NCBI GenBank assembly: GCA_019694975.1
Contig: JAIBAY010000004.1
Span: forward strand, 186,001-250,000
Direction: 5' to 3'
Length of the DNA stretch: 64,000 bases
DNA from: Chitinophagales bacterium
GTDB taxonomy: Bacteria > Bacteroidota > Bacteroidia > Chitinophagales > UBA10324
A program made the position numbers and the translations under genes. The notes under the pieces are model-generated. The model did not search any database, had not been told where the DNA came from, and saw only the letters and a list, made by a program, of their open reading frames with translations. Below are positions 1 to 64,000 of this stretch, in pieces. Each line of letters starts with the position of its first letter. The first letter of the stretch is position 1.

Positions 1-660
1 GTATTTTTTTTCTGATCCGTAATTGCGCAGCAAACGGATTTTTTTTGCCAGCGGTGCCGAATGTGTGGTAATGGCGCCGGCATCTCCTAAAGCGCCAAGG
101 TTTTTGGTAGGATAAAAACTCGTTGCATTCACTTCACCGAATGTTCCTGTCATCCGCCCTTTACAATAAGCGCCATGCGCCTGCGCATTGTCTTCAATGA
201 CATACAAACCGTGCCGTTGTGCCACGTCAGCTATTGCATCCATTTCGCATGCGCGGCCATACAGATGAACCGGCATAATGGCTTTGGTCTTTGACGTGAT
301 CTTCTCTTCGATCTTACCCGGATCAATATTGTATGATGCCAGCGACGGTTCAACGGGCACCGGTCTTGCATTTACATGTGATATGGCGAGCAGCGTAGCG
401 ATGTAGGTGTTGGAAGGCACGATTACTTCATCGCCCTCACCGATTTCCAGTGCCAGCAGACAAAGGTGAAGGGCATCGAGGCCATTGCTGACTGCCACGC
501 AATAGCCACCGCCACCGAATGCCGCATATTCCTGTTCAAAGTGCTCCACATTTTTGCCAAGTATATACCATCCGCCTTCAAGGGTTGCCTGCAAGGCAGC
601 GCTGATTTCCGCAGCCATCGGGCGCAATGATAATGGCAGATTTTGAAATGGTACGTGCAT
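1..660 (-). CDS. DegT/DnrJ/EryC1-family sugar aminotransferase, C-terminal part beyond the window
   Basis: PLP-dependent aminotransferase of the DegT/DnrJ/EryC1/StrS family, which aminates keto-sugar nucleotides. The ATG is at 660-658 and 220 codons are visible; the family is usually about 370 residues, so the C-terminal third or more lies left of the window. Visible motifs are SNGLDALHL (about 58-66), EDNAQAHGA (156-164, with Asp157 expected to contact the pyridine nitrogen) and SFYPTKNLGALGDAG, whose Lys186 is the expected Schiff-base lysine. It is the last visible gene of a minus-strand glycan operon, 52 bp after the methyltransferase gene. With the FdtA-type ketoisomerase upstream it would make a 3-amino-3,6-dideoxyhexose (FdtB/QdtB/TylB-like); that product is inference. 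Confidence 0.9.
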   Translation of the reverse strand, partial: MHVPFQNLPLSLRPMAAEISAALQATLEGGWYILGKNVEHFEQEYAAFGGGGYCVAVSNGLDALHLCLLALEIGEGDEVIVPSNTYIATLLAISHVNARPVPVEPSLASYNIDPGKIEEKITSKTKAIMPVHLYGRACEMDAIADVAQRHGLYVIEDNAQAHGAYCKGRMTGTFGEVNATSFYPTKNLGALGDAGAITTHSAPLAKKIRLLRNYGSEKKY

Positions 661-712
661 CAGGAAAAAAGGGATAAAATGACAACCTGCAACGGTGGTA
701 TCATTTTGCTTG

Positions 713-1489
713 TTATGACAGTTTTATGTTCATGAAAATTTCTGATCCATGCAGCGGGAACTGATCGCCGAGGGCATACAGCCCGTCCAGTATTTGTTGG
801 TTGATGATGTTATGCGTGAGCATTTGCTGCATCTGCTGATGCGTAAAAGGCTTCAGGAAAAAAGAACCACGGTCAATAACGGTAAATCCGTTTTTGATGA
901 CGAGCGATGACAGCTGTTCCATGTCAAAGGTATGGTGTTGTTGTAATTGCTGCTGAGCTTCGGAAACCGTAAACACGGAAGGAATCAGTCCTGCCGAAAC
1001 GGCCAGCATCCTGTGAAAAGAATACGCATTCGGAACATTGATGTGAATGATGGTGGACGCAGAAGAAATCCGTGCAGCTGCTGCCAGTATTTTTTCAGGA
1101 AACTCCACTTCATGCAGCAAGCCGCCAATCACTACCAGGTCAAAGGCCGCTTCCGCATGCCGGGAATAAGATTCAAAGTCCGCTTGATGCAGTGTTATTT
1201 TCTTCTGTGTTGCTTGCGGCAGTTGCTCTCTGTGCTTCACGGCTTCGCGGTAAAACCCGTCAGCAGGTTCAACAACACAAAACCGTTCAAATGTTGGAAT
1301 ATCTGTAAAGAGGGGATGATTGCCTGAACCGACTTCCAGGATTGATTTTGGTGCCAGCCCTGCGATGATCTCCAATACCTTTTTCCGGCGGTAATAGGCC
1401 TGCACCGTTTCAAACTCATGCAAACGGTAAGCATTGAAATATTGATCGAGTTTGCGGCCCATTTCAGCTTTTGAAAGTGTAAAAATCAT
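713..1489 (-). CDS. class I SAM-dependent methyltransferase
   Basis: Rossmann-fold methyltransferase of about 258 residues. The SAM-binding glycine motif ILEVGSGNHP follows a helical N-terminal region, and later elements (HQADFESY, FDLVVIGGLLHEV) match the usual acidic and post-IV strands. I chose ATG 1489 (MIFTLSK); a GTG at 1510 in the same frame would add seven residues. It overlaps the end of the GNAT gene by 26 bp, so the two are probably translationally coupled. The position between a sugar acyltransferase-like gene and a sugar aminotransferase suggests it methylates a deoxyamino sugar or a glycan end, but the sequence does not show whether the acceptor is O or N. Confidence 0.8.
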   Translation of the reverse strand: MIFTLSKAEMGRKLDQYFNAYRLHEFETVQAYYRRKKVLEIIAGLAPKSILEVGSGNHPLFTDIPTFERFCVVEPADGFYREAVKHREQLPQATQKKITLHQADFESYSRHAEAAFDLVVIGGLLHEVEFPEKILAAAARISSASTIIHINVPNAYSFHRMLAVSAGLIPSVFTVSEAQQQLQQHHTFDMEQLSSLVIKNGFTVIDRGSFFLKPFTHQQMQQMLTHNIINQQILDGLYALGDQFPLHGSEIFMNIKLS

Positions 1490-2399
1490 GTGCGACGGCC
1501 CGTCCGCCACATCGTTCTTTAAATGACATCAGCCCGTTATTCAGCTGCATGCCGTCGTTTTCCGCACAATTGCCGAGGTCAAGATATTGTTTGTGCGGAT
1601 AGGCTTCATAAATCAGGTAGTCAATCACCAGGTCAATCGCACCGGTTTGCTCACCTTCATTATCTGCGGCAATATATTGCGCATGGGCAACTGTTGCTGT
1701 TTCATAAATAAGAATGCCGCCCAGCATGTGGCTGTTTCTAAAGGCAGCATACAACTTAATATTATCCGGAAAGGCGGCCGCCAGTTGCATCATCTCTTCA
1801 GCAGTATGAACAGGATCGCGGTTGAATTTTTTATTCGTGAGTGCTTTCACGATAGCCATATATCGCGGCAGGTCACGTGACCGCTGCACATGCAGGTTGT
1901 TTCTTTTTGCACGTTGCACTTCCTGCTCGCGGTCTCTGATGGAATCATTCAGCATGGCTATGTCTATCGTTGCCATCACATCGCGCCGTGTCAGCATGAA
2001 CCCTCTTTTAAAAAGGCAGTGCAGATCTTCACCGGCGGGATACCGGTGATAGATATACGGTATTGTTTTGTAAACAATTTCCGAAATGCCACACTGCTGC
2101 GCATAGTTCAGTAAGGCATCAAAACAACGATCCATTTTTTCCTGCTTCATGCCGTTTCCGCTGAGAAACCCGCCATAAGTAAGTCCCTGGTGAGAGATAA
2201 AACTGTTTTCCAGCCGGTTCATCGCCACTACGGAAATGATCTTTTCTTTCTCTATAAAAAACAGGGAATGATCTTCAAAACGGTCCGCATGATAATCCAT
2301 GTAATTCCGGTTAAACAGAAACGTGGCATTCTTGCTGCCTTCCACAAAGGCGTTCCACTCCTCGCTCATGCTGCTCTTATAGCGGACGATGCCGGTCAT
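1464..2399 (-). CDS. FemAB-like/GNAT-fold acyltransferase
   Basis: A 311-residue protein resembling the FemAB-like GNAT acyltransferases (Acetyltransf_6 type). The C-terminal half carries the expected GNAT-like succession of strands: a self-contained GGILIYE segment, an AQYIAADNEG stretch and a final LDLGNCAENDG...SFKERCGG segment. Its ATG overlaps the stop of the fdtA-like gene in an ATGA (2396-2399), a clear sign of translational coupling and good evidence for the start. Next to the FdtA-type isomerase and DegT aminotransferase, the simplest role is N-acylation of an aminodeoxyhexose. FdtC-type enzymes of this pathway are usually hexapeptide-repeat proteins, so this would be a non-homologous replacement; that is inference. 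Confidence 0.7.
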   Translation of the reverse strand: MTGIVRYKSSMSEEWNAFVEGSKNATFLFNRNYMDYHADRFEDHSLFFIEKEKIISVVAMNRLENSFISHQGLTYGGFLSGNGMKQEKMDRCFDALLNYAQQCGISEIVYKTIPYIYHRYPAGEDLHCLFKRGFMLTRRDVMATIDIAMLNDSIRDREQEVQRAKRNNLHVQRSRDLPRYMAIVKALTNKKFNRDPVHTAEEMMQLAAAFPDNIKLYAAFRNSHMLGGILIYETATVAHAQYIAADNEGEQTGAIDLVIDYLIYEAYPHKQYLDLGNCAENDGMQLNNGLMSFKERCGGRAVAHDFYTFKS

Positions 2400-2815
2400 T
2401 CAGCATATTTTTTCACCAGTAATCGGAACTGCTCATAATCCCGTATATAATCTTCTTCCGCATATAATGCAGAACATAATGCCATCTGCACGGCATTGTG
2501 TGAGTATTGCAACACTGTCCAGGTAAGTGGCGGAACATAGAGTCCTGTATTCGGATTATCCAGCGTCCAGCTTGTTGTTTCACCTGCTATAGTTTCGGTG
2601 GTGATGTGAATACTGCCTGCTGCTGCAATCAATACCTGTTCATTTGCATAATGTGCATGATTGCCGCGGATAACGCTTTCAGGCGTGAAGTAAGTCCAGA
2701 AAAGCCGCTTGATAGGATACGATAGAAACTTCTCAAATTCAAACACTGAGATATAACCCTGCTCCAGCTGTCCGATCTTCTGAAATGTAATTAAGTGTGG
2801 TTTATCCAGCTTCAT
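2396..2815 (-). CDS. fdtA: FdtA/QdtA-type cupin dTDP-sugar 3,4-ketoisomerase (WxcM-like)
   Basis: A one-domain cupin of 139 residues, close to the usual size for FdtA/QdtA/WxcM-C proteins, which convert dTDP-4-keto-6-deoxyglucose to the 3-keto isomer before transamination. The family signature RGNHAH is present (residues about 50-55), as are the later YVPPLTWTVL and ALCSALY segments of the beta barrel. I take ATG 2815 (MKLDKPHLI), which overlaps the sulfotransferase gene by 14 bp; an earlier in-frame codon would add nine atypical residues. With the aminotransferase at 1-660 it completes the isomerase/transaminase pair for a 3-amino sugar. The supplying enzymes (RmlA, RmlB) are not in the window. 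Confidence 0.85.
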   Translation of the reverse strand: MKLDKPHLITFQKIGQLEQGYISVFEFEKFLSYPIKRLFWTYFTPESVIRGNHAHYANEQVLIAAAGSIHITTETIAGETTSWTLDNPNTGLYVPPLTWTVLQYSHNAVQMALCSALYAEEDYIRDYEQFRLLVKKYAE

Positions 2816-3719
2816 AAAAATCCGTCCAGGATGAGAAATCAATTTCTGTAATTTTTTTTAAATGAAGAAAGTCATCGGATAGCAATGAACGCAGCCACTT
2901 TCTTTCTTCCGCGGCAGCGATATAAGGAGGGGCATCAACCTTTATTTTTTTTGTGGTGGGGAAAGGTAAAACACCTGCTGCAATAATTTTCTTCCTGATT
3001 TGCGGCGGCAACAGTTTTTTGCCAAGCCTGGTGATGGTGCGTGGCCGTTCCGAATAGAAATAATCCTTCGTTTTATTTTCCGTTATGGGAGTGATGGCCT
3101 CCATCGCCGGCAGCTGAAGGAAGCGGAAACAACCGTTCAACGCCGGCAGCGGATTTTCTTCCAGTTGCTCTGCGAGTAGTATATGGCAGTTTTCTTTTCC
3201 GAATGCGGAAAAAAAATGCTGTATCCATTTTCCGTAACGGCTGAACTCGACATAACTTTTGTAGTAGAATTGTTGCATTGGTTGATCGGCATCAAAAGGT
3301 ACGGAAAGGTCATCCGTAACTTCCTTCCTGAATGGTGGCAGTTGTTCACCTATGGTGCGTATCCAGTTATAGTGAGAGAGTATCCTGTCAACTGGATTTT
3401 TAAGCAGGAATATAAATTTAGGATCACGTATGTCAGACTGAATGCGTGTAATCGCTTTTACCGACAGGAAGTAAGTCGTGCTGGATTCGCCAAGATATTG
3501 TCCCTTAAAATTACCGGATGCATATCCCTGCAGGTATGCATCCCATCCTATACGGTAGTATTCATCCCTGGAGAAAAAGTGCGGCTCTTTTACCTGCATC
3601 ATCGTAATGCCGGGATGCCGGCCGAGATAAAGGTGCAGTGAAGAAGTGCCGGATTTGCCGGCGCCCGGAACAAACAAATTGGGGAAGTCATGCTTCACGA
3701 ACTTCCAGTTTAAATTCAC
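2802..3719 (-). CDS. PAPS-dependent sulfotransferase family protein
   Basis: A 305-residue sulfotransferase. The 5'-phosphosulfate-binding loop is GAGKSGTSSL (about residues 19-28) and the 3'-phosphate-binding region is FIFLLKNPVDRILSHY (about 122-137), the two hallmark PAPS-binding elements. No membrane segment is evident, so it is probably cytosolic. The start is a GTG at 3719; the PAPS loop is so close that no later ATG is possible. It overlaps the wzt gene by 32 bp and the fdtA-like gene by 14 bp, placing it inside the glycan operon. The context implies sulfation of a surface polysaccharide or its sugar precursor; the acceptor cannot be read from the sequence. Confidence 0.85.
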   Translation of the reverse strand: MNLNWKFVKHDFPNLFVPGAGKSGTSSLHLYLGRHPGITMMQVKEPHFFSRDEYYRIGWDAYLQGYASGNFKGQYLGESSTTYFLSVKAITRIQSDIRDPKFIFLLKNPVDRILSHYNWIRTIGEQLPPFRKEVTDDLSVPFDADQPMQQFYYKSYVEFSRYGKWIQHFFSAFGKENCHILLAEQLEENPLPALNGCFRFLQLPAMEAITPITENKTKDYFYSERPRTITRLGKKLLPPQIRKKIIAAGVLPFPTTKKIKVDAPPYIAAAEERKWLRSLLSDDFLHLKKITEIDFSSWTDFYEAG

Positions 3720-4938
3720 AAAAGAATTTATCGCGCCCCCTTGTCTGTATCATGTTTGAATGAAAGTAATCGCCTTCTTCCACCGTCACGCTGAAGGCAT
3801 CTTCCAATGCATCAATCATCCCTGCGCCACCATCGGCTTCAAACAAATACAAATCGCAGGAGTAGTCATCATCAGCGAGCTGGAGTCGTTCAATCGTCCA
3901 GATCACTTCTGCGTCGCCGCTGAGGCTGATCTTGCGGTTGTATAATCCGGAGGCAAGGCTCAGCAGCCTGTTGCCGGCACTATCCTTCAGCGACAGCGTG
4001 ATATATGCCTGCACCGGATGCTGCTGTTGTTGCCGCAAAAATACATGGAAGCTGACGTTGCTGCCGGTTGTTATAGTATTCACCCTACGGTTGTCACTGT
4101 CTGAAATATAGTAATCAGAAAAAATGTAGGAAGACTTGCCGGTTTTGTTGGCGCGGTTCCGCAGCAACAGGTTTCCGTCAGCGGTATTCACGCTGCGGTG
4201 ATATTGCTGAATGGCTTCTGCCGATGTGCCGTCGAAAACGATATTACCCTGCTCCAGTATCATGGCACGCCTGCAAAGCCGTGCAACGGCGCCCATATTG
4301 TGACTGACGAACAATACTGTTCTGCCATCCTGTTCGCTCACGGATTTCATTTTTCCCAGGCACTTCTTCTGAAACTCCGCGTCGCCCACAGCCAGCACTT
4401 CATCGATGATCAGGATCTCCGGCTCAAGATGCGCGGCCACGGCAAAAGCCAGCCTTACATACATTCCGCTGCTGTAACGCTTCACGGGAGTGTCGAGAAA
4501 CTGCCCGATGCCTGCGAATGCCACGATCTCATCGAACTTGTTTTTTATCTCCTTCCGCTTCATGCCGAGAATGGCGCCGTTCATAAAAATATTTTCGCGA
4601 CCGGTGAGTTCAGGATGAAATCCCGTGCCGACTTCCAGCAGTGATGAAACCCTTCCCTGTATCTCCACAGTTCCTTTTGTCGGAGCGGTTATACGGGATA
4701 ATATTTTTAGTAAGGTGCTTTTACCTGCGCCGTTTTTACCAATGATGCCCATCACTTCGCCGGCATTTACCCGGAAGGAGACATCGTTGAGTGCCCTGAA
4801 TTCCGTGGCTGCCAGCGTTTCATTTTTCATGAGCAAACTGTTGAAGCGGTCGTTTAGCGTTTCACGAAAACTCCCGCTGCGCCTGCGGCCAAGCCGGTAG
4901 AATTTGGAAATATGCTGAGCGATGATAACAGGTTGCAT
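3688..4938 (-). CDS. wzt: Wzt-like polysaccharide ABC transporter ATP-binding protein with C-terminal glycan-binding domain
   Basis: ATPase of an ABC-2-type O-antigen/capsule exporter, about 416 residues. The N-terminal half is the nucleotide-binding domain: Walker A GKNGAGKST (about 67-75), the signature RYSSGMYVRLAFAVA and Walker B ILIIDEVLAVGD. The last 170 residues form an extra beta-rich domain like the Wzt C-terminal module that recognises the non-reducing end of the finished glycan, which in studied cases is a modified sugar. The start is ATG 4938; a TTG two codons earlier is less likely. It follows the permease gene by 112 bp. Having sulfotransferase and methyltransferase genes in the same operon fits a modified terminus as export signal (inference). 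Confidence 0.9.
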   Translation of the reverse strand: MQPVIIAQHISKFYRLGRRRSGSFRETLNDRFNSLLMKNETLAATEFRALNDVSFRVNAGEVMGIIGKNGAGKSTLLKILSRITAPTKGTVEIQGRVSSLLEVGTGFHPELTGRENIFMNGAILGMKRKEIKNKFDEIVAFAGIGQFLDTPVKRYSSGMYVRLAFAVAAHLEPEILIIDEVLAVGDAEFQKKCLGKMKSVSEQDGRTVLFVSHNMGAVARLCRRAMILEQGNIVFDGTSAEAIQQYHRSVNTADGNLLLRNRANKTGKSSYIFSDYYISDSDNRRVNTITTGSNVSFHVFLRQQQQHPVQAYITLSLKDSAGNRLLSLASGLYNRKISLSGDAEVIWTIERLQLADDDYSCDLYLFEADGGAGMIDALEDAFSVTVEEGDYFHSNMIQTRGRDKFFCEFKLEVREA

Positions 4939-5050
4939 AGACAAAAGCAGTCAGGTGTTTTTCATTTGTTCTTATTCATGAACCAGGTTGTTCAGCAGCG
5001 GATTCGCAGCAGGCAGCTGAAAGTTGCTATGCCTTGATGGTATGGCTGGT

Positions 5051-5866
5051 TTAAATAACATCTGCGATCACCCGCTCTGTACGTTGAAAATAATACACAC
5101 CGCTCAAAAGCAACACCACCATGATGGCACCGCTGTAAAGCAGGTAACTTGCTGCCGGCAGCGGTGTGCCAAGTACGGAATAACGAAATCCATCAATGAT
5201 GCCGGCCATGGGGTTGAGGTAGTATAGATGCCTGTAAGCATCCGGGATTTGTGACGAAGGATAACCTACCGGAGAGAGGTATAATCCGATCTGCACAAGA
5301 AACGGAATGACATACTGCAGATCGCGGAAACGGATAGTGAGCGCACTGAACCAGATTCCCATCGCCATGGAAAACAGGATGACGGCCAGGATAACAACGG
5401 GAAGTGCGAACAGATTGCTGCCGGGCAGAAAGCGATACCAAAGCATCAGGATCATCAACAATAAAAACACGATGATGAAATCAATAAAGCCAACCAGTCC
5501 TTTGGAAACAGGAATAATCATCCGGGGGAAATAGATTTTTGTTACCAGTGCCTGTGCATTGATGATGGATTGCCCGGCCTGTGTAATTACATAGGAAAAA
5601 TAAGACCAGGCCCACATGCCGGTAAGTGCAAAAACGGGATAAGGGACACTACCCGTTTCCACCTTCACTGCTTTGTTAAATACAAGAATAAAAATCAGGA
5701 GGGTCAGCACCGGCTGTATCAGTGCCCAGGCAATACCTAAAACGGTCTGCGCATACCGTACACGATAGTCGCGATAGGCCAGCATCCACAGCAAGTGACG
5801 GTAGTGAAAAATTTCTCTGAGTTGCGAAGCCAGCCCGGGCCGGCCCGCATCTATGATTGTTCTCAT
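5051..5866 (-). CDS. wzm: Wzm-like polysaccharide ABC transporter permease (ABC-2 type)
   Basis: A 271-residue inner-membrane permease with about six hydrophobic segments. It begins with the typical cytoplasmic stretch (HYRHLLWMLAYRDYRVRY) and contains the ABC-2 membrane family pattern, including GIAWALIQPVLTLLIF and the YLNPMAGIIDGFR motif near the C-terminus, which is strongly conserved in Wzm/TagG proteins. ATG at 5866. It is the first gene of the minus-strand operon that continues through wzt and the sugar-modifying genes to the left edge. The partner ATPase is encoded directly downstream. Confidence 0.92.
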   Translation of the reverse strand: MRTIIDAGRPGLASQLREIFHYRHLLWMLAYRDYRVRYAQTVLGIAWALIQPVLTLLIFILVFNKAVKVETGSVPYPVFALTGMWAWSYFSYVITQAGQSIINAQALVTKIYFPRMIIPVSKGLVGFIDFIIVFLLLMILMLWYRFLPGSNLFALPVVILAVILFSMAMGIWFSALTIRFRDLQYVIPFLVQIGLYLSPVGYPSSQIPDAYRHLYYLNPMAGIIDGFRYSVLGTPLPAASYLLYSGAIMVVLLLSGVYYFQRTERVIADVI

Positions 5867-5925
5867 GGATAATTTCCGGGTTGTACGGTAAAGTTAGTTT
5901 TTAAATGTTTTGAGGAAGGCATCTT

Positions 5926-5943
5926 CCGGCATTGCAATGCCGG
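5926..5943. other. perfect 18-bp palindrome in the gap between wzm and the asparaginase gene
   Basis: CCGGCATTGCAATGCCGG is a perfect palindrome. It lies about 60 bp upstream of the wzm start and about 60 bp downstream of the asparaginase stop, both on the minus strand. No T-run follows it, so it is not a standard intrinsic terminator. It could be an operator for the glycan operon or a weak hairpin ending the asparaginase transcript. Confidence 0.4.
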
Positions 5944-6005
5944 CCGGCGACATAGATGGTAAGTGTGCTTATTGATGAGCAACCAGCACGGTCTTTTTCA
6001 GCCTG

Positions 6006-6494
6006 TCAAAGGAGCTCTTCAAACATGCCGGTTTTTTTATTTTTCCGCACATTATTCCAGTTGAAGTACCGGCCATTCATGGCAACATATACGCCAAAAG
6101 GAAGCGCTTGTGCAAAGGCAAGCGCACTGCCCAGGTTGAAGAATCCGTCGGAGCTGCCGAACTTATAAGGTATCATGGCACCGGTAAGTACAATGGTTTT
6201 GGGCAGGCTTGCTTCACCCAGCACCCTCGCGGTAACAGCCATGGTGTCAGTGCCATGTGTTATCACAATTTTGTCTTCTTCACAACGGTCGCATAAATCA
6301 ACTATAATCTTGCGTTGTATATCAGTCATCTCAAGGCTGTCAATCATCATAGCGGTTTTTACTTCCACTTTCACCGTACAACGACCCAGCTTCAGCATTT
6401 CCGGCAGGTGCGTTTCATTAAAATAGAGGGTGCCATTCAATTCATCGTATTCCTTGTCAAATGTTCCCCCTGTGATCAGGATTTTTATGCTCAT
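6006..6494 (-). CDS. single-domain asparaginase-family protein
   Basis: A 162-residue protein covering only the N-terminal, catalytic-threonine domain of type I/II L-asparaginases, which are normally about 330 residues with two domains. Both active-site motifs are present: TGGTFDKEYD near the N-terminus (first catalytic Thr) and THGTDTM around residue 80 (second Thr and Asp). The C-terminal domain, which supplies substrate contacts across the dimer, is absent, and the downstream DNA holds no remnant of it, so this looks like a genuine short family. The substrate may differ from asparagine. ATG at 6494; no signal peptide, so cytosolic. Confidence 0.8.
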   Translation of the reverse strand: MSIKILITGGTFDKEYDELNGTLYFNETHLPEMLKLGRCTVKVEVKTAMMIDSLEMTDIQRKIIVDLCDRCEEDKIVITHGTDTMAVTARVLGEASLPKTIVLTGAMIPYKFGSSDGFFNLGSALAFAQALPFGVYVAMNGRYFNWNNVRKNKKTGMFEELL

Positions 6495-6603
6495 AAAATG
6501 CGGTGGCGTTTTTGGTAAACGAATGTAACACTTTGAAACATAAGTGGCACAGGAAGCAGCAGGAGCGGAAGGTTAACCTGCTGTCGGCATCGAACCAGTG
6601 GCG

Positions 6604-7278
6604 TTATAATTGCAGCAGTTTCATCAACAAGGTGCGGATCTCTGTGGCTCGCTGAACAATCATAAAATGCTGACCGCCTTCAATGATGAAGTCGGCCGGA
6701 ATTTTACGCACGGGAAACAAACGGTCATGTGAACCATGAATATGAATTACGTTAGCGGGAGCCGTTTCCTGCTTCCAGCATAAGGTCATGCGGATACCCC
6801 ATCGTATTAATTGAATATCCGCATCATGCACCATTGATTCGAACAATGCGGTTTCTTCATTGCTTTTCTTTGTGAAAAGACGACCGGCCCAAATAACAAT
6901 ACATTTTATTTGCTGTGCTGAAAGCCAGTCGTATACAGGGAATTTTCTGAAAAAAGCAAGTAACGCGCTCAGTTGAGCCGATGATGAAATAGAAGAGATG
7001 AGTATGATTTTTTTCGCCGGAATATAGTGTGCTAGCTCCTGTGCAAGGATACCGCCGAATGAAACCCCGATGAAGATGGTTTCCTGCCTTTCCGGTATGG
7101 TTGCAGCCATTCTTTGAGCGTATGCGGCAAGGGTCTCCTTTTTATCCGGCAACAAATAGCGTATCACCCTTACGGCAGGTAAGCTCTGTTGCAGCAGTGA
7201 AAACATACGCTCATCTGCCGCCAGCCCGGGAAAGATTAAAATGTTCTTTGTCACGCTTGCAGATTTACCGGAATGCAT
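6604..7278 (-). CDS. alpha/beta hydrolase
   Basis: A 224-residue alpha/beta-hydrolase fold protein. The nucleophile elbow is GVSFGG (Ser in the GxSxG-type motif, about residue 73), preceded by an early FPGLAADER oxyanion-type loop. The C-terminal segment HIHGSHDRLFPV carries the expected acid (Asp) and GGQHFMI the expected catalytic His. I use ATG 7278 rather than the TTG at 7290. There is no signal peptide. The substrate cannot be inferred; neighbours (asparaginase-like gene, acylphosphatase) do not form an obvious pathway. Confidence 0.8.
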   Translation of the reverse strand: MHSGKSASVTKNILIFPGLAADERMFSLLQQSLPAVRVIRYLLPDKKETLAAYAQRMAATIPERQETIFIGVSFGGILAQELAHYIPAKKIILISSISSSAQLSALLAFFRKFPVYDWLSAQQIKCIVIWAGRLFTKKSNEETALFESMVHDADIQLIRWGIRMTLCWKQETAPANVIHIHGSHDRLFPVRKIPADFIIEGGQHFMIVQRATEIRTLLMKLLQL

Positions 7279-7371
7279 CAAAGTTAACAATGCGGCATAT
7301 CAGGTAGTAGCCGTTGCAGACATGGCATAACATATCCCCGTTTTTTATATCTTTCGCTGAAGGGTCCTGCC

Positions 7372-7656
7372 ATGAAAATCATGCATTGTGATATTCACGT
7401 TTATGGAAAAGTGCAGGGCGTTTTTTTTCGCGCCAGTGCCCGCCACCGTGCGATGTTGCTCGATATAACAGGATTTGCTAAAAATGAACCTGACGGATCT
7501 GTATATATTGAAGCGGAAGGTGAAGAACAGAGCCTTGCACTGTTTATCGGCTGGTGCCATGAAGGTCCGGAACGGGCTGTCGTGAGCAGGGTGGATGTAA
7601 TAACAGCCCCGTTGAAGAATTTTTCATCGTTTGAAGTGATACGCGGTGGCGGCTGA
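7372..7656 (+). CDS. acyP: acylphosphatase
   Basis: A 94-residue acylphosphatase, which hydrolyses acyl-phosphates such as acetyl-phosphate or 1,3-bisphosphoglycerate. The signature VYGKVQGVFFRA holds the phosphate-binding loop and catalytic Arg (about residue 22), and GFAKNEPDGSVYIEAEG holds the conserved Asn and Asp-Gly turn. Length is standard. It starts at ATG 7372 and is convergent with the methyltransferase gene that ends 7 bp downstream. A TATCTTTC sequence about 20 bp upstream resembles the Bacteroidota -7 box with one mismatch. Confidence 0.93.
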   Translation: MKIMHCDIHVYGKVQGVFFRASARHRAMLLDITGFAKNEPDGSVYIEAEGEEQSLALFIGWCHEGPERAVVSRVDVITAPLKNFSSFEVIRGGG

Positions 7657-7663
7657 GGTGCAT

Positions 7664-8437
7664 TTATTTTGCCAGCAGCAAAAAAACCGTTGGTTTGTTA
7701 CGCAGGTCAACCGTTTGATTTTTCCAATTGCCGACCGTCATGGTGCGGATCATTTCATCCGGCAGCGTGATAGCCGATGCAATGCACAGCAAGTCAGCTG
7801 GCCTGCAGGTGGTCAGCAAATCCTTCAGCAACGACATATTCCGGTACGGTGTTTCCATGAACAGCTGTGTTTGATTTTTGCGCAACGATTCTTCTTCCAG
7901 TTGCTTTAGCCTTGCTTTTCGTTCGGCAGCCGGTATAGGCAGGTAACCATGAAAAGCGAATTGCTGCCCGTTTAATCCGCTGGCCATCAGCGCGAGAAAC
8001 AGCGATGAAGGACCTACCAGTGGTATCACTTTTACACCGTGCTGATGCGCCCAGATTACCACACCTGCCCCGGGATCGGCAATGCCCGGGCAACCTGCTT
8101 CGGATATTACACCCACATGATTGCCCTGCAAAAGGTAAGGCAGCAACGATACAGGCGGCGTGAATGCCTCATCTCTGGCAAAGGCGTACATGTGACCTTC
8201 ATCAAAATTCTTTTTATAACCGATGCTTCGTAAAAATCGCCGGGCGGAGCGATCATGTTCCACAATGAAATAACAAATGCCGTCAATGATCTGAAGGCTC
8301 GCAGCTGTCATGAAAGCCATGCCTTCATCACCGAGGGATGAAGGGATGAGGTAAAGATGGCCTTTTGTTTTCGGTGACAATGAAAATGGAAGCTTGATGA
8401 AATTAATCGTTAAAATAACAATTAGGATTTTAAACAC
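7664..8437 (-). CDS. RsmI-like tetrapyrrole-methylase-fold SAM methyltransferase
   Basis: A protein of up to 257 residues in the tetrapyrrole methylase (CbiF/RsmI) superfamily. Diagnostic segments are HLYLIPSSLGD near the start, the GVISEAGCPGIADPG loop typical of RsmI-type 16S rRNA ribose methyltransferases, and VIPLVGPSSLFLALMASGLNGQQFAFHGYLP. Bacteroidota carry a shorter RsmI paralogue of about 235-240 residues and this resembles it, so an rRNA target is likely but unproven. The outermost start is a GTG at 8437 that adds a hydrophobic stretch not expected in the family; a TTG at 8380 (then SPKTKGHLYLIP) fits better. Confidence 0.8.
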   Translation of the reverse strand: MFKILIVILTINFIKLPFSLSPKTKGHLYLIPSSLGDEGMAFMTAASLQIIDGICYFIVEHDRSARRFLRSIGYKKNFDEGHMYAFARDEAFTPPVSLLPYLLQGNHVGVISEAGCPGIADPGAGVVIWAHQHGVKVIPLVGPSSLFLALMASGLNGQQFAFHGYLPIPAAERKARLKQLEEESLRKNQTQLFMETPYRNMSLLKDLLTTCRPADLLCIASAITLPDEMIRTMTVGNWKNQTVDLRNKPTVFLLLAK

Positions 8438-8602
8438 TTTCCATTATTGATTTTGACAATCGCCCCGGCTTGCTTTGAATCATTCAGCGATGTGCAGCAT
8501 CATACCGTCTGCCACCGATTTGATGATGTATCTTACACATCATTTACTTGCTTAGCTTGACTGATGCAGTTCACATGATGAGCCGCGAGTTGCTGAACCG
8601 AT

Positions 8603-9211
8603 ATGAATAAACTGCCACAAACATTTTACCTGCGCAGTAATGTCTTGCAGGTTGCCCGTGACCTGTTGGGAAAAATCATCGTCACGCGGTTTGAGGAAGG
8701 CTTAACCTCCGGCACTATTACGGAAGTGGAAGCTTATGCAGGAGCAACAGACAGGGCTTCACATGCATACAATCACCGCAAAACTACGCGCACTTCCGTG
8801 ATGTATGCTTCCGGTGGAACGGCGTATGTGTATTTATGTTACGGGATACATCACTTGTTTAATGTGGTGACTAATCAAATCGGCATTCCGCATGCCGTAC
8901 TCATCAGGGCGGTTGAGCCGTTGGAAGGTATCGCAATCATGTTGGAACGCAGAAAAAAAATAAAACCGGCATTTGCATTGACGGCGGGGCCCGGTGCTGC
9001 TGCACAGGCGCTTGGCATCAAAACGATGCATACCGGCTGCAGCCTGCTTTCCGATACGATATGGCTGGAAGACTGTGGAATAAAAATATCGCGCAGTAAG
9101 ATTGTGTCCGGCCCGCGTATTGGTGTTGACTATGCAGGTGACGATGCAAAGCTGCCCTATCGTTTTTATGTGAAAGGAAACCTTTGGGTGTCACGATCTG
9201 CACAGCAATAG
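8603..9211 (+). CDS. mpg: DNA-3-methyladenine glycosylase, AAG/MPG family
   Basis: A 202-residue base-excision repair glycosylase that removes alkylated purines such as 3-methyladenine. Family motifs are ARDLLGKII near residue 20, the catalytic-region EVEAYAGATDRASHAY (general-base Glu in the IxEVEAY-type motif), YVYLCYGIHHLFNVVT (base-flipping Tyr region) and LTAGPGAAAQALGI. Length is normal for the bacterial enzyme. The ATG at 8603 lies 165 bp from the divergent methyltransferase gene; that gap contains a short TGATGT/ACATCA hairpin near 8521-8545. It is convergent with the PorP/SprF gene. Confidence 0.93.
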   Translation: MNKLPQTFYLRSNVLQVARDLLGKIIVTRFEEGLTSGTITEVEAYAGATDRASHAYNHRKTTRTSVMYASGGTAYVYLCYGIHHLFNVVTNQIGIPHAVLIRAVEPLEGIAIMLERRKKIKPAFALTAGPGAAAQALGIKTMHTGCSLLSDTIWLEDCGIKISRSKIVSGPRIGVDYAGDDAKLPYRFYVKGNLWVSRSAQQ

Positions 9212-9246
9212 CAGCAGTGAATATGTGAAGCGTTGCAACTACATGA

Positions 9247-9294
9247 AGCGGCAAAATCTCATTATGCTTTTGCAGTAAAATCCGCTGGTTTTTT
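9247..9294 (+). terminator. possible intrinsic terminator after the mpg gene
   Basis: An interrupted hairpin: AGCGG (9247-9251) pairs with CCGCT (9282-9286), with an inner GCAAAA/TTTTGC helix (9251-9256 with 9268-9273), followed by GGTTTTTT. It lies 36 bp after the mpg stop in a convergent gap. The outer helix is short, so this is only moderately convincing. Confidence 0.4.
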
Positions 9295-9311
9295 CCGCCG
9301 GTGAAGCAGGA

Positions 9312-10337
9312 TCAGAAAGAAGGACAGTAGATGCGTTTGTAGTGACGCGGCGGTTGATTGTTACCCGTATAAACGATGGCAAGTTCAAAACCTCCTTTGC
9401 CATTGGTGGCGGCGCTCAGATCGCTGGAAGTGGTAACATCATAGCTTAACCCTGCCTGCACGCCTTTCATCATGATGCCGACGGTAGGAATGAGGTCAAC
9501 GCCGGCACGGCTGAAGGCACCGATGTAAAATACACTGGGTAACCCGCGCGGATTACTGTTGAGGTTAATACCGAAATTGGAACCGATTACAAATTCATTA
9601 TCGTTGTTCTGCATCTGGTATTGCAGGAAAGGAAAGATGTAGTATTTATTATTGATACCAAAAGTGGCATTGGCATGCACCACATAACGCATGTTGAGCA
9701 CATTGTCGCTGGACACGAAAAATGATTCAGTGGGCGTGGTGAGGTGAAATGCGGAAGCCCCGAACTGCACACGGCTTGAACGGCTTACCATACCGTCAAA
9801 TGATGCACCGGCGGCAAAATCAGCATAGCCGATCTGGTAATAATCGAAATGTTCCGAGGTAATGCCATTGAATCCTAACCCGTCGAACTCATCATAAAAA
9901 TCCAGTTTGCCGAAGTCAATTTTCTTCTGCACGAAACCGCCCTGCAGCCCAACGGCAATATGATAATTTCCTTCCCTGTCCAATGCCTGGTGATAGGAAG
10001 CGGAAAGCATGCCGGTAATGTTGGACAAGCCGCCATCGCCTGATTTGTCATTCAGCAACAGTACACCCAGCCCCAGGTAATTGTAAGAATATCCGCCGGC
10101 AAACAATTTGAAATCGGCGAATACAGAAGGAGTGGAATACACATACGGTGATGAAACACTGCCCCATTGATTCTTGTAGATGCCACCGATACGGTATTGC
10201 CCGTCCATCGATCCTGCCAATGCGGGATTGAGGGTGAAGGGTGAATAATAAAACTGCGAGAAGTGTACATCCTGTGCACGCACCGCAGTGGTTATAATCA
10301 GCAGTAAAACAAATGTGAAGCGTATAAATTTTTTCAT
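9312..10337 (-). CDS. PorP/SprF-family type IX secretion system membrane protein
   Basis: A 341-residue outer-membrane protein of the PorP/SprF family. It opens with a signal peptide ending at RAQDVHFSQFYYSPFTLNPALAGS; the DxHFSQFY..P...NPALAG pattern is the family hallmark. The rest alternates beta strands (YRIGGIYKNQWGSV, YHIAVGLQGGFVQKKID) consistent with a barrel. Such proteins act with T9SS or anchor large surface proteins that end in a CHU_C domain, and one of those is encoded at 47110. No partner is adjacent here. ATG at 10337. Confidence 0.9.
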   Translation of the reverse strand: MKKFIRFTFVLLLIITTAVRAQDVHFSQFYYSPFTLNPALAGSMDGQYRIGGIYKNQWGSVSSPYVYSTPSVFADFKLFAGGYSYNYLGLGVLLLNDKSGDGGLSNITGMLSASYHQALDREGNYHIAVGLQGGFVQKKIDFGKLDFYDEFDGLGFNGITSEHFDYYQIGYADFAAGASFDGMVSRSSRVQFGASAFHLTTPTESFFVSSDNVLNMRYVVHANATFGINNKYYIFPFLQYQMQNNDNEFVIGSNFGINLNSNPRGLPSVFYIGAFSRAGVDLIPTVGIMMKGVQAGLSYDVTTSSDLSAATNGKGGFELAIVYTGNNQPPRHYKRIYCPSF

Positions 10338-10454
10338 CTACCAATCGGTTTAAGTAATCAATTATGCCGGACCGTTTCGGGATAAAGGATTTTAAAGTTA
10401 GTATAGTTTTATCAAAATGCTATAAGCAAATGCAATTTTAACATTTTTAGGAAT

Positions 10455-11108
10455 CTAATGCTGCATTTTTGAACCATAGGCAAGATCGCCTGCATCACCA
10501 AGTCCGGGCACGATATAGGACCTTGCATCGAGCCTTTCATCAATTGCACAAGCCCATATCGTTACATCGGGAATATGCTGCAACACGAGGTCAATGCCGG
10601 CCTGTGCAGCTATTACACAGGCAAGGTGCGTATGCCTGGGTTTGCCGGTTTCAAAAAGCTGTTCCAACGTTTTTACCATCGATTGCCCGGTAGCCAGCAT
10701 GGGATCAGCTAATATCAGGGTGCGGTTTTCCAGGCTGGGCGAAGACACGTATTCCAGCAGTATTTCGAAGGTGCCATCCGGCTGATGTTTGCGATAGGCG
10801 GAGATAAATGCATTATCGGCATGATCAAAATAATTCAGCATGCCCTGGTGCAGAATAACGCCGGCTCTTAAAATGGAGCCGATCACGGGTGGTGATTCCA
10901 GCACGGGCACATTGGCTGTGCCCAGTGGTGTAGTGACTTTCTTTTCCCGGTAGGGCAATACTTTGCTTATCTCATAGGCAAGTATTTCTCCGCAACGTTC
11001 CATGTTTTTTCTGAACCGCATCCGGTCCTGTTGAATGGATGCGTCGCGTATTTCCGACAGGAATTGATTCACCAGGGAGTTGGTGTTGCTTAAATTGATG
11101 ACCGGCAT
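10455..11108 (-). CDS. upp: uracil phosphoribosyltransferase
   Basis: A 217-residue enzyme of pyrimidine salvage converting uracil and PRPP to UMP. The PRPP-binding motif is ILADPMLATGQSMVKTLE (about residues 132-149), preceded by GSILRAGVILHQGML; the uracil-binding end is YIVPGLGDAGDLAYG, typical of Upp. The start is ATG 11108. The gene begins 17 bp after the stop of the deacetylase-like gene on the same strand and so is probably the last gene of a three-gene unit driven from about 13245. Confidence 0.95.
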   Translation of the reverse strand: MPVINLSNTNSLVNQFLSEIRDASIQQDRMRFRKNMERCGEILAYEISKVLPYREKKVTTPLGTANVPVLESPPVIGSILRAGVILHQGMLNYFDHADNAFISAYRKHQPDGTFEILLEYVSSPSLENRTLILADPMLATGQSMVKTLEQLFETGKPRHTHLACVIAAQAGIDLVLQHIPDVTIWACAIDERLDARSYIVPGLGDAGDLAYGSKMQH

Positions 11109-11125
11109 AGCTGGGAGAAAAGAGG

Positions 11126-12514
11126 TTACGGTTCGAAAGGTAATGGTTTTCGCAAATCAGCGCTGGGTGTAATGTTAGTTTCCGTGAATATTTTCACCGA
11201 TGCAGAACAGTAGCTGAGTAAGGTTTCAAAATGCTGATGCCAAGCTTTCCATGGGCCATGCTGACTGATGAGGTCATTATGTGCAAGAAATATAAAAGTG
11301 CCGTTCACCTTTTTTACTTCATCTGCCAGCAGCTTCACCTGCTGGAGCGCCGTCAGCGCATCCATTTCCAGGTGGTAGAACAAGGTGGCATCCATGGCAG
11401 CAAAAGGGTGAATCAAAAGTTCGGTGGTAGCTTCTCTTTCAAGATCATAAAAATAAAATGGCGCTGCAATGCCTGCACGAAATCCGATTTGAGAAGCATA
11501 ACCCATAGTGAAGTCTTCGGTAATGCCAGCCGCCAACAGCCGCTGATAAGTACCGGGCATTTGCAGTTTCAGATAATGCTGCCGGTTGCGAAATACTTTT
11601 GTGCCGGTGATTTTTTCCAGCCGTTCTTTCTCAGTAATTAACTTGCCGGGCAAACGGTTGGAAGCATAGCTGGCATGAATGCCGGTTGGACAGCTTTCAG
11701 CAGTTGCTTTCACCACCTGCCTGAAGGCTGCATTTTTCCAGCCAATGTTTTTATCGTAGCGGCTGTAATCGCCGAGCAGGAAGAAGTAAACAGGTTGCAA
11801 TGCATAACGTTCATGCAATAAGCGCTGATATCCGAATGTGTCAAACGGATCCTGTTCGAATCCGGCAAGCACCTTCAGGCGGTTGGTGAACGCTTTCAGG
11901 TTGAGGGTTATGACCGAACGCAGCAGGCCGGCCGTATTCCGCAGCAAGCCCTTTTCGCGATAGGCAAATGCCATGTCAATATCATAGGTCAGCTGAAACC
12001 GGTATTTCTTAAGGTGGAAAATTATTTCAGGGAAATGTTGCTGCAATAGCTGTTGCAGGAAAAGCGCATAATGATTCACCACAGGCACCCGGAGAAATCC
12101 GTGACGGTAGCCGATGCTCAGTGCTGCCGGAAACCGGTCATGTTGATCAGCCCTGAAAGGAAGATATTCTTCAAACCTGGAAACGAGGTAGAATGCAGCG
12201 GCGAACGGATCAAACGGCAGGGCGCTCTTTTGCGCATGATGGAATATAGTTGTAACCTCCTGGTAAATTCCTGTATGGAAGGAAACAGGATGAATGCCTG
12301 TATCAAACAATAATTCATCTGCATGAATAAAAACCACGCCCCCGGCATTATGCAGCCCATAGCATAATTTGGGACCGTTGAATGCGAGGAAGCGTTGTTC
12401 ATCTTTCGTAAATTCAAAATCCAGCCCCAGCAAATCATACAGCATCAGCTGCAGGATATACTGCAACCGGGAAGAATCGCGTGAAGAATAAATCAACAGC
12501 TTCGTATCCTGCAT
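11126..12514 (-). CDS. polysaccharide deacetylase-like protein (N-terminal DUF7033-type region)
   Basis: A 462-residue protein resembling the Bacteroidota polysaccharide-deacetylase family with a long N-terminal DUF7033-type region (about 1-180, including GLDFEFTKDEQRFLAFNGPKL and AFYLVSRFEEYLP). The NodB-like part starts with LTYDIDMAF where family members normally have THDVD, so the first metal-binding His is a Tyr here; later parts include GIHASYASNRLP (the H...H-like region) and a C-terminal FLAHNDLI segment. The altered motif makes catalytic activity uncertain. No signal peptide. It sits 18 bp after the 3HCDH-like gene and 17 bp before upp, suggesting one transcript. Confidence 0.75.
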   Translation of the reverse strand: MQDTKLLIYSSRDSSRLQYILQLMLYDLLGLDFEFTKDEQRFLAFNGPKLCYGLHNAGGVVFIHADELLFDTGIHPVSFHTGIYQEVTTIFHHAQKSALPFDPFAAAFYLVSRFEEYLPFRADQHDRFPAALSIGYRHGFLRVPVVNHYALFLQQLLQQHFPEIIFHLKKYRFQLTYDIDMAFAYREKGLLRNTAGLLRSVITLNLKAFTNRLKVLAGFEQDPFDTFGYQRLLHERYALQPVYFFLLGDYSRYDKNIGWKNAAFRQVVKATAESCPTGIHASYASNRLPGKLITEKERLEKITGTKVFRNRQHYLKLQMPGTYQRLLAAGITEDFTMGYASQIGFRAGIAAPFYFYDLEREATTELLIHPFAAMDATLFYHLEMDALTALQQVKLLADEVKKVNGTFIFLAHNDLISQHGPWKAWHQHFETLLSYCSASVKIFTETNITPSADLRKPLPFEP

Positions 12515-12532
12515 GCCGTTAGGTCAGATGGT

Positions 12533-13216
12533 TCATCTATCGTAAAATGGTTTCTGCGATGCGTATTGTGCGCTGAGCAGCCCGCAAATTTTATAACGGT
12601 CGTTGCCGGAAGCGGCGGCGATGGCTTGCAGCGTCTCATAAACATCCGTGATCCCGATACGGTCGCACCATTCAAACGGGCCCCACGGATAATTAAGTCC
12701 CAGCGTCATGGCAAGATCAATGTCGCGCATGGCAGCTGTTTGCTCCTGCAGCGTAAAGCATGCTTCATTGATCAGCATAGCAATCACACGGGGTGTCACC
12801 ATGCCCGGACTGTCTTCCACTACCTGATAATTCCAGCCGAGCAGGTGCGATATTTTCTCCCAGGCCTGCCCTGCTGCACTGGAAGTGAGTGAAACTTCTG
12901 CGAGTGAACGATTGATAAAGGTAGGAAGTGCATTGATGCCTATGAAGTGACATTTTATTTCGCCTTCATGCTGTCTGATGAGTTGCGCAAGGGTTTTCTT
13001 TACGGCACAAACCAGTACAGGTATGTCCTGCAGCGCAGCGTATGCCGGCAACGCTGAAGCATCATCATCAAAATTCAGATCAAAAACAACATCATATTCA
13101 CCCGACACTTGCACACCATTGCCGGAAGATGCATGCAGGTGAATGGAATGAGCAGCACCGATTTTTTCCTGCAGCTCAGCAAGACGTTTCGGATGTCCGG
13201 TGGCAAAAATTTTCAA
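12533..13216 (-). CDS. protein with 3-hydroxyacyl-CoA dehydrogenase C-terminal domain and a degenerate N-terminal half
   Basis: A 227-residue protein. The C-terminal 110 residues match the 3HCDH C-terminal domain: EDSPGMVTPRVIAMLINEACFTLQE and the conserved LGLNYPWGPFEWCDRIG block. The N-terminal half replaces the NAD-binding Rossmann domain: no GxGxxG is visible, only a weak alternation of strands and helices. Full-length enzymes are about 280-300 residues, so this is a shortened form that may not bind NAD. The start is a TTG at 13216 with no better in-frame ATG; a TACCTTTG -7 box lies 29 bp upstream. It is first in a unit with the deacetylase-like gene and upp. Confidence 0.75.
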   Translation of the reverse strand: MKIFATGHPKRLAELQEKIGAAHSIHLHASSGNGVQVSGEYDVVFDLNFDDDASALPAYAALQDIPVLVCAVKKTLAQLIRQHEGEIKCHFIGINALPTFINRSLAEVSLTSSAAGQAWEKISHLLGWNYQVVEDSPGMVTPRVIAMLINEACFTLQEQTAAMRDIDLAMTLGLNYPWGPFEWCDRIGITDVYETLQAIAAASGNDRYKICGLLSAQYASQKPFYDR

Positions 13217-13244
13217 TGAATGTGAATGAATTGTTTGTTACGTA

Positions 13245-13252
13245 CAAAGGTA
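13245..13252 (-). promoter_or_regulatory. -7 box TACCTTTG for the 3HCDH/deacetylase/upp unit
   Basis: On the minus strand the octamer reads TACCTTTG, an exact match to the Bacteroidota TAnnTTTG -7 element, ending 29 bp before the TTG start at 13216. A -33 TTTG at the right distance is not evident. It supports the chosen start and places the transcription start about 20 bp upstream of it. Confidence 0.5.
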
Positions 13253-13331
13253 ACCGTTGCATGACAATCTTTTTTACGGTGGTGCACCTGCCGAAAGAGT
13301 GCTATCTTTTGCCATAAATTAAACTGCTGAC

Positions 13332-13712
13332 ATGGAAAAACAAATTATAGTAACCGATAAAGGCCCGGCACCTATAGGGCCTTACAGCCAGGCGGTGATG
13401 TCGGGCAACATGCTGTTTATCTCAGGCCAGGTGGCCAAGGATGCTGCAACAGGTGAGCTGGTTACAGGTGATACAGCCAGCGAAACACGCAAAGTGATGG
13501 AGAACCTGCAGGCCATTCTGAACGCTGCAGGTTTTGAATTTGCACATGTGGTGAAGACGACCATTTTTCTGAGCGATATGAAGTTGTTTGCTGCCGTGAA
13601 TGAAGTATATGGCAGCTACTTCAAAGGCAATTACCCTGCAAGGGAAACCGTTGCCGTGCTGGGACTGCCGCTGCAGGTCAATGTGGAGATTTCAATGATT
13701 GCCTGCAAGTGA
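13332..13712 (+). CDS. ridA: RidA-family reactive enamine/imine deaminase
   Basis: A 126-residue Rid-family protein that hydrolyses 2-aminoacrylate-type enamine/imine intermediates released by PLP enzymes. The family pattern is complete: APIGPYSQAV near the start, LFISGQVAKDAATGELV, and the C-terminal YPARETVAVLGLPLQVNVEISMIA, in which the Arg of PAR is the substrate carboxylate ligand. Start ATG 13332. A TATCTTTTG sequence at 13302-13310 resembles a -7 box with one extra T. It diverges from the 3HCDH-like gene. Confidence 0.94.
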   Translation: MEKQIIVTDKGPAPIGPYSQAVMSGNMLFISGQVAKDAATGELVTGDTASETRKVMENLQAILNAAGFEFAHVVKTTIFLSDMKLFAAVNEVYGSYFKGNYPARETVAVLGLPLQVNVEISMIACK

Positions 13713-13779
13713 TAAGCATGCACTGACACCAAACATTATTTATTTGCGACGTGTAAACCATCTGCCCTGTAACAGCATT

Positions 13780-14652
13780 TTATTTACCTACGAGGTAAAC
13801 ACCGGAGAGGATCAATGCCATTCCTGCATAGTCAATAAGCCCGATGGATTCCCCGGCCAGCAGGCCCCAGAACAATGCAACGATGGGAATAAGGTACGTC
13901 ACTGATGAAGCAAAAAGCGCGGTGGTATGATGAATCAGCCTGAAATAAATAACGGAAGCAACGCCTGATCCAACGATACCAAGGATGGCAATGTATCCGA
14001 GTGCGGTCATGGCATTGTCGTGCGTCGCGAATGCCTGTGGCAGGTGCGTCATATACAATACCAGCAATGCAGGAAGCAGCATGAAGGAGAAGGCTACGGC
14101 ATTGATGGTGACCGGCCTGATATCAAACAGGAATTTTTTAATGATGTTGGAACTGATGCCGTATGAGACAGTGGCCAGTACAATCAGCCAGCCGTAGGAG
14201 CCATTAATCTTTATGCCGGATGGATCCTGGAATAACAATAACAACAGTGAACCGGCAAATGCCACCGTCATGCCGGCAATTCTCCAGTAGGTATATCCGG
14301 TATGGAAAAACAGTATGCCCAACAGCAGTACGAAAACCGGCGACAATGAATTAAGAATGCCGGCCATTGAACTGTTGATGTGTTGCTGTGCGGCCGTAAA
14401 AAGAAAAGCCGGAATAAAATTGCCAAACAATCCCTGCAGCAGGATGTACCGGAGCTTGTCTTTATTCACCGCATTCAGTTGCAACACGGTTACCGGCAGC
14501 AGCACCAATCCGGTTATGACGATACGAAGTGCTGCCACCTGTTCCGGGTGAAAAGCCTCCAGCCCTTTTTTCATGAGAATAAAGGAACTGCCCCAGATGA
14601 GTGCCAGCAGGGCAAGCAAAAGCCAGTCAGTGAAGGTTGGTTGATGACTCAT
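13780..14652 (-). CDS. EamA/DMT-family transporter
   Basis: A 290-residue integral membrane protein with about ten hydrophobic segments arranged as two EamA repeats: the first opens with ALLALIWGSSFILMKKGLEAF, and the second contains GYIAILGIVGSGVASVIYFRLI and ends with the typical YAGMALILSGVYLVGK. DMT members export metabolites such as amino acids; the substrate is unknown here. ATG 14652. The 67 bp between it and the ridA stop show no clear terminator. Confidence 0.9.
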   Translation of the reverse strand: MSHQPTFTDWLLLALLALIWGSSFILMKKGLEAFHPEQVAALRIVITGLVLLPVTVLQLNAVNKDKLRYILLQGLFGNFIPAFLFTAAQQHINSSMAGILNSLSPVFVLLLGILFFHTGYTYWRIAGMTVAFAGSLLLLLFQDPSGIKINGSYGWLIVLATVSYGISSNIIKKFLFDIRPVTINAVAFSFMLLPALLVLYMTHLPQAFATHDNAMTALGYIAILGIVGSGVASVIYFRLIHHTTALFASSVTYLIPIVALFWGLLAGESIGLIDYAGMALILSGVYLVGK

Positions 14653-14796
14653 GAAAGTGCCGTAAATGTAACAGGAAGAAAACGGCTTTGGAAAATACCT
14701 TCCCGCGAGAAGTCAGATGTGAGATGCGGACATTGTTTTCATGACCGGCTGCAGGTCATTCAACAGCGTTACAATCTGTAAGTGACCGGTGACTGC

Positions 14797-15243
14797 TTAC
14801 TGATACTTCACCATAATGTGCAAGTCATCGGTGGTAACCTGGAAATTTTGCAGATCGGTTTTGGCGGGTCCCTTGAGCACATGCCCGGTGAGATCAAACT
14901 CGGAACCATGACATGGACAAACAAACTTCCCCTGCGATGCGCTGAGTCCGCATCCTTTGTGGGTGCAATTCATCAACACTGCCGTATAACTGCCATCGGC
15001 GTTCACGTTCAGAAAAATAGGATCCTTGAATTTGCTGGAGCTCAGCTTCATGTAAGACTGACCTGCTACCGCAGACTTAAGAATGCTGATCTGCCCGGGC
15101 GTTTCCACAATTGATTTTTCCGTGCCTATCGCTTCGAGCGAAGTGGTGCAGCCTTCAATGGCAGAAAGGGCGCCTATGCAGCAGGCGCCTGCGCCAAGCA
15201 TGGAAGCTTGCCTGATGAAGTTACGGCGGGTGAGCTCAGTCAT
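14797..15243 (-). CDS. Rieske [2Fe-2S] protein with Tat-type signal
   Basis: A 148-residue exported Rieske protein. The N-terminus MTELTRRNFIRQASMLG is a twin-arginine signal, followed by a hydrophobic Ala/Gly stretch containing Cys residues. The cluster ligands are in CTHKGCGL (Cys and His) and CPCHGSEFDLTG (Cys and His), the full two-Cys two-His set. No cytochrome b or oxygenase gene is adjacent, so its partner is unknown; similar stand-alone Rieske proteins are common in this phylum. ATG 15243. It diverges from the ppx gene. Confidence 0.88.
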   Translation of the reverse strand: MTELTRRNFIRQASMLGAGACCIGALSAIEGCTTSLEAIGTEKSIVETPGQISILKSAVAGQSYMKLSSSKFKDPIFLNVNADGSYTAVLMNCTHKGCGLSASQGKFVCPCHGSEFDLTGHVLKGPAKTDLQNFQVTTDDLHIMVKYQ

Positions 15244-15348
15244 ATGATGAATGGGTTGTGTGCTTCAAAAATAGAAACAGTTTCATCACTTTGTAAACCT
15301 GCATCGAATATTTATTAAGCGGCAGCCGCATTCGCCTTTTCATTCTGT

Positions 15349-15356
15349 TACTTTTG
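15349..15356 (+). promoter_or_regulatory. -7 box TACTTTTG for the Ppx/GppA gene
   Basis: TACTTTTG matches TAnnTTTG exactly and ends 14 bp before the ATG at 15371, implying a very short 5' leader. No -33 box is apparent. Confidence 0.5.
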
Positions 15357-15370
15357 CCTGCAGCACGAGC

Positions 15371-16306
15371 ATGAAAAAACGTATCGCCATCCTTGACCTC
15401 GGAACCAACACCTTTCATCTGCTGATTGCTGATGTTTTGGAGGAAGCCAAGTTTAAAGTGTTGTACAAGGCGGAAGAATTCGTGCAGCTGGGAGAGCAGG
15501 GTTTGGAACGTATTGGTGAAAAACCATTTGAACGCGGCTTGCAGCAGATCAGGCGATATAGAACGGTGATGGATGAATATCACCCTGAACAGATCATCGC
15601 CTTTGGCACTGCTGCCATCAGGACTGCTTCCAATGGCCATGATTTCATGGAGCAGGCGCGCGTGGTCTGCCCGATGGAAGTGCGCAAAATTTCCGGCGAT
15701 GAAGAAGCAACGCTCATCTACCTTGGCGTAAAGCAGGCCGTGCAGCTTTTACCGGCGCCCGTGCTGATGATGGATATCGGCGGCGGCAGCACAGAGTTTA
15801 TAATAGCGAATGATGATCAGGTGTTCTGGAAGCAAAGCTTCCCGTTAGGCGCATCTGTATTGTTGCAGCAGTTTCAGCAGCATGATCCGGCAACGGCGGA
15901 GGAAGTGATGCGGATGAGAATCTTTCTGCAGGATGCTTTGCAACCACTTTTCCTGCAACAACAGCATTATTATATTTCACGGCTGATTGGCGCCTCCGGT
16001 TCATTTGATACGTTCGCTTCCATGATAGCGCCGGATGCTGCGTACACGGAAGATCAGTTGCCGGCCACTGCCTTCGATTTTTCACGGGAACAATTTCAGC
16101 AATTGTATCAGCGATTGTTGAAGAGCAACCTGCAGGAGCGGCTGCAGATGAAAGGCATGAAAGCATTCCGGGCCGCGATGATGGTGGTGGCAGCGATACT
16201 CACCGATGTGGTGGTGCAGCAATTCCGGGTGGAGCAAATCACACAGTCTGCTTATGCACTGAAAGAAGGCGTGTTGTGGAAGCTGATGCAGCAGGAAGAA
16301 CATTGA
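15371..16306 (+). CDS. Ppx/GppA-family phosphatase
   Basis: A 311-residue exopolyphosphatase/pppGpp phosphohydrolase family protein of the ASKHA ATPase fold. The two phosphate-binding motifs are ILDLGTNTFHLLIAD at the N-terminus and LMMDIGGGSTEFII (about 134-147); AFGTAAIRTASNG is also typical. It has only the two core domains, like the short bacterial Ppx, and lacks the C-terminal HD-like domains of E. coli Ppx/GppA. It probably turns over polyphosphate or (p)ppGpp. ATG 15371. Confidence 0.92.
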   Translation: MKKRIAILDLGTNTFHLLIADVLEEAKFKVLYKAEEFVQLGEQGLERIGEKPFERGLQQIRRYRTVMDEYHPEQIIAFGTAAIRTASNGHDFMEQARVVCPMEVRKISGDEEATLIYLGVKQAVQLLPAPVLMMDIGGGSTEFIIANDDQVFWKQSFPLGASVLLQQFQQHDPATAEEVMRMRIFLQDALQPLFLQQQHYYISRLIGASGSFDTFASMIAPDAAYTEDQLPATAFDFSREQFQQLYQRLLKSNLQERLQMKGMKAFRAAMMVVAAILTDVVVQQFRVEQITQSAYALKEGVLWKLMQQEEH

Positions 16307-16404
16307 TCCGGGTAGGGTAGTACGATATGACGGGAAGAAAATCCACTTTCGGTTATTGCAGCTAACGACCTGCATAAAACAGGCAAACGATTAAAAATTA
16401 AAAT

Positions 16405-16971
16405 ATGAGAAGAGTAATTGCTGCCATCAATATGACGCTTGACGGGTTTTGCAACCATACGGCCGGCATTGCAGATGAGGAACTGCATCAACATTATGCT
16501 GAACTTATAGATAATGCAGGCGTAATTTTATATGGCCGTATAACCTATCAGCTCATGCAGTATTGGCAAACATTACTTAACAATCCTTCCGGCGAAAAAT
16601 CAATGGATGACTTTGCAATTGCAATAGATAAAATTCAGAAAGTCGTTTTCTCCAACACTTTAAAGCATACAGCATGGCAAAGTGCAAGCCTGGCAAACAG
16701 GCCGCTCGAAGAAAAAGTGCAGGAACTCAAACAACAACCGGGGAAAGACATTTTGATTGGCAGCCGGAGTTTGATTATTCAGCTCTTAAACCGTCAGCTC
16801 ATTGATGAATTTCAAATTTGTATTCATCCTGTTATAGAAGGGAAAGGGCTGCCACTATTTGACCAAATAATAAACCGGACTGTTTTCAGACTCCTGAAAA
16901 TAAAATCCCTGCATTCGGGTGCAACTGTATTTTACTATGTACCGGCAACAGAAGAAGCTGCGGGCTACTGA
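16405..16971 (+). CDS. dihydrofolate reductase / RibD C-terminal family protein
   Basis: A 188-residue protein of the RibD C-terminal (DHFR-like fold) family. It opens with RRVIAAINMTLDGFCNHTAG, the family start, and includes ILYGRITYQLMQYW, the KVVFSNTLKH strand, DILIGSRSLIIQLLN and the late LIDEFQICIHPVIEGKGLPLF. These proteins bind NADPH and are widespread in environmental bacteria with mostly unknown substrates; they are not the essential DHFR. Codon use is more A/T-rich than in the ppx gene upstream, fitting the acquired look of the 16.4-19.3 kb patch. ATG 16405. Confidence 0.88.
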   Translation: MRRVIAAINMTLDGFCNHTAGIADEELHQHYAELIDNAGVILYGRITYQLMQYWQTLLNNPSGEKSMDDFAIAIDKIQKVVFSNTLKHTAWQSASLANRPLEEKVQELKQQPGKDILIGSRSLIIQLLNRQLIDEFQICIHPVIEGKGLPLFDQIINRTVFRLLKIKSLHSGATVFYYVPATEEAAGY

Positions 16972-17233
16972 CAGGCTATTGCCGGAACAAGGCAGAACGG
17001 CTTTGGTGGCACGGATGTGTAAGGTGCTGCATTTGTTATGATGTGAAACGAGCTTTCTGAAAAATCACTCCTGATGCAATGCATTACCTGTTATGTGTTG
17101 TGTGGTTGACTACGCAGCAAATCATAACATCTCCATATTTAACTGATGCCTTTTTGTAAATAATGTCAATCTTAAGTCACACCGAAGCGAACATATTAAA
17201 TCCTTCATTTGATAGTAATTTGACAGACAAAAA
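16972..17233. other. 262-bp intergenic stretch without a recognised feature
   Basis: Between the RibD-C-type gene and the restriction-modification remnant. I see no ORF, strong hairpin or repeat. It becomes A/T-rich toward the remnant, including a CATTTGATAGTAATTTGAC segment just upstream of 17234 that may hold the old promoter. Confidence 0.6.
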
Positions 17234-17455
17234 ATGGAAATAAGAACCGACATATTTCCTGGCGACAGCAAGGAGCAGCTCAAAAAGCTTCCGGACAATT
17301 CAATTGATTTAATTGTTACTTCTCCTTCATATGCAGACCAGCGTAAGAGTACATACGGAGGCATCCATCACGACAAGTACGTTGAATGGTTTCTTCCAAT
17401 TTCTGAGCAGTTACTTCGGGTTCTCAAACCGACAGGAACTTTCGCAAGTTCTTAA
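17234..17455 (+). pseudogene. N-terminal remnant of an N6/N4 DNA methyltransferase
   Basis: The first 69 codons read as the start of an alpha/beta-type N6-adenine or N4-cytosine DNA methyltransferase: FPGDSKEQLKKLPDNSIDLIVTSPSYADQR carries a strand before motif IV and the catalytic TSPSY (a form of DPPY/TSPPY), then ISEQLLRVLKPTGTF, the usual strand after motif IV. Right after GTF the similarity stops and the frame ends at TAA 17453-17455. The target-recognition region and the SAM-binding motif I are missing (intact enzymes are about 280 residues or more). The following bases instead continue into restriction-endonuclease sequence in the next frame, so an internal deletion joined the two genes. 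Confidence 0.8.
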
Positions 17456-17944
17456 GCGCAATTAGTGGAAAGGTTTATGGCGGGAGAAAATCAGGCATCA
17501 CAGGTATTGATTTAGAGGTTGACATCAAAGGAGTTCGTTATCATTACAATTAAATCTGGTCCAAATTGGGGCAACAGTTCGCAGGTTGCCAGAATGATTT
17601 CTGAGTTCAAGACAGCGAAAAAAACGTTGCGAACCAGTAACTCAAAGCTTAACATTACGGCAGTGAACGGTTGTTGTTACGGTAAAGACAATAACCCTGA
17701 CAAGGGAGAATATTTCAAATATTGCGGACAAAGGTTTTGGGAGTTTATTTCCGGCAACAACGCACTTTACACAGAAATCATTGAACCACTTGGACACAAA
17801 GCCAAAGAAAGGAACGATGAATTTATGCGCTCGTATTCACAGATGATAAACAAGTTCACAAAGGAATTTGCTAACGATTATTGCGACAATGATGGAAATA
17901 TCAATTGGAAAAAATTTGTTGAGTTCAACTCCTCTGCAAGGTAA
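17440..17944 (+). pseudogene. C-terminal remnant of a PD-(D/E)xK type II restriction endonuclease, frameshifted
   Basis: From about 17440 the frame codes for LSAISGKVYGGRKSG and then GIDLEVDIKGVRYH; it ends at TAA 17551-17553. A second frame picks up at once with IKSGPNWGNSSQ and runs to 17944 (including KFTKEFANDY). Together GIDLE...IKSG matches a PD-(D/E)xK catalytic core split by a one-base shift near 17543-17549. KSGPNWGNSSQ recalls PmeII-type endonucleases, but that label is from memory. The N-terminal part is deleted and the coding is fused, out of frame, to the methyltransferase start. Not expected to make an active enzyme. Confidence 0.7.
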
Positions 17945-18159
17945 TCTGCCTGGTTTAGAACTTTATCGCATCGCTTGAAATGTAAGGTATTGACTTAACA
18001 TGTATAATGCGGAAAATATAATGTGCTGCCCGATGGTATGGCACTCAGGTAAGATTTATGTTCAAAATTTTTTCATCGGTCGCTTTTTATTCCCTCTTAC
18101 TATGTACTACGATAATACCTTTTTCATTACCAATAGGATGCCAGAGCACACCATACCCT

Positions 18160-18633
18160 TCACCGGCCCTTCAAAATTTCAGCGCTGCGGTTGAAGCTCT
18201 CTTCCAGCGATATCAGTGTTTCCGTCCGTTCTATTCCTTTTATTTTTTGCAGCTGATCATGCAATACATATTTCAGGTGATCCATATCACGGCAGACAAT
18301 TTCAGCAAACATGCTGTAGTTGCCGGTAGTATAGTTCAGCCGCACTATTTCAGGCAGCTTATTCAACTCTTTGGCAACGGAATCATACATCGAACTTTTC
18401 TCCAGGTATACACCAATGAAGGCAATAACATCGTACCCTACTTTTTTAAGGTTGATATGATAGCGCGAACCGGTAATCACGCCCTGCCGCTGCAGCTTTT
18501 TCATGCGCACATGAATGGTGCCGCCTGATACATATAACTTCTTGCCAAGCTCTTTGTAGGAGACAGATGCATTGCGCATCATCTCCGATATAATCTGCAG
18601 GTCCAATTTGTCAAAATTCAATTTAGTCGCCAT
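18160..18633 (-). CDS. Lrp/AsnC-family transcriptional regulator
   Basis: A 157-residue Lrp/AsnC regulator. The N-terminal winged helix-turn-helix is LDLQIISEMMRNASVSYKELGKKLYVSGGTIHVRMKKL (about 9-47, shown in parts across the HTH), and the C-terminal RAM ligand-binding domain includes VIAFIGVYLEK, VRLNYTTGNYSMFAEIVC with the Gly-rich turn. Such proteins sense amino acids or related small molecules as octamers. ATG 18633. A 14-bp perfect inverted repeat lies 20-84 bp upstream, a likely site for autoregulation. Confidence 0.9.
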   Translation of the reverse strand: MATKLNFDKLDLQIISEMMRNASVSYKELGKKLYVSGGTIHVRMKKLQRQGVITGSRYHINLKKVGYDVIAFIGVYLEKSSMYDSVAKELNKLPEIVRLNYTTGNYSMFAEIVCRDMDHLKYVLHDQLQKIKGIERTETLISLEESFNRSAEILKGR

Positions 18634-18652
18634 CGCAACATGTGTTTTTAGA

Positions 18653-18717
18653 TAATTTCAAAATTAGACGAATAAAATTTGATAAAATCGAAATAATCAA
18701 AAATAATTTTGAAATTA
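18653..18717. promoter_or_regulatory. 14-bp inverted repeat upstream of the Lrp/AsnC gene, candidate operator
   Basis: TAATTTCAAAATTA at 18653-18666 is the exact reverse complement of TAATTTTGAAATTA at 18704-18717, with 37 bp of A/T-rich DNA between. Each arm is itself near-palindromic. Lrp/AsnC octamers wrap DNA over several phased A/T-rich sites, so this region, 20-84 bp upstream of the regulator's start, is a good autoregulatory candidate. Confidence 0.5.
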
Positions 18718-18754
18718 GTTCAAACACTTTATCACCGGGCTTACTTTTATGCCG

Positions 18755-19013
18755 GTTCTTTGAATCATTAATTGTTTGGGGGTATATGGCAAGTGGCGGG
18801 AAGTGCCTTCATGGTGAAAATTTGCCGGAACACATTTCTCCAATTGTTGTTCCGGCAGCGATGAATTGGATTATGGTGGCTAATACATTCAATTCAGCAC
18901 TTTCTGTCACTTGCCTTTACATGCTAACGTAACAGTTCGCAGCAGTGGGATACAATCCGCTGTTGCAGCAAAAAGCCGCAACACCATTGTAAGTGTTGTG
19001 GCTTTTTGTTTTT
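18755..19013 (+). ncRNA. candidate orphan structured RNA ending in an intrinsic terminator
   Basis: The plus strand contains nested and adjacent complementary segments: GGCAAGTG (18788-18795) with CACTTGCC (18908-18915); GGAAGTGC (18799-18806) with GCACTTTC (18897-18904, one G-U); a 10-bp hairpin TGCCGGAACA/TGTTCCGGCA (18823-18832 with 18848-18857); a 7-bp hairpin TGAATTG/CAATTCA (18862-18868 with 18890-18896) that abuts the second helix; a 10-bp hairpin 18940-18949 with 18956-18965 (three G-U); and a strong terminator 18970-19013. A TACTTTTA -7-like sequence lies at 18742-18749. The overlapping 96-codon reading frame looks non-coding. No plus-strand gene follows, so a riboswitch is unlikely. 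I recognise no known RNA family; both ends are approximate. Confidence 0.55.
18970..19013 (+). terminator. strong rho-independent terminator (possibly bidirectional)
   Basis: AAAAAGCCGCAACAC (18970-18984) pairs with GTGTTGTGGCTTTTT (18993-19007): 15 bp with one G-U, an 8-nt loop, then TTTTGTTTTTT-like sequence. The A-run on the 5' side makes it usable from both strands. No protein gene ends just upstream, which is why it points to a non-coding transcript. Confidence 0.75.
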
Positions 19014-19120
19014 TACCGCTGATAGTTTTTATAAGACTACCTGCTGCACTATTTAGGGAAATTCCTTTTACTATGCATGCTCATCATATGAAGCTTCGCT
19101 TACATTTTTTCATTGACACC

Positions 19121-19240
19121 AGCAGCTATCTAAAAACAGGTAATCAATGCATTCATGTCGAATTTATTCGGGCATCTGTCAATGAATGGAAGAGATACTG
19201 ATCTCGATTAATCGGGACAGGATGACTCCGGGTATTTTGA
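19121..19240 (-). repeat. dispersed intergenic repeat, copy A
   Basis: Read on the minus strand, this stretch aligns with 34285-34397 on the plus strand: by hand, 96 of 113 aligned bases are identical, with one 6-nt gap; a 22-bp block is identical. It contains a degraded form of the two hairpins seen in copy B. It lies between the candidate structured RNA and the end of the M13 peptidase gene. Confidence 0.8.
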
Positions 19241-19267
19241 GACAGCTTCTGAAAAGATGCCATACAA

Positions 19268-21328
19268 TTACCAGATCCGGACCCTCAGGCTGTCAGGACG
19301 GTACATTTTATCGCCCGGTTGAATGTTAAAGGCCGTATAGAATTCATCAATGTTTACCGGAGGACCGTTAACACGCAGAAAGTTGGGTGCATGCACATCT
19401 GTTTTCACACGCACCGCCATGGCTTCATCGCGCACCTGCCCGTACCAGGAAAGCGCGAAGCCGATAAAGTAACGCTGCAGCGGCGTGAAGCCGCCGATTT
19501 TTTCACCTTTCTGATATTGTTCTGTTTTCTTAAATGCATCGAGCCCCAGCAACATACCGCCCAGGTCAGCGATGTTTTCACCTTGCGTGGCATCACCGTT
19601 GATGTGCAGGCTGTCCAGCACTACGTAATCATTGAATTGCTTCACGATCATTCCGGTTCGTTCTAAAAACTTTGATCGGTCTTCTTTTGTCCACCATTCC
19701 ACCAGGTTTCCTTTGTCATCAAACTGACTGCCTTCATCATCAAAACCATGAGTGATTTCGTGCCCGATGGTGGAACCTGCCGCATAGCCATACATGATGG
19801 CATCATCTACACAGGAGTCTGCCATGCCGGGAACAATAAAGGCAGCAGCCGGCAACACAATTTCATTATTGGATGGATTGTAGTAGGCATTCCATGTTTG
19901 TGGCGTCATGTCCCATTCGGTACGGTCAACAGGTTTACCGAGCTTGGAAATTTCATAGTCATTGAACCACTTCGTTGCGCGCATCACATTTTCGGCGAAG
20001 GAACTCTTGTCAATAGTGAGCGTGGAATAATCTCTCCACTTATCAGGATAACCGACCTTTTTCATGACCGTTCCTAACTTCTGCAGTGCCTTTTGCTTGG
20101 TGGTTTCGCTCATCCAGTCGAGCTTGCCGATACGTTCACGGTAGGCATCGATCACATTATCCACCATCTTATCATAGCGGGCTTTCACTTTGGGGGAATA
20201 ATATCGCTCAACATACAACTGACCAAGCATGAAGCCCATCAGGTTTTCTTCTTCATCCAATACGCGTTTCCATCGCGGACGCTGCTCTTTTGTTCCATTC
20301 AGTACCGTACCATAGAAACTGAAATTCTGCTGATCAAACGGTTTGCTCAGCTTGTCGGCATACGTATTAATCAGGTTCCAGCGCAAGTAGGTTTTCCAGT
20401 TATCTATACTTTCTTTTTTCACGAGTTCTTCGGCACGTTTGAAAAATTCAGGCTGTCCGACAATAACGGAATCAATGGATGCAATGCCGCTTTTCGCCAA
20501 CAGGCTGTTCCAATTAATGGAAGGTGTCATTTTGTTGAGGCCTGTCAGGGCCATCTTATTGTAATTTTCATAAGGATCACGAAGTGCGGCCAGCTTGCGC
20601 GATTGCTCTGCCAGTGACGTTTCCATGCGCATGATGGTAGCTGCATTTGCTTTGGCAGTTGTTGAGTCTTCGCCCAGCAGTACCAACATTTTTGTAATGT
20701 GTTTCAGATACTCAGTCCTTATGTTTTTCGTGCGGCTGTCGTTATCGAAGTAATAATCGCGGTCGGGCAATCCTAGTCCTCCCTGCGACAGGTGAAGGAA
20801 CATTTTTTCGCTGTTCATTTCATCCTGGTAAATATATCCGTCAAACAGTGCGGCAACGCCGATGGATTGCAGCTGGCCGATTTCATCCAATACGGCATTC
20901 ATGTCTGTGAGCGCGCTGATGGCGGCAAGTTGTGCCGACAATGGCTGCAGCCCCTGTTGTTCGATGGCAGCGGTATCCATTCCCGTGCGCCAGAAGTCGC
21001 CGATCTTTTGCCAGTTGGTGCCGTCAGCCGCCTTCATCGCCGCCGCTTCTTCATTAATGCTTTTCATGCGCCCGTAATTTTCTTCATTCACTTTACTCCA
21101 GATGCCCCACGATTTTTCAGATGCAGGCACAGGATTGTTTTTCACCCATTTCCCCATAGAGAAAAGAAAGAAATCGTCCTGGGGCCGCACGGTGGTATCA
21201 ATGTATGCATTCAGAAAAGTGTCGAGGTTGCATCCGCCACCGGCTGCTGTTTTGGGCTGCTGATTACAGGAAGAGTGCATGAAAACGATCATGCTGAAAA
21301 ATAAAATGGAAGGAAAATGCTTGTTCAT
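19268..21328 (-). CDS. M13-family (neprilysin/PepO-like) zinc metallopeptidase lipoprotein
   Basis: A 686-residue secreted endopeptidase. ATG 21328 opens a lipoprotein signal (hydrophobic stretch ending HSSCNQQ), so it is probably anchored by the Cys in the envelope; upstream codons in the same frame are not needed. The M13 N-terminal domain includes DDFFLFSMGKWVKNNPVPAS. The catalytic domain has NAYYNPSNNEIVLPAA, the zinc motif GHEITHGFDDEGSQFD (HExxH) and ENIADLGG, whose Glu is the third zinc ligand. Length matches the family. It is separated from the helicase gene by 85 bp on the same strand. Confidence 0.95.
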   Translation of the reverse strand: MNKHFPSILFFSMIVFMHSSCNQQPKTAAGGGCNLDTFLNAYIDTTVRPQDDFFLFSMGKWVKNNPVPASEKSWGIWSKVNEENYGRMKSINEEAAAMKAADGTNWQKIGDFWRTGMDTAAIEQQGLQPLSAQLAAISALTDMNAVLDEIGQLQSIGVAALFDGYIYQDEMNSEKMFLHLSQGGLGLPDRDYYFDNDSRTKNIRTEYLKHITKMLVLLGEDSTTAKANAATIMRMETSLAEQSRKLAALRDPYENYNKMALTGLNKMTPSINWNSLLAKSGIASIDSVIVGQPEFFKRAEELVKKESIDNWKTYLRWNLINTYADKLSKPFDQQNFSFYGTVLNGTKEQRPRWKRVLDEEENLMGFMLGQLYVERYYSPKVKARYDKMVDNVIDAYRERIGKLDWMSETTKQKALQKLGTVMKKVGYPDKWRDYSTLTIDKSSFAENVMRATKWFNDYEISKLGKPVDRTEWDMTPQTWNAYYNPSNNEIVLPAAAFIVPGMADSCVDDAIMYGYAAGSTIGHEITHGFDDEGSQFDDKGNLVEWWTKEDRSKFLERTGMIVKQFNDYVVLDSLHINGDATQGENIADLGGMLLGLDAFKKTEQYQKGEKIGGFTPLQRYFIGFALSWYGQVRDEAMAVRVKTDVHAPNFLRVNGPPVNIDEFYTAFNIQPGDKMYRPDSLRVRIW

Positions 21329-21413
21329 GTAAATAATTTTTTGTGTTGAGAATTTATTACCGGATCGCGGCACCATGATGCCTGTAAGATCGTAAGATTT
21401 ATACAAACCTGCA

Positions 21414-23963
21414 TCAACTGCCGTCAAGGCTTTCTTTACCGGCAGCAACGGCTGCTGCCCTGTTCATATCGGCTATCACAAAACGTATTGCTGCATAGCT
21501 CACTTCACCACCCAACAATTGCCTGACGGTTGACAGGCCGGGCTCCGGTGCATTTTGCAATGCTTCCCGGATGCGTTCCATTTTTTCTGGCGATATCAGC
21601 TGCGAAACTTCCAGTTCTCCGGCCTCCACAAAATAGGCCAGGTGCGCTTCAATGGTGCTGGCGGCAAGGCCGCGCAGGCTTGCAATTTCAGCAATACTTT
21701 TTCCGGATTGGAAGAGTTGAAAGCTTTGCAGCTGTGTGCTGTTTGCTGCTGTTTTTGCAGGAAGGTCACCTGTCTTATGCAGGCTGCCCGCTCTCACTTT
21801 TCTTGTTTTTTTCATCTCTTCCGCCTTCAGATGAATACTGCTTTTCAGCTGATTGGTTTCAGCGAAAATTTTTACGATTTGCAGAAAGGTTTCACCATAG
21901 TTATGCAATGTAAAATCTCCCATGCCCCTGATCATTGCCATTTCGGTAATTGTTTGTGGCAGGTATTTCACCATCTCTTTGAGCGTGGCATCATTGCATA
22001 TACGGAAAGGAGGAAGATTCGCAGTTTGAGCCAGTGCTGTACGGCAGGTTTTCAGTTGCCGCATCAAATCGCCTTCCTGTTCATCGCCGGAGCTTTCAAT
22101 TTCGGTACCGGTAACATTGCGTTGGAAAGCAGGCATCGCCCTTCGGCTCTCTTTGTAGCGGTATCGGAGTGCAAAATTGCTGCAGAAGCCGATCAGTTCA
22201 TCCATCTGCAGCAGCACCTTTCTCACTTTTTTCATCTGTTGAAGTGAGATAAGCAGGTTATCGAGCGGCGCTATTACTTTTTCGTCCATCGCCGTTCCGA
22301 AATAAGCCTTGCCTTTCGCCACTCTTTCCTGCAGCTGTTCTGCAATATTGCCGGAGAGGCTTTCCGCCGCAATCCCTTTTACCTGCGCCTGAAATCGTTG
22401 CGCTACATCGTGCATGGTTAATATAGCATCATGAACCGCATGTAAACCGGCGATGATCTTTTCTTTATCTTCCAGCTTACGCAAACCCATGTATTGGATG
22501 AAGTCGGTTATCTTCTCTGACAGCGGCTGCAGGTTGAACAGCTCGAGCAAGGTTTTTACCGCGTAAATTTCTTTTTCTGCAGTCAATGAATTTTTCAATT
22601 GTTGAATATCCGGCTGTTGCATCATGTAGGCAACAATGGCTTCATCCGTCTTTATTACTTCACGGCGGATGGGGGAACGAAGCACCAGTCCTTCCAGCGA
22701 CACGCAGCGGCTGAGAGCAACATATACCTGGCCGGCGGCGAAGGCGGCGCCAGCATCAATAACGGCACGCTGAAAGGTTAGTCCCTGGCTTTTATGTATC
22801 GTGACTGCCCAGGCAAGGCGCACCGGATACTGTGTGAATGAGCCAAGCTCCTGTTCTTCCAGCTTGTTTTCCTGCTCTTTAAAAATGTACCGGATATTGC
22901 GCCATGTTTCTTGCTGCACCTTAATCGTTTCCCCGGATTCAGGGAAGTGTACGCTGATGCATTCCGTTTCACCATCCCTTTCTATTCCTTCCAGCACTCC
23001 GATTTTTCCATTGAAGTATTTTTTCTCCTTCACATCATTTTTGATGAACATGATCTGTGCGCCCTTCTTGAGCACCAGCGACTGTTCAACAGGGAAAACC
23101 CGCTCGGGAAATTCGCCGGTCAGTGTTGCTTTCACGGTAAATTCTTTTCCCGGAAGCTTTCGTAACCCGCTGCTGTTGATCTCATCCGCTTTGTAGTTAT
23201 GCGTGGTAAGGGTGATGAAATGATCTTTTGGATCAGGGTTAAAGCCAGGCTGATACCGTTGATGCAACTGCTGCAGGTCCTCATCCGACACTTCATTGTT
23301 GCGCACCCTGTTGAGCAGGTGGATGAAGGCTTCATCACTTTGACGGTACACTTTATCCAGCTCAATGCATAACGGGCCGGCCTGTTTGATTACCTGCGCC
23401 GAAAAGAAGAATGGCGTCTCATAATAATCTCTCAGCAAGAGCCAGTCCTGCTCAGTGGCAACCGGTGGCAGCTGATAGAGGTCGCCGATGAAGAGCACCT
23501 GCACGCCGCCAAAGGCTTCATATTGATTTTTGCGCACATGGCGAAGCAGTATGTCCATAGCATCCAGCCAGTCGCAGCGCAACATGCTGACTTCATCAAT
23601 CACCAGCAGCTCAAGATGGCGAAGGAGTTCAGTTTTTTCAGCCGTGTAACGAAGGTTGCGGAGCAGGTGATGCTTATCGGTAACCTGTTGTTGCGATTGA
23701 AATGATCCGCGGAATAATCCAGGGAGGAAGCAACCCATGGGCAACTGGAAAAAAGAATGCATCGTAACACCGCCTGCATTGATCGCCGCCACGCCGGTTG
23801 GCGCGATCACCGCCATTCTCTTTCCGCATTTTTCTTTGATATGCTTCAGGAAGGTGGTCTTGCCGGTGCCTGCTTTACCGGTAAGAAAAATGTGCTGGCC
23901 CGTGTGCTGAATAAAATCAGCAGTAATGGAAAATTGATTGGGAAAATCTGTTTCGGAAGTCAT
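21414..23963 (-). CDS. PIF1-like DNA helicase with C-terminal HRDC and helix-turn-helix domains
   Basis: An 849-residue superfamily 1B helicase. Walker A is LTGKAGTGKTTFLKHI (about 27-42), Walker B LLVIDEVSML, followed by VQVLFIGDLYQLPPV and, near 400, the UvrD-C-like TIHKSQGLTF motif. After a linker, an HRDC-type domain (about 635-705, including MAMIRGMGDFTLHNYGE) and a final helix-turn-helix region (FQSGKSIAEIASLRGLAASTIEAHL) follow. The last two modules are typical of RecQ C-termini, so this is a PIF1 motor with a RecQ-like tail, a combination common in Bacteroidota. It probably acts on G-quadruplex or branched DNA. Confidence 0.9.
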   Translation of the reverse strand: MTSETDFPNQFSITADFIQHTGQHIFLTGKAGTGKTTFLKHIKEKCGKRMAVIAPTGVAAINAGGVTMHSFFQLPMGCFLPGLFRGSFQSQQQVTDKHHLLRNLRYTAEKTELLRHLELLVIDEVSMLRCDWLDAMDILLRHVRKNQYEAFGGVQVLFIGDLYQLPPVATEQDWLLLRDYYETPFFFSAQVIKQAGPLCIELDKVYRQSDEAFIHLLNRVRNNEVSDEDLQQLHQRYQPGFNPDPKDHFITLTTHNYKADEINSSGLRKLPGKEFTVKATLTGEFPERVFPVEQSLVLKKGAQIMFIKNDVKEKKYFNGKIGVLEGIERDGETECISVHFPESGETIKVQQETWRNIRYIFKEQENKLEEQELGSFTQYPVRLAWAVTIHKSQGLTFQRAVIDAGAAFAAGQVYVALSRCVSLEGLVLRSPIRREVIKTDEAIVAYMMQQPDIQQLKNSLTAEKEIYAVKTLLELFNLQPLSEKITDFIQYMGLRKLEDKEKIIAGLHAVHDAILTMHDVAQRFQAQVKGIAAESLSGNIAEQLQERVAKGKAYFGTAMDEKVIAPLDNLLISLQQMKKVRKVLLQMDELIGFCSNFALRYRYKESRRAMPAFQRNVTGTEIESSGDEQEGDLMRQLKTCRTALAQTANLPPFRICNDATLKEMVKYLPQTITEMAMIRGMGDFTLHNYGETFLQIVKIFAETNQLKSSIHLKAEEMKKTRKVRAGSLHKTGDLPAKTAANSTQLQSFQLFQSGKSIAEIASLRGLAASTIEAHLAYFVEAGELEVSQLISPEKMERIREALQNAPEPGLSTVRQLLGGEVSYAAIRFVIADMNRAAAVAAGKESLDGS

Positions 23964-24185
23964 GGATATAGATTTATAGAATAGATAATATTATGCAAGA
24001 TATGAAACCCGTGGAAATTTTATAGTGCGTAAAGACGGAATCTTGCCCCAACTGATAAAAACAACCAGACACGGAATATGCTTTGACAAATGGAAGATTA
24101 GCAGAATTGACAGCTACAAAAATATCCGGACTGCTGCGGCGGTGCATCATGTTGCCCGGCATTCAGGCATTCAGCATTAGCCTGA

Positions 24186-25568
24186 TTATTTTGTGTGATA
24201 CTTCTCCTTCCACAGTTGATTAAACGACTTTGGCGCCACCTGCATCATTTCGCGATGTGTGCCCCATGATTTTGTAAAGAGGAATCTGAGCATGAAATTT
24301 TTCATGCGCTCGCCACCGGTATTCATGAGTTTGCGGCTCATCATGGCGCGCTTCCATACAAACCAGCCGAATTTTTCTGACCTGTTAAAGTCACCCTTTT
24401 TCACCGCATCACGGCGGTTAAAGACGAGCAGGTTATGCAGGTTGATTTTCATCGGGCACACTTCCGTGCAGTTGCCGCAAAGCGAGGAAGCATAACTGAG
24501 GTGTTTGAACTGCTCCATGCCTTTAAAGTGTGGCGTAATCACCGAACCAATCGGCCCGCTGTAGGTGGTTTCATAGGCAAACCCGCCAATGTTTTTATAC
24601 ACGGGACAGGCATTCAGGCAGGCACCGCAACGGATGCAATACAGTGCTTCACGCTGTTCGGCTTCTGCCAGCAAGGTGCTGCGCCCGTTATCCATCAGTA
24701 TGACAATCATCTCTTCCGGGCCATCCACTTCATTCTCCTGCCGCGGGCCGGTGATGATGGTATTGTAAACGGTAAGTTGCTGGCCGGTTCCAAAGGTGGA
24801 CAACAGGGGAAGAAACAGGTGAAGGTCATTATAGGACGGAATCACTTTTTCAATACCCACCAATACAATATGCACTTTCGGAAAGGTCGTGGTGAGGCGG
24901 GCATTGCCTTCATTTTCCGTAACCGCTACGGCACCAAGATCCGGCAAAATAAAATTGGCACCGGTGATGCCGACATCGGCTGTAACATACTTCTGGCGGA
25001 GTGTCTTGCGTGCCACCATCGTCAGTTCTTCGGGTGTGGAATTGACAGGCGTTCCGAGATGCTGGTTGAACACTTTGGCCACATCCTCTTTCGATTTGTG
25101 CATGGCCGGCGTTACAATATGAAAGGGAGGTTCCCCATCCAGTTGCTGAATGTATTCACCGAGGTCGGTTTCCACCACTTCCACATTCATCTTCTCCAAA
25201 AATTCATTCAGGTGCACTTCCTCGGTAGTCATTGATTTGGACTTCACCACCGATTTTGCCTTCACGCGTTTCATCACCGATCCGATCTCTGCAAGTGCCT
25301 CTTCTTTGTTTTCAGCCCATACCACTCGTGCGCCACGCTTTGTGATGTTCGATTCAAATTCTAACAGGTATTTATCGAGGTTGGCAATGGCTTTCCACTT
25401 CAGGTTTTTACAGCGTTGCCTGGCCAGGTCAAGATCGGAGAACTGGTGTTTTCCCTTTTGTACGGCAGCATCATATTTGCCGATATTGTGATTCAGCTTG
25501 CGATGCAGTTCTTTATCTGCCGCTGTCTGATGCGCATGGTCAACAAAGGAAGCAACGGTATTCGACAT
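24186..25568 (-). CDS. lutB: LutB-type iron-sulfur protein (LUD domain, lactate utilisation)
   Basis: A 460-residue protein with an N-terminal LUD domain (TADVGITGANFILPDLGAVA, about 195-215) and two [4Fe-4S] motifs in the C-terminal part: CIRCGACLNACP and CGNCTEVCP. This is the architecture of LutB, part of the LutABC complex that oxidises L-lactate to pyruvate. Neither LutA (CCG domain) nor LutC is next to it in this window, which is unusual. ATG 25568. A TATTTTTG -7 box lies at 25635-25642, giving a leader of about 60 bases. Confidence 0.88.
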   Translation of the reverse strand: MSNTVASFVDHAHQTAADKELHRKLNHNIGKYDAAVQKGKHQFSDLDLARQRCKNLKWKAIANLDKYLLEFESNITKRGARVVWAENKEEALAEIGSVMKRVKAKSVVKSKSMTTEEVHLNEFLEKMNVEVVETDLGEYIQQLDGEPPFHIVTPAMHKSKEDVAKVFNQHLGTPVNSTPEELTMVARKTLRQKYVTADVGITGANFILPDLGAVAVTENEGNARLTTTFPKVHIVLVGIEKVIPSYNDLHLFLPLLSTFGTGQQLTVYNTIITGPRQENEVDGPEEMIVILMDNGRSTLLAEAEQREALYCIRCGACLNACPVYKNIGGFAYETTYSGPIGSVITPHFKGMEQFKHLSYASSLCGNCTEVCPMKINLHNLLVFNRRDAVKKGDFNRSEKFGWFVWKRAMMSRKLMNTGGERMKNFMLRFLFTKSWGTHREMMQVAPKSFNQLWKEKYHTK

Positions 25569-25634
25569 GTTGAGGGGTTACTGTGCAGGCGGCAACAACC
25601 GGAATGGATTGCAGCATCGCCGGAATAACGCCGG

Positions 25635-25642
25635 CAAAAATA
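25635..25642 (-). promoter_or_regulatory. -7 box TATTTTTG upstream of lutB
   Basis: On the minus strand the octamer reads TATTTTTG, an exact TAnnTTTG match 67 bp before the lutB ATG. It lies in the gap after the DUF5777 gene. Confidence 0.4.
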
Positions 25643-25681
25643 GTAACAAAAGGATAATGCTGCATGAACCGGCTGTATGCT

Positions 25682-26593
25682 TCAGCTTTTCTCCACCGGT
25701 GGTTTTTTGGGCTCCTTATGCACGATGGTAAATACACGCGCGATATTGAATCCAAAGTGAACATCGCCGTTGAGCCAGTCGCCACTGGTTTCAGCGATAA
25801 AACCTTTCTCAATCATTGAAGTGGAATTGGTAAAATGCAGCTGGAACACATGACCGCCGGTTTCAAGGTCGAAACCCAGGGAAAGCGAATTGTGAATGGT
25901 GGGGTCAGTCTGATTCAGCTGGTAGAAATATTCCAGGTTGACGGATGTACGTTTGGTTAGCTTCTGCCGTGCCGCTACACCGATGGCAAAGATATCGTGG
26001 TTATCCTCTGTGGTAGCAACAAGGTTGCGGTGCACCAGCGTTGGCATCACCTGCATGGTGAAGGATTCGGAAAATTTGCGTCCGACAATGAGCTGGTGGC
26101 TATAGTAAAGGTTGGAAGAGAAGTAATTCGTTCGCTCGGGGTCTGCGGGTTTTAGTGTCTTGAGTGCAATAGTAGACACAAAAGCAGCTGCCACCGGCAT
26201 GTTGTGCGCGCCGCTGCTTTGGCGGAGAAATTTGTATTTCAAAAATGCATCATAGGTCTTTTCAAAACTGCTTCTGCCAATGCCGACCATCAGTTGCTTG
26301 GTGATACCATAATCAAGCCCTATCCTGATAGTTGCATTATCCAATCCCCACAACTCATAGCCACCCGTATTGAGATAGCCAAAGCGGTGTGAAATCTTTA
26401 CATCCATAACGCCGGCGCCAACATTCTCAATGGAATGTGCATTGATGACACGGGTTGTTTTGAAACCGGCTGTTGCATAGTTCGTAATGGGTTCGTCGAG
26501 GCTATTTAGTATGTCGAGGTTATCTTCCTGCGAAAATGCAGGTATTGCATAACCGGCGAGAAAGATCAGCAGGGCAGCAGACAGCTTATTCAT
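25682..26593 (-). CDS. DUF5777-family outer-membrane beta-barrel protein
   Basis: About 303 residues. ATG 26593 begins a signal peptide ending at AFSQEDN; a GTG three codons earlier is possible. The mature part is beta-strand rich, with GLDYGITKQLMVGIGRSSFEKTYDAFLKYKFL, which I associate with the DUF5777 family, and barrel-like strands to a C-terminal DVHFGFNIARVFTIV. It follows the YceI gene by only a few bases, so the two are cotranscribed. In Bacteroidota this family is often found with YceI and cytochrome-like genes, as here; function is unknown. Confidence 0.8.
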   Translation of the reverse strand: MNKLSAALLIFLAGYAIPAFSQEDNLDILNSLDEPITNYATAGFKTTRVINAHSIENVGAGVMDVKISHRFGYLNTGGYELWGLDNATIRIGLDYGITKQLMVGIGRSSFEKTYDAFLKYKFLRQSSGAHNMPVAAAFVSTIALKTLKPADPERTNYFSSNLYYSHQLIVGRKFSESFTMQVMPTLVHRNLVATTEDNHDIFAIGVAARQKLTKRTSVNLEYFYQLNQTDPTIHNSLSLGFDLETGGHVFQLHFTNSTSMIEKGFIAETSGDWLNGDVHFGFNIARVFTIVHKEPKKPPVEKS

Positions 26594-26605
26594 AAAACGC
26601 ACATA

Positions 26606-27172
26606 TTATTTTGTGTAAGGCAGATAATTCGCGGATACCTTAATGGCGATTTCTTTTGCGATTTTATCCTTTACCACGCTCGGTATTTCAATGTTGTAAT
26701 CTTCCGGTTTAACGGAAAAATCTGACTGAGCCTGTATAACGCCACCGGACACTTTGATGGTCCCTTTGGCCTGTATTTCTTTTGAAACACCATGCATCGT
26801 AAGCGTGCCGCTCACTTCTGCGGGATAACTTCCGTCTGCCTTGAAATTGACTGCGGAAAGATTCTTGATAACGCCTTTGAACGTCGCCTTGGGATACTTT
26901 TCAGATTCCATATAGTTTTCATTGAAGTGCTCCTGCAGCAATGCCTGGTGAAATTCAAAAGCTGTATTCAATACAGCAAAATCAAGGGCACCCGTAGAGA
27001 TATCAAGCACGGATACGGCGGAGCTGTTTTGTCCCTCAATTTTTTCAAGCGGCGTGTTGGAAATAAATGACACATCGCAATTTTTGTCGAAGTACTTGTT
27101 TTGTGCTTGTGCCAAAATGTTCGTTGCCAGGAGCAAGATGATGGAGAGGGCAATAGCAGGATAATAACGCAT
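26606..27172 (-). CDS. YceI-family periplasmic protein
   Basis: A 188-residue secreted lipocalin-like YceI protein. The signal peptide ends near ILAQAQNKYF. Family features are FEFHQALLQEHFNENYMESEKYPKATFKG (the central xLLxxHFFxxxxYPxxxF pattern) and the late VSGTLTMHGVSKEIQAKGTI. YceI proteins bind isoprenoids such as polyisoprenoid quinones in the periplasm. It sits between the OB-fold gene and the DUF5777 gene on the same strand and has a paralogue at 28648 on the other side of the divergent region. Confidence 0.9.
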   Translation of the reverse strand: MRYYPAIALSIILLLATNILAQAQNKYFDKNCDVSFISNTPLEKIEGQNSSAVSVLDISTGALDFAVLNTAFEFHQALLQEHFNENYMESEKYPKATFKGVIKNLSAVNFKADGSYPAEVSGTLTMHGVSKEIQAKGTIKVSGGVIQAQSDFSVKPEDYNIEIPSVVKDKIAKEIAIKVSANYLPYTK

Positions 27173-27349
27173 GACTGATTATGGATTGGTTTAGTTTTTC
27201 AAAAAATAATGACCGGCATAAGTCCGGCAATTGTGGATGAATTATCAACCGGAGGAAAACTGCTTTACAGGCTTTACCTGTTTTCACAGGTTCTGTTTGC
27301 GCAGGAATCCTTCCATCCCATTGTTAAGATCCCTGCGCAACAGATGCCA

Positions 27350-27766
27350 TCAGCTTTTTTGCAGACTGCAGTTGACCAGCACAACATCCATCAATTTTCC
27401 GGAGCACCTGCCCTTCACCACAATACCGTCACCTTTATTGATTTGTTTTGCCATTTGTTCACTGCCTGCAGTCATCTTGCAGCTTACGCCAAACATATCG
27501 TCGCCACTGAGCGTTATGCTCATCTGCCCGTTTTCTTCTACGGTGATAGTTTCAACCGTACCGGAGACTTCAATCACCTTACCCAGGTATTGCTGGTTGG
27601 CCGCCTCTTCGTTTTCATTAAACATGGCGTAAAAGACAGGGCTTGATACCGTATAATCCGGCTTTACTGACTCAAGGCTTCCTACGGGCTGATTGATGTA
27701 GTACCAGCCAAAGATTGCGAGTGCAGTCCAGATCATCAGCGTTGCGAGAATGATAAATTTTTTCAT
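27350..27766 (-). CDS. membrane-anchored OB-fold (tRNA_anti-like) protein
   Basis: A 138-residue protein with one N-terminal transmembrane helix (LATLMIWTALAIFGWYYIN) and a periplasmic OB-fold domain of the tRNA_anti-like type: GKVIEVSGTVETITVEENG, ITLSGDDMFGVSCKM and GDGIVVKGRCSGKLMDVVLVNC. Nucleic acid binding is not implied by this subfamily, which occurs in envelope gene clusters. It lies 28 bp downstream of the haem-motif lipoprotein gene on the minus strand. A 9-bp inverted repeat (27297-27305 with 27332-27340) follows its stop. Confidence 0.82.
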   Translation of the reverse strand: MKKFIILATLMIWTALAIFGWYYINQPVGSLESVKPDYTVSSPVFYAMFNENEEAANQQYLGKVIEVSGTVETITVEENGQMSITLSGDDMFGVSCKMTAGSEQMAKQINKGDGIVVKGRCSGKLMDVVLVNCSLQKS

Positions 27767-27794
27767 GTTGAATGGAGTTTACGGGGTTTAGTAC

Positions 27795-28229
27795 TTAGTT
27801 ATTTAATGCGCCATGACTGATCCACGCATCAATCTTTAAGAGATTGCAGTCACTCAGTTTCGGAGCATCTGATGGCATTGGCGAAAAACCCGACTGATAG
27901 TTCACTGTGCCAACGAGGCGCCCGTCATTGACAAGCGCCAGCACATTATCATACCCTTCCACTGAAACGGAACCAAGGTTAGCAGCATCGCTGTGACAAC
28001 TGTAACAATTCTGTTGCAGCATCGGCTGAATGGTGCCGGTATAGGTTACATTAGCGGTGTCGCACGGATTCAGATCGGCCGGATACAATGTTTCTTCCAC
28101 ATCATAGTAGCAACCGTTCAGTGCCAGTAACAGGGCAGTTAACAGCAAGAACCCGGCAGGCATTACAAATTTGCCTGTACCGGTGAATGGGGCATTCCTG
28201 TTTACCTGCTGTATTTGGTTGAATCGCAT
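27795..28229 (-). CDS. mono-haem c-type cytochrome-like lipoprotein
   Basis: Up to 144 residues. The lipobox is LLALNGCYYD, so it is a lipoprotein. One CxxCH haem-binding motif occurs as QQNCYSCHSD, and the C-terminal half has SGFSPMPSDAPKL and LLKIDAWISHGALNN, a pattern shared with the second half of the protein at 30377. Starts: ATG 28229 gives a long charged N-terminal region; ATG 28163 (MPAGFLLL) gives a short signal without a positive charge. I keep the longer one but am not certain. It leads the minus-strand set with the OB-fold, YceI and DUF5777 genes. Confidence 0.8.
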   Translation of the reverse strand: MRFNQIQQVNRNAPFTGTGKFVMPAGFLLLTALLLALNGCYYDVEETLYPADLNPCDTANVTYTGTIQPMLQQNCYSCHSDAANLGSVSVEGYDNVLALVNDGRLVGTVNYQSGFSPMPSDAPKLSDCNLLKIDAWISHGALNN

Positions 28230-28647
28230 GATCGGAGAAAGCCGGATTTTTGTTTTTAACTGATGTGATTGCAGAGCAAAACAAGACTACGCCGCATGGT
28301 TCATCAATTAATAAAGTGTCAATGGTCATTTACATAAGATGAGCGGTAGAAAATCAATGGTAAGCCAGCAATTGCCCGGTTGAAGGAATCGTACTGTGGT
28401 GGCTCATCTCAGGTGAGTGTTAAAATTTAATCTGGCTGACCATGTAATGAATTTGTGATACGCTTTCAATGGTAAAAGCGTTTTGTGGCACGGATGTTTT
28501 ATGCAGATTCAGCGATATAAATGATCTGTTATTTTTGAGGGGTGATCTGTTCATTTCACATTTCGGTTGAATGTGAGTGTACAGGAAAGGTAGGCATCAA
28601 TAGGAATATAGATAAATTCAACAAGCAATTCAACACGCAGCAAATCA
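28230..28647. other. 418-bp divergent intergenic region
   Basis: Separates the two halves of the YceI/haem-lipoprotein neighbourhood. I see no credible ORF. It contains ACGCTTT/AAAGCGT (28460-28466 with 28475-28481), an 8-nt-loop hairpin followed on the plus strand by TTTTG; a repeated GATCTGTT flanking a TATTTTTG -7 box (28530-28537); and otherwise A/T-rich DNA. It probably carries both divergent promoters and their controls. Confidence 0.6.
28530..28537 (+). promoter_or_regulatory. -7 box TATTTTTG for the plus-strand YceI gene
   Basis: Exact TAnnTTTG match, 110 bp before the YceI ATG at 28648, flanked by two copies of GATCTGTT. A -33 element is not clear. It implies a leader of about 100 bases. 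Confidence 0.45.
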
Positions 28648-29235
28648 ATGTTGGTAAACCGGAACGGTGCAATAATTATTCTGAATGTGGCAATAGTCTT
28701 CTGCCTGTTGCTTTCATCCGCATTTTTCAGCGCTGGCGACAAGATTTTCAGTTGTAATAATGGCGTGGTTTCGTTTGTCTCCGATGCTCCGCTTGAAACG
28801 ATCAGGGCATCATCACATGACCTGAAGGGCGCCGTAGATGTCACCAACCGCACCTTCCTGTTCACACTGGATGTAAATACTTTTCATGGGTTTAACAGCG
28901 GATTGCAGCGGGAGCATTTTAGTGAAAATTACCTGGAGACAAGCCTGTATCCAAAAGTCAGTTTCAAAGGGAAATTTGTGGAGAACATTGACTTTGCTGC
29001 CAATGGAAATTATGAAATCAGGGCGAAAGGTATGCTCGAAGTGCATGGTGTTCAACAGGAACGTATCATCAGGGGCAAGTTGAATGTTCAAGGCGATTTG
29101 CTGACTATTGATTCAAAATTTACAGTTTTGCTGGAAGACCATAATATCAGGATACCTCGCGTAGTGTACCAGAAAATATCTCCTGAAATTTTGGTAACGC
29201 TGCATGCGGAAATGAATCCGATGAGCGTGAAGTAG
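28648..29235 (+). CDS. second YceI-family periplasmic protein
   Basis: A 195-residue YceI-like protein with an N-terminal hydrophobic export segment (IVFCLLLSSAFFSAG). It keeps the central LQREHFSENYLETSLYPKVSFKGKF block and the GMLEVHGVQQERIIRGKL strand of the family. It is more divergent than the copy at 26606: the terminal region LEDHNIRIPRVVYQKISPEILVT replaces the equivalent EDYNIEIPSVV segment. It reads toward the LytTR regulator and the di-haem lipoprotein. Confidence 0.88.
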   Translation: MLVNRNGAIIILNVAIVFCLLLSSAFFSAGDKIFSCNNGVVSFVSDAPLETIRASSHDLKGAVDVTNRTFLFTLDVNTFHGFNSGLQREHFSENYLETSLYPKVSFKGKFVENIDFAANGNYEIRAKGMLEVHGVQQERIIRGKLNVQGDLLTIDSKFTVLLEDHNIRIPRVVYQKISPEILVTLHAEMNPMSVK

Positions 29236-29324
29236 CCTTTTGACTGATTGTTCAATCATCCATGTAAAATTTCAGTAATGAGATTGGCCTGTTAAACGGC
29301 AAATTTTACCTGCCCGGGCGGAAT

Positions 29325-29355
29325 AATTTGAAAGAGGCATGCCTGCTTTCAAATT
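29325..29355. other. 31-bp near-perfect hairpin upstream of the LytTR regulator
   Basis: AATTTGAAAG (29325-29334) pairs with CTTTCAAATT (29346-29355), and the middle AGGCATGCCT is itself palindromic, with one unpaired G. It is 64 bp before the regulator's start and 90 bp after the YceI stop. Only a short TTTT follows, so it could be a weak terminator or a binding site. Confidence 0.5.
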
Positions 29356-29418
29356 TTACAGACTGCGGAAAGAATCACTGACTGATATCGCCGGCTATAA
29401 CCCATTTAAATGCATCCG

Positions 29419-30183
29419 ATGAAAATCCTGATTATTGAAGATGAGATTGCAGCAGCACGCCGTCTGCGGAAAATGACGGGCGAACTGCTGAAAGAAGCAG
29501 AAATTTTGGATGTGCTGGACAGTGTCAAATCAGCCGTAAAATGGTTCAGGGAACATGCACAACCCGACCTTGTGTTAATGGATATTCACCTGGCGGACGG
29601 TAACTGTTTCGAGATTGTGAAAGAGGTGGAAATAAATTGCCCGATCATTTTCACTACTGCATATGATACATATGCTGTAAAAGCATTTGAGGTGAATGCC
29701 ATTGCCTACCTGATGAAACCGGTAAAAGCGAATGACCTGGAGGCCGCATTGAAAAAGTATGATAAACTGAAATCTTCCTCTTCCAGCTTTAACTATCAGC
29801 GGTTGCTGGAAACAATTCAAAGTGAAGGCGGTGCTTACCAGAAGCGGCTACTGATCAAAATCGGTCAAACAATCCGTGCGCTCGAAATAAATGACATTGC
29901 TTATTTCTATACGCACGATAAAATTGTAACCATCATTACCGGCGACAACCGGAAGTATCCGGCAGATTATACGCTGGATCAGCTGGAGAAACTGCTGGAT
30001 CCCAAACTCTTTTTCCGCATAAACCGGCAGTTCATCGTCAGCAGCAAAGCCATCCGCGAGATGTATGTGATTTCAAAATCACGCGTAAAGATGGTGCTGC
30101 ATCCACCTGTTGATGCAGAAACAGCGGTGAGCGCCGAACGGGTAGCTACTTTTAAGAAATGGCTCACAGACGAGTCCGGATAA
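29419..30183 (+). CDS. LytTR-family response regulator
   Basis: A 254-residue two-component regulator. Receiver domain: MKILIIEDE, phospho-acceptor Asp55 in LVLMDIH, Thr in FTTAYD, Lys in LMKPVKAND. A linker precedes the DNA-binding LytTR domain (about 140-250: RLLIKIGQTIRALEINDIAYF, FFRINRQFIVS). ATG 29419 is preferred over 29410 because it starts directly at the receiver strand. No histidine kinase gene is next to it. It lies between the second YceI gene and the di-haem lipoprotein gene and may regulate them (inference). Confidence 0.9.
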   Translation: MKILIIEDEIAAARRLRKMTGELLKEAEILDVLDSVKSAVKWFREHAQPDLVLMDIHLADGNCFEIVKEVEINCPIIFTTAYDTYAVKAFEVNAIAYLMKPVKANDLEAALKKYDKLKSSSSSFNYQRLLETIQSEGGAYQKRLLIKIGQTIRALEINDIAYFYTHDKIVTIITGDNRKYPADYTLDQLEKLLDPKLFFRINRQFIVSSKAIREMYVISKSRVKMVLHPPVDAETAVSAERVATFKKWLTDESG

Positions 30184-30376
30184 CAGGTTTCCATTTGTAT
30201 TGGACTCATATCCATTATTGCCCCTTTCAGCATCCTGTTGATGCTGTTCAGTATTCTTCTTTTGGCTGCATGATCTAAGGGTCTGTATTTCGTGATGTCA
30301 TTTACCAATTGGCTTTTGCGGATCACGTGTGATAACGCGTAAAAAACGGCAGGCCCGGCGGATAAGACATACACAT

Positions 30377-31123
30377 ATGATAAAGACAAATCAAAGTTCC
30401 ACCATTTTCCTGTTGCTGGTTTTCACCGTCCTGCTGGCGCTTGCAAGCTGCAGGCATGATATACCCGTAGTACCCGCCAACCCGATTGATACAACCGGTA
30501 ATGATACCACGGGTAATGTTGTTGATTCGGATTTCTGTGATCCCGACTCCGTTTATTTTGATAAGGATGTACTTCCCATCCTGATCTCTAATTGTGCCAT
30601 GAGCGGTTGCCATGATGCCGAGACGCATGCGGAAGATGTTAACCTTACATCCTACGAAAGTGTGATGAATACCGCAGATGTGGAACCCTTTAACCCGGGC
30701 GGCAGCAAACTTTACAAGGTAATCACTACCAATGATGTGGACGACCGCATGCCGCCTTCGGCCGACCCGCTTTCCTCTGTGCAGATAGCAATCATTCAGA
30801 AATGGATCAACCAGGGTGCGCTGTATTTAACATGCAATGCCAATGCAGGTGCATGTGATACTACCAATGTTACATGGTCAGGCATTGTTTCGCCGATACT
30901 GCAGACTTATTGCACCGGTTGTCACAATGCATCGAATGCATCGGGCGGCATTGTGCTGAGCGATTACAATGGTGCTGCGGCCGCTGCGCTGAATGGCAAG
31001 CTGTTAGGCACAATAACTTTTGCAAGCGGATATGTTCCGATGCCTCCTGCCGGTGGTGCTGTTCCCGACTGTGAGATTGCACAAATCACGAAATGGGTAA
31101 ATGACGGTGCTCCGGATAACTAA
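30377..31123 (+). CDS. di-haem c-type cytochrome-like lipoprotein with an unusual first haem motif
   Basis: A 248-residue lipoprotein (signal ending LALASCRHD). Two cytochrome-like modules: the first has NCAMSGCHD, a CX4CH spacing instead of CxxCH, followed by DRMPPS; the second has TYCTGCHN (CxxCH), GYVPMPPAGG and ITKWVNDGAPDN, and is clearly homologous to the lipoprotein at 27795 (shared CDTxNVT, PMP and C-terminal WxxxGA). ATG 30377. The Met in MPP is a plausible axial ligand. Such envelope cytochromes act in electron transfer, but the partner is unknown. Confidence 0.82.
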   Translation: MIKTNQSSTIFLLLVFTVLLALASCRHDIPVVPANPIDTTGNDTTGNVVDSDFCDPDSVYFDKDVLPILISNCAMSGCHDAETHAEDVNLTSYESVMNTADVEPFNPGGSKLYKVITTNDVDDRMPPSADPLSSVQIAIIQKWINQGALYLTCNANAGACDTTNVTWSGIVSPILQTYCTGCHNASNASGGIVLSDYNGAAAAALNGKLLGTITFASGYVPMPPAGGAVPDCEIAQITKWVNDGAPDN

Positions 31124-31161
31124 AACACGGCAGACAGCATCCTGCAACGGATCATCGTGGT

Positions 31162-32559
31162 TCATTGCATGATCTGCAGCACTTTGGAATATTCCTTTAT
31201 TCCGTCACTCACCTTGAGGTAGTACATGCCGACCGGCAGCTTACTGATATCAATCTCCTTCGCGAAGGCCTGTGTTTTGTCCATCATCTTCCGGCCATTG
31301 GCATCATAGATTTCAAGCCTTATTTTTTTCATCGGGTACCTGGACTGCAGATAGATTTTATCCTGTGCCGGATTGGGGTTGATGGAAAAAATGGAATCTG
31401 CTTCAGGATCATCAGCATGAATGATGGTGCCATCGAAAAGCCATTTAAAGCAAAAAGGAAACTCACGGGCCCAGAACCATTCCGCATGCTGTCCGTCCTC
31501 TTTAATTACCGTATCCATTTCGGCATCAGCATAACCGTCTGCATATAAGGTGGAATACATGGATTTGATATCAGGCACCATCTCCGCGCTTTCATTTCTT
31601 CCCGCAGTAAAATAAAATTTCATCTCCTGTGTTTTGTTGTGGCTGCCGGCATAGGTAAAAATGGAATCATCGAACCATAAGGAGGGAGAGAATATGCCCA
31701 CCTTGCTGAATACTGCCGGATATTTCAAGGCGGCATAAAATGAAATCAGGCCACCCATCGAACTGCCGGCGATGGCGGTAAAGTCGCGCTGCGGAAGCGT
31801 TCTGTAGTTGGCGTCAACGAATGGTTTCAGCGTGTTCACGATAAAGTCGCAGTATGCATCGCCCTGACCTCCGCCATAGGAAGGATTATCGTAGGGCGAA
31901 TATTCATCAATACGGTAGATGCCGCCGTTCTCGATGGCCACCACAATGGCGCCGTAATTACCGTCTGCCTGCAAGGTGTGCAGGGTTTCATCCACTTCCC
32001 ATTCGCCGGCATACGAAGTGGAATCATCAAACACGTTTTGCCCGTCCTGCATATAAATTACCGGGTAAGATTTATTCAGTGCGGTTGCATAATCGTCAGG
32101 CAGGTAGAGCCAGATTTTGCGGCTGCGGTTCAGCTGCGGCATAAAAAAAGAAGCACTCATCACCGATACATTGGGTAATGCCGTGGAAGTGCTTCCGCCA
32201 TTGAGCAGGTCATCCCAGCCTGCAATGCTAAGGGTGATTGTGTCGCCGTTGCCATAGGTAAAAGTCCGGTTAGGGAGAAACGATCCGTCCGCTTTACACT
32301 CTCCCTTGCTCCAGTCGCCGCGTGTAAATTTAAATTCAAGAGTGCCAGATCCTGCCTCGAGGGTGATCGTATAAAACGATGCATTGACTTTTGTCAGCTG
32401 ATAATCCGGTATGCCCGGATTCCAGCCATTCATGGTGCCTGCGATATAAATGTTATCCATGGCGGGTGTATTTGCCGGAACAGTGGTGATCTGCATGGTG
32501 ACTTGTGCAGCGGCAGCAATGGAAAGGAACAGTAAGAGCAGGGAAAACAGCAATTTCAT
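31162..32559 (-). CDS. secreted esterase (feruloyl-esterase/IroE-like fold) with CBM-like N-terminus and T9SS sorting domain
   Basis: A 465-residue exported protein. After a signal peptide (ending AAAAQVTM) comes a starch-binding-like beta domain (about 20-120, with YIAGTMNGWNPG and FKFTRGDW). The esterase domain has PVIYMQDGQNVFDD and the nucleophile elbow AGSSMGGLIS; YFTAGRNES and DGQHAEWFW would hold the remaining triad residues. The last 80 residues are a type A T9SS sorting domain (INPNPAQDKIYL ... LPVGMYYLKVSDG). It is therefore exported to the cell surface or outside. ATG 32559. Confidence 0.9.
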   Translation of the reverse strand: MKLLFSLLLLFLSIAAAAQVTMQITTVPANTPAMDNIYIAGTMNGWNPGIPDYQLTKVNASFYTITLEAGSGTLEFKFTRGDWSKGECKADGSFLPNRTFTYGNGDTITLSIAGWDDLLNGGSTSTALPNVSVMSASFFMPQLNRSRKIWLYLPDDYATALNKSYPVIYMQDGQNVFDDSTSYAGEWEVDETLHTLQADGNYGAIVVAIENGGIYRIDEYSPYDNPSYGGGQGDAYCDFIVNTLKPFVDANYRTLPQRDFTAIAGSSMGGLISFYAALKYPAVFSKVGIFSPSLWFDDSIFTYAGSHNKTQEMKFYFTAGRNESAEMVPDIKSMYSTLYADGYADAEMDTVIKEDGQHAEWFWAREFPFCFKWLFDGTIIHADDPEADSIFSINPNPAQDKIYLQSRYPMKKIRLEIYDANGRKMMDKTQAFAKEIDISKLPVGMYYLKVSDGIKEYSKVLQIMQ

Positions 32560-32857
32560 GCAGGAAGGTTTGAAACAAAGTTAGGATATAAAATCCTGTG
32601 GATATGCTGCGCGCTCCTTCACTGGGATTCAGAGGATATCCGGATTTCCCTTTAGCTATCCGGATCCCATGCTTTGATTGGAATTGAAGATGCTGATAAT
32701 TCCATCTTTTTTTCATCAATGCAAACGATAAAGTTGCATGGCATAGCAAGCAGGAAAAGCTGAATACAGGTATTAGAGTCCTTATGGTTTTTCATGCGAC
32801 AAATGGTTGCCCGCCCACTCCTGCCAGCATCTCGTTATTATAGAGTATCTTGTTTAC
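32560..32857. other. 298-bp divergent intergenic region with a repeated TATCCGGAT
   Basis: Lies between the esterase and aldehyde dehydrogenase genes. It holds TATCCGGAT twice (near 32637 and 32658), flanked by GGGAT and ATCCC, so part of it can form a hairpin. A TATCTTGT sequence about 15 bp before the aldehyde dehydrogenase ATG resembles a -7 box. No ORF is credible. Confidence 0.5.
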
Positions 32858-34234
32858 ATGAATGAGTTGACCGTAATACTGCAAAGGCAGCAAAGCACTT
32901 TTCAAACAGGTATTACCAGGCCAGCTTCGTTCAGAATACAACAGTTGAAAAATCTGTATGCTGCCATCAGCCGGTATGAAACAAGGATAAACGATGCATT
33001 AAGAAAAGACCTGAACAAAGCGCCGCAGGAATCATACAATACGGAAATCGGGCCGGCACTTGCTGAAATAAACTTTCAACTGAAAAACCTTGCGGAGTGG
33101 ATGCGGCCGAAGTCAGTGCCCGGCATGATTTACAGCTTTCCTTCTTCCGGGAAAATTTATGCGGAACCATATGGAATCGTCCTGATCATCGCTACCTGGA
33201 ATTATCCTTTCTGGTTGTCCATTGTTCCTTTGGCGGGCGCACTGGCAGCAGGTAATTGTGTGGTGCTGAAACCATCTGAACACGCGCCTGCAACTTCTAT
33301 GTTACTGAAGCAGCTTCTGGAAGAAACTTTTGAGCAAGGCTATGTGGAGGTAGTAGAAGGCGATGCGCTGGTGAGTGAAAAATTGCTGCAGCAAAAGTTC
33401 GATTATATTTTTTTCACGGGCAGCACCAGGGTAGGAAAGCTGGTGGCACAGTCCGCTGCCAGGCACCTGATACCCTGTACACTGGAACTCGGCGGCAAGA
33501 CGCCCTGCATCATAGATCGCTCGGCGAATATTACACTGGCGGCCAAACGATTGTTATGGGGTAAAACGATCAACAGCGGACAAACGTGTGTTGCTCCCGA
33601 CTTTGTGTATGTGCACCGCTCCGTGGAACAACAGCTGCTGCAGGCACTGATCAGTACGCTGCACCAATTTTATCCGAAAGGCGCCTTGCATGACGGCGAC
33701 TATCCCTGCATCATCAATCAACAACATTATGAACGGTTGAAAAAACTCCTGCACAGCGGTGGCACCATATTGTACGGCGGACAGCGCGATGACAGGCGTC
33801 AAACAATGGAGCCGACGATCATCAGCAACATTAGCTGGGATGATGCGCTGATGAAAGAGGAGATATTCGGCCCCTTGCTTCCCGTTCTTCCTTATGATGA
33901 TATCAGCGAAGTCATTCAACAGGTGAATGAACAGCCGAAGCCGCTCTCGTTGTATGTATTTGCTTCGGATAAAAAGTTGCAGCAACGCATCATCCGCGAG
34001 ATTTCATTTGGCGGTGGCCTCATCAATGATACCATCGAACACCTGGGCAATCCGTATCTGCCATTCGGCGGCATCGGCCCGAGTGGTTTGGGCGCATATC
34101 ACGGCAAATACAGCTTCGACACATTTTCACATCATAAAAGTGTGATGAAAAAAGGAACCTGGCTGGATTTGAATTTTCGATATCCGCCATTCAGAAAAGT
34201 AAGCCTATGGCTGGCAAGACTTTTACTGAGATGA
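32858..34234 (+). CDS. aldehyde dehydrogenase family protein (YwdH/ALDH3-like)
   Basis: A 458-residue NAD(P)-dependent aldehyde dehydrogenase of the shorter class 3-like group. Motifs: IIATWNYPFWLSIVPLAGALAAGN (cofactor region), FTGSTRVGKLV, catalytic-region Glu in LELGGKTPCI, and the nucleophile Cys in NSGQTCVAPDFVYV. The C-terminal PFGGIGPSGLGAYHGKYSFDTFSHHK is typical. I take ATG 32858 (MNELTVILQ); upstream codons in frame look non-coding. The final hydrophobic residues (SLWLARLLL) could contact the membrane, as in fatty aldehyde dehydrogenases. Confidence 0.93.
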   Translation: MNELTVILQRQQSTFQTGITRPASFRIQQLKNLYAAISRYETRINDALRKDLNKAPQESYNTEIGPALAEINFQLKNLAEWMRPKSVPGMIYSFPSSGKIYAEPYGIVLIIATWNYPFWLSIVPLAGALAAGNCVVLKPSEHAPATSMLLKQLLEETFEQGYVEVVEGDALVSEKLLQQKFDYIFFTGSTRVGKLVAQSAARHLIPCTLELGGKTPCIIDRSANITLAAKRLLWGKTINSGQTCVAPDFVYVHRSVEQQLLQALISTLHQFYPKGALHDGDYPCIINQQHYERLKKLLHSGGTILYGGQRDDRRQTMEPTIISNISWDDALMKEEIFGPLLPVLPYDDISEVIQQVNEQPKPLSLYVFASDKKLQQRIIREISFGGGLINDTIEHLGNPYLPFGGIGPSGLGAYHGKYSFDTFSHHKSVMKKGTWLDLNFRYPPFRKVSLWLARLLLR

Positions 34235-34284
34235 GTTCATCTGCCGTTGAAATTATTTCTGCCTTTAAATCAATAGAAACTATT

Positions 34285-34397
34285 CCAAATTACCTGGAGT
34301 CATCCTGTTCCGATTGATCAGGATCCCTTCCATTCATTGACAGATGCCGAAATAAATTCGGCATGACCGGATTGATTGCCTGTTTTGAGATCGCTTC
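34285..34397 (+). repeat. dispersed intergenic repeat, copy B
   Basis: About 85% identical to copy A at 19121-19240 (opposite strand). Two hairpins are evident: ATCCTG...CAGGAT around 34303-34324 and ATGCCGAA-ATAAA-TTCGGCAT around 34345-34365 (8-bp perfect stem). It carries no coding potential. The form, two small palindromes in an intergenic position, resembles REP/MITE-type dispersed elements of Bacteroidota. Confidence 0.8.
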
Positions 34398-34510
34398 TAC
34401 AAGGGCTTATTGATCTCTATCGAAAACAATTGGATTCACCATCCCAGGCAATTATATAAAAGCTTAAAGCCTTAAGCTATTTTGAAACAGTAATAGTTTG
34501 TTCAAAAACT

Positions 34511-34545
34511 CACTACTCACTACTCGCTACTCACCTCTCACTCTT
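34511..34545. repeat. heptanucleotide tandem repeat at the end of the tolC gene
   Basis: Five imperfect 7-bp units: CACTACT, CACTACT, CGCTACT, CACCTCT, CACTCTT. The last units overlap the stop codon of the TolC-family gene (34538-34540). It can expand or shrink by slippage and could move the C-terminus of the protein. Confidence 0.6.
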
Positions 34546-35842
34546 TCACCAAATTCCCTGTGATCCTCAGCAAATCCGTCTCCTGCAGTTTTGATTTAAA
34601 CAGCGCATCTGCCAGCCTCACTTTTGCATCAACCAGGTTTTTTTGAATCTCTCTGAGTTCAAGGTCCGACAAACGGCCCACCTGATAACTGTCCTGCCCT
34701 ACGGCAAGATTCTCTTCCGCATATTTCAGGTTGCTTTGTTCCAGGTCAACAAGCCGCAGATTATTCTGATAGTCGAGGTAAATGCGTTTCAGCTCCGACT
34801 CCAGCGAAAGCTGAGTTTGTTCGAGCTCCAGCCGGCTGCTGGCAATATTTATTTTATCATTCTGATGCTGCCTGTTCAGATTAAATCCATCAAAAATATT
34901 AATGCTGGCAGTAAGCCCGTAGTAAAGGCCGTTTGTTCTGTTGGAACTCACAAAACCTGACTCTGAGCTCGAACGCAGAAAATCATAACCGGTGTTGAGT
35001 CCGATCACCGGGTAGCGTTGTGCTGTTGTTTGCTTCATATTCAGGGAAGCAAGCTGCACATATTGATTGGAAATCAGCAGTGCGGAATTATGTTCCAGCA
35101 AGTCACGGTGCAACTGATCATAGGTAAGGGTGTTGTTGCGGCTGACAACAGTATCCACCGTAAAATCCATGTTTACATCACGGGCCAGCAATTGATTGAG
35201 CCGCACTTTTATTTTCTGCACTTCCGCTTCTTGCTGTATTACGGCTGTTTCATCGGCATTCAGATCTACCGTTGCCTTCAGCACTTCTATTTTCGAGGCG
35301 CTGCCAACCGACAGCCGTGTTTCAAGCAGTTCTTTTCTGAAAAGCGAAATATCTTTTTGTTCATGCAATGCGCTGAGCAGTGATTGCTCAAGCAATACAT
35401 CATAATAGGCAGCCATGATCAGCGCTATTGTATTCTCCATTTGCTGTTTCAGCATCGCCTGCCCGTTTGCTTCCAGCAACTGCAACTGATCATGCGAAAC
35501 AAACATGCTGAAACCGTCAAATAATGTCCAGGTAAGACCGACACCGGCCGTTCCTATGGTATTCTTTGCGCCGGTTTTTTCCACTTCCTGTCCCGACAGG
35601 TACTTTTGATTGCTGTTATTGATGCCTTGTGATATCGTTCCGTATGCATCTATTGAAGGAAGAAAGCCCGCATTGCCCGGTGTTACATTGTTGATTGCAA
35701 TATCCGCATCATTCCTGGCGATACGTACGCTGTAATTATTCTGCAGGCCAATCTGTATAGCGGATTCGAGCGTCAGTACTTCCTGTGCAGCGGCAGACAG
35801 AAAGCATAGGGACAATGCGATGAAAGCAAAAATTCTGAACAT
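34538..35842 (-). CDS. TolC-family outer-membrane efflux protein
   Basis: A 434-residue TolC-type outer-membrane channel. ATG 35842 begins a signal peptide (FIALSLCFLSAAAQEV); the frame upstream is non-coding. Two OEP repeats are visible, each starting near LTLESAIQIGLQNNYSV and ending in long helices (EVLKATVDLNADETAVIQQEAEVQKI; LSDLELREIQKNLVDAKVRLADAL). Downstream of the RND permease gene in the order adaptor, permease, channel, it forms the outer part of a tripartite pump. Confidence 0.92.
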   Translation of the reverse strand: MFRIFAFIALSLCFLSAAAQEVLTLESAIQIGLQNNYSVRIARNDADIAINNVTPGNAGFLPSIDAYGTISQGINNSNQKYLSGQEVEKTGAKNTIGTAGVGLTWTLFDGFSMFVSHDQLQLLEANGQAMLKQQMENTIALIMAAYYDVLLEQSLLSALHEQKDISLFRKELLETRLSVGSASKIEVLKATVDLNADETAVIQQEAEVQKIKVRLNQLLARDVNMDFTVDTVVSRNNTLTYDQLHRDLLEHNSALLISNQYVQLASLNMKQTTAQRYPVIGLNTGYDFLRSSSESGFVSSNRTNGLYYGLTASINIFDGFNLNRQHQNDKINIASSRLELEQTQLSLESELKRIYLDYQNNLRLVDLEQSNLKYAEENLAVGQDSYQVGRLSDLELREIQKNLVDAKVRLADALFKSKLQETDLLRITGNLVKE

Positions 35843-35971
35843 AAATGACGATTGAGTTTCAAAAACTTTTATCAGTGAGCATAAAATTTGAATCGGGAAT
35901 TTCCGCAACCAATGAAAAATCTAAACCTGTTGCACAAAAAACATCCGTTGCCGGCGGTGTTACTTGCGGCA

Positions 35972-38900
35972 TCATGCTATCAGCTCCGGTTTTTCCTTTT
36001 CAAATGATGGCGATGGTTTTGATGTGGGGTTCACTTCATGCGACAGGTAGGAATACATTGCCGGCACGATGTACAGTGTAAGGAATGCGGAGAACAACAG
36101 TCCGCCTACCACTGCAATGCCCAATGACTGACGGCTGCTGGCAGAACCGCTCAGCGAAAGTGCAATAGGCAATATGCCGAGCAGGGTGGCCGCCGTAGTC
36201 ATCAGGATAGGCCTGAAGCGCCGAACCGCTGCATCTTTTACCGCAGTCGTTTTATTCAACCCTTGTTCTTTTCGCTGATTGGCAAATTCCACAATCAGGA
36301 TACCGTTTTTGGTGATCAGGCCTATCAGCATGATCATGCCGATCTGTGAAAAAATATTAAGGGTCTGATCGAAGTACCAGAGACTGAGTAAAGCGCCTGC
36401 AATAGCGGCCGGCACGGTGAACATAATAATCATCGGATCGCGGAAGCTTTCAAACTGTGCTGCAAGAATCAGGTAAATCACGAGCAATGCGAGCAGGAAG
36501 GCAAACAGCAGGCTGGAGGAGCTGTCCTGCAGATCTCTTGCCTGTCCTTTCAGTGAGGTAGTGAAAGTTTCTGGAAGCACTTTCACGGCAATATCATCCA
36601 TGGCTTTGATGCCTTCACCGAGCGAAGAACCGGCCGGAATTCCCGATGAGATGGTGGCCGACACATAGCGGTTGAAACGATACACCGCTGCCGGACTTGT
36701 ATTGTCCTGCACCGTAATGAGATTATCGAGCGATACCATATTACCGTTGTTGCTCCGCACATAAATATTTTTCAGGTCATTGGGTTTATTGCGGTCGCTG
36801 CGTTCCAGTTGGGCAATCACCTGGTACTGCTTTCCATCCATGATAAAATAACCCATGCGTTGCCCGCTGAGTGCGAGTTGCAATGTCTTGGCCACATCAG
36901 CTACCGATACGCCGAGCTCGGATGATTTCTCGCGGTTGACGGTGAGGGTGAGTTCGGGTTTGTTCACTTTCAGGTCGGCATCCACAAACTGCAGCTTTGG
37001 ATTTTTGTTGGCTTCATCCAAAAATTCCGGAAGCACTTGCAGCAGAGATTTCAAATCCGGTGCCTGTATCACATATTGCAGGGGTTGTCCGGCAAACCGG
37101 CTGCCGATTGTCGGCGGTGTATTCGGAAAGGCCCGTATGCCGGTGAAATATTTCAGGTCGCGGGTGAGTTGTACCATCACATCGCTTACGGTTCGTTTAC
37201 GTTCCGATGGATCTACCAGGTAAATACTTTGTACACCTGTATTTACGCTGCCCACAGAGCCAAAGCTCGGTGCAATGATACTGAGGGAAGACGAAGCTTC
37301 GGGAATGGAATCCATCACGTACTTCGACAATTCATCCATATATTTTTCCGTGAATTCATAGGAAGAACCTTCAGGACCGCTTACAGAAACACGGATACTG
37401 GAACGGTCTTCATAAGGGGCCAGCTCGGCAGGTACATTTTTTAACAGGATGAATACAAGCAGGGCGATTAAACCCAGTATCGGGAATACCAGCCACCGCC
37501 GCTTCATAAATCCTTCCAGTGACGACCGGTAGCCATTAATCATGCCTGTAAAAAAAGGTTCAGTGATACGATAAAACCAGTTTTGTTTGTCATGATGCTT
37601 CAGCATGCGCGAACTCATCATGGGTGAAAGCGTGAGCGCGACAAATGCGGAAATCAAAACGGATCCTGCCACCACTACGCCGAATTCGCGGAATAATCTT
37701 CCCGTCAGCCCCGTCAGGAACATGATGGGAAAAAAAACAGCGGCCAGTGTTATAGTGGTGGATATTACGGCAAAGAAAATTTCTTTGGATCCTTCTTTGG
37801 CAGCAGCTACCGGCGACCGTCCGTCTTCCACCTTGGCATATATGTTTTCCAGCACCACAATGGCATCATCGCAGACCAGGCCGATGGACAGGATGATGGC
37901 CACGAGGGTGAGTACGTTGATGGAAAAGCCGGCCACATACATGATGAAAAATGCGGCAATGATGGAAATCGGTATGGCGATGACAGGAATGATGGTTGAA
38001 CGCCAGTCGCGCAGGAAGAGGAAGATGATGAGGATCACCAGCAGGAAGGCGATGAGCACGGTGTCCTGCACTTCGGTGATGGTCTTTTTTACGAAGGTGG
38101 TAAAGTCGAATCCTACTTCAAGCTTGCAGTCGGCAGGCAGTTCTTTTTCCAGTTGCGCTTTGCGCACATAAAATTCATTGGAGATATCCACGGCATTGGC
38201 GCCGGGTTGCGGGACCAATGCAATACCAATCATCGGCACCAGGTTGCGCTTCACCGCATTGCGTTCATTCTCCGGCCCCAGCATCGCAAACCCAACATCG
38301 CTGAAACGGGTAATGGTACCGTTGCTTTCTTTCAGAATCAGGTTATTGAATTCCTCCGGCTTGCTGAGCTTGCCGATGGTGCGTATGGTTAACTCTGTTT
38401 CATTGCCTTCAATCCTGCCCGACGGCAATTCAATGTTTTCACGATCGAGGGCGTTCTGTACATCCACGGGCGTAATGCCAAAAGCCACCATCTTGGCCGG
38501 ATCCATCCACAGGCGCATGGAATATTTTTTCTCGCCGAAGATGCGCACGAAGCTGACACCTGAAATAGTCTGCAGCCGTTCTTTCACTACGTTTGTGGCA
38601 ATGGAATTCACATCCATGATGTCACGCGTATCGCTGCGCAAGGTCATAAAGATGATAGGCTCTGAGTTGGCATCCGCCTTTTCTACCACAGGCGGCTCTA
38701 CATCACGTGGCAGATTGCGTACTGCCCGCGATACACGGTCGCGCACATCATTGGTGGCTTTCTCCAGGTTTTCATCAATGTTAAATTCAACCGTAATGAT
38801 GCTCGACTGTTCTTTGGACGTGGAAGAAATGGTGCGGATACCATCAATGCCATTCAATGCTTCTTCGAGCGGCTCGGTGATCTGCGACTCTATAATGTCG

Positions 38901-39070
38901 GCATTGGCACCGGTATAAGTGGTGGTGACGGTAACAGTAGGAGGGTCAACGGCAGGGTATTCTCTTATGCCTAAAAAATAGAAACCCACCACACCCAGCA
39001 AAACAAGCATCAGCGACATCACGATGCTCAGTACAGGACGGTCGATGGAAGTGGAAGAGAGGCTGCTCAT
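35972..39070 (-). CDS. HAE1-family RND efflux permease
   Basis: A 1032-residue inner-membrane RND transporter. It begins SIDRPVLSIVMSLMLVLLGVVGF and shows the family transmembrane segments, with the proton-relay LVCDDAIVVLENIYA in TM4 (paired Asp) and the second-half Lys region LIGLITKNGILIVEFANQ. Two large periplasmic loops include DADLKVNKPELTLTVNREK. It is the pump component of the adaptor-permease-channel operon at 34538-40146; drug or metabolite export is likely, but the substrate is unknown. ATG 39070; the adaptor gene ends 8 bp upstream. Confidence 0.95.
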   Translation of the reverse strand: MSSLSSTSIDRPVLSIVMSLMLVLLGVVGFYFLGIREYPAVDPPTVTVTTTYTGANADIIESQITEPLEEALNGIDGIRTISSTSKEQSSIITVEFNIDENLEKATNDVRDRVSRAVRNLPRDVEPPVVEKADANSEPIIFMTLRSDTRDIMDVNSIATNVVKERLQTISGVSFVRIFGEKKYSMRLWMDPAKMVAFGITPVDVQNALDRENIELPSGRIEGNETELTIRTIGKLSKPEEFNNLILKESNGTITRFSDVGFAMLGPENERNAVKRNLVPMIGIALVPQPGANAVDISNEFYVRKAQLEKELPADCKLEVGFDFTTFVKKTITEVQDTVLIAFLLVILIIFLFLRDWRSTIIPVIAIPISIIAAFFIMYVAGFSINVLTLVAIILSIGLVCDDAIVVLENIYAKVEDGRSPVAAAKEGSKEIFFAVISTTITLAAVFFPIMFLTGLTGRLFREFGVVVAGSVLISAFVALTLSPMMSSRMLKHHDKQNWFYRITEPFFTGMINGYRSSLEGFMKRRWLVFPILGLIALLVFILLKNVPAELAPYEDRSSIRVSVSGPEGSSYEFTEKYMDELSKYVMDSIPEASSSLSIIAPSFGSVGSVNTGVQSIYLVDPSERKRTVSDVMVQLTRDLKYFTGIRAFPNTPPTIGSRFAGQPLQYVIQAPDLKSLLQVLPEFLDEANKNPKLQFVDADLKVNKPELTLTVNREKSSELGVSVADVAKTLQLALSGQRMGYFIMDGKQYQVIAQLERSDRNKPNDLKNIYVRSNNGNMVSLDNLITVQDNTSPAAVYRFNRYVSATISSGIPAGSSLGEGIKAMDDIAVKVLPETFTTSLKGQARDLQDSSSSLLFAFLLALLVIYLILAAQFESFRDPMIIMFTVPAAIAGALLSLWYFDQTLNIFSQIGMIMLIGLITKNGILIVEFANQRKEQGLNKTTAVKDAAVRRFRPILMTTAATLLGILPIALSLSGSASSRQSLGIAVVGGLLFSAFLTLYIVPAMYSYLSHEVNPTSKPSPSFEKEKPELIA

Positions 39071-39078
39071 TCAGATTT

Positions 39079-40146
39079 TTATTCGGTTGGCTTACTAACA
39101 GGTTTTACAGTTACACCCGGGCGAAGCATCAGCATATTGGTTGTCAGCAGTGTGTCGCCCGCAACAAGCCCTTCCGTTACCTGCACGTTGTTTTCATCGC
39201 GGTAGCCGGTCTTCAGCGGCACGGCCACTGCTTTTCCTCCTTTCAGCAGATAACCTGTGAAGCCTGTCGATTGCGGAATCAATGCACTCGTGGGCACCAT
39301 AACGGATTTACGCGTTTCATGTAAGGCGATGGTGATGGTGGAAGAAGTGCCGGGAATTAAACGGCGTTGCGCATTATCCGATACAGCCCTTACCAGGATG
39401 CTGCGTGTTGAAGGATTCACTGCCGGTTCGGTGGCCAGGATTGTGGCGGAAAATGACTGCGTATCATTTTCAACGCTGAAATTAATATGCTGTCCCGACT
39501 GAATGATGGCCGCATATTTTTCCGGCAGGGTGAAATCAACCTTAATCCTGCTCACATCCTGCAGGGAGGTGAGTGGTGTGTTGGCGGAAACATAAGCTCC
39601 TTCACTCACCGTACGCAGCCCCGCTTTTCCGGTGAACGGCGCGCGGATTTCCGTTTTCGAAAGCTGCACATTGATGAGTTCAAGATCTGCCTGTATCGCC
39701 TGCAGGTTATTGGCGGCCTCGTCATAGTCCTGCTGGCTGGCACCGCCTTTCGAAAGCAGTACATTCAGCCGTTGTTCATTTTGTGTGGCAAGGGTGGCAC
39801 CTGCTTCCAGTTTCTTTTTCCTGGCCTTCAGTTCAGCATCATCCAAACGGAAGAGCAACCCTCCTTTTTCAATAGTGGTACCTTCTTTAAAATAGATGCC
39901 GGTGATCTTTCCGGCATACTCACTCACAATACTTACTTCTTCATTCGCCCGAACAGTGCCGGTGGCATGCAGCTGATAGGTGATCAGTGAATCGCGGACA
40001 ATCATGATTTCAGACATCACGGCACCGCCGCCTTTTTTCTGCAGGGCAGACTGCGATGATTCATTTCCGGTAACTATTTTTTTAACAATAAAAAAAATCA
40101 AACCCGAACAAAGAACCAGGATAATGATGAGGAAGGAACGCGACAT
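39079..40146 (-). CDS. RND efflux periplasmic adaptor (HlyD/AcrA-like)
   Basis: A 355-residue membrane-fusion protein. ATG 40146 gives an N-terminal anchor (SFLIIILVLCSGLIFFIV). The biotinyl-lipoyl domain (NEEVSIVSEYAGKITGIYFKEG), an alpha-hairpin, and the beta-barrel region (IRAPFTGKAGLRTVSEGAYV, ALIPQSTGFTGYLLKGG) follow in the standard order. It is the first gene of the pump operon and links the permease to the TolC-like channel. Confidence 0.92.
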   Translation of the reverse strand: MSRSFLIIILVLCSGLIFFIVKKIVTGNESSQSALQKKGGGAVMSEIMIVRDSLITYQLHATGTVRANEEVSIVSEYAGKITGIYFKEGTTIEKGGLLFRLDDAELKARKKKLEAGATLATQNEQRLNVLLSKGGASQQDYDEAANNLQAIQADLELINVQLSKTEIRAPFTGKAGLRTVSEGAYVSANTPLTSLQDVSRIKVDFTLPEKYAAIIQSGQHINFSVENDTQSFSATILATEPAVNPSTRSILVRAVSDNAQRRLIPGTSSTITIALHETRKSVMVPTSALIPQSTGFTGYLLKGGKAVAVPLKTGYRDENNVQVTEGLVAGDTLLTTNMLMLRPGVTVKPVSKPTE

Positions 40147-40494
40147 GTATAGCGGCTTTCGATGCTTTGGAGGTAAAACTATTTTGCTAAAATAATACAT
40201 CAATCATAACTGCCGTTCTTATGGCTGCCATGAAGACGGAACACTTGGTTAATTGACCTGGTTCAGCGGGCCGTATTTTTGGCAATTTCAAAAAATCATT
40301 TTTATCGCAACCGGCAGCGCATTCACTTTCTTAAGGTGTTGCTGCATCTTTATGCGTTGCAAATCCTCTGGTGGCCGGAGATTTTGGGCTGATCGTCAAT
40401 CGTTTTTTTGCACCGGTGTAAATGCGCTGTTCAGCCGCGGGAACAACTGATTGTTATCTTTGTTACCTGTAATTATTCAGCACTTAAAATTATC
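40147..40494. other. 348-bp divergent intergenic region
   Basis: Lies between the efflux adaptor (minus) and the hemerythrin-like gene (plus). It contains TATTTTTG at 40274-40281 and TATCTTTG at 40455-40462 on the plus strand. The second is the better placed promoter. I see no ORF or strong hairpin. Confidence 0.5.
40455..40462 (+). promoter_or_regulatory. -7 box TATCTTTG for the hemerythrin-like gene
   Basis: Exact match to TAnnTTTG, 33 bp before ATG 40495. Because it lies downstream of an alternative in-frame start at 40408, it supports 40495 as the true start. Confidence 0.55.
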
Positions 40495-41151
40495 ATGAAC
40501 CAGTTTGTAATGCAGGGATCGTTTTTCGCGCATCGTGCCTTGTCGCGCGATGTGGAGCTGCTGAATACCATTGCACATCGCGTAGACCGGCTGAGTCAGC
40601 AGCAACGGGATCAGCTGCGGAAGTGGTATGAGTTCTTCTGGAACATGATGGAAGCACATCATGCTGCCGAAGATGATTTATTGTTCAGGGCTGTGGAAGA
40701 AAGGCTGGAGGCTCCTTCTGAAATTATTGAAGTGATGGAAGTGGAGCACAACAGGCTGCAGTTCCTGATTGATGAGATTAAGCGGCTGCTTGGTGAGCTG
40801 CAGCGAAACGGCGCCGGAGCCCAGCTCAACAAGGATCTGCAATACCACACCGGTGAACTCCTGAAGGTTTTCACCGGTCATATCATGAAAGAGGAAAAAT
40901 ACATCCTTGAAAAAATGAAAGCCCATTTCACGCCCGAAGAGCAGCGACGCATTGAAGAGGATGTGAAAAGAAATGCGCCTGTTCGCTACCTGTCTTATAT
41001 GGTTCCCTGGCTGCGTGATTCCTTGTCGGCGGACGAAAATAAAATGCTCGATGAATCGCTGCCCTGGTCGGCACGCCTGATGAATGCGTTGTTCTGGAAG
41101 AATAAATATGACAGGCTGATGGCACCTGTAAAGGCAATGGTTGCCGTATAA
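40495..41151 (+). CDS. hemerythrin-like HHE cation-binding domain protein
   Basis: A 218-residue four-helix protein with the metal-ligand pattern of hemerythrin-like domains: AHR near residue 11, HHAAEDDLLF (HxxxE) about residue 48, VEHNRL about 82, and HIMKEEKYI (HxxxE) about 128. Such domains bind a di-iron site and act in oxygen, NO or iron sensing and storage; a short C-terminal extension of unknown role follows. Start ATG 40495 is supported by the -7 box. It is convergent with gdhA. Confidence 0.88.
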   Translation: MNQFVMQGSFFAHRALSRDVELLNTIAHRVDRLSQQQRDQLRKWYEFFWNMMEAHHAAEDDLLFRAVEERLEAPSEIIEVMEVEHNRLQFLIDEIKRLLGELQRNGAGAQLNKDLQYHTGELLKVFTGHIMKEEKYILEKMKAHFTPEEQRRIEEDVKRNAPVRYLSYMVPWLRDSLSADENKMLDESLPWSARLMNALFWKNKYDRLMAPVKAMVAV

Positions 41152-41270
41152 GGCCTGATTCCAAATGCGCCTTGTGCCGTTTCCGCATGCTTGATGTTGT
41201 TAAAGCATTCCTTTTGCTTCGGCAAATGACACCATCCATTTTCTCCTGCACGATATTGCTTAAAATAAAT

Positions 41271-41330
41271 GGGCCGGATGAATTGTTCAGTTGCAGCATG
41301 ATTGCCATTACTGAATAATTCACCCGGCCC
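41271..41330 (-). terminator. 60-bp long inverted repeat, probable terminator of gdhA
   Basis: GGGCCGGATGAATTGTTCAG (41271-41290) is complementary to 41311-41330 at 18 of 20 positions, around a 20-nt loop. On the minus strand it is followed by ATTTATTTT. It starts 63 bp after the gdhA stop. A smaller GCCGGCAA/TTGCCGGC hairpin (41346-41371) lies between. The long arm is larger than needed for a terminator and could also be a mobile-element remnant. Confidence 0.6.
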
Positions 41331-41392
41331 AACTGATGCGCAAGAGCCGGCAAGTAACATCCGTTGCCGGCTTACACAACCATTTGATGCGT

Positions 41393-43009
<1,617 letters not shown>

Positions 43010-43975
43010 TTATTTCCCCCAGATTCTCAGGTTCAGGTTAAGATCATCCACAATACCGGTAATGAGCTGAAGATAGTCGAAGTATTTCTTCAGGTATTCC
43101 TGTTGCAGGCCCGATGAAAAGACCTTCGGTTCAAACAGTGATTCTTGCAGCGAAAGTGCGATGTAAACATTGGAACCCACGAACGATAAATTAAGCCGGC
43201 CATTCACCTTTTTTCTGAACTCCACCAGTCTTTCCATCATTGTGGTTGACAGAATGTAGCGTGCCTCAACCTGGTCGGTACTGTATGCCGTAAAATACTT
43301 TTCAAACTCAGGGTTCTCCAGTCGCACCACCTCACCTTTGCCTGAAACCCATTGCTCAAAAAGCCTTCCGATACCAAAAAAGCCATCGCCCACATCCGGC
43401 CCGATGAAGGTTTTGCCGTTAAAATTTTTATTGAAATCGGCGATAAAAAAGATGCCTTTAAAGATGGTAACCCAGCTTTCCTGACGATGGCCTTTGCTGT
43501 CGGTTGTAACATGCTTTTCCTCGTGGTGTATTTCTGAAAACTTAACGGCTGTCGCTCCTAACGTGCCCGCTATCAGGTCGTCGCCCGTATAGCGGTCGAT
43601 ACGGCTGCGGAATATACCTGATGCAACATATTCATTCACTGAGATGCAAGCGCCAGGTGTATAAACCAACTGCTCGCTCATCGTCTTCACCATGTTGCCA
43701 ATCACTTTGGCTTTAAATGTTTGTGCATATGCTGTTTTCTTTTTGCCATAGTCAATAAATTTAAAGATGCTGATCAGAATTGAAGGCACGGTCAGCAGGT
43801 AGGCGGCCGGATGACCCATCGTCATGGCCAGGAGCACAAGCGGGATTTCTGTCAGTAATATGGCCAGCGCCACGCGGAATGTTGTTAATACGGCTTTCCT
43901 CGACTGCTCGAGTGTTTCCAGTTCGGGCCGCAGTCTTGTGTTGTAGAGCTGGTCAAAGGATGCGGAGGGTTTCAT
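43010..43975 (-). CDS. DUF3137-domain membrane protein
   Basis: A 321-residue protein with two adjacent transmembrane helices near the N-terminus (VALAILLTEIPLVLLAM, YLLTVPSILISIFKF) and a cytoplasmic remainder. FKGIFFIADFNKNF and STDQVEARYILSTTMMERL match the DUF3137 pattern. Function is unknown. It lies downstream of lemA on the same strand, an association seen in many bacteria. The last residues are RIWGK. ATG 43975. Confidence 0.85.
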   Translation of the reverse strand: MKPSASFDQLYNTRLRPELETLEQSRKAVLTTFRVALAILLTEIPLVLLAMTMGHPAAYLLTVPSILISIFKFIDYGKKKTAYAQTFKAKVIGNMVKTMSEQLVYTPGACISVNEYVASGIFRSRIDRYTGDDLIAGTLGATAVKFSEIHHEEKHVTTDSKGHRQESWVTIFKGIFFIADFNKNFNGKTFIGPDVGDGFFGIGRLFEQWVSGKGEVVRLENPEFEKYFTAYSTDQVEARYILSTTMMERLVEFRKKVNGRLNLSFVGSNVYIALSLQESLFEPKVFSSGLQQEYLKKYFDYLQLITGIVDDLNLNLRIWGK

Positions 43976-44089
43976 CTGGCCAATGGCGAAGGAATATGGT
44001 TGCCGGTTATTTTTTCGGTGCTATGTGCGATAACAATGAAGCAACTGATCGGATAAGTTGCGGAGTCATCCTGTTGTTCCTTCACCGGG

Positions 44090-44647
44090 TTATTTAAAGA
44101 GCTCTCCGGCGCTGATGTTCTTCCGTTCTTCCTCCGGAATATCGAGGTACGGTTTTAAGCTGTAATGCATCATGCCTGCGAGGATATTGGTAGGAAACTG
44201 TTCCACGGCATTGTTATAATCATTCACAGTTGCATTGTAAGCACGACGGGCAGCGGAGATCTGCTCTTCAATTTCATTCCATGAACCCTGCAGCTGTAAA
44301 AAATTCTGATTGGCTTTCAGGTCGGGATAATTTTCCACCTGCACCATAATGCTGCGCATGGCGCTGCCGATCTGGTTTTCGAGCTGGATCTTTTGTTCTG
44401 GCGAAATGTTCGCAGCGGTTGCCTGGTTGCGCAGTTCCGTGATTTTTGTAAGCGTATCGCGCTCATAGTTCATATAAGTCTTCACGGTAGTCACTAAGTT
44501 CGGCAACAGGTCGTACCGTTTTTTCAGCATGGCATCAATGGCGCCGAATGCATTGCCCACTGCGTTTTTTTTCCTGATAAGCGAATTGTACAGCACTACC
44601 GGTATCAGCAGCAAAACAAGGATGATCACTAAAAAAACGAAACCCAT
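44090..44647 (-). CDS. lemA: LemA-family protein
   Basis: A 185-residue LemA-type protein: one N-terminal transmembrane helix (VFLVIILVLLLIPVVLYN) followed by long helices, with the hallmark NAFGAIDAMLKKRYDLLPNLVTTVKTY and YNATVNDYNNAVEQFPTNILA. ATG 44647 is chosen because the -7 box at 44663-44670 would put an upstream TTG (44665) inside the promoter. It is probably cotranscribed with the DUF3137 gene. LemA proteins are membrane-associated; function poorly known. Confidence 0.92.
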   Translation of the reverse strand: MGFVFLVIILVLLLIPVVLYNSLIRKKNAVGNAFGAIDAMLKKRYDLLPNLVTTVKTYMNYERDTLTKITELRNQATAANISPEQKIQLENQIGSAMRSIMVQVENYPDLKANQNFLQLQGSWNEIEEQISAARRAYNATVNDYNNAVEQFPTNILAGMMHYSLKPYLDIPEEERKNISAGELFK

Positions 44648-44662
44648 ACGCGAGATTTTTAT

Positions 44663-44670
44663 CAAAGGTA
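44663..44670 (-). promoter_or_regulatory. -7 box TACCTTTG for lemA
   Basis: Exact TAnnTTTG match ending 16 bp before ATG 44647, implying a leader of about ten bases. It overlaps the alternative TTG start, which it rules out. Confidence 0.55.
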
Positions 44671-44936
44671 ACGATCGTGATGAAATTACCTGCTTTGGGT
44701 ATTGTTATCCGTACAGTAAATGCCGGCAGTTTGTGTCCTGAAGGCGCAGGGCGGTGACAATTATTTTTATGCGCAGCTGCGGCAGTTGCCGGAGGTGCGT
44801 GAAAAGCGCATCGGACCTAAAAAGTAATAACTGAATCTCGAAATGAATCAGGTGAGGAAAGATGTAATGCAGCGGTGTTTCCCGGAGGAATTTGATGTGA
44901 TTATCGGACATTCAAAGGAAGGAACAGGGCAGGTGA

Positions 44937-46106
44937 TCAGGCAAAATAATCCCGCATCTTCTCAAAGAAATTCTTGTCATTCTTCCCGGGATTGGGTTTG
45001 AAGTTATGCGAATTGCGAAGTTTTTCCAGTTGCTGATGTTCGTCCGACGACAGTTCCTTCGGCACCCAAACATTCACATGAATCAACTGATCGCCGCTGC
45101 CATATGCATTTACGTTGGGAAGTCCTTTTCCCTTTAACCGGAATATTTCTCCCGCCTGTGTGCCTGCTTTAATTTTGATGCGTGCCTTACCATCAATCGT
45201 GGGCACATCCACACTCGTGCCGAGGGCGGCATCGGGGAAGGAGATAAATAATTCATACGCCACATTATTACCATCGCGCTTCAGTTCGCCATGTTCTTCT
45301 TCTTCGATCGCAATGAGCAGGTCGCCGGGTGCGCCGCCGCGTTCACCGGCATTGCCTTTGCCACTCATCGAGAGTTGCATACCTTCTGCTACGCCAGCCG
45401 GAATATCCACGTTAATGGTTTCTTCGCCATACACACGGCCTTCACCATGGCATACATTGCACTTGGCAGTAATCACCTGGCCTTCACCATTGCAGGTGGG
45501 GCAGGTGGTGGTGGTGGCCATTTGTCCGAGAATGGTATTCTGCACGCGGCGGATGACACCACTGCCTTTGCAGTTGGTGCAGGCATGAAATGAGTTCTTG
45601 TCTTTTGCTCCGCTGCCGCCGCAAGTGCTGCACGACACATACTTTTTAACCTTCAGGCTTTTGTGGGCACCTTTGGCGATTTCCTGCAGATTGAGCGGCA
45701 CCTTGATGCGAAGATTGCCACCACGCACACCACGCGAGCGTTCGCGGGTATTGCGTCCGCCGCCGAAGAAAGCTTCGAATGGGCTTCCGCCCATATCACT
45801 GAAGATGTCGCCGAAGTTGGTGAAGATGTCTTCCATACGCATGCCGCCGGCACCGGCATTACCATAACCGCCATTGCCACCCATTCCCGCATGGCCATAT
45901 TGATCATACCTTTTTTTCTTGTCGCTGTCGCTCAGAATTTCGTATGCCTCCGCCGCCTCTTTAAATTTTTCTTCGGCAGTTTTATCGTTCGGATTTCTGT
46001 CGGGATGAAACTGCATAGCCACCTTACGGTAAGCTTTCTTGATTTCTTCAGGCGTAGCGGTTTTCCCGACACCCAACACTTCGTAATAATCTCTCTTAGC
46101 TGCCAT
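44937..46106 (-). CDS. dnaJ: chaperone DnaJ
   Basis: A 389-residue Hsp40. J-domain: [27 protein letters not shown] with the HPD tripeptide (FHPDRNP); a Gly/Phe-rich linker ([15 protein letters not shown]); four zinc-finger repeats [32 protein letters not shown]; then the two C-terminal beta domains. It stimulates DnaK ATPase and is paired with grpE, which ends 96 bp upstream on the same strand. dnaK is not in the window. Confidence 0.97.
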
Positions 46107-46201
46107 TTATTTATTCATCTCTTTAATAATTTCAATTGCCGGATGCATGCATGACTAAAAAAATTTTTCCGCAGGCATGATGATGGTCAAAGGTGAGCCG
46201 C

Positions 46202-46885
46202 TTATTTGCCCACCACCACTTTTGCATGACGGATGATCTTATCGTTCAGGTAGTAACCGCACTCAATTTCATCCACCACTTTGCCCCGGAAGGTTTCATC
46301 GGGCGCTGGAATTTCTGCAATAGCCTCGTGCAATTCAGGATTGAAAATTTCACCTATTGATTTCATCTGTTTCAAACCGCGCGCTTCCAGTACGGCACCC
46401 AGTTTTTGCTGTATCAGTTTCACGCCTTCCTGCAATGCCTGCAAGTCCTGCGATGACTCCATCTGTTTCATGGCGCGCGAAAAATCATCTACCACCGGTA
46501 TCAGTGCATTGATGATTTCAATGCCGGCGGTTTTGGAATTTTCTATTCTTTCTTTCTGCATGCGCTTCTTATAGTTGTCGAATTCAGCATACAGGCGAAG
46601 GAACTTGTCATTCAGCTCATCTGCTTTCTGCTTCAATTCTGCATTTTCCTTTTTGAGCTTTTCTTTTTTCGACAGGCCCAGCTTGCTCAGCAAATCGTTG
46701 CCTTCAGCATGATCCTGTGCAGTGTCATTGTTTGTTGTTCCCTGCTCCTCAGCATCCTGCTCAATCTTATGCAGAATTTCTTCTCCTGAAAAATCATGCC
46801 CGGCCTGTGCAGAAGGATTATCCGCCGCATCTTTCTTCTTTTCTAAAGATTCATCAAAAGAAGGGTTCATCTCTTTATTTTCCAT
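46202..46885 (-). CDS. grpE: nucleotide exchange factor GrpE
   Basis: A 227-residue GrpE. A long acidic, low-complexity N-terminus (about 1-70) precedes a coiled-coil helix (LKQKADELNDKFLRLYAEFDNYKKR) and the C-terminal beta domain with FNPELHEAIAEIPA and VVDEIECGYYLNDKIIRHAKVVV, which bind DnaK and speed ADP release. ATG 46885. A TACTTTTG -7 box lies at 46977-46984, so grpE-dnaJ is one transcript with a leader of about 85 bases. Confidence 0.96.
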   Translation of the reverse strand: MENKEMNPSFDESLEKKKDAADNPSAQAGHDFSGEEILHKIEQDAEEQGTTNNDTAQDHAEGNDLLSKLGLSKKEKLKKENAELKQKADELNDKFLRLYAEFDNYKKRMQKERIENSKTAGIEIINALIPVVDDFSRAMKQMESSQDLQALQEGVKLIQQKLGAVLEARGLKQMKSIGEIFNPELHEAIAEIPAPDETFRGKVVDEIECGYYLNDKIIRHAKVVVGK

Positions 46886-46976
46886 TCCTGAAAAAGGTTT
46901 AAACGGGACGCATGAACAAATGCTTTGCCACGGGTTTCATTCGGTCAATCTGTCACCGTAATTAATAAAAGCGGGG

Positions 46977-46984
46977 CAAAAGTA
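46977..46984 (-). promoter_or_regulatory. -7 box TACTTTTG for grpE-dnaJ
   Basis: Minus-strand octamer TACTTTTG, an exact TAnnTTTG match, 92 bp before the grpE ATG. No CIRCE-like repeat is evident between it and the gene. Confidence 0.45.
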
Positions 46985-47074
46985 GCGCAATTTGCAGAAA
47001 GTAGGGGCGGAAGCGTGCCGGTTCCTCAATACGGAAAGTAACTGCATGTTTTTGTTGAAGTGGGTGTGGTTTGG

Positions 47075-47082
47075 TACTTTCG
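47075..47082 (+). promoter_or_regulatory. -33/-7 promoter candidate for the PKD surface-protein gene
   Basis: TACTTTCG matches TAnnTTTG except for one base, and a TTTG at 47051-47054 sits 20 bp upstream, the spacing expected for a Bacteroidota -33 box. The ATG follows at 47110. Confidence 0.45.
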
Positions 47083-47109
47083 GGAAATGATTAGTGCAGA
47101 TTAAGTCAA

Positions 47110-49452
47110 ATGAAATTTTTCATTTTTTTATGGCTGCCGTTCTTCTTCATTCCTGCTGTGTCGGAAGCATGGCATATCATAGGCGGTGAAATATATTATA
47201 CCAGCCTGGGTGGCAATACCTATGAGATTACTTTAAAAGTGTACCGCGATTGCAACAGCACTACACCGTTTGATAACCCGGCGGCGATCGGCGTGTACAG
47301 CAGTTCAGGTGCGTTGCAGCAGACGCTTGCTGTCTTTTTGCAGGGAGCGAATAGTGTAGATCCTGATCTGAGTGATCCATGCCTTGTTCTTCCGCCGGGT
47401 ATTTGCGTGGAAGAAGCGATCTATAAAGTTACCACCACACTTCCGCCGCTGACAGGTGGTTTTGATTTGTCGTATCAGCGGTGTTGCCGCAACAATACCA
47501 TTGTCAATCTCCTCGATCCGGCTAATACCGGCGCAACATTTACGGCCCATATTCCCTCATCGGGTATTGCGCAGGGTAACAGCAGTCCGCGGTTTAAAAA
47601 TTATCCGCCAATAGTGATCTGTGTTGATCAGGTGTTACAATTTGATCACAGTGCCACAGATCCCAATGGTGATTCGCTGGTCTATTCACTCTGTACGCCA
47701 TGGCAGGGTGCCGATGCAACCGTTCCACAACCGAGTCCACCACCGCCGCCACCATATGACCCGGTGGTATGGCTGCCTCCTTACAATGTGAACAATCAGA
47801 TCGGCGGCAACCCGGTCATGAGTATTGATCCGCAAACCGGATTGCTGACGGCTTTTCCTACTGCCCTCGGACAATTTGTTGTAGGTGTTTGTGTGAAGGA
47901 ATACCGCAATGGTATTTTTCTCAGCCAGGATGTAAGAGATTTTCAATTCAATATCACCACCTGTAATCCATTGATGGAGGCAAACTTTGATGTGACAGGC
48001 AGCATTTCGGTAAATGATACCCTGCTGATCTGCGGAACCAACACCGTGTACTTCAAAAACCAGAGTTTTGGATCATCGGTCTATAGCTGGGATTTCGGGG
48101 TGAATGGTATCACTACGGATGTTTCTGCAGCAGAAGACCCTGTGTATGTGTATCCGGATACAGGCGTATACAAAGTTGTGCTTGAAGTCGCACCAGGACT
48201 GTTATGTTCCGACACGGTTTTTAAATATGTGGAAATAAGAAAAGGTGTTACCGCAGATTTCTCGTTTCAAAATGAATGTGCATTCACGCCGGTCACATTC
48301 AATGATCAGTCAGTTGCGCTCGATGGAATATTATCAGACTGGGAATGGAACTTCGGAGACGGCAATACCGCATTTCAGCAAGATCCGTCGCATGCATATA
48401 GTACGCCGGGATTCTTCAATGTGAACCTGACGGTAAGCAATAACTATGGATGCATGTCATCCGTTACAAGGCAGGTGCAGGTTTTCCCATCACCACAGAT
48501 CAATGCCGGGCCGGATACTTTTATATGCGACATTGATACGGTAAGCATACATGCCCATAACGGAGTAAGCTATGTTTGGTCACCTGATTTTCATATCAGT
48601 GATGTGACAGCTTCGGATCCGGATGTGAACCCGCCGTTGACAACGGTTTACACCGTTACTGTTATCAATGAATTCGGTTGTATGGCCACCGATTCCGTGG
48701 TCATTGCCGTTACAGATACCGTGATAGCCGCCACGAGTGGAGATGCCATCATCTGCAGTGGCGACAGTGTTCAGCTTTCATCATCCAATGCTGTTTATTA
48801 TCACTGGTCGCCTGATTTTCACATAAACAATCCATTCATTGCCAACCCGGTTGTCAGCCCTGATATCACCACTACGTATTATGTTATAGCTGCCATTGGC
48901 TCCTGCACGGATGAAGATACTGTTACGGTTACGGTTCTCTATCCGCCAGTAGTGGATGCGGGAGAAGACATCACCATTAACCAGGGAGAAACCGCACAGC
49001 TGAACACTACCGGCAACGGCACCTATCAATGGTCGCCGCCCGACTGGCTGAATGATCCTGCTGTGCCAAACCCGGTAACGAGTGCGGAAAATACGATTAC
49101 CTACACGGTGGTGGTTGAGGAAAACAACGGCTGCAAAGCAACTGATTCCGTTACCGTAACCGTCACGCACAATCATCTCTTCCTCGTGCCGAATGCCTTT
49201 ACCCCAAATGGCGATGGACTGAATGATTTCTTTCAGTTCTATACAAAAGGAGTGCGGGAAGTTCAGTCAGTTAAAGTATTTAACCGCTGGGGACAAGTGG
49301 TATATGAAAGCAACGCATCAAATGATGATGGGTGGGATGGAACATTCGGAGAGATACCATGCGAAATGGGAACTTATATCTATACCATAACGGGCATTAC
49401 CTATGATGGCGATGTATTAGCCGACAATGGAACGCTTACACTCATACGCTGA
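47110..49452 (+). CDS. large PKD/Ig-like surface protein with gliding-motility C-terminal (CHU_C) domain
   Basis: A 780-residue exported protein. The signal peptide ends near VSEAWHIIGGEIYYTSLG, the common N-terminal motif of this class. PKD-like domains follow (SVYSWDFGVNG, SDWEWNFGDGNTAFQQDPSHAY about 365-450), then three related Ig-like repeats of about 85 residues, each with WSPDFHI or WSPPDWL and a closing TYxVxV strand. The C-terminus VPNAFTPNGDGLNDFF ... FNRWGQVVYES is the CHU_C type B sorting domain, recognised by T9SS and typically attached through PorP/SprF-like proteins, one of which is at 9312. Probable adhesin or motility protein. Confidence 0.92.
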   Translation: MKFFIFLWLPFFFIPAVSEAWHIIGGEIYYTSLGGNTYEITLKVYRDCNSTTPFDNPAAIGVYSSSGALQQTLAVFLQGANSVDPDLSDPCLVLPPGICVEEAIYKVTTTLPPLTGGFDLSYQRCCRNNTIVNLLDPANTGATFTAHIPSSGIAQGNSSPRFKNYPPIVICVDQVLQFDHSATDPNGDSLVYSLCTPWQGADATVPQPSPPPPPPYDPVVWLPPYNVNNQIGGNPVMSIDPQTGLLTAFPTALGQFVVGVCVKEYRNGIFLSQDVRDFQFNITTCNPLMEANFDVTGSISVNDTLLICGTNTVYFKNQSFGSSVYSWDFGVNGITTDVSAAEDPVYVYPDTGVYKVVLEVAPGLLCSDTVFKYVEIRKGVTADFSFQNECAFTPVTFNDQSVALDGILSDWEWNFGDGNTAFQQDPSHAYSTPGFFNVNLTVSNNYGCMSSVTRQVQVFPSPQINAGPDTFICDIDTVSIHAHNGVSYVWSPDFHISDVTASDPDVNPPLTTVYTVTVINEFGCMATDSVVIAVTDTVIAATSGDAIICSGDSVQLSSSNAVYYHWSPDFHINNPFIANPVVSPDITTTYYVIAAIGSCTDEDTVTVTVLYPPVVDAGEDITINQGETAQLNTTGNGTYQWSPPDWLNDPAVPNPVTSAENTITYTVVVEENNGCKATDSVTVTVTHNHLFLVPNAFTPNGDGLNDFFQFYTKGVREVQSVKVFNRWGQVVYESNASNDDGWDGTFGEIPCEMGTYIYTITGITYDGDVLADNGTLTLIR

Positions 49453-49579
49453 TTCTTCTTTTTTATTCCTGATATTGCCCGTTCCGATTTTCACAATTTG
49501 TTAATACATTTACCATTGAAAGAAACTGGGTAGTTTTTTTTTACAACGTATCTCTTCTATTAACTTAAAATTTTTTGAA

Positions 49580-50704
49580 ATGAAAACGTATCATGTACTG
49601 GGTATGATGTCCGGCAGTTCTATGGATGGAGTTGACATTGCCTATTGCCGGCTCGATGAAAACAATGGCAAATGGACTTACGAGATTGAAAAGGCAGAGT
49701 GTATTCCATATCCGCCGAAATGGAGGTTGCGCCTTCAGAGTTTAGTGCTGCAGAATGCGGTTACTTACCTTAAAACAGATGCTTTCTATGGCCACTACCT
49801 TGGCGAGGTGGCGCGCAAATTCATTCAGGAAAATATGCTGGATGGAAAAATTGATTTTATCGCTTCGCATGGCCAGACGGTTTTCCATCAGCCCGAAAAT
49901 CAGATGACCAGCCAGATTGGCGACGGCGGCGCTATTGTGGCCGAAACAGGTTTGCCCGTGGTTTGTAATTTCAGAACAGTTGATGTGGCATTGGGCGGAC
50001 AGGGAACACCGATTGCACCCACCGGTGATAAGATGTTGTTTGGTGATTTCAAGTTTTGCCTGAATATCGGCGGCATTGCCAATATCAGCTGTAACCTCGA
50101 CGGAAAAATGATCGGATTTGATATTTGCGGTGCCAATATGGTGCTGAATGCGCTTGCGGCAGAGATAGACCTTGAATATGACAAAGACGGTATGATTGCC
50201 CGTTCCGGCACCGTCAACCACGATTTGCTGAATGAACTCAATGCGCAATGGTATTATGAAAAGCCGTATCCAAAATCCATCGGCGGCGGCTGGGTAACGA
50301 AAATCTTCCAGCCGGTATTCAAGAAATACCGCATGCAGATTGAAGATAAATTATGCACCGCCACGGAACATATCGCTTTGCAGATCGGTAAAGACATCAA
50401 GAATATTTACGCGACAGAATTCCTGACAAAGGATGAGAGTCATTCCATGCTGGTATCAGGCGGTGGTGCCTTCAATAAATTCCTGCTCGAACGGATTAAC
50501 TATCATTCTTCCGTTCCGTTAGTGGTACCTGATCCTGCCACTATTAAGTTTAAGGAAGCATTGCTGGTTTGCCTCATGGGTGCTTTGCGTATGCGCAATG
50601 AAGTGAATGTGCTTTCATCCGTTACCGGTGCCTCTTCTGATTCCATCGGCGGCGAAATCTATCAGACAACCGGCAAGCGGCTGGAAACACCTGCGAACCT
50701 GTAA
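49580..50704 (+). CDS. anmK: anhydro-N-acetylmuramic acid kinase
   Basis: A 374-residue AnmK of the ASKHA fold that phosphorylates and opens 1,6-anhydroMurNAc during cell-wall recycling. Motifs: GMMSGSSMDGVDIAYC at the N-terminus, ASHGQTVFHQP, NIGGIANIS and the C-terminal SGGGAFNKFLLERI. Length is normal. ATG 49580. It is followed by a good intrinsic terminator at 50726-50755. Confidence 0.95.
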   Translation: MKTYHVLGMMSGSSMDGVDIAYCRLDENNGKWTYEIEKAECIPYPPKWRLRLQSLVLQNAVTYLKTDAFYGHYLGEVARKFIQENMLDGKIDFIASHGQTVFHQPENQMTSQIGDGGAIVAETGLPVVCNFRTVDVALGGQGTPIAPTGDKMLFGDFKFCLNIGGIANISCNLDGKMIGFDICGANMVLNALAAEIDLEYDKDGMIARSGTVNHDLLNELNAQWYYEKPYPKSIGGGWVTKIFQPVFKKYRMQIEDKLCTATEHIALQIGKDIKNIYATEFLTKDESHSMLVSGGGAFNKFLLERINYHSSVPLVVPDPATIKFKEALLVCLMGALRMRNEVNVLSSVTGASSDSIGGEIYQTTGKRLETPANL

Positions 50705-50725
50705 GAATTACATCAGAAACAAGTG

Positions 50726-50755
50726 ACCCCGTATCAGGTGATGCGGGGTTTTTTT
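50726..50755 (+). terminator. rho-independent terminator of anmK
   Basis: ACCCCGTATC (50726-50735) pairs with GATGCGGGGT (50740-50749), a 10-bp stem with one G-U and a four-base loop, followed by TTTTTT. It lies 22 bp after the anmK stop. Confidence 0.85.
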
Positions 50756-50926
50756 GTTTTGTCGGATCGCAACGGACCATGCCATTGTTCTGCAGCTATG
50801 ATGCATGATGCACTGATTACTGCCTTTAAGATTTACATACAATTGTTGCACGATGTGTATCCTGTTCGCACAATGAGCACAGTACAATTTGCTCCCGTGT
50901 AGTATCTTACCCTCCAAAGCTTCATC

Positions 50927-51916
50927 ATGATTTTTGTCACCGGCGGAACAGGATTTATAGGCAGTCACCTGCTTCAGGCACTCGCACAGGAGGGCGAGCC
51001 TGTGCGTGCCCTGAAACGCAGCAGCAGCATACCGGCCGGCCTCGATACTGTTGCCGGTATTGAATGGGTTGACGGCGACATACTTGACGTTTCATCGCTC
51101 GAAGCGCAGATGGAAGGCTGCCGCGAAGTATATCATTGCGCAGGCATGGTTTCCTTTCAGCGCCGCCATCGCGATGCTTTGCGGAAGGTGAATGTGGAAG
51201 GCACTGCCAACGTAGTGAATGTTGCGCTCAGCAAAAAAAATATAAGGTTGCTGCATGTAAGTTCGGTGGCCGCCATTGGCAGGCCGGCAAAACCGGCTGA
51301 TATCAATGAAGCCACGGAGTGGGACTTTAACGGGTTTAATTCTCAATATGCTGTCAGCAAATATCTTGGTGAAAGGGAGGTCTGGCGTGGCATGGCCGAA
51401 GGACTGAATGCCGTGATCGTAAATCCTTCCATCGTGATAGGAGAAGGTAACTGGAAAACCGGTCCGCCGCGCTTTTTCCTGGATGTATGGAAGGGCTTAT
51501 GGGTATATACTTCCGGCAGTACAGGTTTTGTTGCAGCAAAGGATGTTGCCGGACTGATGATAGCATTGATGAAAAGCAGCATAGAGCAGGAAAAATTTAT
51601 TATCAATGCGGAAAACCTCAGCTACCGCGATTTTCTTTTTGAAATAGCGGATGCGATGGGTAAAAAACGACCCGTGATGAAGGCGGATGGATGGCTTACA
51701 TCGTTAGTCTGGCGACTCGAATATTTGCGCGGATTATTCCTCGCAGAGCAGACGCTTATCAGCCGGGAAACAGCGACTATTGCGCAGCTTTCCTGCCGCT
51801 ACGACAATTCAAAACTTGTAAAAGCGCTGAATTTTCAGTTTACCCCAATGAAGCAATGCATTGCTGCAACAGCAGCCCTCTTTAAAGCTGATGTTGCAGC
51901 CGGCAAAATAAAGTGA
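50927..51916 (+). CDS. NAD-dependent epimerase/dehydratase (extended SDR)
   Basis: A 329-residue extended short-chain dehydrogenase. Cofactor motif VTGGTGFIGSHLL at the N-terminus, then YHCAGMVSFQRR, HVSSVAAIG and the catalytic YAVSKYLGE (YxxxK) near residue 143-151; VNPSIVIGEGN is also typical. It resembles dihydroflavonol-reductase-like or 3-beta-HSD-like SDRs, so the substrate is unknown. ATG 50927. The gene is followed convergently by the GH73-LysM gene 15 bp away. Confidence 0.9.
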   Translation: MIFVTGGTGFIGSHLLQALAQEGEPVRALKRSSSIPAGLDTVAGIEWVDGDILDVSSLEAQMEGCREVYHCAGMVSFQRRHRDALRKVNVEGTANVVNVALSKKNIRLLHVSSVAAIGRPAKPADINEATEWDFNGFNSQYAVSKYLGEREVWRGMAEGLNAVIVNPSIVIGEGNWKTGPPRFFLDVWKGLWVYTSGSTGFVAAKDVAGLMIALMKSSIEQEKFIINAENLSYRDFLFEIADAMGKKRPVMKADGWLTSLVWRLEYLRGLFLAEQTLISRETATIAQLSCRYDNSKLVKALNFQFTPMKQCIAATAALFKADVAAGKIK

Positions 51917-51931
51917 AACGGTGCAGCTTTA

Positions 51932-53122
51932 TTATTTTGTCACCAGCAGCTTTTCACCCACCTGCAGATTGGTCGATTGGAGATGATTGATGGCCTGCAG
52001 TTCGCCGACGGTGACATTGTATTTTTTCGATATGGAATATAATGTGTCGCCTTTCGCAACAATATGAATTTTTTCTCCGGAAGGCTTTTCATATACTGCC
52101 ACTTGAGCACTTGCGGAAGCACTGTTTGTTTTTTCTGCAAGCAATGCAGGCATTTCTTTACGCACCTCCTGCAGGAAAAGCACTTCGCCTGCGGCAGGCT
52201 GTGTACCTGGCGCCATCAGGTTTTTTTCATACAGTTTGTTCAATTGGATGCCATGATCACGGGAAATGCTGAACATGGTTTCACCGGCTAAGACAGTATG
52301 CGTGGCCACCGCTCCGTTATGCCTTTTCGGCTGCAGGTAAACGCGGTCGCCGGTTGCAATTTGTGCGGCTGTGGTGATGTCGTTGTACCGCATCAGCCGT
52401 TTAATGCCGATTTCATAGGTGGTGGCAAGATCATTCAAAGATTCACCTTCCAGCAAAGTCACACAATCAATATCATTAAAGACATAAATCCGCTCGGTTG
52501 CATTCTTTATGGTGGGCGCGGCATTCACCACTGCAGGATTGCCATCGGCTTTTATCACGGGATCCGCTGCTGATTTATTCAGCGAGGCAAACCATTTTGA
52601 GCGTTCACTTTCGGTAAGGTCCCACTGATGCAGATCATAGTCATCAATACATTTGATAAGAATGTTTGCATACTGCGGATTGGTGGCATAACCGCATGCT
52701 TTAAGCCCTTTCGCCCATGCCTTATAGTCTTTAACGTCGTAGGTAAACAGCACGGCGTAGCGTGGCCTGCTCTGCAGGAAGTCAGAATGATCCCTGTAAG
52801 AAACAATAGCGGAATCATATTGGCGGAAGCATTCGTTCTTCCGGTCGTCATCATAGGTGAAGGAAGGGCCTTTCCATTCAACATGGCACTTGATGCCGAA
52901 ATGATTGTTTGCCTGTGTGGCCAATGGGCTCTGCCCGGCATTGCTTTCAATAATTCCCTGCGCCAGTGTAATGCTTGCCGGAATGCCGGTACGTTGCATC
53001 TCTTCCACCGCTACACCGCTGTATTGACGGATATAAGCTTCCACAAGCTGATCATATGTTTGTGCAGACAACATCACTGTTGCCGCGAAAATGTATATAA
53101 CCGTAACCAGTAATTTCTTCAT
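51932..53122 (-). CDS. glucosaminidase (GH73) with three LysM repeats
   Basis: A 396-residue cell-wall hydrolase. ATG 53122 begins a signal peptide ending TVMLSAQTYDQ. The GH73/FlgJ-like domain (about 20-180) contains PASITLAQGIIESNAGQSPLA, with the catalytic Glu in IIESNAGQS, and NNHFGIKCHVEWKG. LysM modules follow at about 220-260 (VTLLEGESLNDLA), 275-320 (HTVLAGETMFSIS) and 350-395 (HIVAKGDTLYSISKKYNV). It cleaves peptidoglycan glycan strands, probably in cell division or turnover. Confidence 0.93.
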   Translation of the reverse strand: MKKLLVTVIYIFAATVMLSAQTYDQLVEAYIRQYSGVAVEEMQRTGIPASITLAQGIIESNAGQSPLATQANNHFGIKCHVEWKGPSFTYDDDRKNECFRQYDSAIVSYRDHSDFLQSRPRYAVLFTYDVKDYKAWAKGLKACGYATNPQYANILIKCIDDYDLHQWDLTESERSKWFASLNKSAADPVIKADGNPAVVNAAPTIKNATERIYVFNDIDCVTLLEGESLNDLATTYEIGIKRLMRYNDITTAAQIATGDRVYLQPKRHNGAVATHTVLAGETMFSISRDHGIQLNKLYEKNLMAPGTQPAAGEVLFLQEVRKEMPALLAEKTNSASASAQVAVYEKPSGEKIHIVAKGDTLYSISKKYNVTVGELQAINHLQSTNLQVGEKLLVTK

Positions 53123-53178
53123 GGTAATGCTGAAAAGTGTATGCTGCATGCTGTTGCCTGTTATTTTTATTCTCCTGC

Positions 53179-53814
53179 TTATTTCTTCCTGATCATCATC
53201 AGCCCGTCACGCAAAGTCACGAGTACATTGTCCACCCTGTCGTCTTCCTGTACCTTCCGGTTGAAGTCTTTTAATGCCTGTGTTTCCGCATCCGGATGAT
53301 CTTCAGTTACCTTGCCGCTCCACAAGACATTATCAGCGAGCAGGATGCCTCCGGGCCTCAGCTTGTCAATGACCAGGTCGTAATAAAGGCTGTAGTTCAA
53401 CTTATCCGCATCGATAAACACCAGATCAAACGTTGCATCAATGGTTGGAATTATATCCGCCGCGTCACCTGTCCGGAAATCTGTCTGATCCAGGATACCG
53501 GCCTGCCGGAAATAACGCACGGTCATTTCTTTCAGCTCCTCATTAATGTCAATGGTAATTAGCTTGCCCTTTGGCTGTAACCCTTCACTCAGGCAGATGG
53601 CGGAATATCCGGTGAAAGTGCCGATCTCCAGTATGCCGGAGGGTTGCAGCATCAAGCTGATCATCCTGATAAACTGCCCCTGCAAATGACCTGACAGCAT
53701 CTGCGGCATCAGCACGCGTGCATTCGTCTCACGGTTCAACTGCCGGAGCACTTCCGATTCGGGTTTTGTATGCGCTTCGGCATAGCGCTCTAATGCTTCA
53801 GGAAAAAAATGCAT
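53179..53814 (-). CDS. class I SAM-dependent O-methyltransferase (caffeoyl-CoA OMT-like)
   Basis: A 211-residue methyltransferase of the COMT/YrrM-like family. Motif I is LEIGTFTGYSAICLSEGL, followed by LITIDINEEL and the DLVFIDADKLNY acidic segment with metal-binding Asp, then LRPGGILLADNVLWSG. Standalone bacterial members methylate catechol-like compounds or hydroxyuridines of tRNA (TrmR). No partner gene is adjacent. ATG 53814. The gap to the divergent PorV gene is 290 bp. Confidence 0.92.
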   Translation of the reverse strand: MHFFPEALERYAEAHTKPESEVLRQLNRETNARVLMPQMLSGHLQGQFIRMISLMLQPSGILEIGTFTGYSAICLSEGLQPKGKLITIDINEELKEMTVRYFRQAGILDQTDFRTGDAADIIPTIDATFDLVFIDADKLNYSLYYDLVIDKLRPGGILLADNVLWSGKVTEDHPDAETQALKDFNRKVQEDDRVDNVLVTLRDGLMMIRKK

Positions 53815-54104
53815 GATCTGCCCGTAAAATTAGCGGGTTTGACACAATCAGCCAAAGCGCCTGACGTATGTTGCAAACAACGATTCATAAACTGACTACA
53901 AATGCACACAACAACTGCAGCCGTCCACTATAAAATGAATGACCGTATTGACTGGTTGCCTTCAGCCACTTACTTGACTGCCGTCATTTGAATTATTGTT
54001 TTTTAAAGACATTAAACTGCCGGTAAGAATGGTTCAGAATATGCATGGCTGAAAGCATTATTTAACGGTGACCGTTTTATTAAATATGCTACCTTTCGCA
54101 GCCC
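53815..54104. other. 290-bp divergent intergenic region before the PorV gene
   Basis: No ORF or strong hairpin; a short AACGG-TGA-CCGTT palindrome lies near 54064-54076. A TACCTTTC at 54090-54097, one base off TAnnTTTG, sits 7 bp before the PorV ATG, implying an almost leaderless transcript. Confidence 0.5.
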
Positions 54105-55106
54105 ATGAAAAATGGTATGCTTTTGCTGCTGCTGACGCTTGGTGTCATGAATGCTGTTCATGCGCAGCTGCTGCCTTCTTTTGGCGGTAGCCGCACCGGC
54201 ACTACCGGCTTTCAGTTTCTGAAGATCGCACCGGATGCACGGTCAACGGGTATGGGAGGAAGCGTGATTGCAACAACGGATGATGTAGCCGCGCTGTACT
54301 GGAATCCGGCCGGTATTACTAAAACGGATACACAGGATGTTCACCTGCAGCTGTCACAGACTTTATATTTCGGCGATGTGAATATGAGTTATATCGGCAT
54401 CGTGCACCAGGTGAGCAAACAGACTTTTTTAGGTGCTGGCTTAACGTATCTTTCCACAGGCCCCATGGATGTTACCACAACGTTTCAACCCTTCGGCACT
54501 GGGCAAACTTTTAATGCAAACGATTTCGCATTGGCAGTTACCATGGGAAGAATTCTCACCGATAACTTCAGCTTCGGGCTTACCGGAAAATACATACGCG
54601 AGAGCTTTGCCGATGTGTATGCCGACAATGCCGTGATCGATTTCGGATTTCAGTATGAAGTGGGAATTGCCAATACACGCTTTGCCGTGGGAGTGTCCAA
54701 CTTTGGATTCAATACCGAGCCGTCAGGTGATATCACGGTTTCCACGCTGGAAGGATTTGATACTATTCAGCAGTTTGAAAAAATCGGCGTGCCGGCTGTC
54801 TTTCGCATTGGCATTGCCTGGGATCCGGTGAAGAACGCTGAAAACAGGCTGACGGTTACCGGGCAGCTGAATCATCCGACAGATAACAATGAAACCTATA
54901 ACCTGGGCGCTGAATACGCATGGAGAAATACCATGTTCTGCCGTACCGGTTATGAATTTGGTATCGATGAGAAAGGCATTCCGAATTTCGGATTTGGCGT
55001 AAGATTTAAAAGAAGCTTTGGCATGTTGCAGCTCGACTATGGTTTTGAAGACAAGAGCCGTCTCGGAACCGTTCACCGGCTGACCTTCAGCGCCTCATTG
55101 TTTTAA
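54105..55106 (+). CDS. PorV/PorQ-family outer-membrane protein
   Basis: A 333-residue beta-barrel. Signal peptide ends at NAVHAQLLPSFGGSRTG, and the family start TGFQFLKIAPDARSTGMGGSV...DDVAALYWNPAGI is complete, as in PorV (LptO), the T9SS shuttle that binds cargo C-terminal domains, and its relatives. The C-terminal strand LTFSASLF ends in Phe, as barrels do. Whether it is PorV itself or a paralogue cannot be decided. It is followed by a lipoprotein gene 39 bp downstream. Confidence 0.88.
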   Translation: MKNGMLLLLLTLGVMNAVHAQLLPSFGGSRTGTTGFQFLKIAPDARSTGMGGSVIATTDDVAALYWNPAGITKTDTQDVHLQLSQTLYFGDVNMSYIGIVHQVSKQTFLGAGLTYLSTGPMDVTTTFQPFGTGQTFNANDFALAVTMGRILTDNFSFGLTGKYIRESFADVYADNAVIDFGFQYEVGIANTRFAVGVSNFGFNTEPSGDITVSTLEGFDTIQQFEKIGVPAVFRIGIAWDPVKNAENRLTVTGQLNHPTDNNETYNLGAEYAWRNTMFCRTGYEFGIDEKGIPNFGFGVRFKRSFGMLQLDYGFEDKSRLGTVHRLTFSASLF

Positions 55107-55145
55107 TACCCGTTCAACCTGAAATAAATTCTAAACAGATTATCA

Positions 55146-56366
55146 TTGAAAAACGCTTATCAAATTGGCCTGTTGATATGCCTGTTGCCCGGCCTGTCTT
55201 CCTGCGATTTCCTGTTCGGCAGCAAGGATGATGAAACGGTGCAGGAAATATTTGAACAGGGAGCGATTGATCCTGACCTCTATCCTGACCAGGTAGGGTA
55301 TGTTCCGCTTCAACCCTTCTGGCAGGGCATTCCCAACCCTGTGGATGTTTATGCCGGATATGATGAGATGGTGTATGTGGTGGACGACAATGGCCTCGAG
55401 GTTTTTGATCAGAAGGGACTGAAGCAAAGAACCATTGCCATTAAAGGCGCCACTGATGTGATACAGGACAGGCGGTTGCATACATTCGTAATCGGGAGAG
55501 TGGAAAAAGTGATTGACGGTATCAGCTATGATTTGCCGGCAGTTTATCACCTCATCAATACAGCAACGGCCGATGAACCACTTATCATTGATACGCTTAT
55601 TCATCCGTTTTGTGATGTGTCGCGCAACAACACTGCATTCAGGGGATCCGGTGACGAAGCGGTTTCCTTCACGGGCCTTGGCACCACAAGTGAAAATAGG
55701 CTGTATGTTGCGCGCACCGGTCCATCCAACAGTATTTCCTCCATTGCCCGCCCTGATAACACGATATTGTTTTATAATGACGAGGGCACCAATACCGGCT
55801 ATTCCATCGGATTGAATCCTGTAAGTTCCAGCCTTAAATCCGTGTTGGGCGTGAGCAGCATTGCCTGTTTTGCCGCACCACCGCAAAGCACCACCGGCAT
55901 CAGCACATCGCATGATTTTTTATTGCTGCAGAAAGATCCGGTGGCGCAGTATAAAGCGTTATGGATTAAAGAAGTGCTGGATCCTGATGCCGGCGTTGTG
56001 TACACCGAAAATGCTTCGCTGCTGAATTTTGATACCTCCAAGGCAAGCCGGTTTTTATATATGCCCGGACGTTTCCTGGTGCCGGAAGATATTTATGTCG
56101 CTCCTGATTTCAGCGGCTATATCTTTATTGTTGACAGCGGAACAGATTCATTCTACCAGTTCACACAAAAGGGATTTGAGGGAGTAAATGCGCCGGCAAC
56201 CAGCACGAACAAAAAACAGTTGCTTGCATCATTTGGCGGACAGGGCAGCGGGCCGTTTCAATTTATGCAGCCATCCGGTGTATGCTATTTTGATAAGCTG
56301 GTATATGTGGCTGACAAAGGCAATAACCGCATTTGCCGGTTTAAGCTGAGTACCGACCTGGAGTGA
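55146..56366 (+). CDS. lipoprotein with beta-propeller (NHL-like) repeats
   Basis: A 406-residue protein. The start is a TTG at 55146 (then KNAYQIGLLICLLPGLSSCDF), with a lipobox LSSC; no ATG gives the signal peptide. Later repeats such as VYVVDDNGLEVFDQKGLKQ and MQPSGVCYFDKLVYVADKGNNRI look like propeller blades of the NHL type. It shares the transcript with the PorV-type gene and may be its partner in the envelope; this pairing is inferred from position. I do not recognise a specific family. Confidence 0.75.
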   Translation: MKNAYQIGLLICLLPGLSSCDFLFGSKDDETVQEIFEQGAIDPDLYPDQVGYVPLQPFWQGIPNPVDVYAGYDEMVYVVDDNGLEVFDQKGLKQRTIAIKGATDVIQDRRLHTFVIGRVEKVIDGISYDLPAVYHLINTATADEPLIIDTLIHPFCDVSRNNTAFRGSGDEAVSFTGLGTTSENRLYVARTGPSNSISSIARPDNTILFYNDEGTNTGYSIGLNPVSSSLKSVLGVSSIACFAAPPQSTTGISTSHDFLLLQKDPVAQYKALWIKEVLDPDAGVVYTENASLLNFDTSKASRFLYMPGRFLVPEDIYVAPDFSGYIFIVDSGTDSFYQFTQKGFEGVNAPATSTNKKQLLASFGGQGSGPFQFMQPSGVCYFDKLVYVADKGNNRICRFKLSTDLE

Positions 56367-56417
56367 CCTGGACTTTGATTGTTTGCAACTGCTGTATGTA
56401 CGTTGCCTGCAGTTTAA

Positions 56418-56909
56418 TCAGTTTGCATTTTTCTGCAATCCGGTTTTTTCTACTCTCAATCCAACCGCCATAATGCCCGGCAAAGGATCCTGCCGCATAT
56501 TTTGCGTTAAAGTGAAAGTATAAGTTCCTGGTGTTTTGAAGAAGGCATTTTCCTGTACAAGCGAGCGGAAGTCCCAGATATCACCAAGGCCTTCACCATG
56601 CCATTTACCTTCATCATTGGCGAGCATTATTTCGTAGCGACGGCTGGTGTTGGTGCCATCCGGAAATTCAGTGCCGATCTGCAGCCAGATGTTTTGAAAA
56701 GGATAAAGATCAGCATGACGGATGTTTACATAAATATTGTATAGCTGGGCTGTATCTGAAATTTCAACAGTGAAAGCCGGAACTACTCTGCTGTCCCATA
56801 CATATTTCCCGATGCTGATATTTTTTTCATACACCCTGTTTTTTTCGCAGGATACCAGCGTGATGACCATCAGCAGCAGGACTGATAGTTTGCGGCCGGC
56901 CTTGTTCAT
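56418..56909 (-). CDS. gldH: gliding motility lipoprotein GldH
   Basis: A 163-residue lipoprotein; the signal ends LVSCEKNRV. Family-typical segments are SIGKYVWDSRVVPAFTVEI, YNIYVNIRHADLYPFQNIWLQI, GEGLGDIWDF and FTLTQNMRQDPLPGIMAVGLRVEK. ATG 56909 gives the correct signal. It lies downstream of ricT and holB, a gene order that recurs in Bacteroidota. GldH is linked to gliding and T9SS function but its molecular role is unknown. Confidence 0.92.
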   Translation of the reverse strand: MNKAGRKLSVLLLMVITLVSCEKNRVYEKNISIGKYVWDSRVVPAFTVEISDTAQLYNIYVNIRHADLYPFQNIWLQIGTEFPDGTNTSRRYEIMLANDEGKWHGEGLGDIWDFRSLVQENAFFKTPGTYTFTLTQNMRQDPLPGIMAVGLRVEKTGLQKNAN

Positions 56910-56981
56910 GGTGTTACCTGCCGGCATGCTGATACCATGCAAAAGTTGACTGCTGCTCATTCCGTCTGTATTGGCCGGCAT

Positions 56982-58223
56982 TTATTTTTTATTTGACTGC
57001 GGTGGCCGGTTGGGGCGTGTATCGGGTTTGCTTCCTGACTGTGGCGGACGATTGCCCTGTGGCCGTTGTCCCTGCGGGCGATTGCCTGCAGGCCTTTTCC
57101 CGCTTTTATTTTTCCGCTTCTTGTTTTTGGATTTGCTGTCGAGCGTGGCAAGGCTTGTCTGCCCAACCGTATCGGTAAATTCATACGTCTCTTTCACCGG
57201 TGCGAGTTTGATGGCACCGAGATCGGTTGGTTTAGTGCCATTCTTATTCATTTCGGCAATCTCTTTCACGCGTTCAACAGTCAGCGGATGAAATACTGCG
57301 CTGTCTTTGTAGGCAAACCACAACATCCGTTTAAAGATATCGGTCTTCTGAAGATAAGCGATGCCGGTTTCCGTTTCAACACGGTCGATGTGTTGCGGAA
57401 AATCATGCAACGCATCCATATACGTGTCGAGCTCGTAATTGAGGCAACATTTAAGCCGACCGCACTGACCTGAAAGTTTAGCCTGGTTGATGCTCATCTG
57501 CTGATAACGTGCGGCAGTGGTGGTAACAGTTTTAAATTCAGTGAGCCACGTGCTGCAGCAGAGTTCGCGCCCGCAGGAACCAATACCTCCGATACGGCCT
57601 GCTTCCTGCCTTGCGCCGATCTGATGCATCTCCACTTTGATATGAAATTCTTTGGCAAATGTTTTTATCAGCTCGCGGAAATCTACCCTTTCATCTGCCG
57701 TATAGTAGAAGGTGGCTTTCTTGCCGTCGCCCTGGTATTCCACATCGCCGATCTTCATGTTCAGGTTCATCTGCCGTGCAATGGCACGGGCACGTACCAT
57801 CGTCTCGCGGTCGAGCATGCGGGCATCTTCCCATTTCTTCAGATCGTATTCATTGGCTTTTCTGACAATGCCTTTGATGTCATCAGAGTTTTCAGGCACA
57901 CGACGGCGTTTCATCTGCAGCTTCACCAGTTCGCCGGTCAGTGATGCCACACCTACGTCATAACCTCCGGTGCCGCTTTCCACCACCACCACATCATGCG
58001 TGTCAATGAGCAGGTGGTGAATGTTGCGGTAAAATTCTTTCCTTGCGCCGTTCTTAAAGCTTACTTCCACAAAGCGGGAAGCTTCCGCTTCATCCACTAC
58101 GGGAATATCCGACAGCCAGTCGTAAACATTCATCCTGTTACAGCCGCCATTGCTGCAGGTGCCGTTGCTCTTACAACCTGATGGCTTTCCATTTACGCCT
58201 GTAGTACAACCGTTGCATCCCAT
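56982..58223 (-). CDS. ricT: RicT (PSP1/YaaT-like) protein with Cys-rich N-terminus
   Basis: A 413-residue PSP1-domain protein. The first 28 residues hold five cysteines (3, 6, 17, 23, 28) in a Gly-rich stretch, the usual N-terminus in this phylum and a probable iron-sulfur site. The PSP1 core includes GTGGYDVGVASLTGELV and VKMHQ-like segments, then GSCGRELCCSTWL and CGRLKCCLNYELD with further cysteines. The tail (about 368-413) is a basic Pro/Gln/Asn-rich repeat (RPQGNRP). In Bacillus RicT is part of a complex that affects RNase Y; the same role here is unproven. Confidence 0.9.
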   Translation of the reverse strand: MGCNGCTTGVNGKPSGCKSNGTCSNGGCNRMNVYDWLSDIPVVDEAEASRFVEVSFKNGARKEFYRNIHHLLIDTHDVVVVESGTGGYDVGVASLTGELVKLQMKRRRVPENSDDIKGIVRKANEYDLKKWEDARMLDRETMVRARAIARQMNLNMKIGDVEYQGDGKKATFYYTADERVDFRELIKTFAKEFHIKVEMHQIGARQEAGRIGGIGSCGRELCCSTWLTEFKTVTTTAARYQQMSINQAKLSGQCGRLKCCLNYELDTYMDALHDFPQHIDRVETETGIAYLQKTDIFKRMLWFAYKDSAVFHPLTVERVKEIAEMNKNGTKPTDLGAIKLAPVKETYEFTDTVGQTSLATLDSKSKNKKRKNKSGKRPAGNRPQGQRPQGNRPPQSGSKPDTRPNRPPQSNKK

Positions 58224-58363
58224 CGTTAGCAGTAAAGATTAATACGTGATTTATTTCAAGCCCTTGCCGGAAACAGCGTTCATGCCTGTTGATGTTGCCT
58301 TTTGCTGAAAGCAGATGCATCAAAACTTTGCCGCCTTCATATGCGGGCAAGGTCCACTCCGAC

Positions 58364-59506
58364 TCAAGCGGTTAAAGATAATTTTTTCCGGCTGATGATG
58401 GGCTGCAGCCGCAGTGAAAGGTTGAGGAAGAGGATTTTCGGATGGGCATTGCGCTCTATATGATAATGTGATTTATCAAACAAATCTGCCATGGATTGCC
58501 AGTCATACGCAGTCATCTTCTGCGCCATCCATGTGCCCAGGCGTTTTTCATCTTCGTACAGCCGCGACTGCTGCTCGCCGATCTGCTGCAACATGATACA
58601 CTCATGCAGAAATTCCAGGGCATACCTGAAAAAACTCTTCTGCGATTCTCTGCCGATTTTTGAAATCTCTTCTACCCACTGCATCAGTTCTGCAGCATTG
58701 GGTGCATAAAGCAACCGCATCCAGCGACTGAACAATTCCTGGTTATTGTCTTCCACATGCGTCAAAAGCCGGATCGCTTCATTGTAATTGCCATCAGCCC
58801 GCCGGACAATCTTAGCGGCTGCTTCGTGCGACAACCCGTGCTTGGCGGTGAGCACTTCCAGTATTTCTTCTCCCGCAAGTCTTGGTATGCTGAGTATCTG
58901 TGTTCTCGAAAGAATGGTGGATAATAACTGATCGCGGTTTTCCGCTACGAGCAGCAACAGTGTTTTGGCCGGTGGTTCTTCCAGCAGTTTTAGCAGGATA
59001 TTACCTTCCTTCAGCAGATATTCGGCACGCCACAGTATTAGAATTTTATAATCGGATTCAAACGTTTTCAGATTCAGGTTGTGTATGATGGCGCGGCATT
59101 CAGCGGCTGAAATATTTCCCTGCCTGTTTTCCGCATTGATGAAATCAAGCCAGCCGGAAGCATTACGGTATGGATTTTCCAGCATAGCCTCGCGCCACAA
59201 CGGAAGAAAATCACTGCTGAGCGCCGGATTTTCACTGCCCGGTTTCAACTTGAAAGCCGGGAAAGAATAATGTATGTCGGGATGAATCATCTTCTGCGAC
59301 TTCACGCAGGATGAACACTTGCCACAGCTGTCGTCGGACTGCCTGTTTTCGCAGTTCACATATTGTGCATAGGCAAATGCCAGCGCGAGATTGCCGGAAC
59401 CCTCCGGCCCGAGAAACAGCTGTGTGTGACTTACACGGCTTTCCTTTACGCTGATGATGAGCTTCTGCTTGATCTCCTGCTGACCGATGACATCTCTGAA
59501 AAACAT
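58364..59506 (-). CDS. holB: DNA polymerase III delta' subunit
   Basis: A 380-residue clamp-loader subunit. It begins MFFRDVIGQQEIKQKLI. The Walker A region is GPEGSGNLALA, with Asn where ATP-binding members have Lys, as expected for the delta' stator, which does not bind nucleotide. Four Cys (ENR..CENR, CGKCSSC) form the zinc module; the sensor region is LEEPPAKTLLLLVAENRDQLLSTILSRTQI. ATG 59506 is supported by a TATTTTTG -7 box nine bases upstream. ricT and gldH follow on the same strand. Confidence 0.92.
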   Translation of the reverse strand: MFFRDVIGQQEIKQKLIISVKESRVSHTQLFLGPEGSGNLALAFAYAQYVNCENRQSDDSCGKCSSCVKSQKMIHPDIHYSFPAFKLKPGSENPALSSDFLPLWREAMLENPYRNASGWLDFINAENRQGNISAAECRAIIHNLNLKTFESDYKILILWRAEYLLKEGNILLKLLEEPPAKTLLLLVAENRDQLLSTILSRTQILSIPRLAGEEILEVLTAKHGLSHEAAAKIVRRADGNYNEAIRLLTHVEDNNQELFSRWMRLLYAPNAAELMQWVEEISKIGRESQKSFFRYALEFLHECIMLQQIGEQQSRLYEDEKRLGTWMAQKMTAYDWQSMADLFDKSHYHIERNAHPKILFLNLSLRLQPIISRKKLSLTA

Positions 59507-59514
59507 GCGAGGTT

Positions 59515-59522
59515 CAAAAATA
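59515..59522 (-). promoter_or_regulatory. -7 box TATTTTTG for holB
   Basis: Exact TAnnTTTG match ending nine bases before ATG 59506, implying an almost leaderless transcript; this argues against an in-frame start at 59551. Confidence 0.5.
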
Positions 59523-59784
59523 GTGAACTGCCGGCGAATGCTATGCGGCAAATGCAGGCAGCTCAGGAACGGAAAAAAAATGCTCTGAGGATGAAGGATG
59601 AAAATCTTCAGCGGATAATCCGGTTAAGGATTTTATTTAATTGGGAAAACAGGAGGAAGGAAAATAATGTCAGCCAGACAGGCTTCAGCATACATCGTGC
59701 CTGACTTCATTGAATGGACAGCTGACAGCATGATTGCGAAATGGAAAATTGAAAATGAAGAAGCGGTGCGTTTGGCCGCTTTCG

Positions 59785-60978
59785 TCACTGCACAATCAAC
59801 TTTTGCATCAAGGAGAATCCCCGTTCCGTTTTCCTGATCATGTACATACCTTGTGTCAATCCGTCGAGTTTAACTTGTATGCTGTGTTGCCCGGCAACAA
59901 GATTTCCCTCCGTTATCACTTTTACAATGCTGCCGTTCAAGTCGTCCAGTTCAATCCTGACTGTAGTAGATTCGGCGAGATTGAATGAAACCAATGTGGA
60001 AGCGCTGGCCGGATTCGGATATACTGAAAGGTCATGGTGCAACACAGCTGATGCTTCGTTTTCCCGGATCATTTTAGTAAATCCTGCTCCGCTGCATTCG
60101 CCGATTCGTGCCTGGAAGTGGGAAAGTGTTTTTGCATGAAAGCCCGGCAGGAGTGTTACGGAGGAGCCGCTTTGCATGATGCCGGCAGATGCCGTCTCAA
60201 ATACCATGTTGGCGGAATTGCTCAATGATGCATCAGCAATAAAAGTTTCGAAATTGCCGGCATCATATGTAACATCCAAAAACGGAACGAAAGCATCGCA
60301 GGATGAGCCGCAGGCAAGCGCCGTGTAGTTGGCACCATAACTCAGCAAATTATCCGATACGTTGCAGAAAAGCGGAACTACCTTATCGGTCCATTGTTCG
60401 AGCGGATATCCATACTGCGGATTGAAAGCCACTTTATCCGTGTCTACCGGTACCACCACTACGAAGTAAATTCCTTTCTCTGTATCGGCACTGCTTCGAT
60501 AGCCTTCTTCTCCCAGCAGTGTTCCTGCAGTAACCCAGTCGCCGTAGGTGAGTTCGTCGTTGAATGAACCGGTAATCAAACCCTGGTAGAAAGTCCATTC
60601 ACCGTTTGGATGTTCCATCCATACATAGTTGCTGCAGTTTAGATCTGCACAACCGTTATCACTGTTTCCACGAATCCAGCCGTCGGCTGCTGCAACAATA
60701 TAGTAATGGTTGGAAGGTGTGCCATTGGCATGCATTTTTATTCCGCCGCGCGGACAATTTGTTTCATGGTCGAAATCAACATGCACGGAAGTCAGTTCGG
60801 TAAACGGAAGACGATAAATACCCCTGGAAAAAGTAAACGGTGCACCATCTGCAGAACAGTATTCAAAATTCCCGCAAAAGAACTCATCGGTTTCCGGCAG
60901 GGAAAAGCAGACATTGGTTTGAGCCGACACGCTTCGGGCAATGATGCCAAACAACAGTATGGATGTCAGGAATTTCAT
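59785..60978 (-). CDS. degenerate M23-like T9SS cargo protein (probable pseudoenzyme)
   Basis: A 397-residue secreted protein, paralogous to the gene at 61031. Signal peptide ends near RSVSAQTNV (ATG 60978). The M23-like fold segments are kept (NYVWMEHPNGEWTFYQGL, GDWVTAGTLLGEEG) but the catalytic residues differ: the Asp of RGAIDM is Lys (RGGIKM), the His in YTHV is Gly (YQGL), and the HCHFEV zinc pair is IYFVVV. A shared module (SGSSVTLLPGFHA) and a type A sorting domain (VYPNPASASTLVSF ... MYMIRKTERG) follow. Probably exported but not a peptidase. Confidence 0.82.
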   Translation of the reverse strand: MKFLTSILLFGIIARSVSAQTNVCFSLPETDEFFCGNFEYCSADGAPFTFSRGIYRLPFTELTSVHVDFDHETNCPRGGIKMHANGTPSNHYYIVAAADGWIRGNSDNGCADLNCSNYVWMEHPNGEWTFYQGLITGSFNDELTYGDWVTAGTLLGEEGYRSSADTEKGIYFVVVVPVDTDKVAFNPQYGYPLEQWTDKVVPLFCNVSDNLLSYGANYTALACGSSCDAFVPFLDVTYDAGNFETFIADASLSNSANMVFETASAGIMQSGSSVTLLPGFHAKTLSHFQARIGECSGAGFTKMIRENEASAVLHHDLSVYPNPASASTLVSFNLAESTTVRIELDDLNGSIVKVITEGNLVAGQHSIQVKLDGLTQGMYMIRKTERGFSLMQKLIVQ

Positions 60979-61030
60979 AGTATCAGTCATTTGAAACGGC
61001 TTATGCGTTTAGGAACAGATGCATGTGTTG

Positions 61031-62239
61031 CTACTGCTGAACAATTATTTTTCTGATCAGCTGCCGGCCGTCAATGATCGTCAGCAGGTAATATGCGCCG
61101 GAAGCAAGGCTGCTCAGATCAATTGATTGCTGATGCCGTCCTGCATTCACCGGTTGTGCATCCATCAGGGTAATCAGGGCATGACCGCTGATATCACAGA
61201 GCATCATTTTCACCGCGCCCGGCTGAATCATTTCCCATTTCACAACAGTGGTTTGCGAAGCAGGGTTTGGCTCTATCGATAAATCTTCATTTGCTTCGCC
61301 CGCAGCATACTCAGTCGCTTTGTTAAATCCTGCCCCGCTGCAACTACCTGTTCTTGCTTCAAACGTTGAAAGGAATTCTGCCTGGAAGCCCGGATTGAGT
61401 GTAATAGACGAACCACCTTGCATGACACCACTTGATGCTGCCTGAAATAAAATATTATCGGTGGTACTCAGCGCATCATTGTCGATAAACGCTTTAAACG
61501 TGCCGCCACTGTAAGTCGTGTTCGTTGATGGCAGTGTGACATCACAGTTATTCGGACAATCAACGGCGATATAGGATTCGCCGCTTTTCATGATGTAGCC
61601 GGATATGTTGCAAAAAAGTGGTACGAGGTTCATGGCTGAATCTTCGTCAATCCATCCGCCACCGGTATCAAAATGTAAATCATCAACACCTGCCAGCGGC
61701 GTTGCTACTTCAAAGTGGCAGTGATCGCCAGTTGAGCAGCCAACTGTACCTTCTATGCCAATCACGTTGCCCACGTTTACCCAATCACCTTCATCATGCA
61801 GGTCGCTGGCGGTATGATAACGTACGTGGGTATATTTTGTCCATTCGCCATTGGGATGTTCAATCCACACATAGTTGTTGTCGCAGTTATCGCCGTTTTT
61901 GCAGGTGCATTGCTGCGTATGGCCGTCACTGATAGCTCGAATCCAGCCTGATGCCGCTGCGACAATGTTGTATTCATTATCGCCGGAATCTCCGTGCATG
62001 TCAATAGCGCCGCGCGGACAATGCTTAATGTGATCGTTGGTAACGCTTACCACAATGCCATCTTCATAAGGAATGCGGTAAATTCCTTTTGAAAAGCTAT
62101 AAGGCGCATTCGGCGAGCAGTAAATATTATCACAACTTGCAGGATCCTGGTCTGCCACCGTATTGAAGCACACAACAATTTGTGCATTGGCTAAAATGCT
62201 GTTCAGGCTGAATAGCAGGATTATCAATAGAGATTTCAT
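61031..62239 (-). CDS. M23-family peptidase-like T9SS cargo protein
   Basis: A 402-residue secreted protein. Signal peptide ends SILANAQIV. The M23 (lysostaphin/LytM) catalytic domain is about 55-190: KHCPRGAIDMHG carries a His and the zinc Asp (with more spacing than the usual HxxxD), YVWIEHPNGEWTKYTHV has the His of the active site, and GDHCHFEV is the HxH motif. A module GSSITLNPGFQAEFLSTFEA and a type A sorting domain (SIEPNPASQTTVVKW) end it. It could cleave peptidoglycan cross-bridges or elastin-like proteins. Its neighbour at 59785 is its degenerate paralogue. Confidence 0.85.
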   Translation of the reverse strand: MKSLLIILLFSLNSILANAQIVVCFNTVADQDPASCDNIYCSPNAPYSFSKGIYRIPYEDGIVVSVTNDHIKHCPRGAIDMHGDSGDNEYNIVAAASGWIRAISDGHTQQCTCKNGDNCDNNYVWIEHPNGEWTKYTHVRYHTASDLHDEGDWVNVGNVIGIEGTVGCSTGDHCHFEVATPLAGVDDLHFDTGGGWIDEDSAMNLVPLFCNISGYIMKSGESYIAVDCPNNCDVTLPSTNTTYSGGTFKAFIDNDALSTTDNILFQAASSGVMQGGSSITLNPGFQAEFLSTFEARTGSCSGAGFNKATEYAAGEANEDLSIEPNPASQTTVVKWEMIQPGAVKMMLCDISGHALITLMDAQPVNAGRHQQSIDLSSLASGAYYLLTIIDGRQLIRKIIVQQ

Positions 62240-62293
62240 GTCAGATAAATTTTAATGCGTGAATTATGGCATGTTCGCTCCCGATGAATGATG

Positions 62294-64000
62294 CTAATCA
62301 TGTTGAATGATCAGTTTGCTCACCATGGGTTCCCCGTCAACAGCTACATAACACAGGTATGTTCCGGATGCAAGAGCACCACAATCGATTGCAAGCTGCT
62401 GAGGGCCTGCTTCGTACAGCCGGCTGTCATGCTTAGTGATCAGTCTGCCCTGCAGGTCAACAATGCTGATGGAAACAGATGATTTTTTTTCAAGTTGAAT
62501 GGAAATGGTTGTTTCCTGCGATGCCGGATTGGGAAAAATGTTCATGGTCAGCAATGAGCCTGAAGATTCATGCTGACTGATGTTCCCATCCTGCATCCGC
62601 AGTGCGTCACATCCTGCTGTTTTCGCCTGGAAGGTTGCGCCGCCTCCGGCATAAAAACCGGCTTCCAGAAGTATCCAGTCGCCGGCACTCCAGACTACCT
62701 CTGCGCCACCGGTAACTTCGTAGGTGCTGACATGTTGAATGGTATTGATGGCTGTTATACTGCCATAGATATTACCGTCAATAAACTCGGGATAGAAGAA
62801 AGACTTGTTGCTCACAACCGTTTCGAAGTCCGCGAATTCACTTTCATTTTCATCCAGCGCTCTTTCATTATGTTCCTCGGCTGCAGTGCCCAAAGGCTTG
62901 CTGGTTCCCGGATAATTTACGTCGGGCGTGGAGAAATACTGAATACGCTGGCAGTTATAGCCATTATCATCACATTCATCATCATACGCCATCACGGTAC
63001 GCACTTTTTCAGAATGAATGATGTAGCCATGGTTGTAATCTCCGGAGCCATCCACGTACAGATCGTGACGCGCACCCATGAGGTGGCCGATCTCATGCGG
63101 GAAGGAAAGATTATCGATGGCACTGTTCCGCTCCACCACGCAAAAAGCTGAGCCATAGCTGGCGAGAATGGTAGCGGCCAGCCCGACGTAGTCGCCGTCA
63201 AAATCCTCTGCAATAAGGATACAGAAGTCAGCATCATACTGTTCACGTTCACTGAAAACATCATTGAACTTTTCATCTGTTAAACCGAATTCCCATTCAG
63301 CCAGTGCATCATCAATATCCTCAGAGGCAACATCATTATAACTTCTCACATAAGCGATCTCCATCTGAAAATTAACCTGGCTGTTCGCGTAAATGGTATT
63401 GGATAGTTCAGCGCATTCCAGAGCGAAACCAACTGGATCCGCTTCATTGGACGCGGCAATCTGATCGAAGCCCACCAATACCCTGATGTAACAATCATTG
63501 CCGCCGCTGCGAAGATCATCCGCTTCCGGTAGTTCAAAGCGGGGCTTGTTGAATTCCTCCGGAACAACCACACCCTGTTTCATTCTTTCATATTGTGCCT
63601 GCGATTCCTCTCTCGGCGCATATTGCTGATTGATGACGTAGATGATGTGGCGGTTGCCGCCCAGCGGGCGGATGCTGTAGACCAGCCTTGGATTGACTGC
63701 AATGTTGCCGTGAATCATGCCGTTATGCCATACCAGTGTTGCGGTAGCACCGTCAGCGGATTTGCCGCACCAGGCCACTAAACTTTCCGACTGTTCATTT
63801 CTGCGGGTTAGCGCAAAAGTGATTCCGGCAGATTCGGGCAACTGGAGATTCAGTTCCGGTGCAGCAGGATCGAAGGAAAATTCAGCATACCAATGCTGCA
63901 AAACGAATTGGCTTTTTAAAGCGCCGGCAGCATATGCTCTTTCTTTGGTGCTGAGTGCGGCCTCATCCAATGGCCTGTACGTTACTGCAGATGGTTGTGC
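62294..64000 (-). CDS. reprolysin-like (M12-type) zinc metalloprotease with T9SS sorting domain, 5' end beyond window
   Basis: A protease of at least 569 residues. The reading frame stays open to the right edge and begins there with AQPSAVTYRPLDE, so probably only a signal peptide is missing. A propeptide-like N-terminal domain (about 1-160) precedes the catalytic domain, with FPHEIGHLMGARHD (HExxHxxGxxHD) and a Met-turn region near VRTVMAYDDE. The C-terminal part has LLEAGFYAGGGATFQAKTAGC, like its two neighbours, and a type A sorting domain (IFPNPASQETTISI). It is exported by T9SS. Confidence 0.9.
   Translation of the reverse strand, partial: AQPSAVTYRPLDEAALSTKERAYAAGALKSQFVLQHWYAEFSFDPAAPELNLQLPESAGITFALTRRNEQSESLVAWCGKSADGATATLVWHNGMIHGNIAVNPRLVYSIRPLGGNRHIIYVINQQYAPREESQAQYERMKQGVVVPEEFNKPRFELPEADDLRSGGNDCYIRVLVGFDQIAASNEADPVGFALECAELSNTIYANSQVNFQMEIAYVRSYNDVASEDIDDALAEWEFGLTDEKFNDVFSEREQYDADFCILIAEDFDGDYVGLAATILASYGSAFCVVERNSAIDNLSFPHEIGHLMGARHDLYVDGSGDYNHGYIIHSEKVRTVMAYDDECDDNGYNCQRIQYFSTPDVNYPGTSKPLGTAAEEHNERALDENESEFADFETVVSNKSFFYPEFIDGNIYGSITAINTIQHVSTYEVTGGAEVVWSAGDWILLEAGFYAGGGATFQAKTAGCDALRMQDGNISQHESSGSLLTMNIFPNPASQETTISIQLEKKSSVSISIVDLQGRLITKHDSRLYEAGPQQLAIDCGALASGTYLCYVAVDGEPMVSKLIIQHD

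Follow-up and report, generated by a model that had tools for sequence, protein, structure and literature searches.

The locus and its control region

The window analysed here is a 64,000-nucleotide stretch of a contig from a Chitinophagales bacterium (assembly GCA_019694975.1, contig JAIBAY010000004.1, positions 186,001 to 250,000), and all coordinates without a prefix refer to it. At 18160-18633 on the minus strand it carries a gene for a regulator of the Lrp/AsnC family (Pfam AsnC_trans_reg, 2.8e-17, together with HTH_24), and at 19268-21448, likewise on the minus strand, a gene for an M13 peptidase. Between the two, read from the plus strand, lies the structured RNA that is the subject of this study, divergent from the regulator gene and convergent with the peptidase gene on its right. 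Beyond the regulator gene, the plus strand holds two partial restriction-modification genes, apparently broken remnants: at 17234-17455 the beginning of a methylase for N6/N4 positions of DNA, covering 50 of 221 profile positions, and at 17519-17944 an EcoO109I-like endonuclease reduced to its C-terminal half.

The interval separating the divergent units contains a 21-bp inverted repeat (arms at 18646-18666 and 18704-18724), a placement that would suit the operator of an Lrp-family regulator acting divergently and makes it a candidate binding site for the neighbouring protein. The sequence around this repeat aligns with the leaders of the tRNA-like genes described below. A putative promoter of the Bacteroidota type spans 18719-18749 on the plus strand, with a TTCA resembling a -33 element and the -7 element TACTTTTA at 18742-18749, which aligns with TATCTTTG of the ortholog found in a second genome, G009. 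Promoters of this phylum have the -7 consensus TAnnTTTG, to which TACTTTTA is an imperfect fit. The leader contains the boxA-like element GTTCTTTGA (18755-18763, plus strand), which may serve in antitermination and which is common to the window, the G009 ortholog and many tRNA-like leaders.

Fold of the RNA and its terminator

Minimum free energy folding places the body of the RNA at 18770-18937 on the plus strand. Its core is a rod formed by the 19-bp closing helix P3 (5′ strand 18788-18806, 3′ strand 18897-18915), which leads into a three-way junction bearing hairpin 1 (18822-18858, in which 18822-18834 pairs with 18845-18858 over 11+2 bp) and hairpin 2 (18862-18896, in which 18862-18874 pairs with 18883-18896 over 10+3 bp). 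The outer helices P1 (18770-18778 with 18928-18937) and P2 (18781-18785 with 18921-18925), both weaker than P3, lengthen the rod, and hairpin 3 (18939-18966), with a 10-bp stem, and an intrinsic terminator with an 18-bp stem and a T-run (18967-19014, evident in both sequence and fold) follow on the same strand. The helices, two hairpins, third hairpin and terminator named in a first-pass annotation made from the sequence alone are all where it had put them, and hairpin 2 does abut the closing helix (18862-18896 against 18897-18915); the two nested helices that it had described are present, but they belong to a single uninterrupted helix of 19 bp, of which each forms one end.

The folding check that the annotation had proposed yields a minimum free energy of -113.1 kcal/mol against -68.5 ± 5.0 in dinucleotide shuffles (z = -8.95), and the core without the terminator still reaches z = -6.65 against its shuffles. 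The minus strand of the same region folds more weakly, at -79.5 as opposed to -113.1 on the plus strand. The fold is a real structure, far outside chance.

The first-pass annotation had also argued that the terminator calls for an RNA gene, and in one respect the argument stands: neither the open reading frames nor domain searches revealed a plausible plus-strand gene 3′ of the RNA. The terminator is, however, nearly palindromic (A-run/T-run), bidirectional in sequence, and situated between convergent units, so that the minus-strand M13 peptidase gene might use it as well, and the argument is weak by itself; a terminator alone is no proof of an RNA gene. The same palindrome and convergent gene speak for an alternative with no functional RNA here at all, only a decaying leader, a bidirectional terminator of the peptidase gene and an accidentally strong fold, and the restriction of homologs to two genomes points in the same direction. 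This reading must nevertheless contend with the two z values just given and with a closing helix that is intact through 11 substitutions (see below), and we regard it as improbable.

A plus-strand open reading frame of 96 amino acids (18642-18932) raises the alternative of a small protein gene. It starts 9 bases from the start of the Lrp gene and runs across the promoter and the helices, and its interior is not conserved in G009; the candidate was rejected, and the likelihood that it is a gene is negligible.

Searches against known RNA families

Rfam 15, which includes tmRNA, SRP RNA, RNase P RNA and riboswitches, gave no match at gathering score anywhere in the window and only chance-level matches at permissive thresholds in the region of the RNA, in agreement with the initial impression that it belongs to no standard family. 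A tRNA or tmRNA identity was rejected, a dedicated search of the window having found none. A riboswitch or other cis-regulatory leader is unlikely because no plausible plus-strand gene lies downstream, and a mobile or dispersed repeat was rejected because the region is single copy in its 4.3-Mb genome.

A long rod of about 170-180 nt, in a genome in which no 6S RNA has been recognised elsewhere, might suggest a diverged copy of that regulator of RNA polymerase. However, the 6S models RF00013 and RF01685 find no match in the entire 4.3-Mb genome at E values up to 10, and the core is a three-way junction, where a 6S RNA would have a terminal stem and an open bubble at its centre, so that the 6S candidate was rejected and is very unlikely to be correct.

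An ortholog in a second genus

Similarity searches did little to place the RNA among its relatives. At the DNA level, 100 relatives returned short chance matches only, and R1, a single-sequence covariance model of the window RNA, was run on 199 genomes, on the 80 Lrp loci and on the remaining genomes of the family without yielding a convincing relative; its two weak matches outside the family had E values of 0.07 and 0.2. Orthologs of the Lrp/AsnC gene, on the other hand, mark out a conserved locus, and synteny led to G009, which represents a second genus of the family and is the sole other family genome in which the Lrp gene has an ortholog (77% identity). The two loci align from the beginning of the Lrp gene, across the leader and into the 5′ strand of P3, with a score of 87; shuffles score 24 ± 3.7 with a maximum of 41 in 500. 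The G009 RNA, assigned by synteny and leader alignment to L033:1235-1365 on the minus strand, likewise adopts a closing helix with two hairpins, with a folding z of -4.4; since the rod itself is quasi-palindromic, it is the leader homology that settles the sense strand. BLAST with the G009 RNA gave only short, chance-like matches elsewhere, and the sequence of the window RNA is known from two genomes only.

The comparison of the two RNAs provides the homolog with compensatory changes that the first-pass annotation had called for, in the form of one ortholog at the same locus. Of the closing helix, 14 pairs can be aligned, and every one is intact in both genomes despite 11 substitutions: four pairs have changed on both sides, three carry single compatible changes and none is broken. 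When 11 substitutions were placed at random, every pair stayed intact in 4 of 200,000 trials (about 2e-5). This compensation, from one comparison and one helix, is the main evidence for selection on the RNA structure; the hairpins show no sequence conservation between the window and G009.

Overall, the window RNA is probably a noncoding RNA gene of roughly 170-245 nt, predicted from its sequence and modelled fold to be transcribed, and we hold this reading with moderate to good confidence. The first-pass annotation had proposed a noncoding RNA of about 250 nt, an interpretation to which the fold and the compensated ortholog lend partial support, with the length revised as given. The imperfect -7 element, the unconserved hairpin sequences and the limitation to two genomes were counted against an RNA gene.

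A giant tRNA-like RNA in the same slot elsewhere

Where relatives possess an ortholog of the Lrp gene, another RNA, strongly conserved, occupies this divergent slot; it is described in the present analysis by the model R2 and the alignments A2 and A3. It is a cloverleaf resembling tRNA-Leu, 111-198 nt long, with a giant structured variable arm: an acceptor-like stem of 8 bp ends in ACAGC, the D arm is of the Leu type (GATGAAA..GGCAGACAT), the very long variable arm contains the conserved internal motifs GGGATAAA and GCTAAC, and the T arm reads GGTTCGAATCC. In the anticodon-like arm, the anticodon position is occupied by an invariant GTC (GUC in the RNA; 85 of 85 copies), and the preceding base, which is U33 in tRNAs, is T in 69 of 85. 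This incomplete retention of U33 argues against ordinary decoding.

The helices are backed by an alignment of 85 copies, 80 of them distinct, which was fitted to the model, so that its counts lean towards it: 99.4% of pair cells are paired, 16 of 29 pairs show changes on both sides, and 239 cells are doubly changed where shuffles give 51 ± 8, while all slid controls collapse. A model-free alignment of 16 copies recovers the same helices and shows double changes in 13 pairs. Both Rfam and ARAGORN miss this RNA, and no published giant tRNA-like RNA in Bacteroidota was found in the open-licence literature.

The tRNA-like RNA sits in the slot at 80 of 80 Chitinophagales loci with an Lrp ortholog (for example in Chitinophaga, Niastella and Flavihumibacter), and R2 has matches in numerous families of this order, where the copies frequently stand in tandem. 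Examples are L034:2091-2254 (plus strand), L137:3681-3826 (minus strand) and three tandem copies at L042:2147-2745 (plus strand). Of 297 genomes drawn from across the phylum, 30 have matches, among them members of other families in the class and of one family placed elsewhere in the phylum. The RNA is also found in the Lrp-divergent slot in other orders, and at 34 of the 46 loci retrieved with R2 the fetched flanking sequence includes the Lrp gene. The description of the window RNA as an orphan is therefore apt insofar as its sequence comes from two genomes, but the slot is ancient and is normally held by the giant tRNA-like RNA.

Some variation within the class deserves mention. In the anticodon-like loops of L037, L040 and L047, some copies have C or G ahead of GUC, and GUC is followed by a pyrimidine or G, which likewise argues against ordinary decoding. 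Some copies, as in L172 and L159, carry an additional insert within the D loop or the variable arm and reach up to about 213 nt, which shows that the cloverleaf tolerates large inserts. In another family, L038 and L045 have 5′ of the Lrp ortholog, in the same divergent position, a short hairpin with a conserved loop (GCTGT..GATGAGGAGC..GCAGC) followed by a T-run; this hairpin may be a third kind of element occupying the slot.

Descent or replacement

The window RNA is not itself a member of the tRNA-like class. In the genome that it comes from, R2 detects ordinary tRNAs only, the best being tRNA-Leu genes, and in 16 of 16 genomes of the family all R2 scores fall in the range of ordinary tRNAs, meaning that the tRNA-like RNA is absent from this family. 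Against the window region R2 gives no match with default filters and at best 8 bits with filters off, in a match that pairs only the two strands of hairpin 1; against the G009 RNA there is no match even with filters off. By inspection and by R2, the T-arm motif TTCGA and the acceptor end ACAGC are absent from the window RNA. Membership was rejected on the failure of R2 and the lack of a D arm, an anticodon arm and a T arm.

What the window RNA does have in common with the class is the position divergent from an Lrp/AsnC gene and a homologous leader. Aligned with the tRNA-like leaders, the window leader reaches a best score of 71 and a median of 46, compared with a maximum of 51 and a median of at most 30 for shuffled sequences; among 44 of these leaders, GTTCTT occurs exactly in 21 and TAnnTTTG in 29. 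A Bacteroidota-type promoter, and often a GTTCTT element, precedes both kinds of RNA. Judged by alignment, the control regions of the two RNAs are homologous, but their bodies are not demonstrably related.

Two histories can be envisioned. In one, the window RNA would descend by remodelling from the tRNA-like RNA: the tRNA body would have disappeared, while the structured variable arm, including the three-way junction and two hairpins at its distal end, would have been retained and enlarged. The slot, orientation, leader and boxA-like element are the same, the Chitinophagaceae variable arm likewise ends in a closing stem and two hairpins, and AATTGTT at the start of the window RNA, as well as AACAG, resemble the acceptor ends of the tRNA-like RNA. 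Yet three-way junctions are common, R2 misses both the window and the G009 RNAs with filters off, and local similarity to the tRNA-like RNAs is no better than in shuffles (18 against 19.9 for the window RNA, 24 against 19.9 ± 2.1 for the G009 RNA). The resemblance of the G009 stretch GGGAGCACAGGATGAAT to the tRNA-like variable arm is not significant, 4 of 60 shuffles doing equally well. Descent from this Bacteroidota-wide, Lrp-linked class with loss of the tRNA body is thus a tentative proposal that we think rather doubtful.

In the other history, an unrelated RNA would have been captured behind the inherited Lrp-divergent promoter after loss of the tRNA-like RNA. The bodies are without sequence or covariance similarity, and the tRNA-like RNA is missing from all 16 family genomes, but there is no known source for a captured RNA, which is single copy and is not found elsewhere in the family. 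Such a replacement is quite conceivable, if short of an even chance. Both histories stay under consideration, since neither model nor sequence connects the bodies and the architecture that they share is a common one, and on the evidence in hand replacement is slightly ahead of remodelled descent. They are sub-cases of a single explanation and differ on the origin of the RNA, not on its status as an RNA gene.

Proposed model and significance

That explanation, which we consider likely, is that a noncoding RNA is encoded here by a gene of its own, in an inherited Lrp-linked unit whose RNA body has been remodelled or exchanged. A promoter divergent from the Lrp/AsnC gene would drive a short leader with the boxA-like GTTCTTT, followed by the rod-helix RNA with its three-way junction and two hairpins and closed by the intrinsic terminator. 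In most Chitinophagales the same unit of Lrp gene, operator, promoter and leader appears to encode the giant tRNA-Leu-like RNA, and in the window's family the body would have been remodelled beyond recognition or exchanged, with position and control region kept. The Lrp-family protein may control the RNA from the shared operator according to amino-acid or nutritional state. Since no gene follows the window RNA and its fold is rigid, we infer that it acts in trans, perhaps through contacts with a protein, the translation machinery or the ribosome, and not by antisense pairing.

As a new orphan structured RNA, the window RNA is of moderate interest in itself; its locus, though, exposes a larger, uncatalogued class of RNA beside an Lrp-family regulator across a large part of the Bacteroidota. 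If confirmed, that class would be a tRNA-derived RNA with a probably non-translational role, testable in culturable Chitinophaga, and lineages in which it has been lost or replaced, such as the window's, would be natural experiments on its essential part. Were the window RNA a descendant, the function would reside in the structured variable arm and not in the cloverleaf or the GUC "anticodon".

Comparison with known systems

The tRNA-like RNA resembles the class II tRNAs (tRNA-Leu and tRNA-Ser) and tRNA-Sec in its Leu-type D loop, its T loop TTCGAAT and its long variable arm, but its variable arm is several-fold longer, its GUC is invariant and its U33 is not universal; the window RNA has none of these tRNA features. 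The irregular, allo-tRNA-like tRNAs reviewed in PMC7609411, many of which are reported to have an 8/4 acceptor domain, are like it in being tandem, irregular, tRNA-derived genes of unclear use, and the descriptions consulted mention no giant variable arm beside an Lrp gene. The 6S RNAs of RF00013 and RF01685 share size and rod shape with the window RNA, which differs from them by its three-way junction in place of the 6S central bubble and matches neither model. From the giant tRNA-like RNA the window RNA is set apart by the lack of D, anticodon and T arms and of an R2 match, yet the two have in common their slot, their control region, their boxA-like leader and their terminator.
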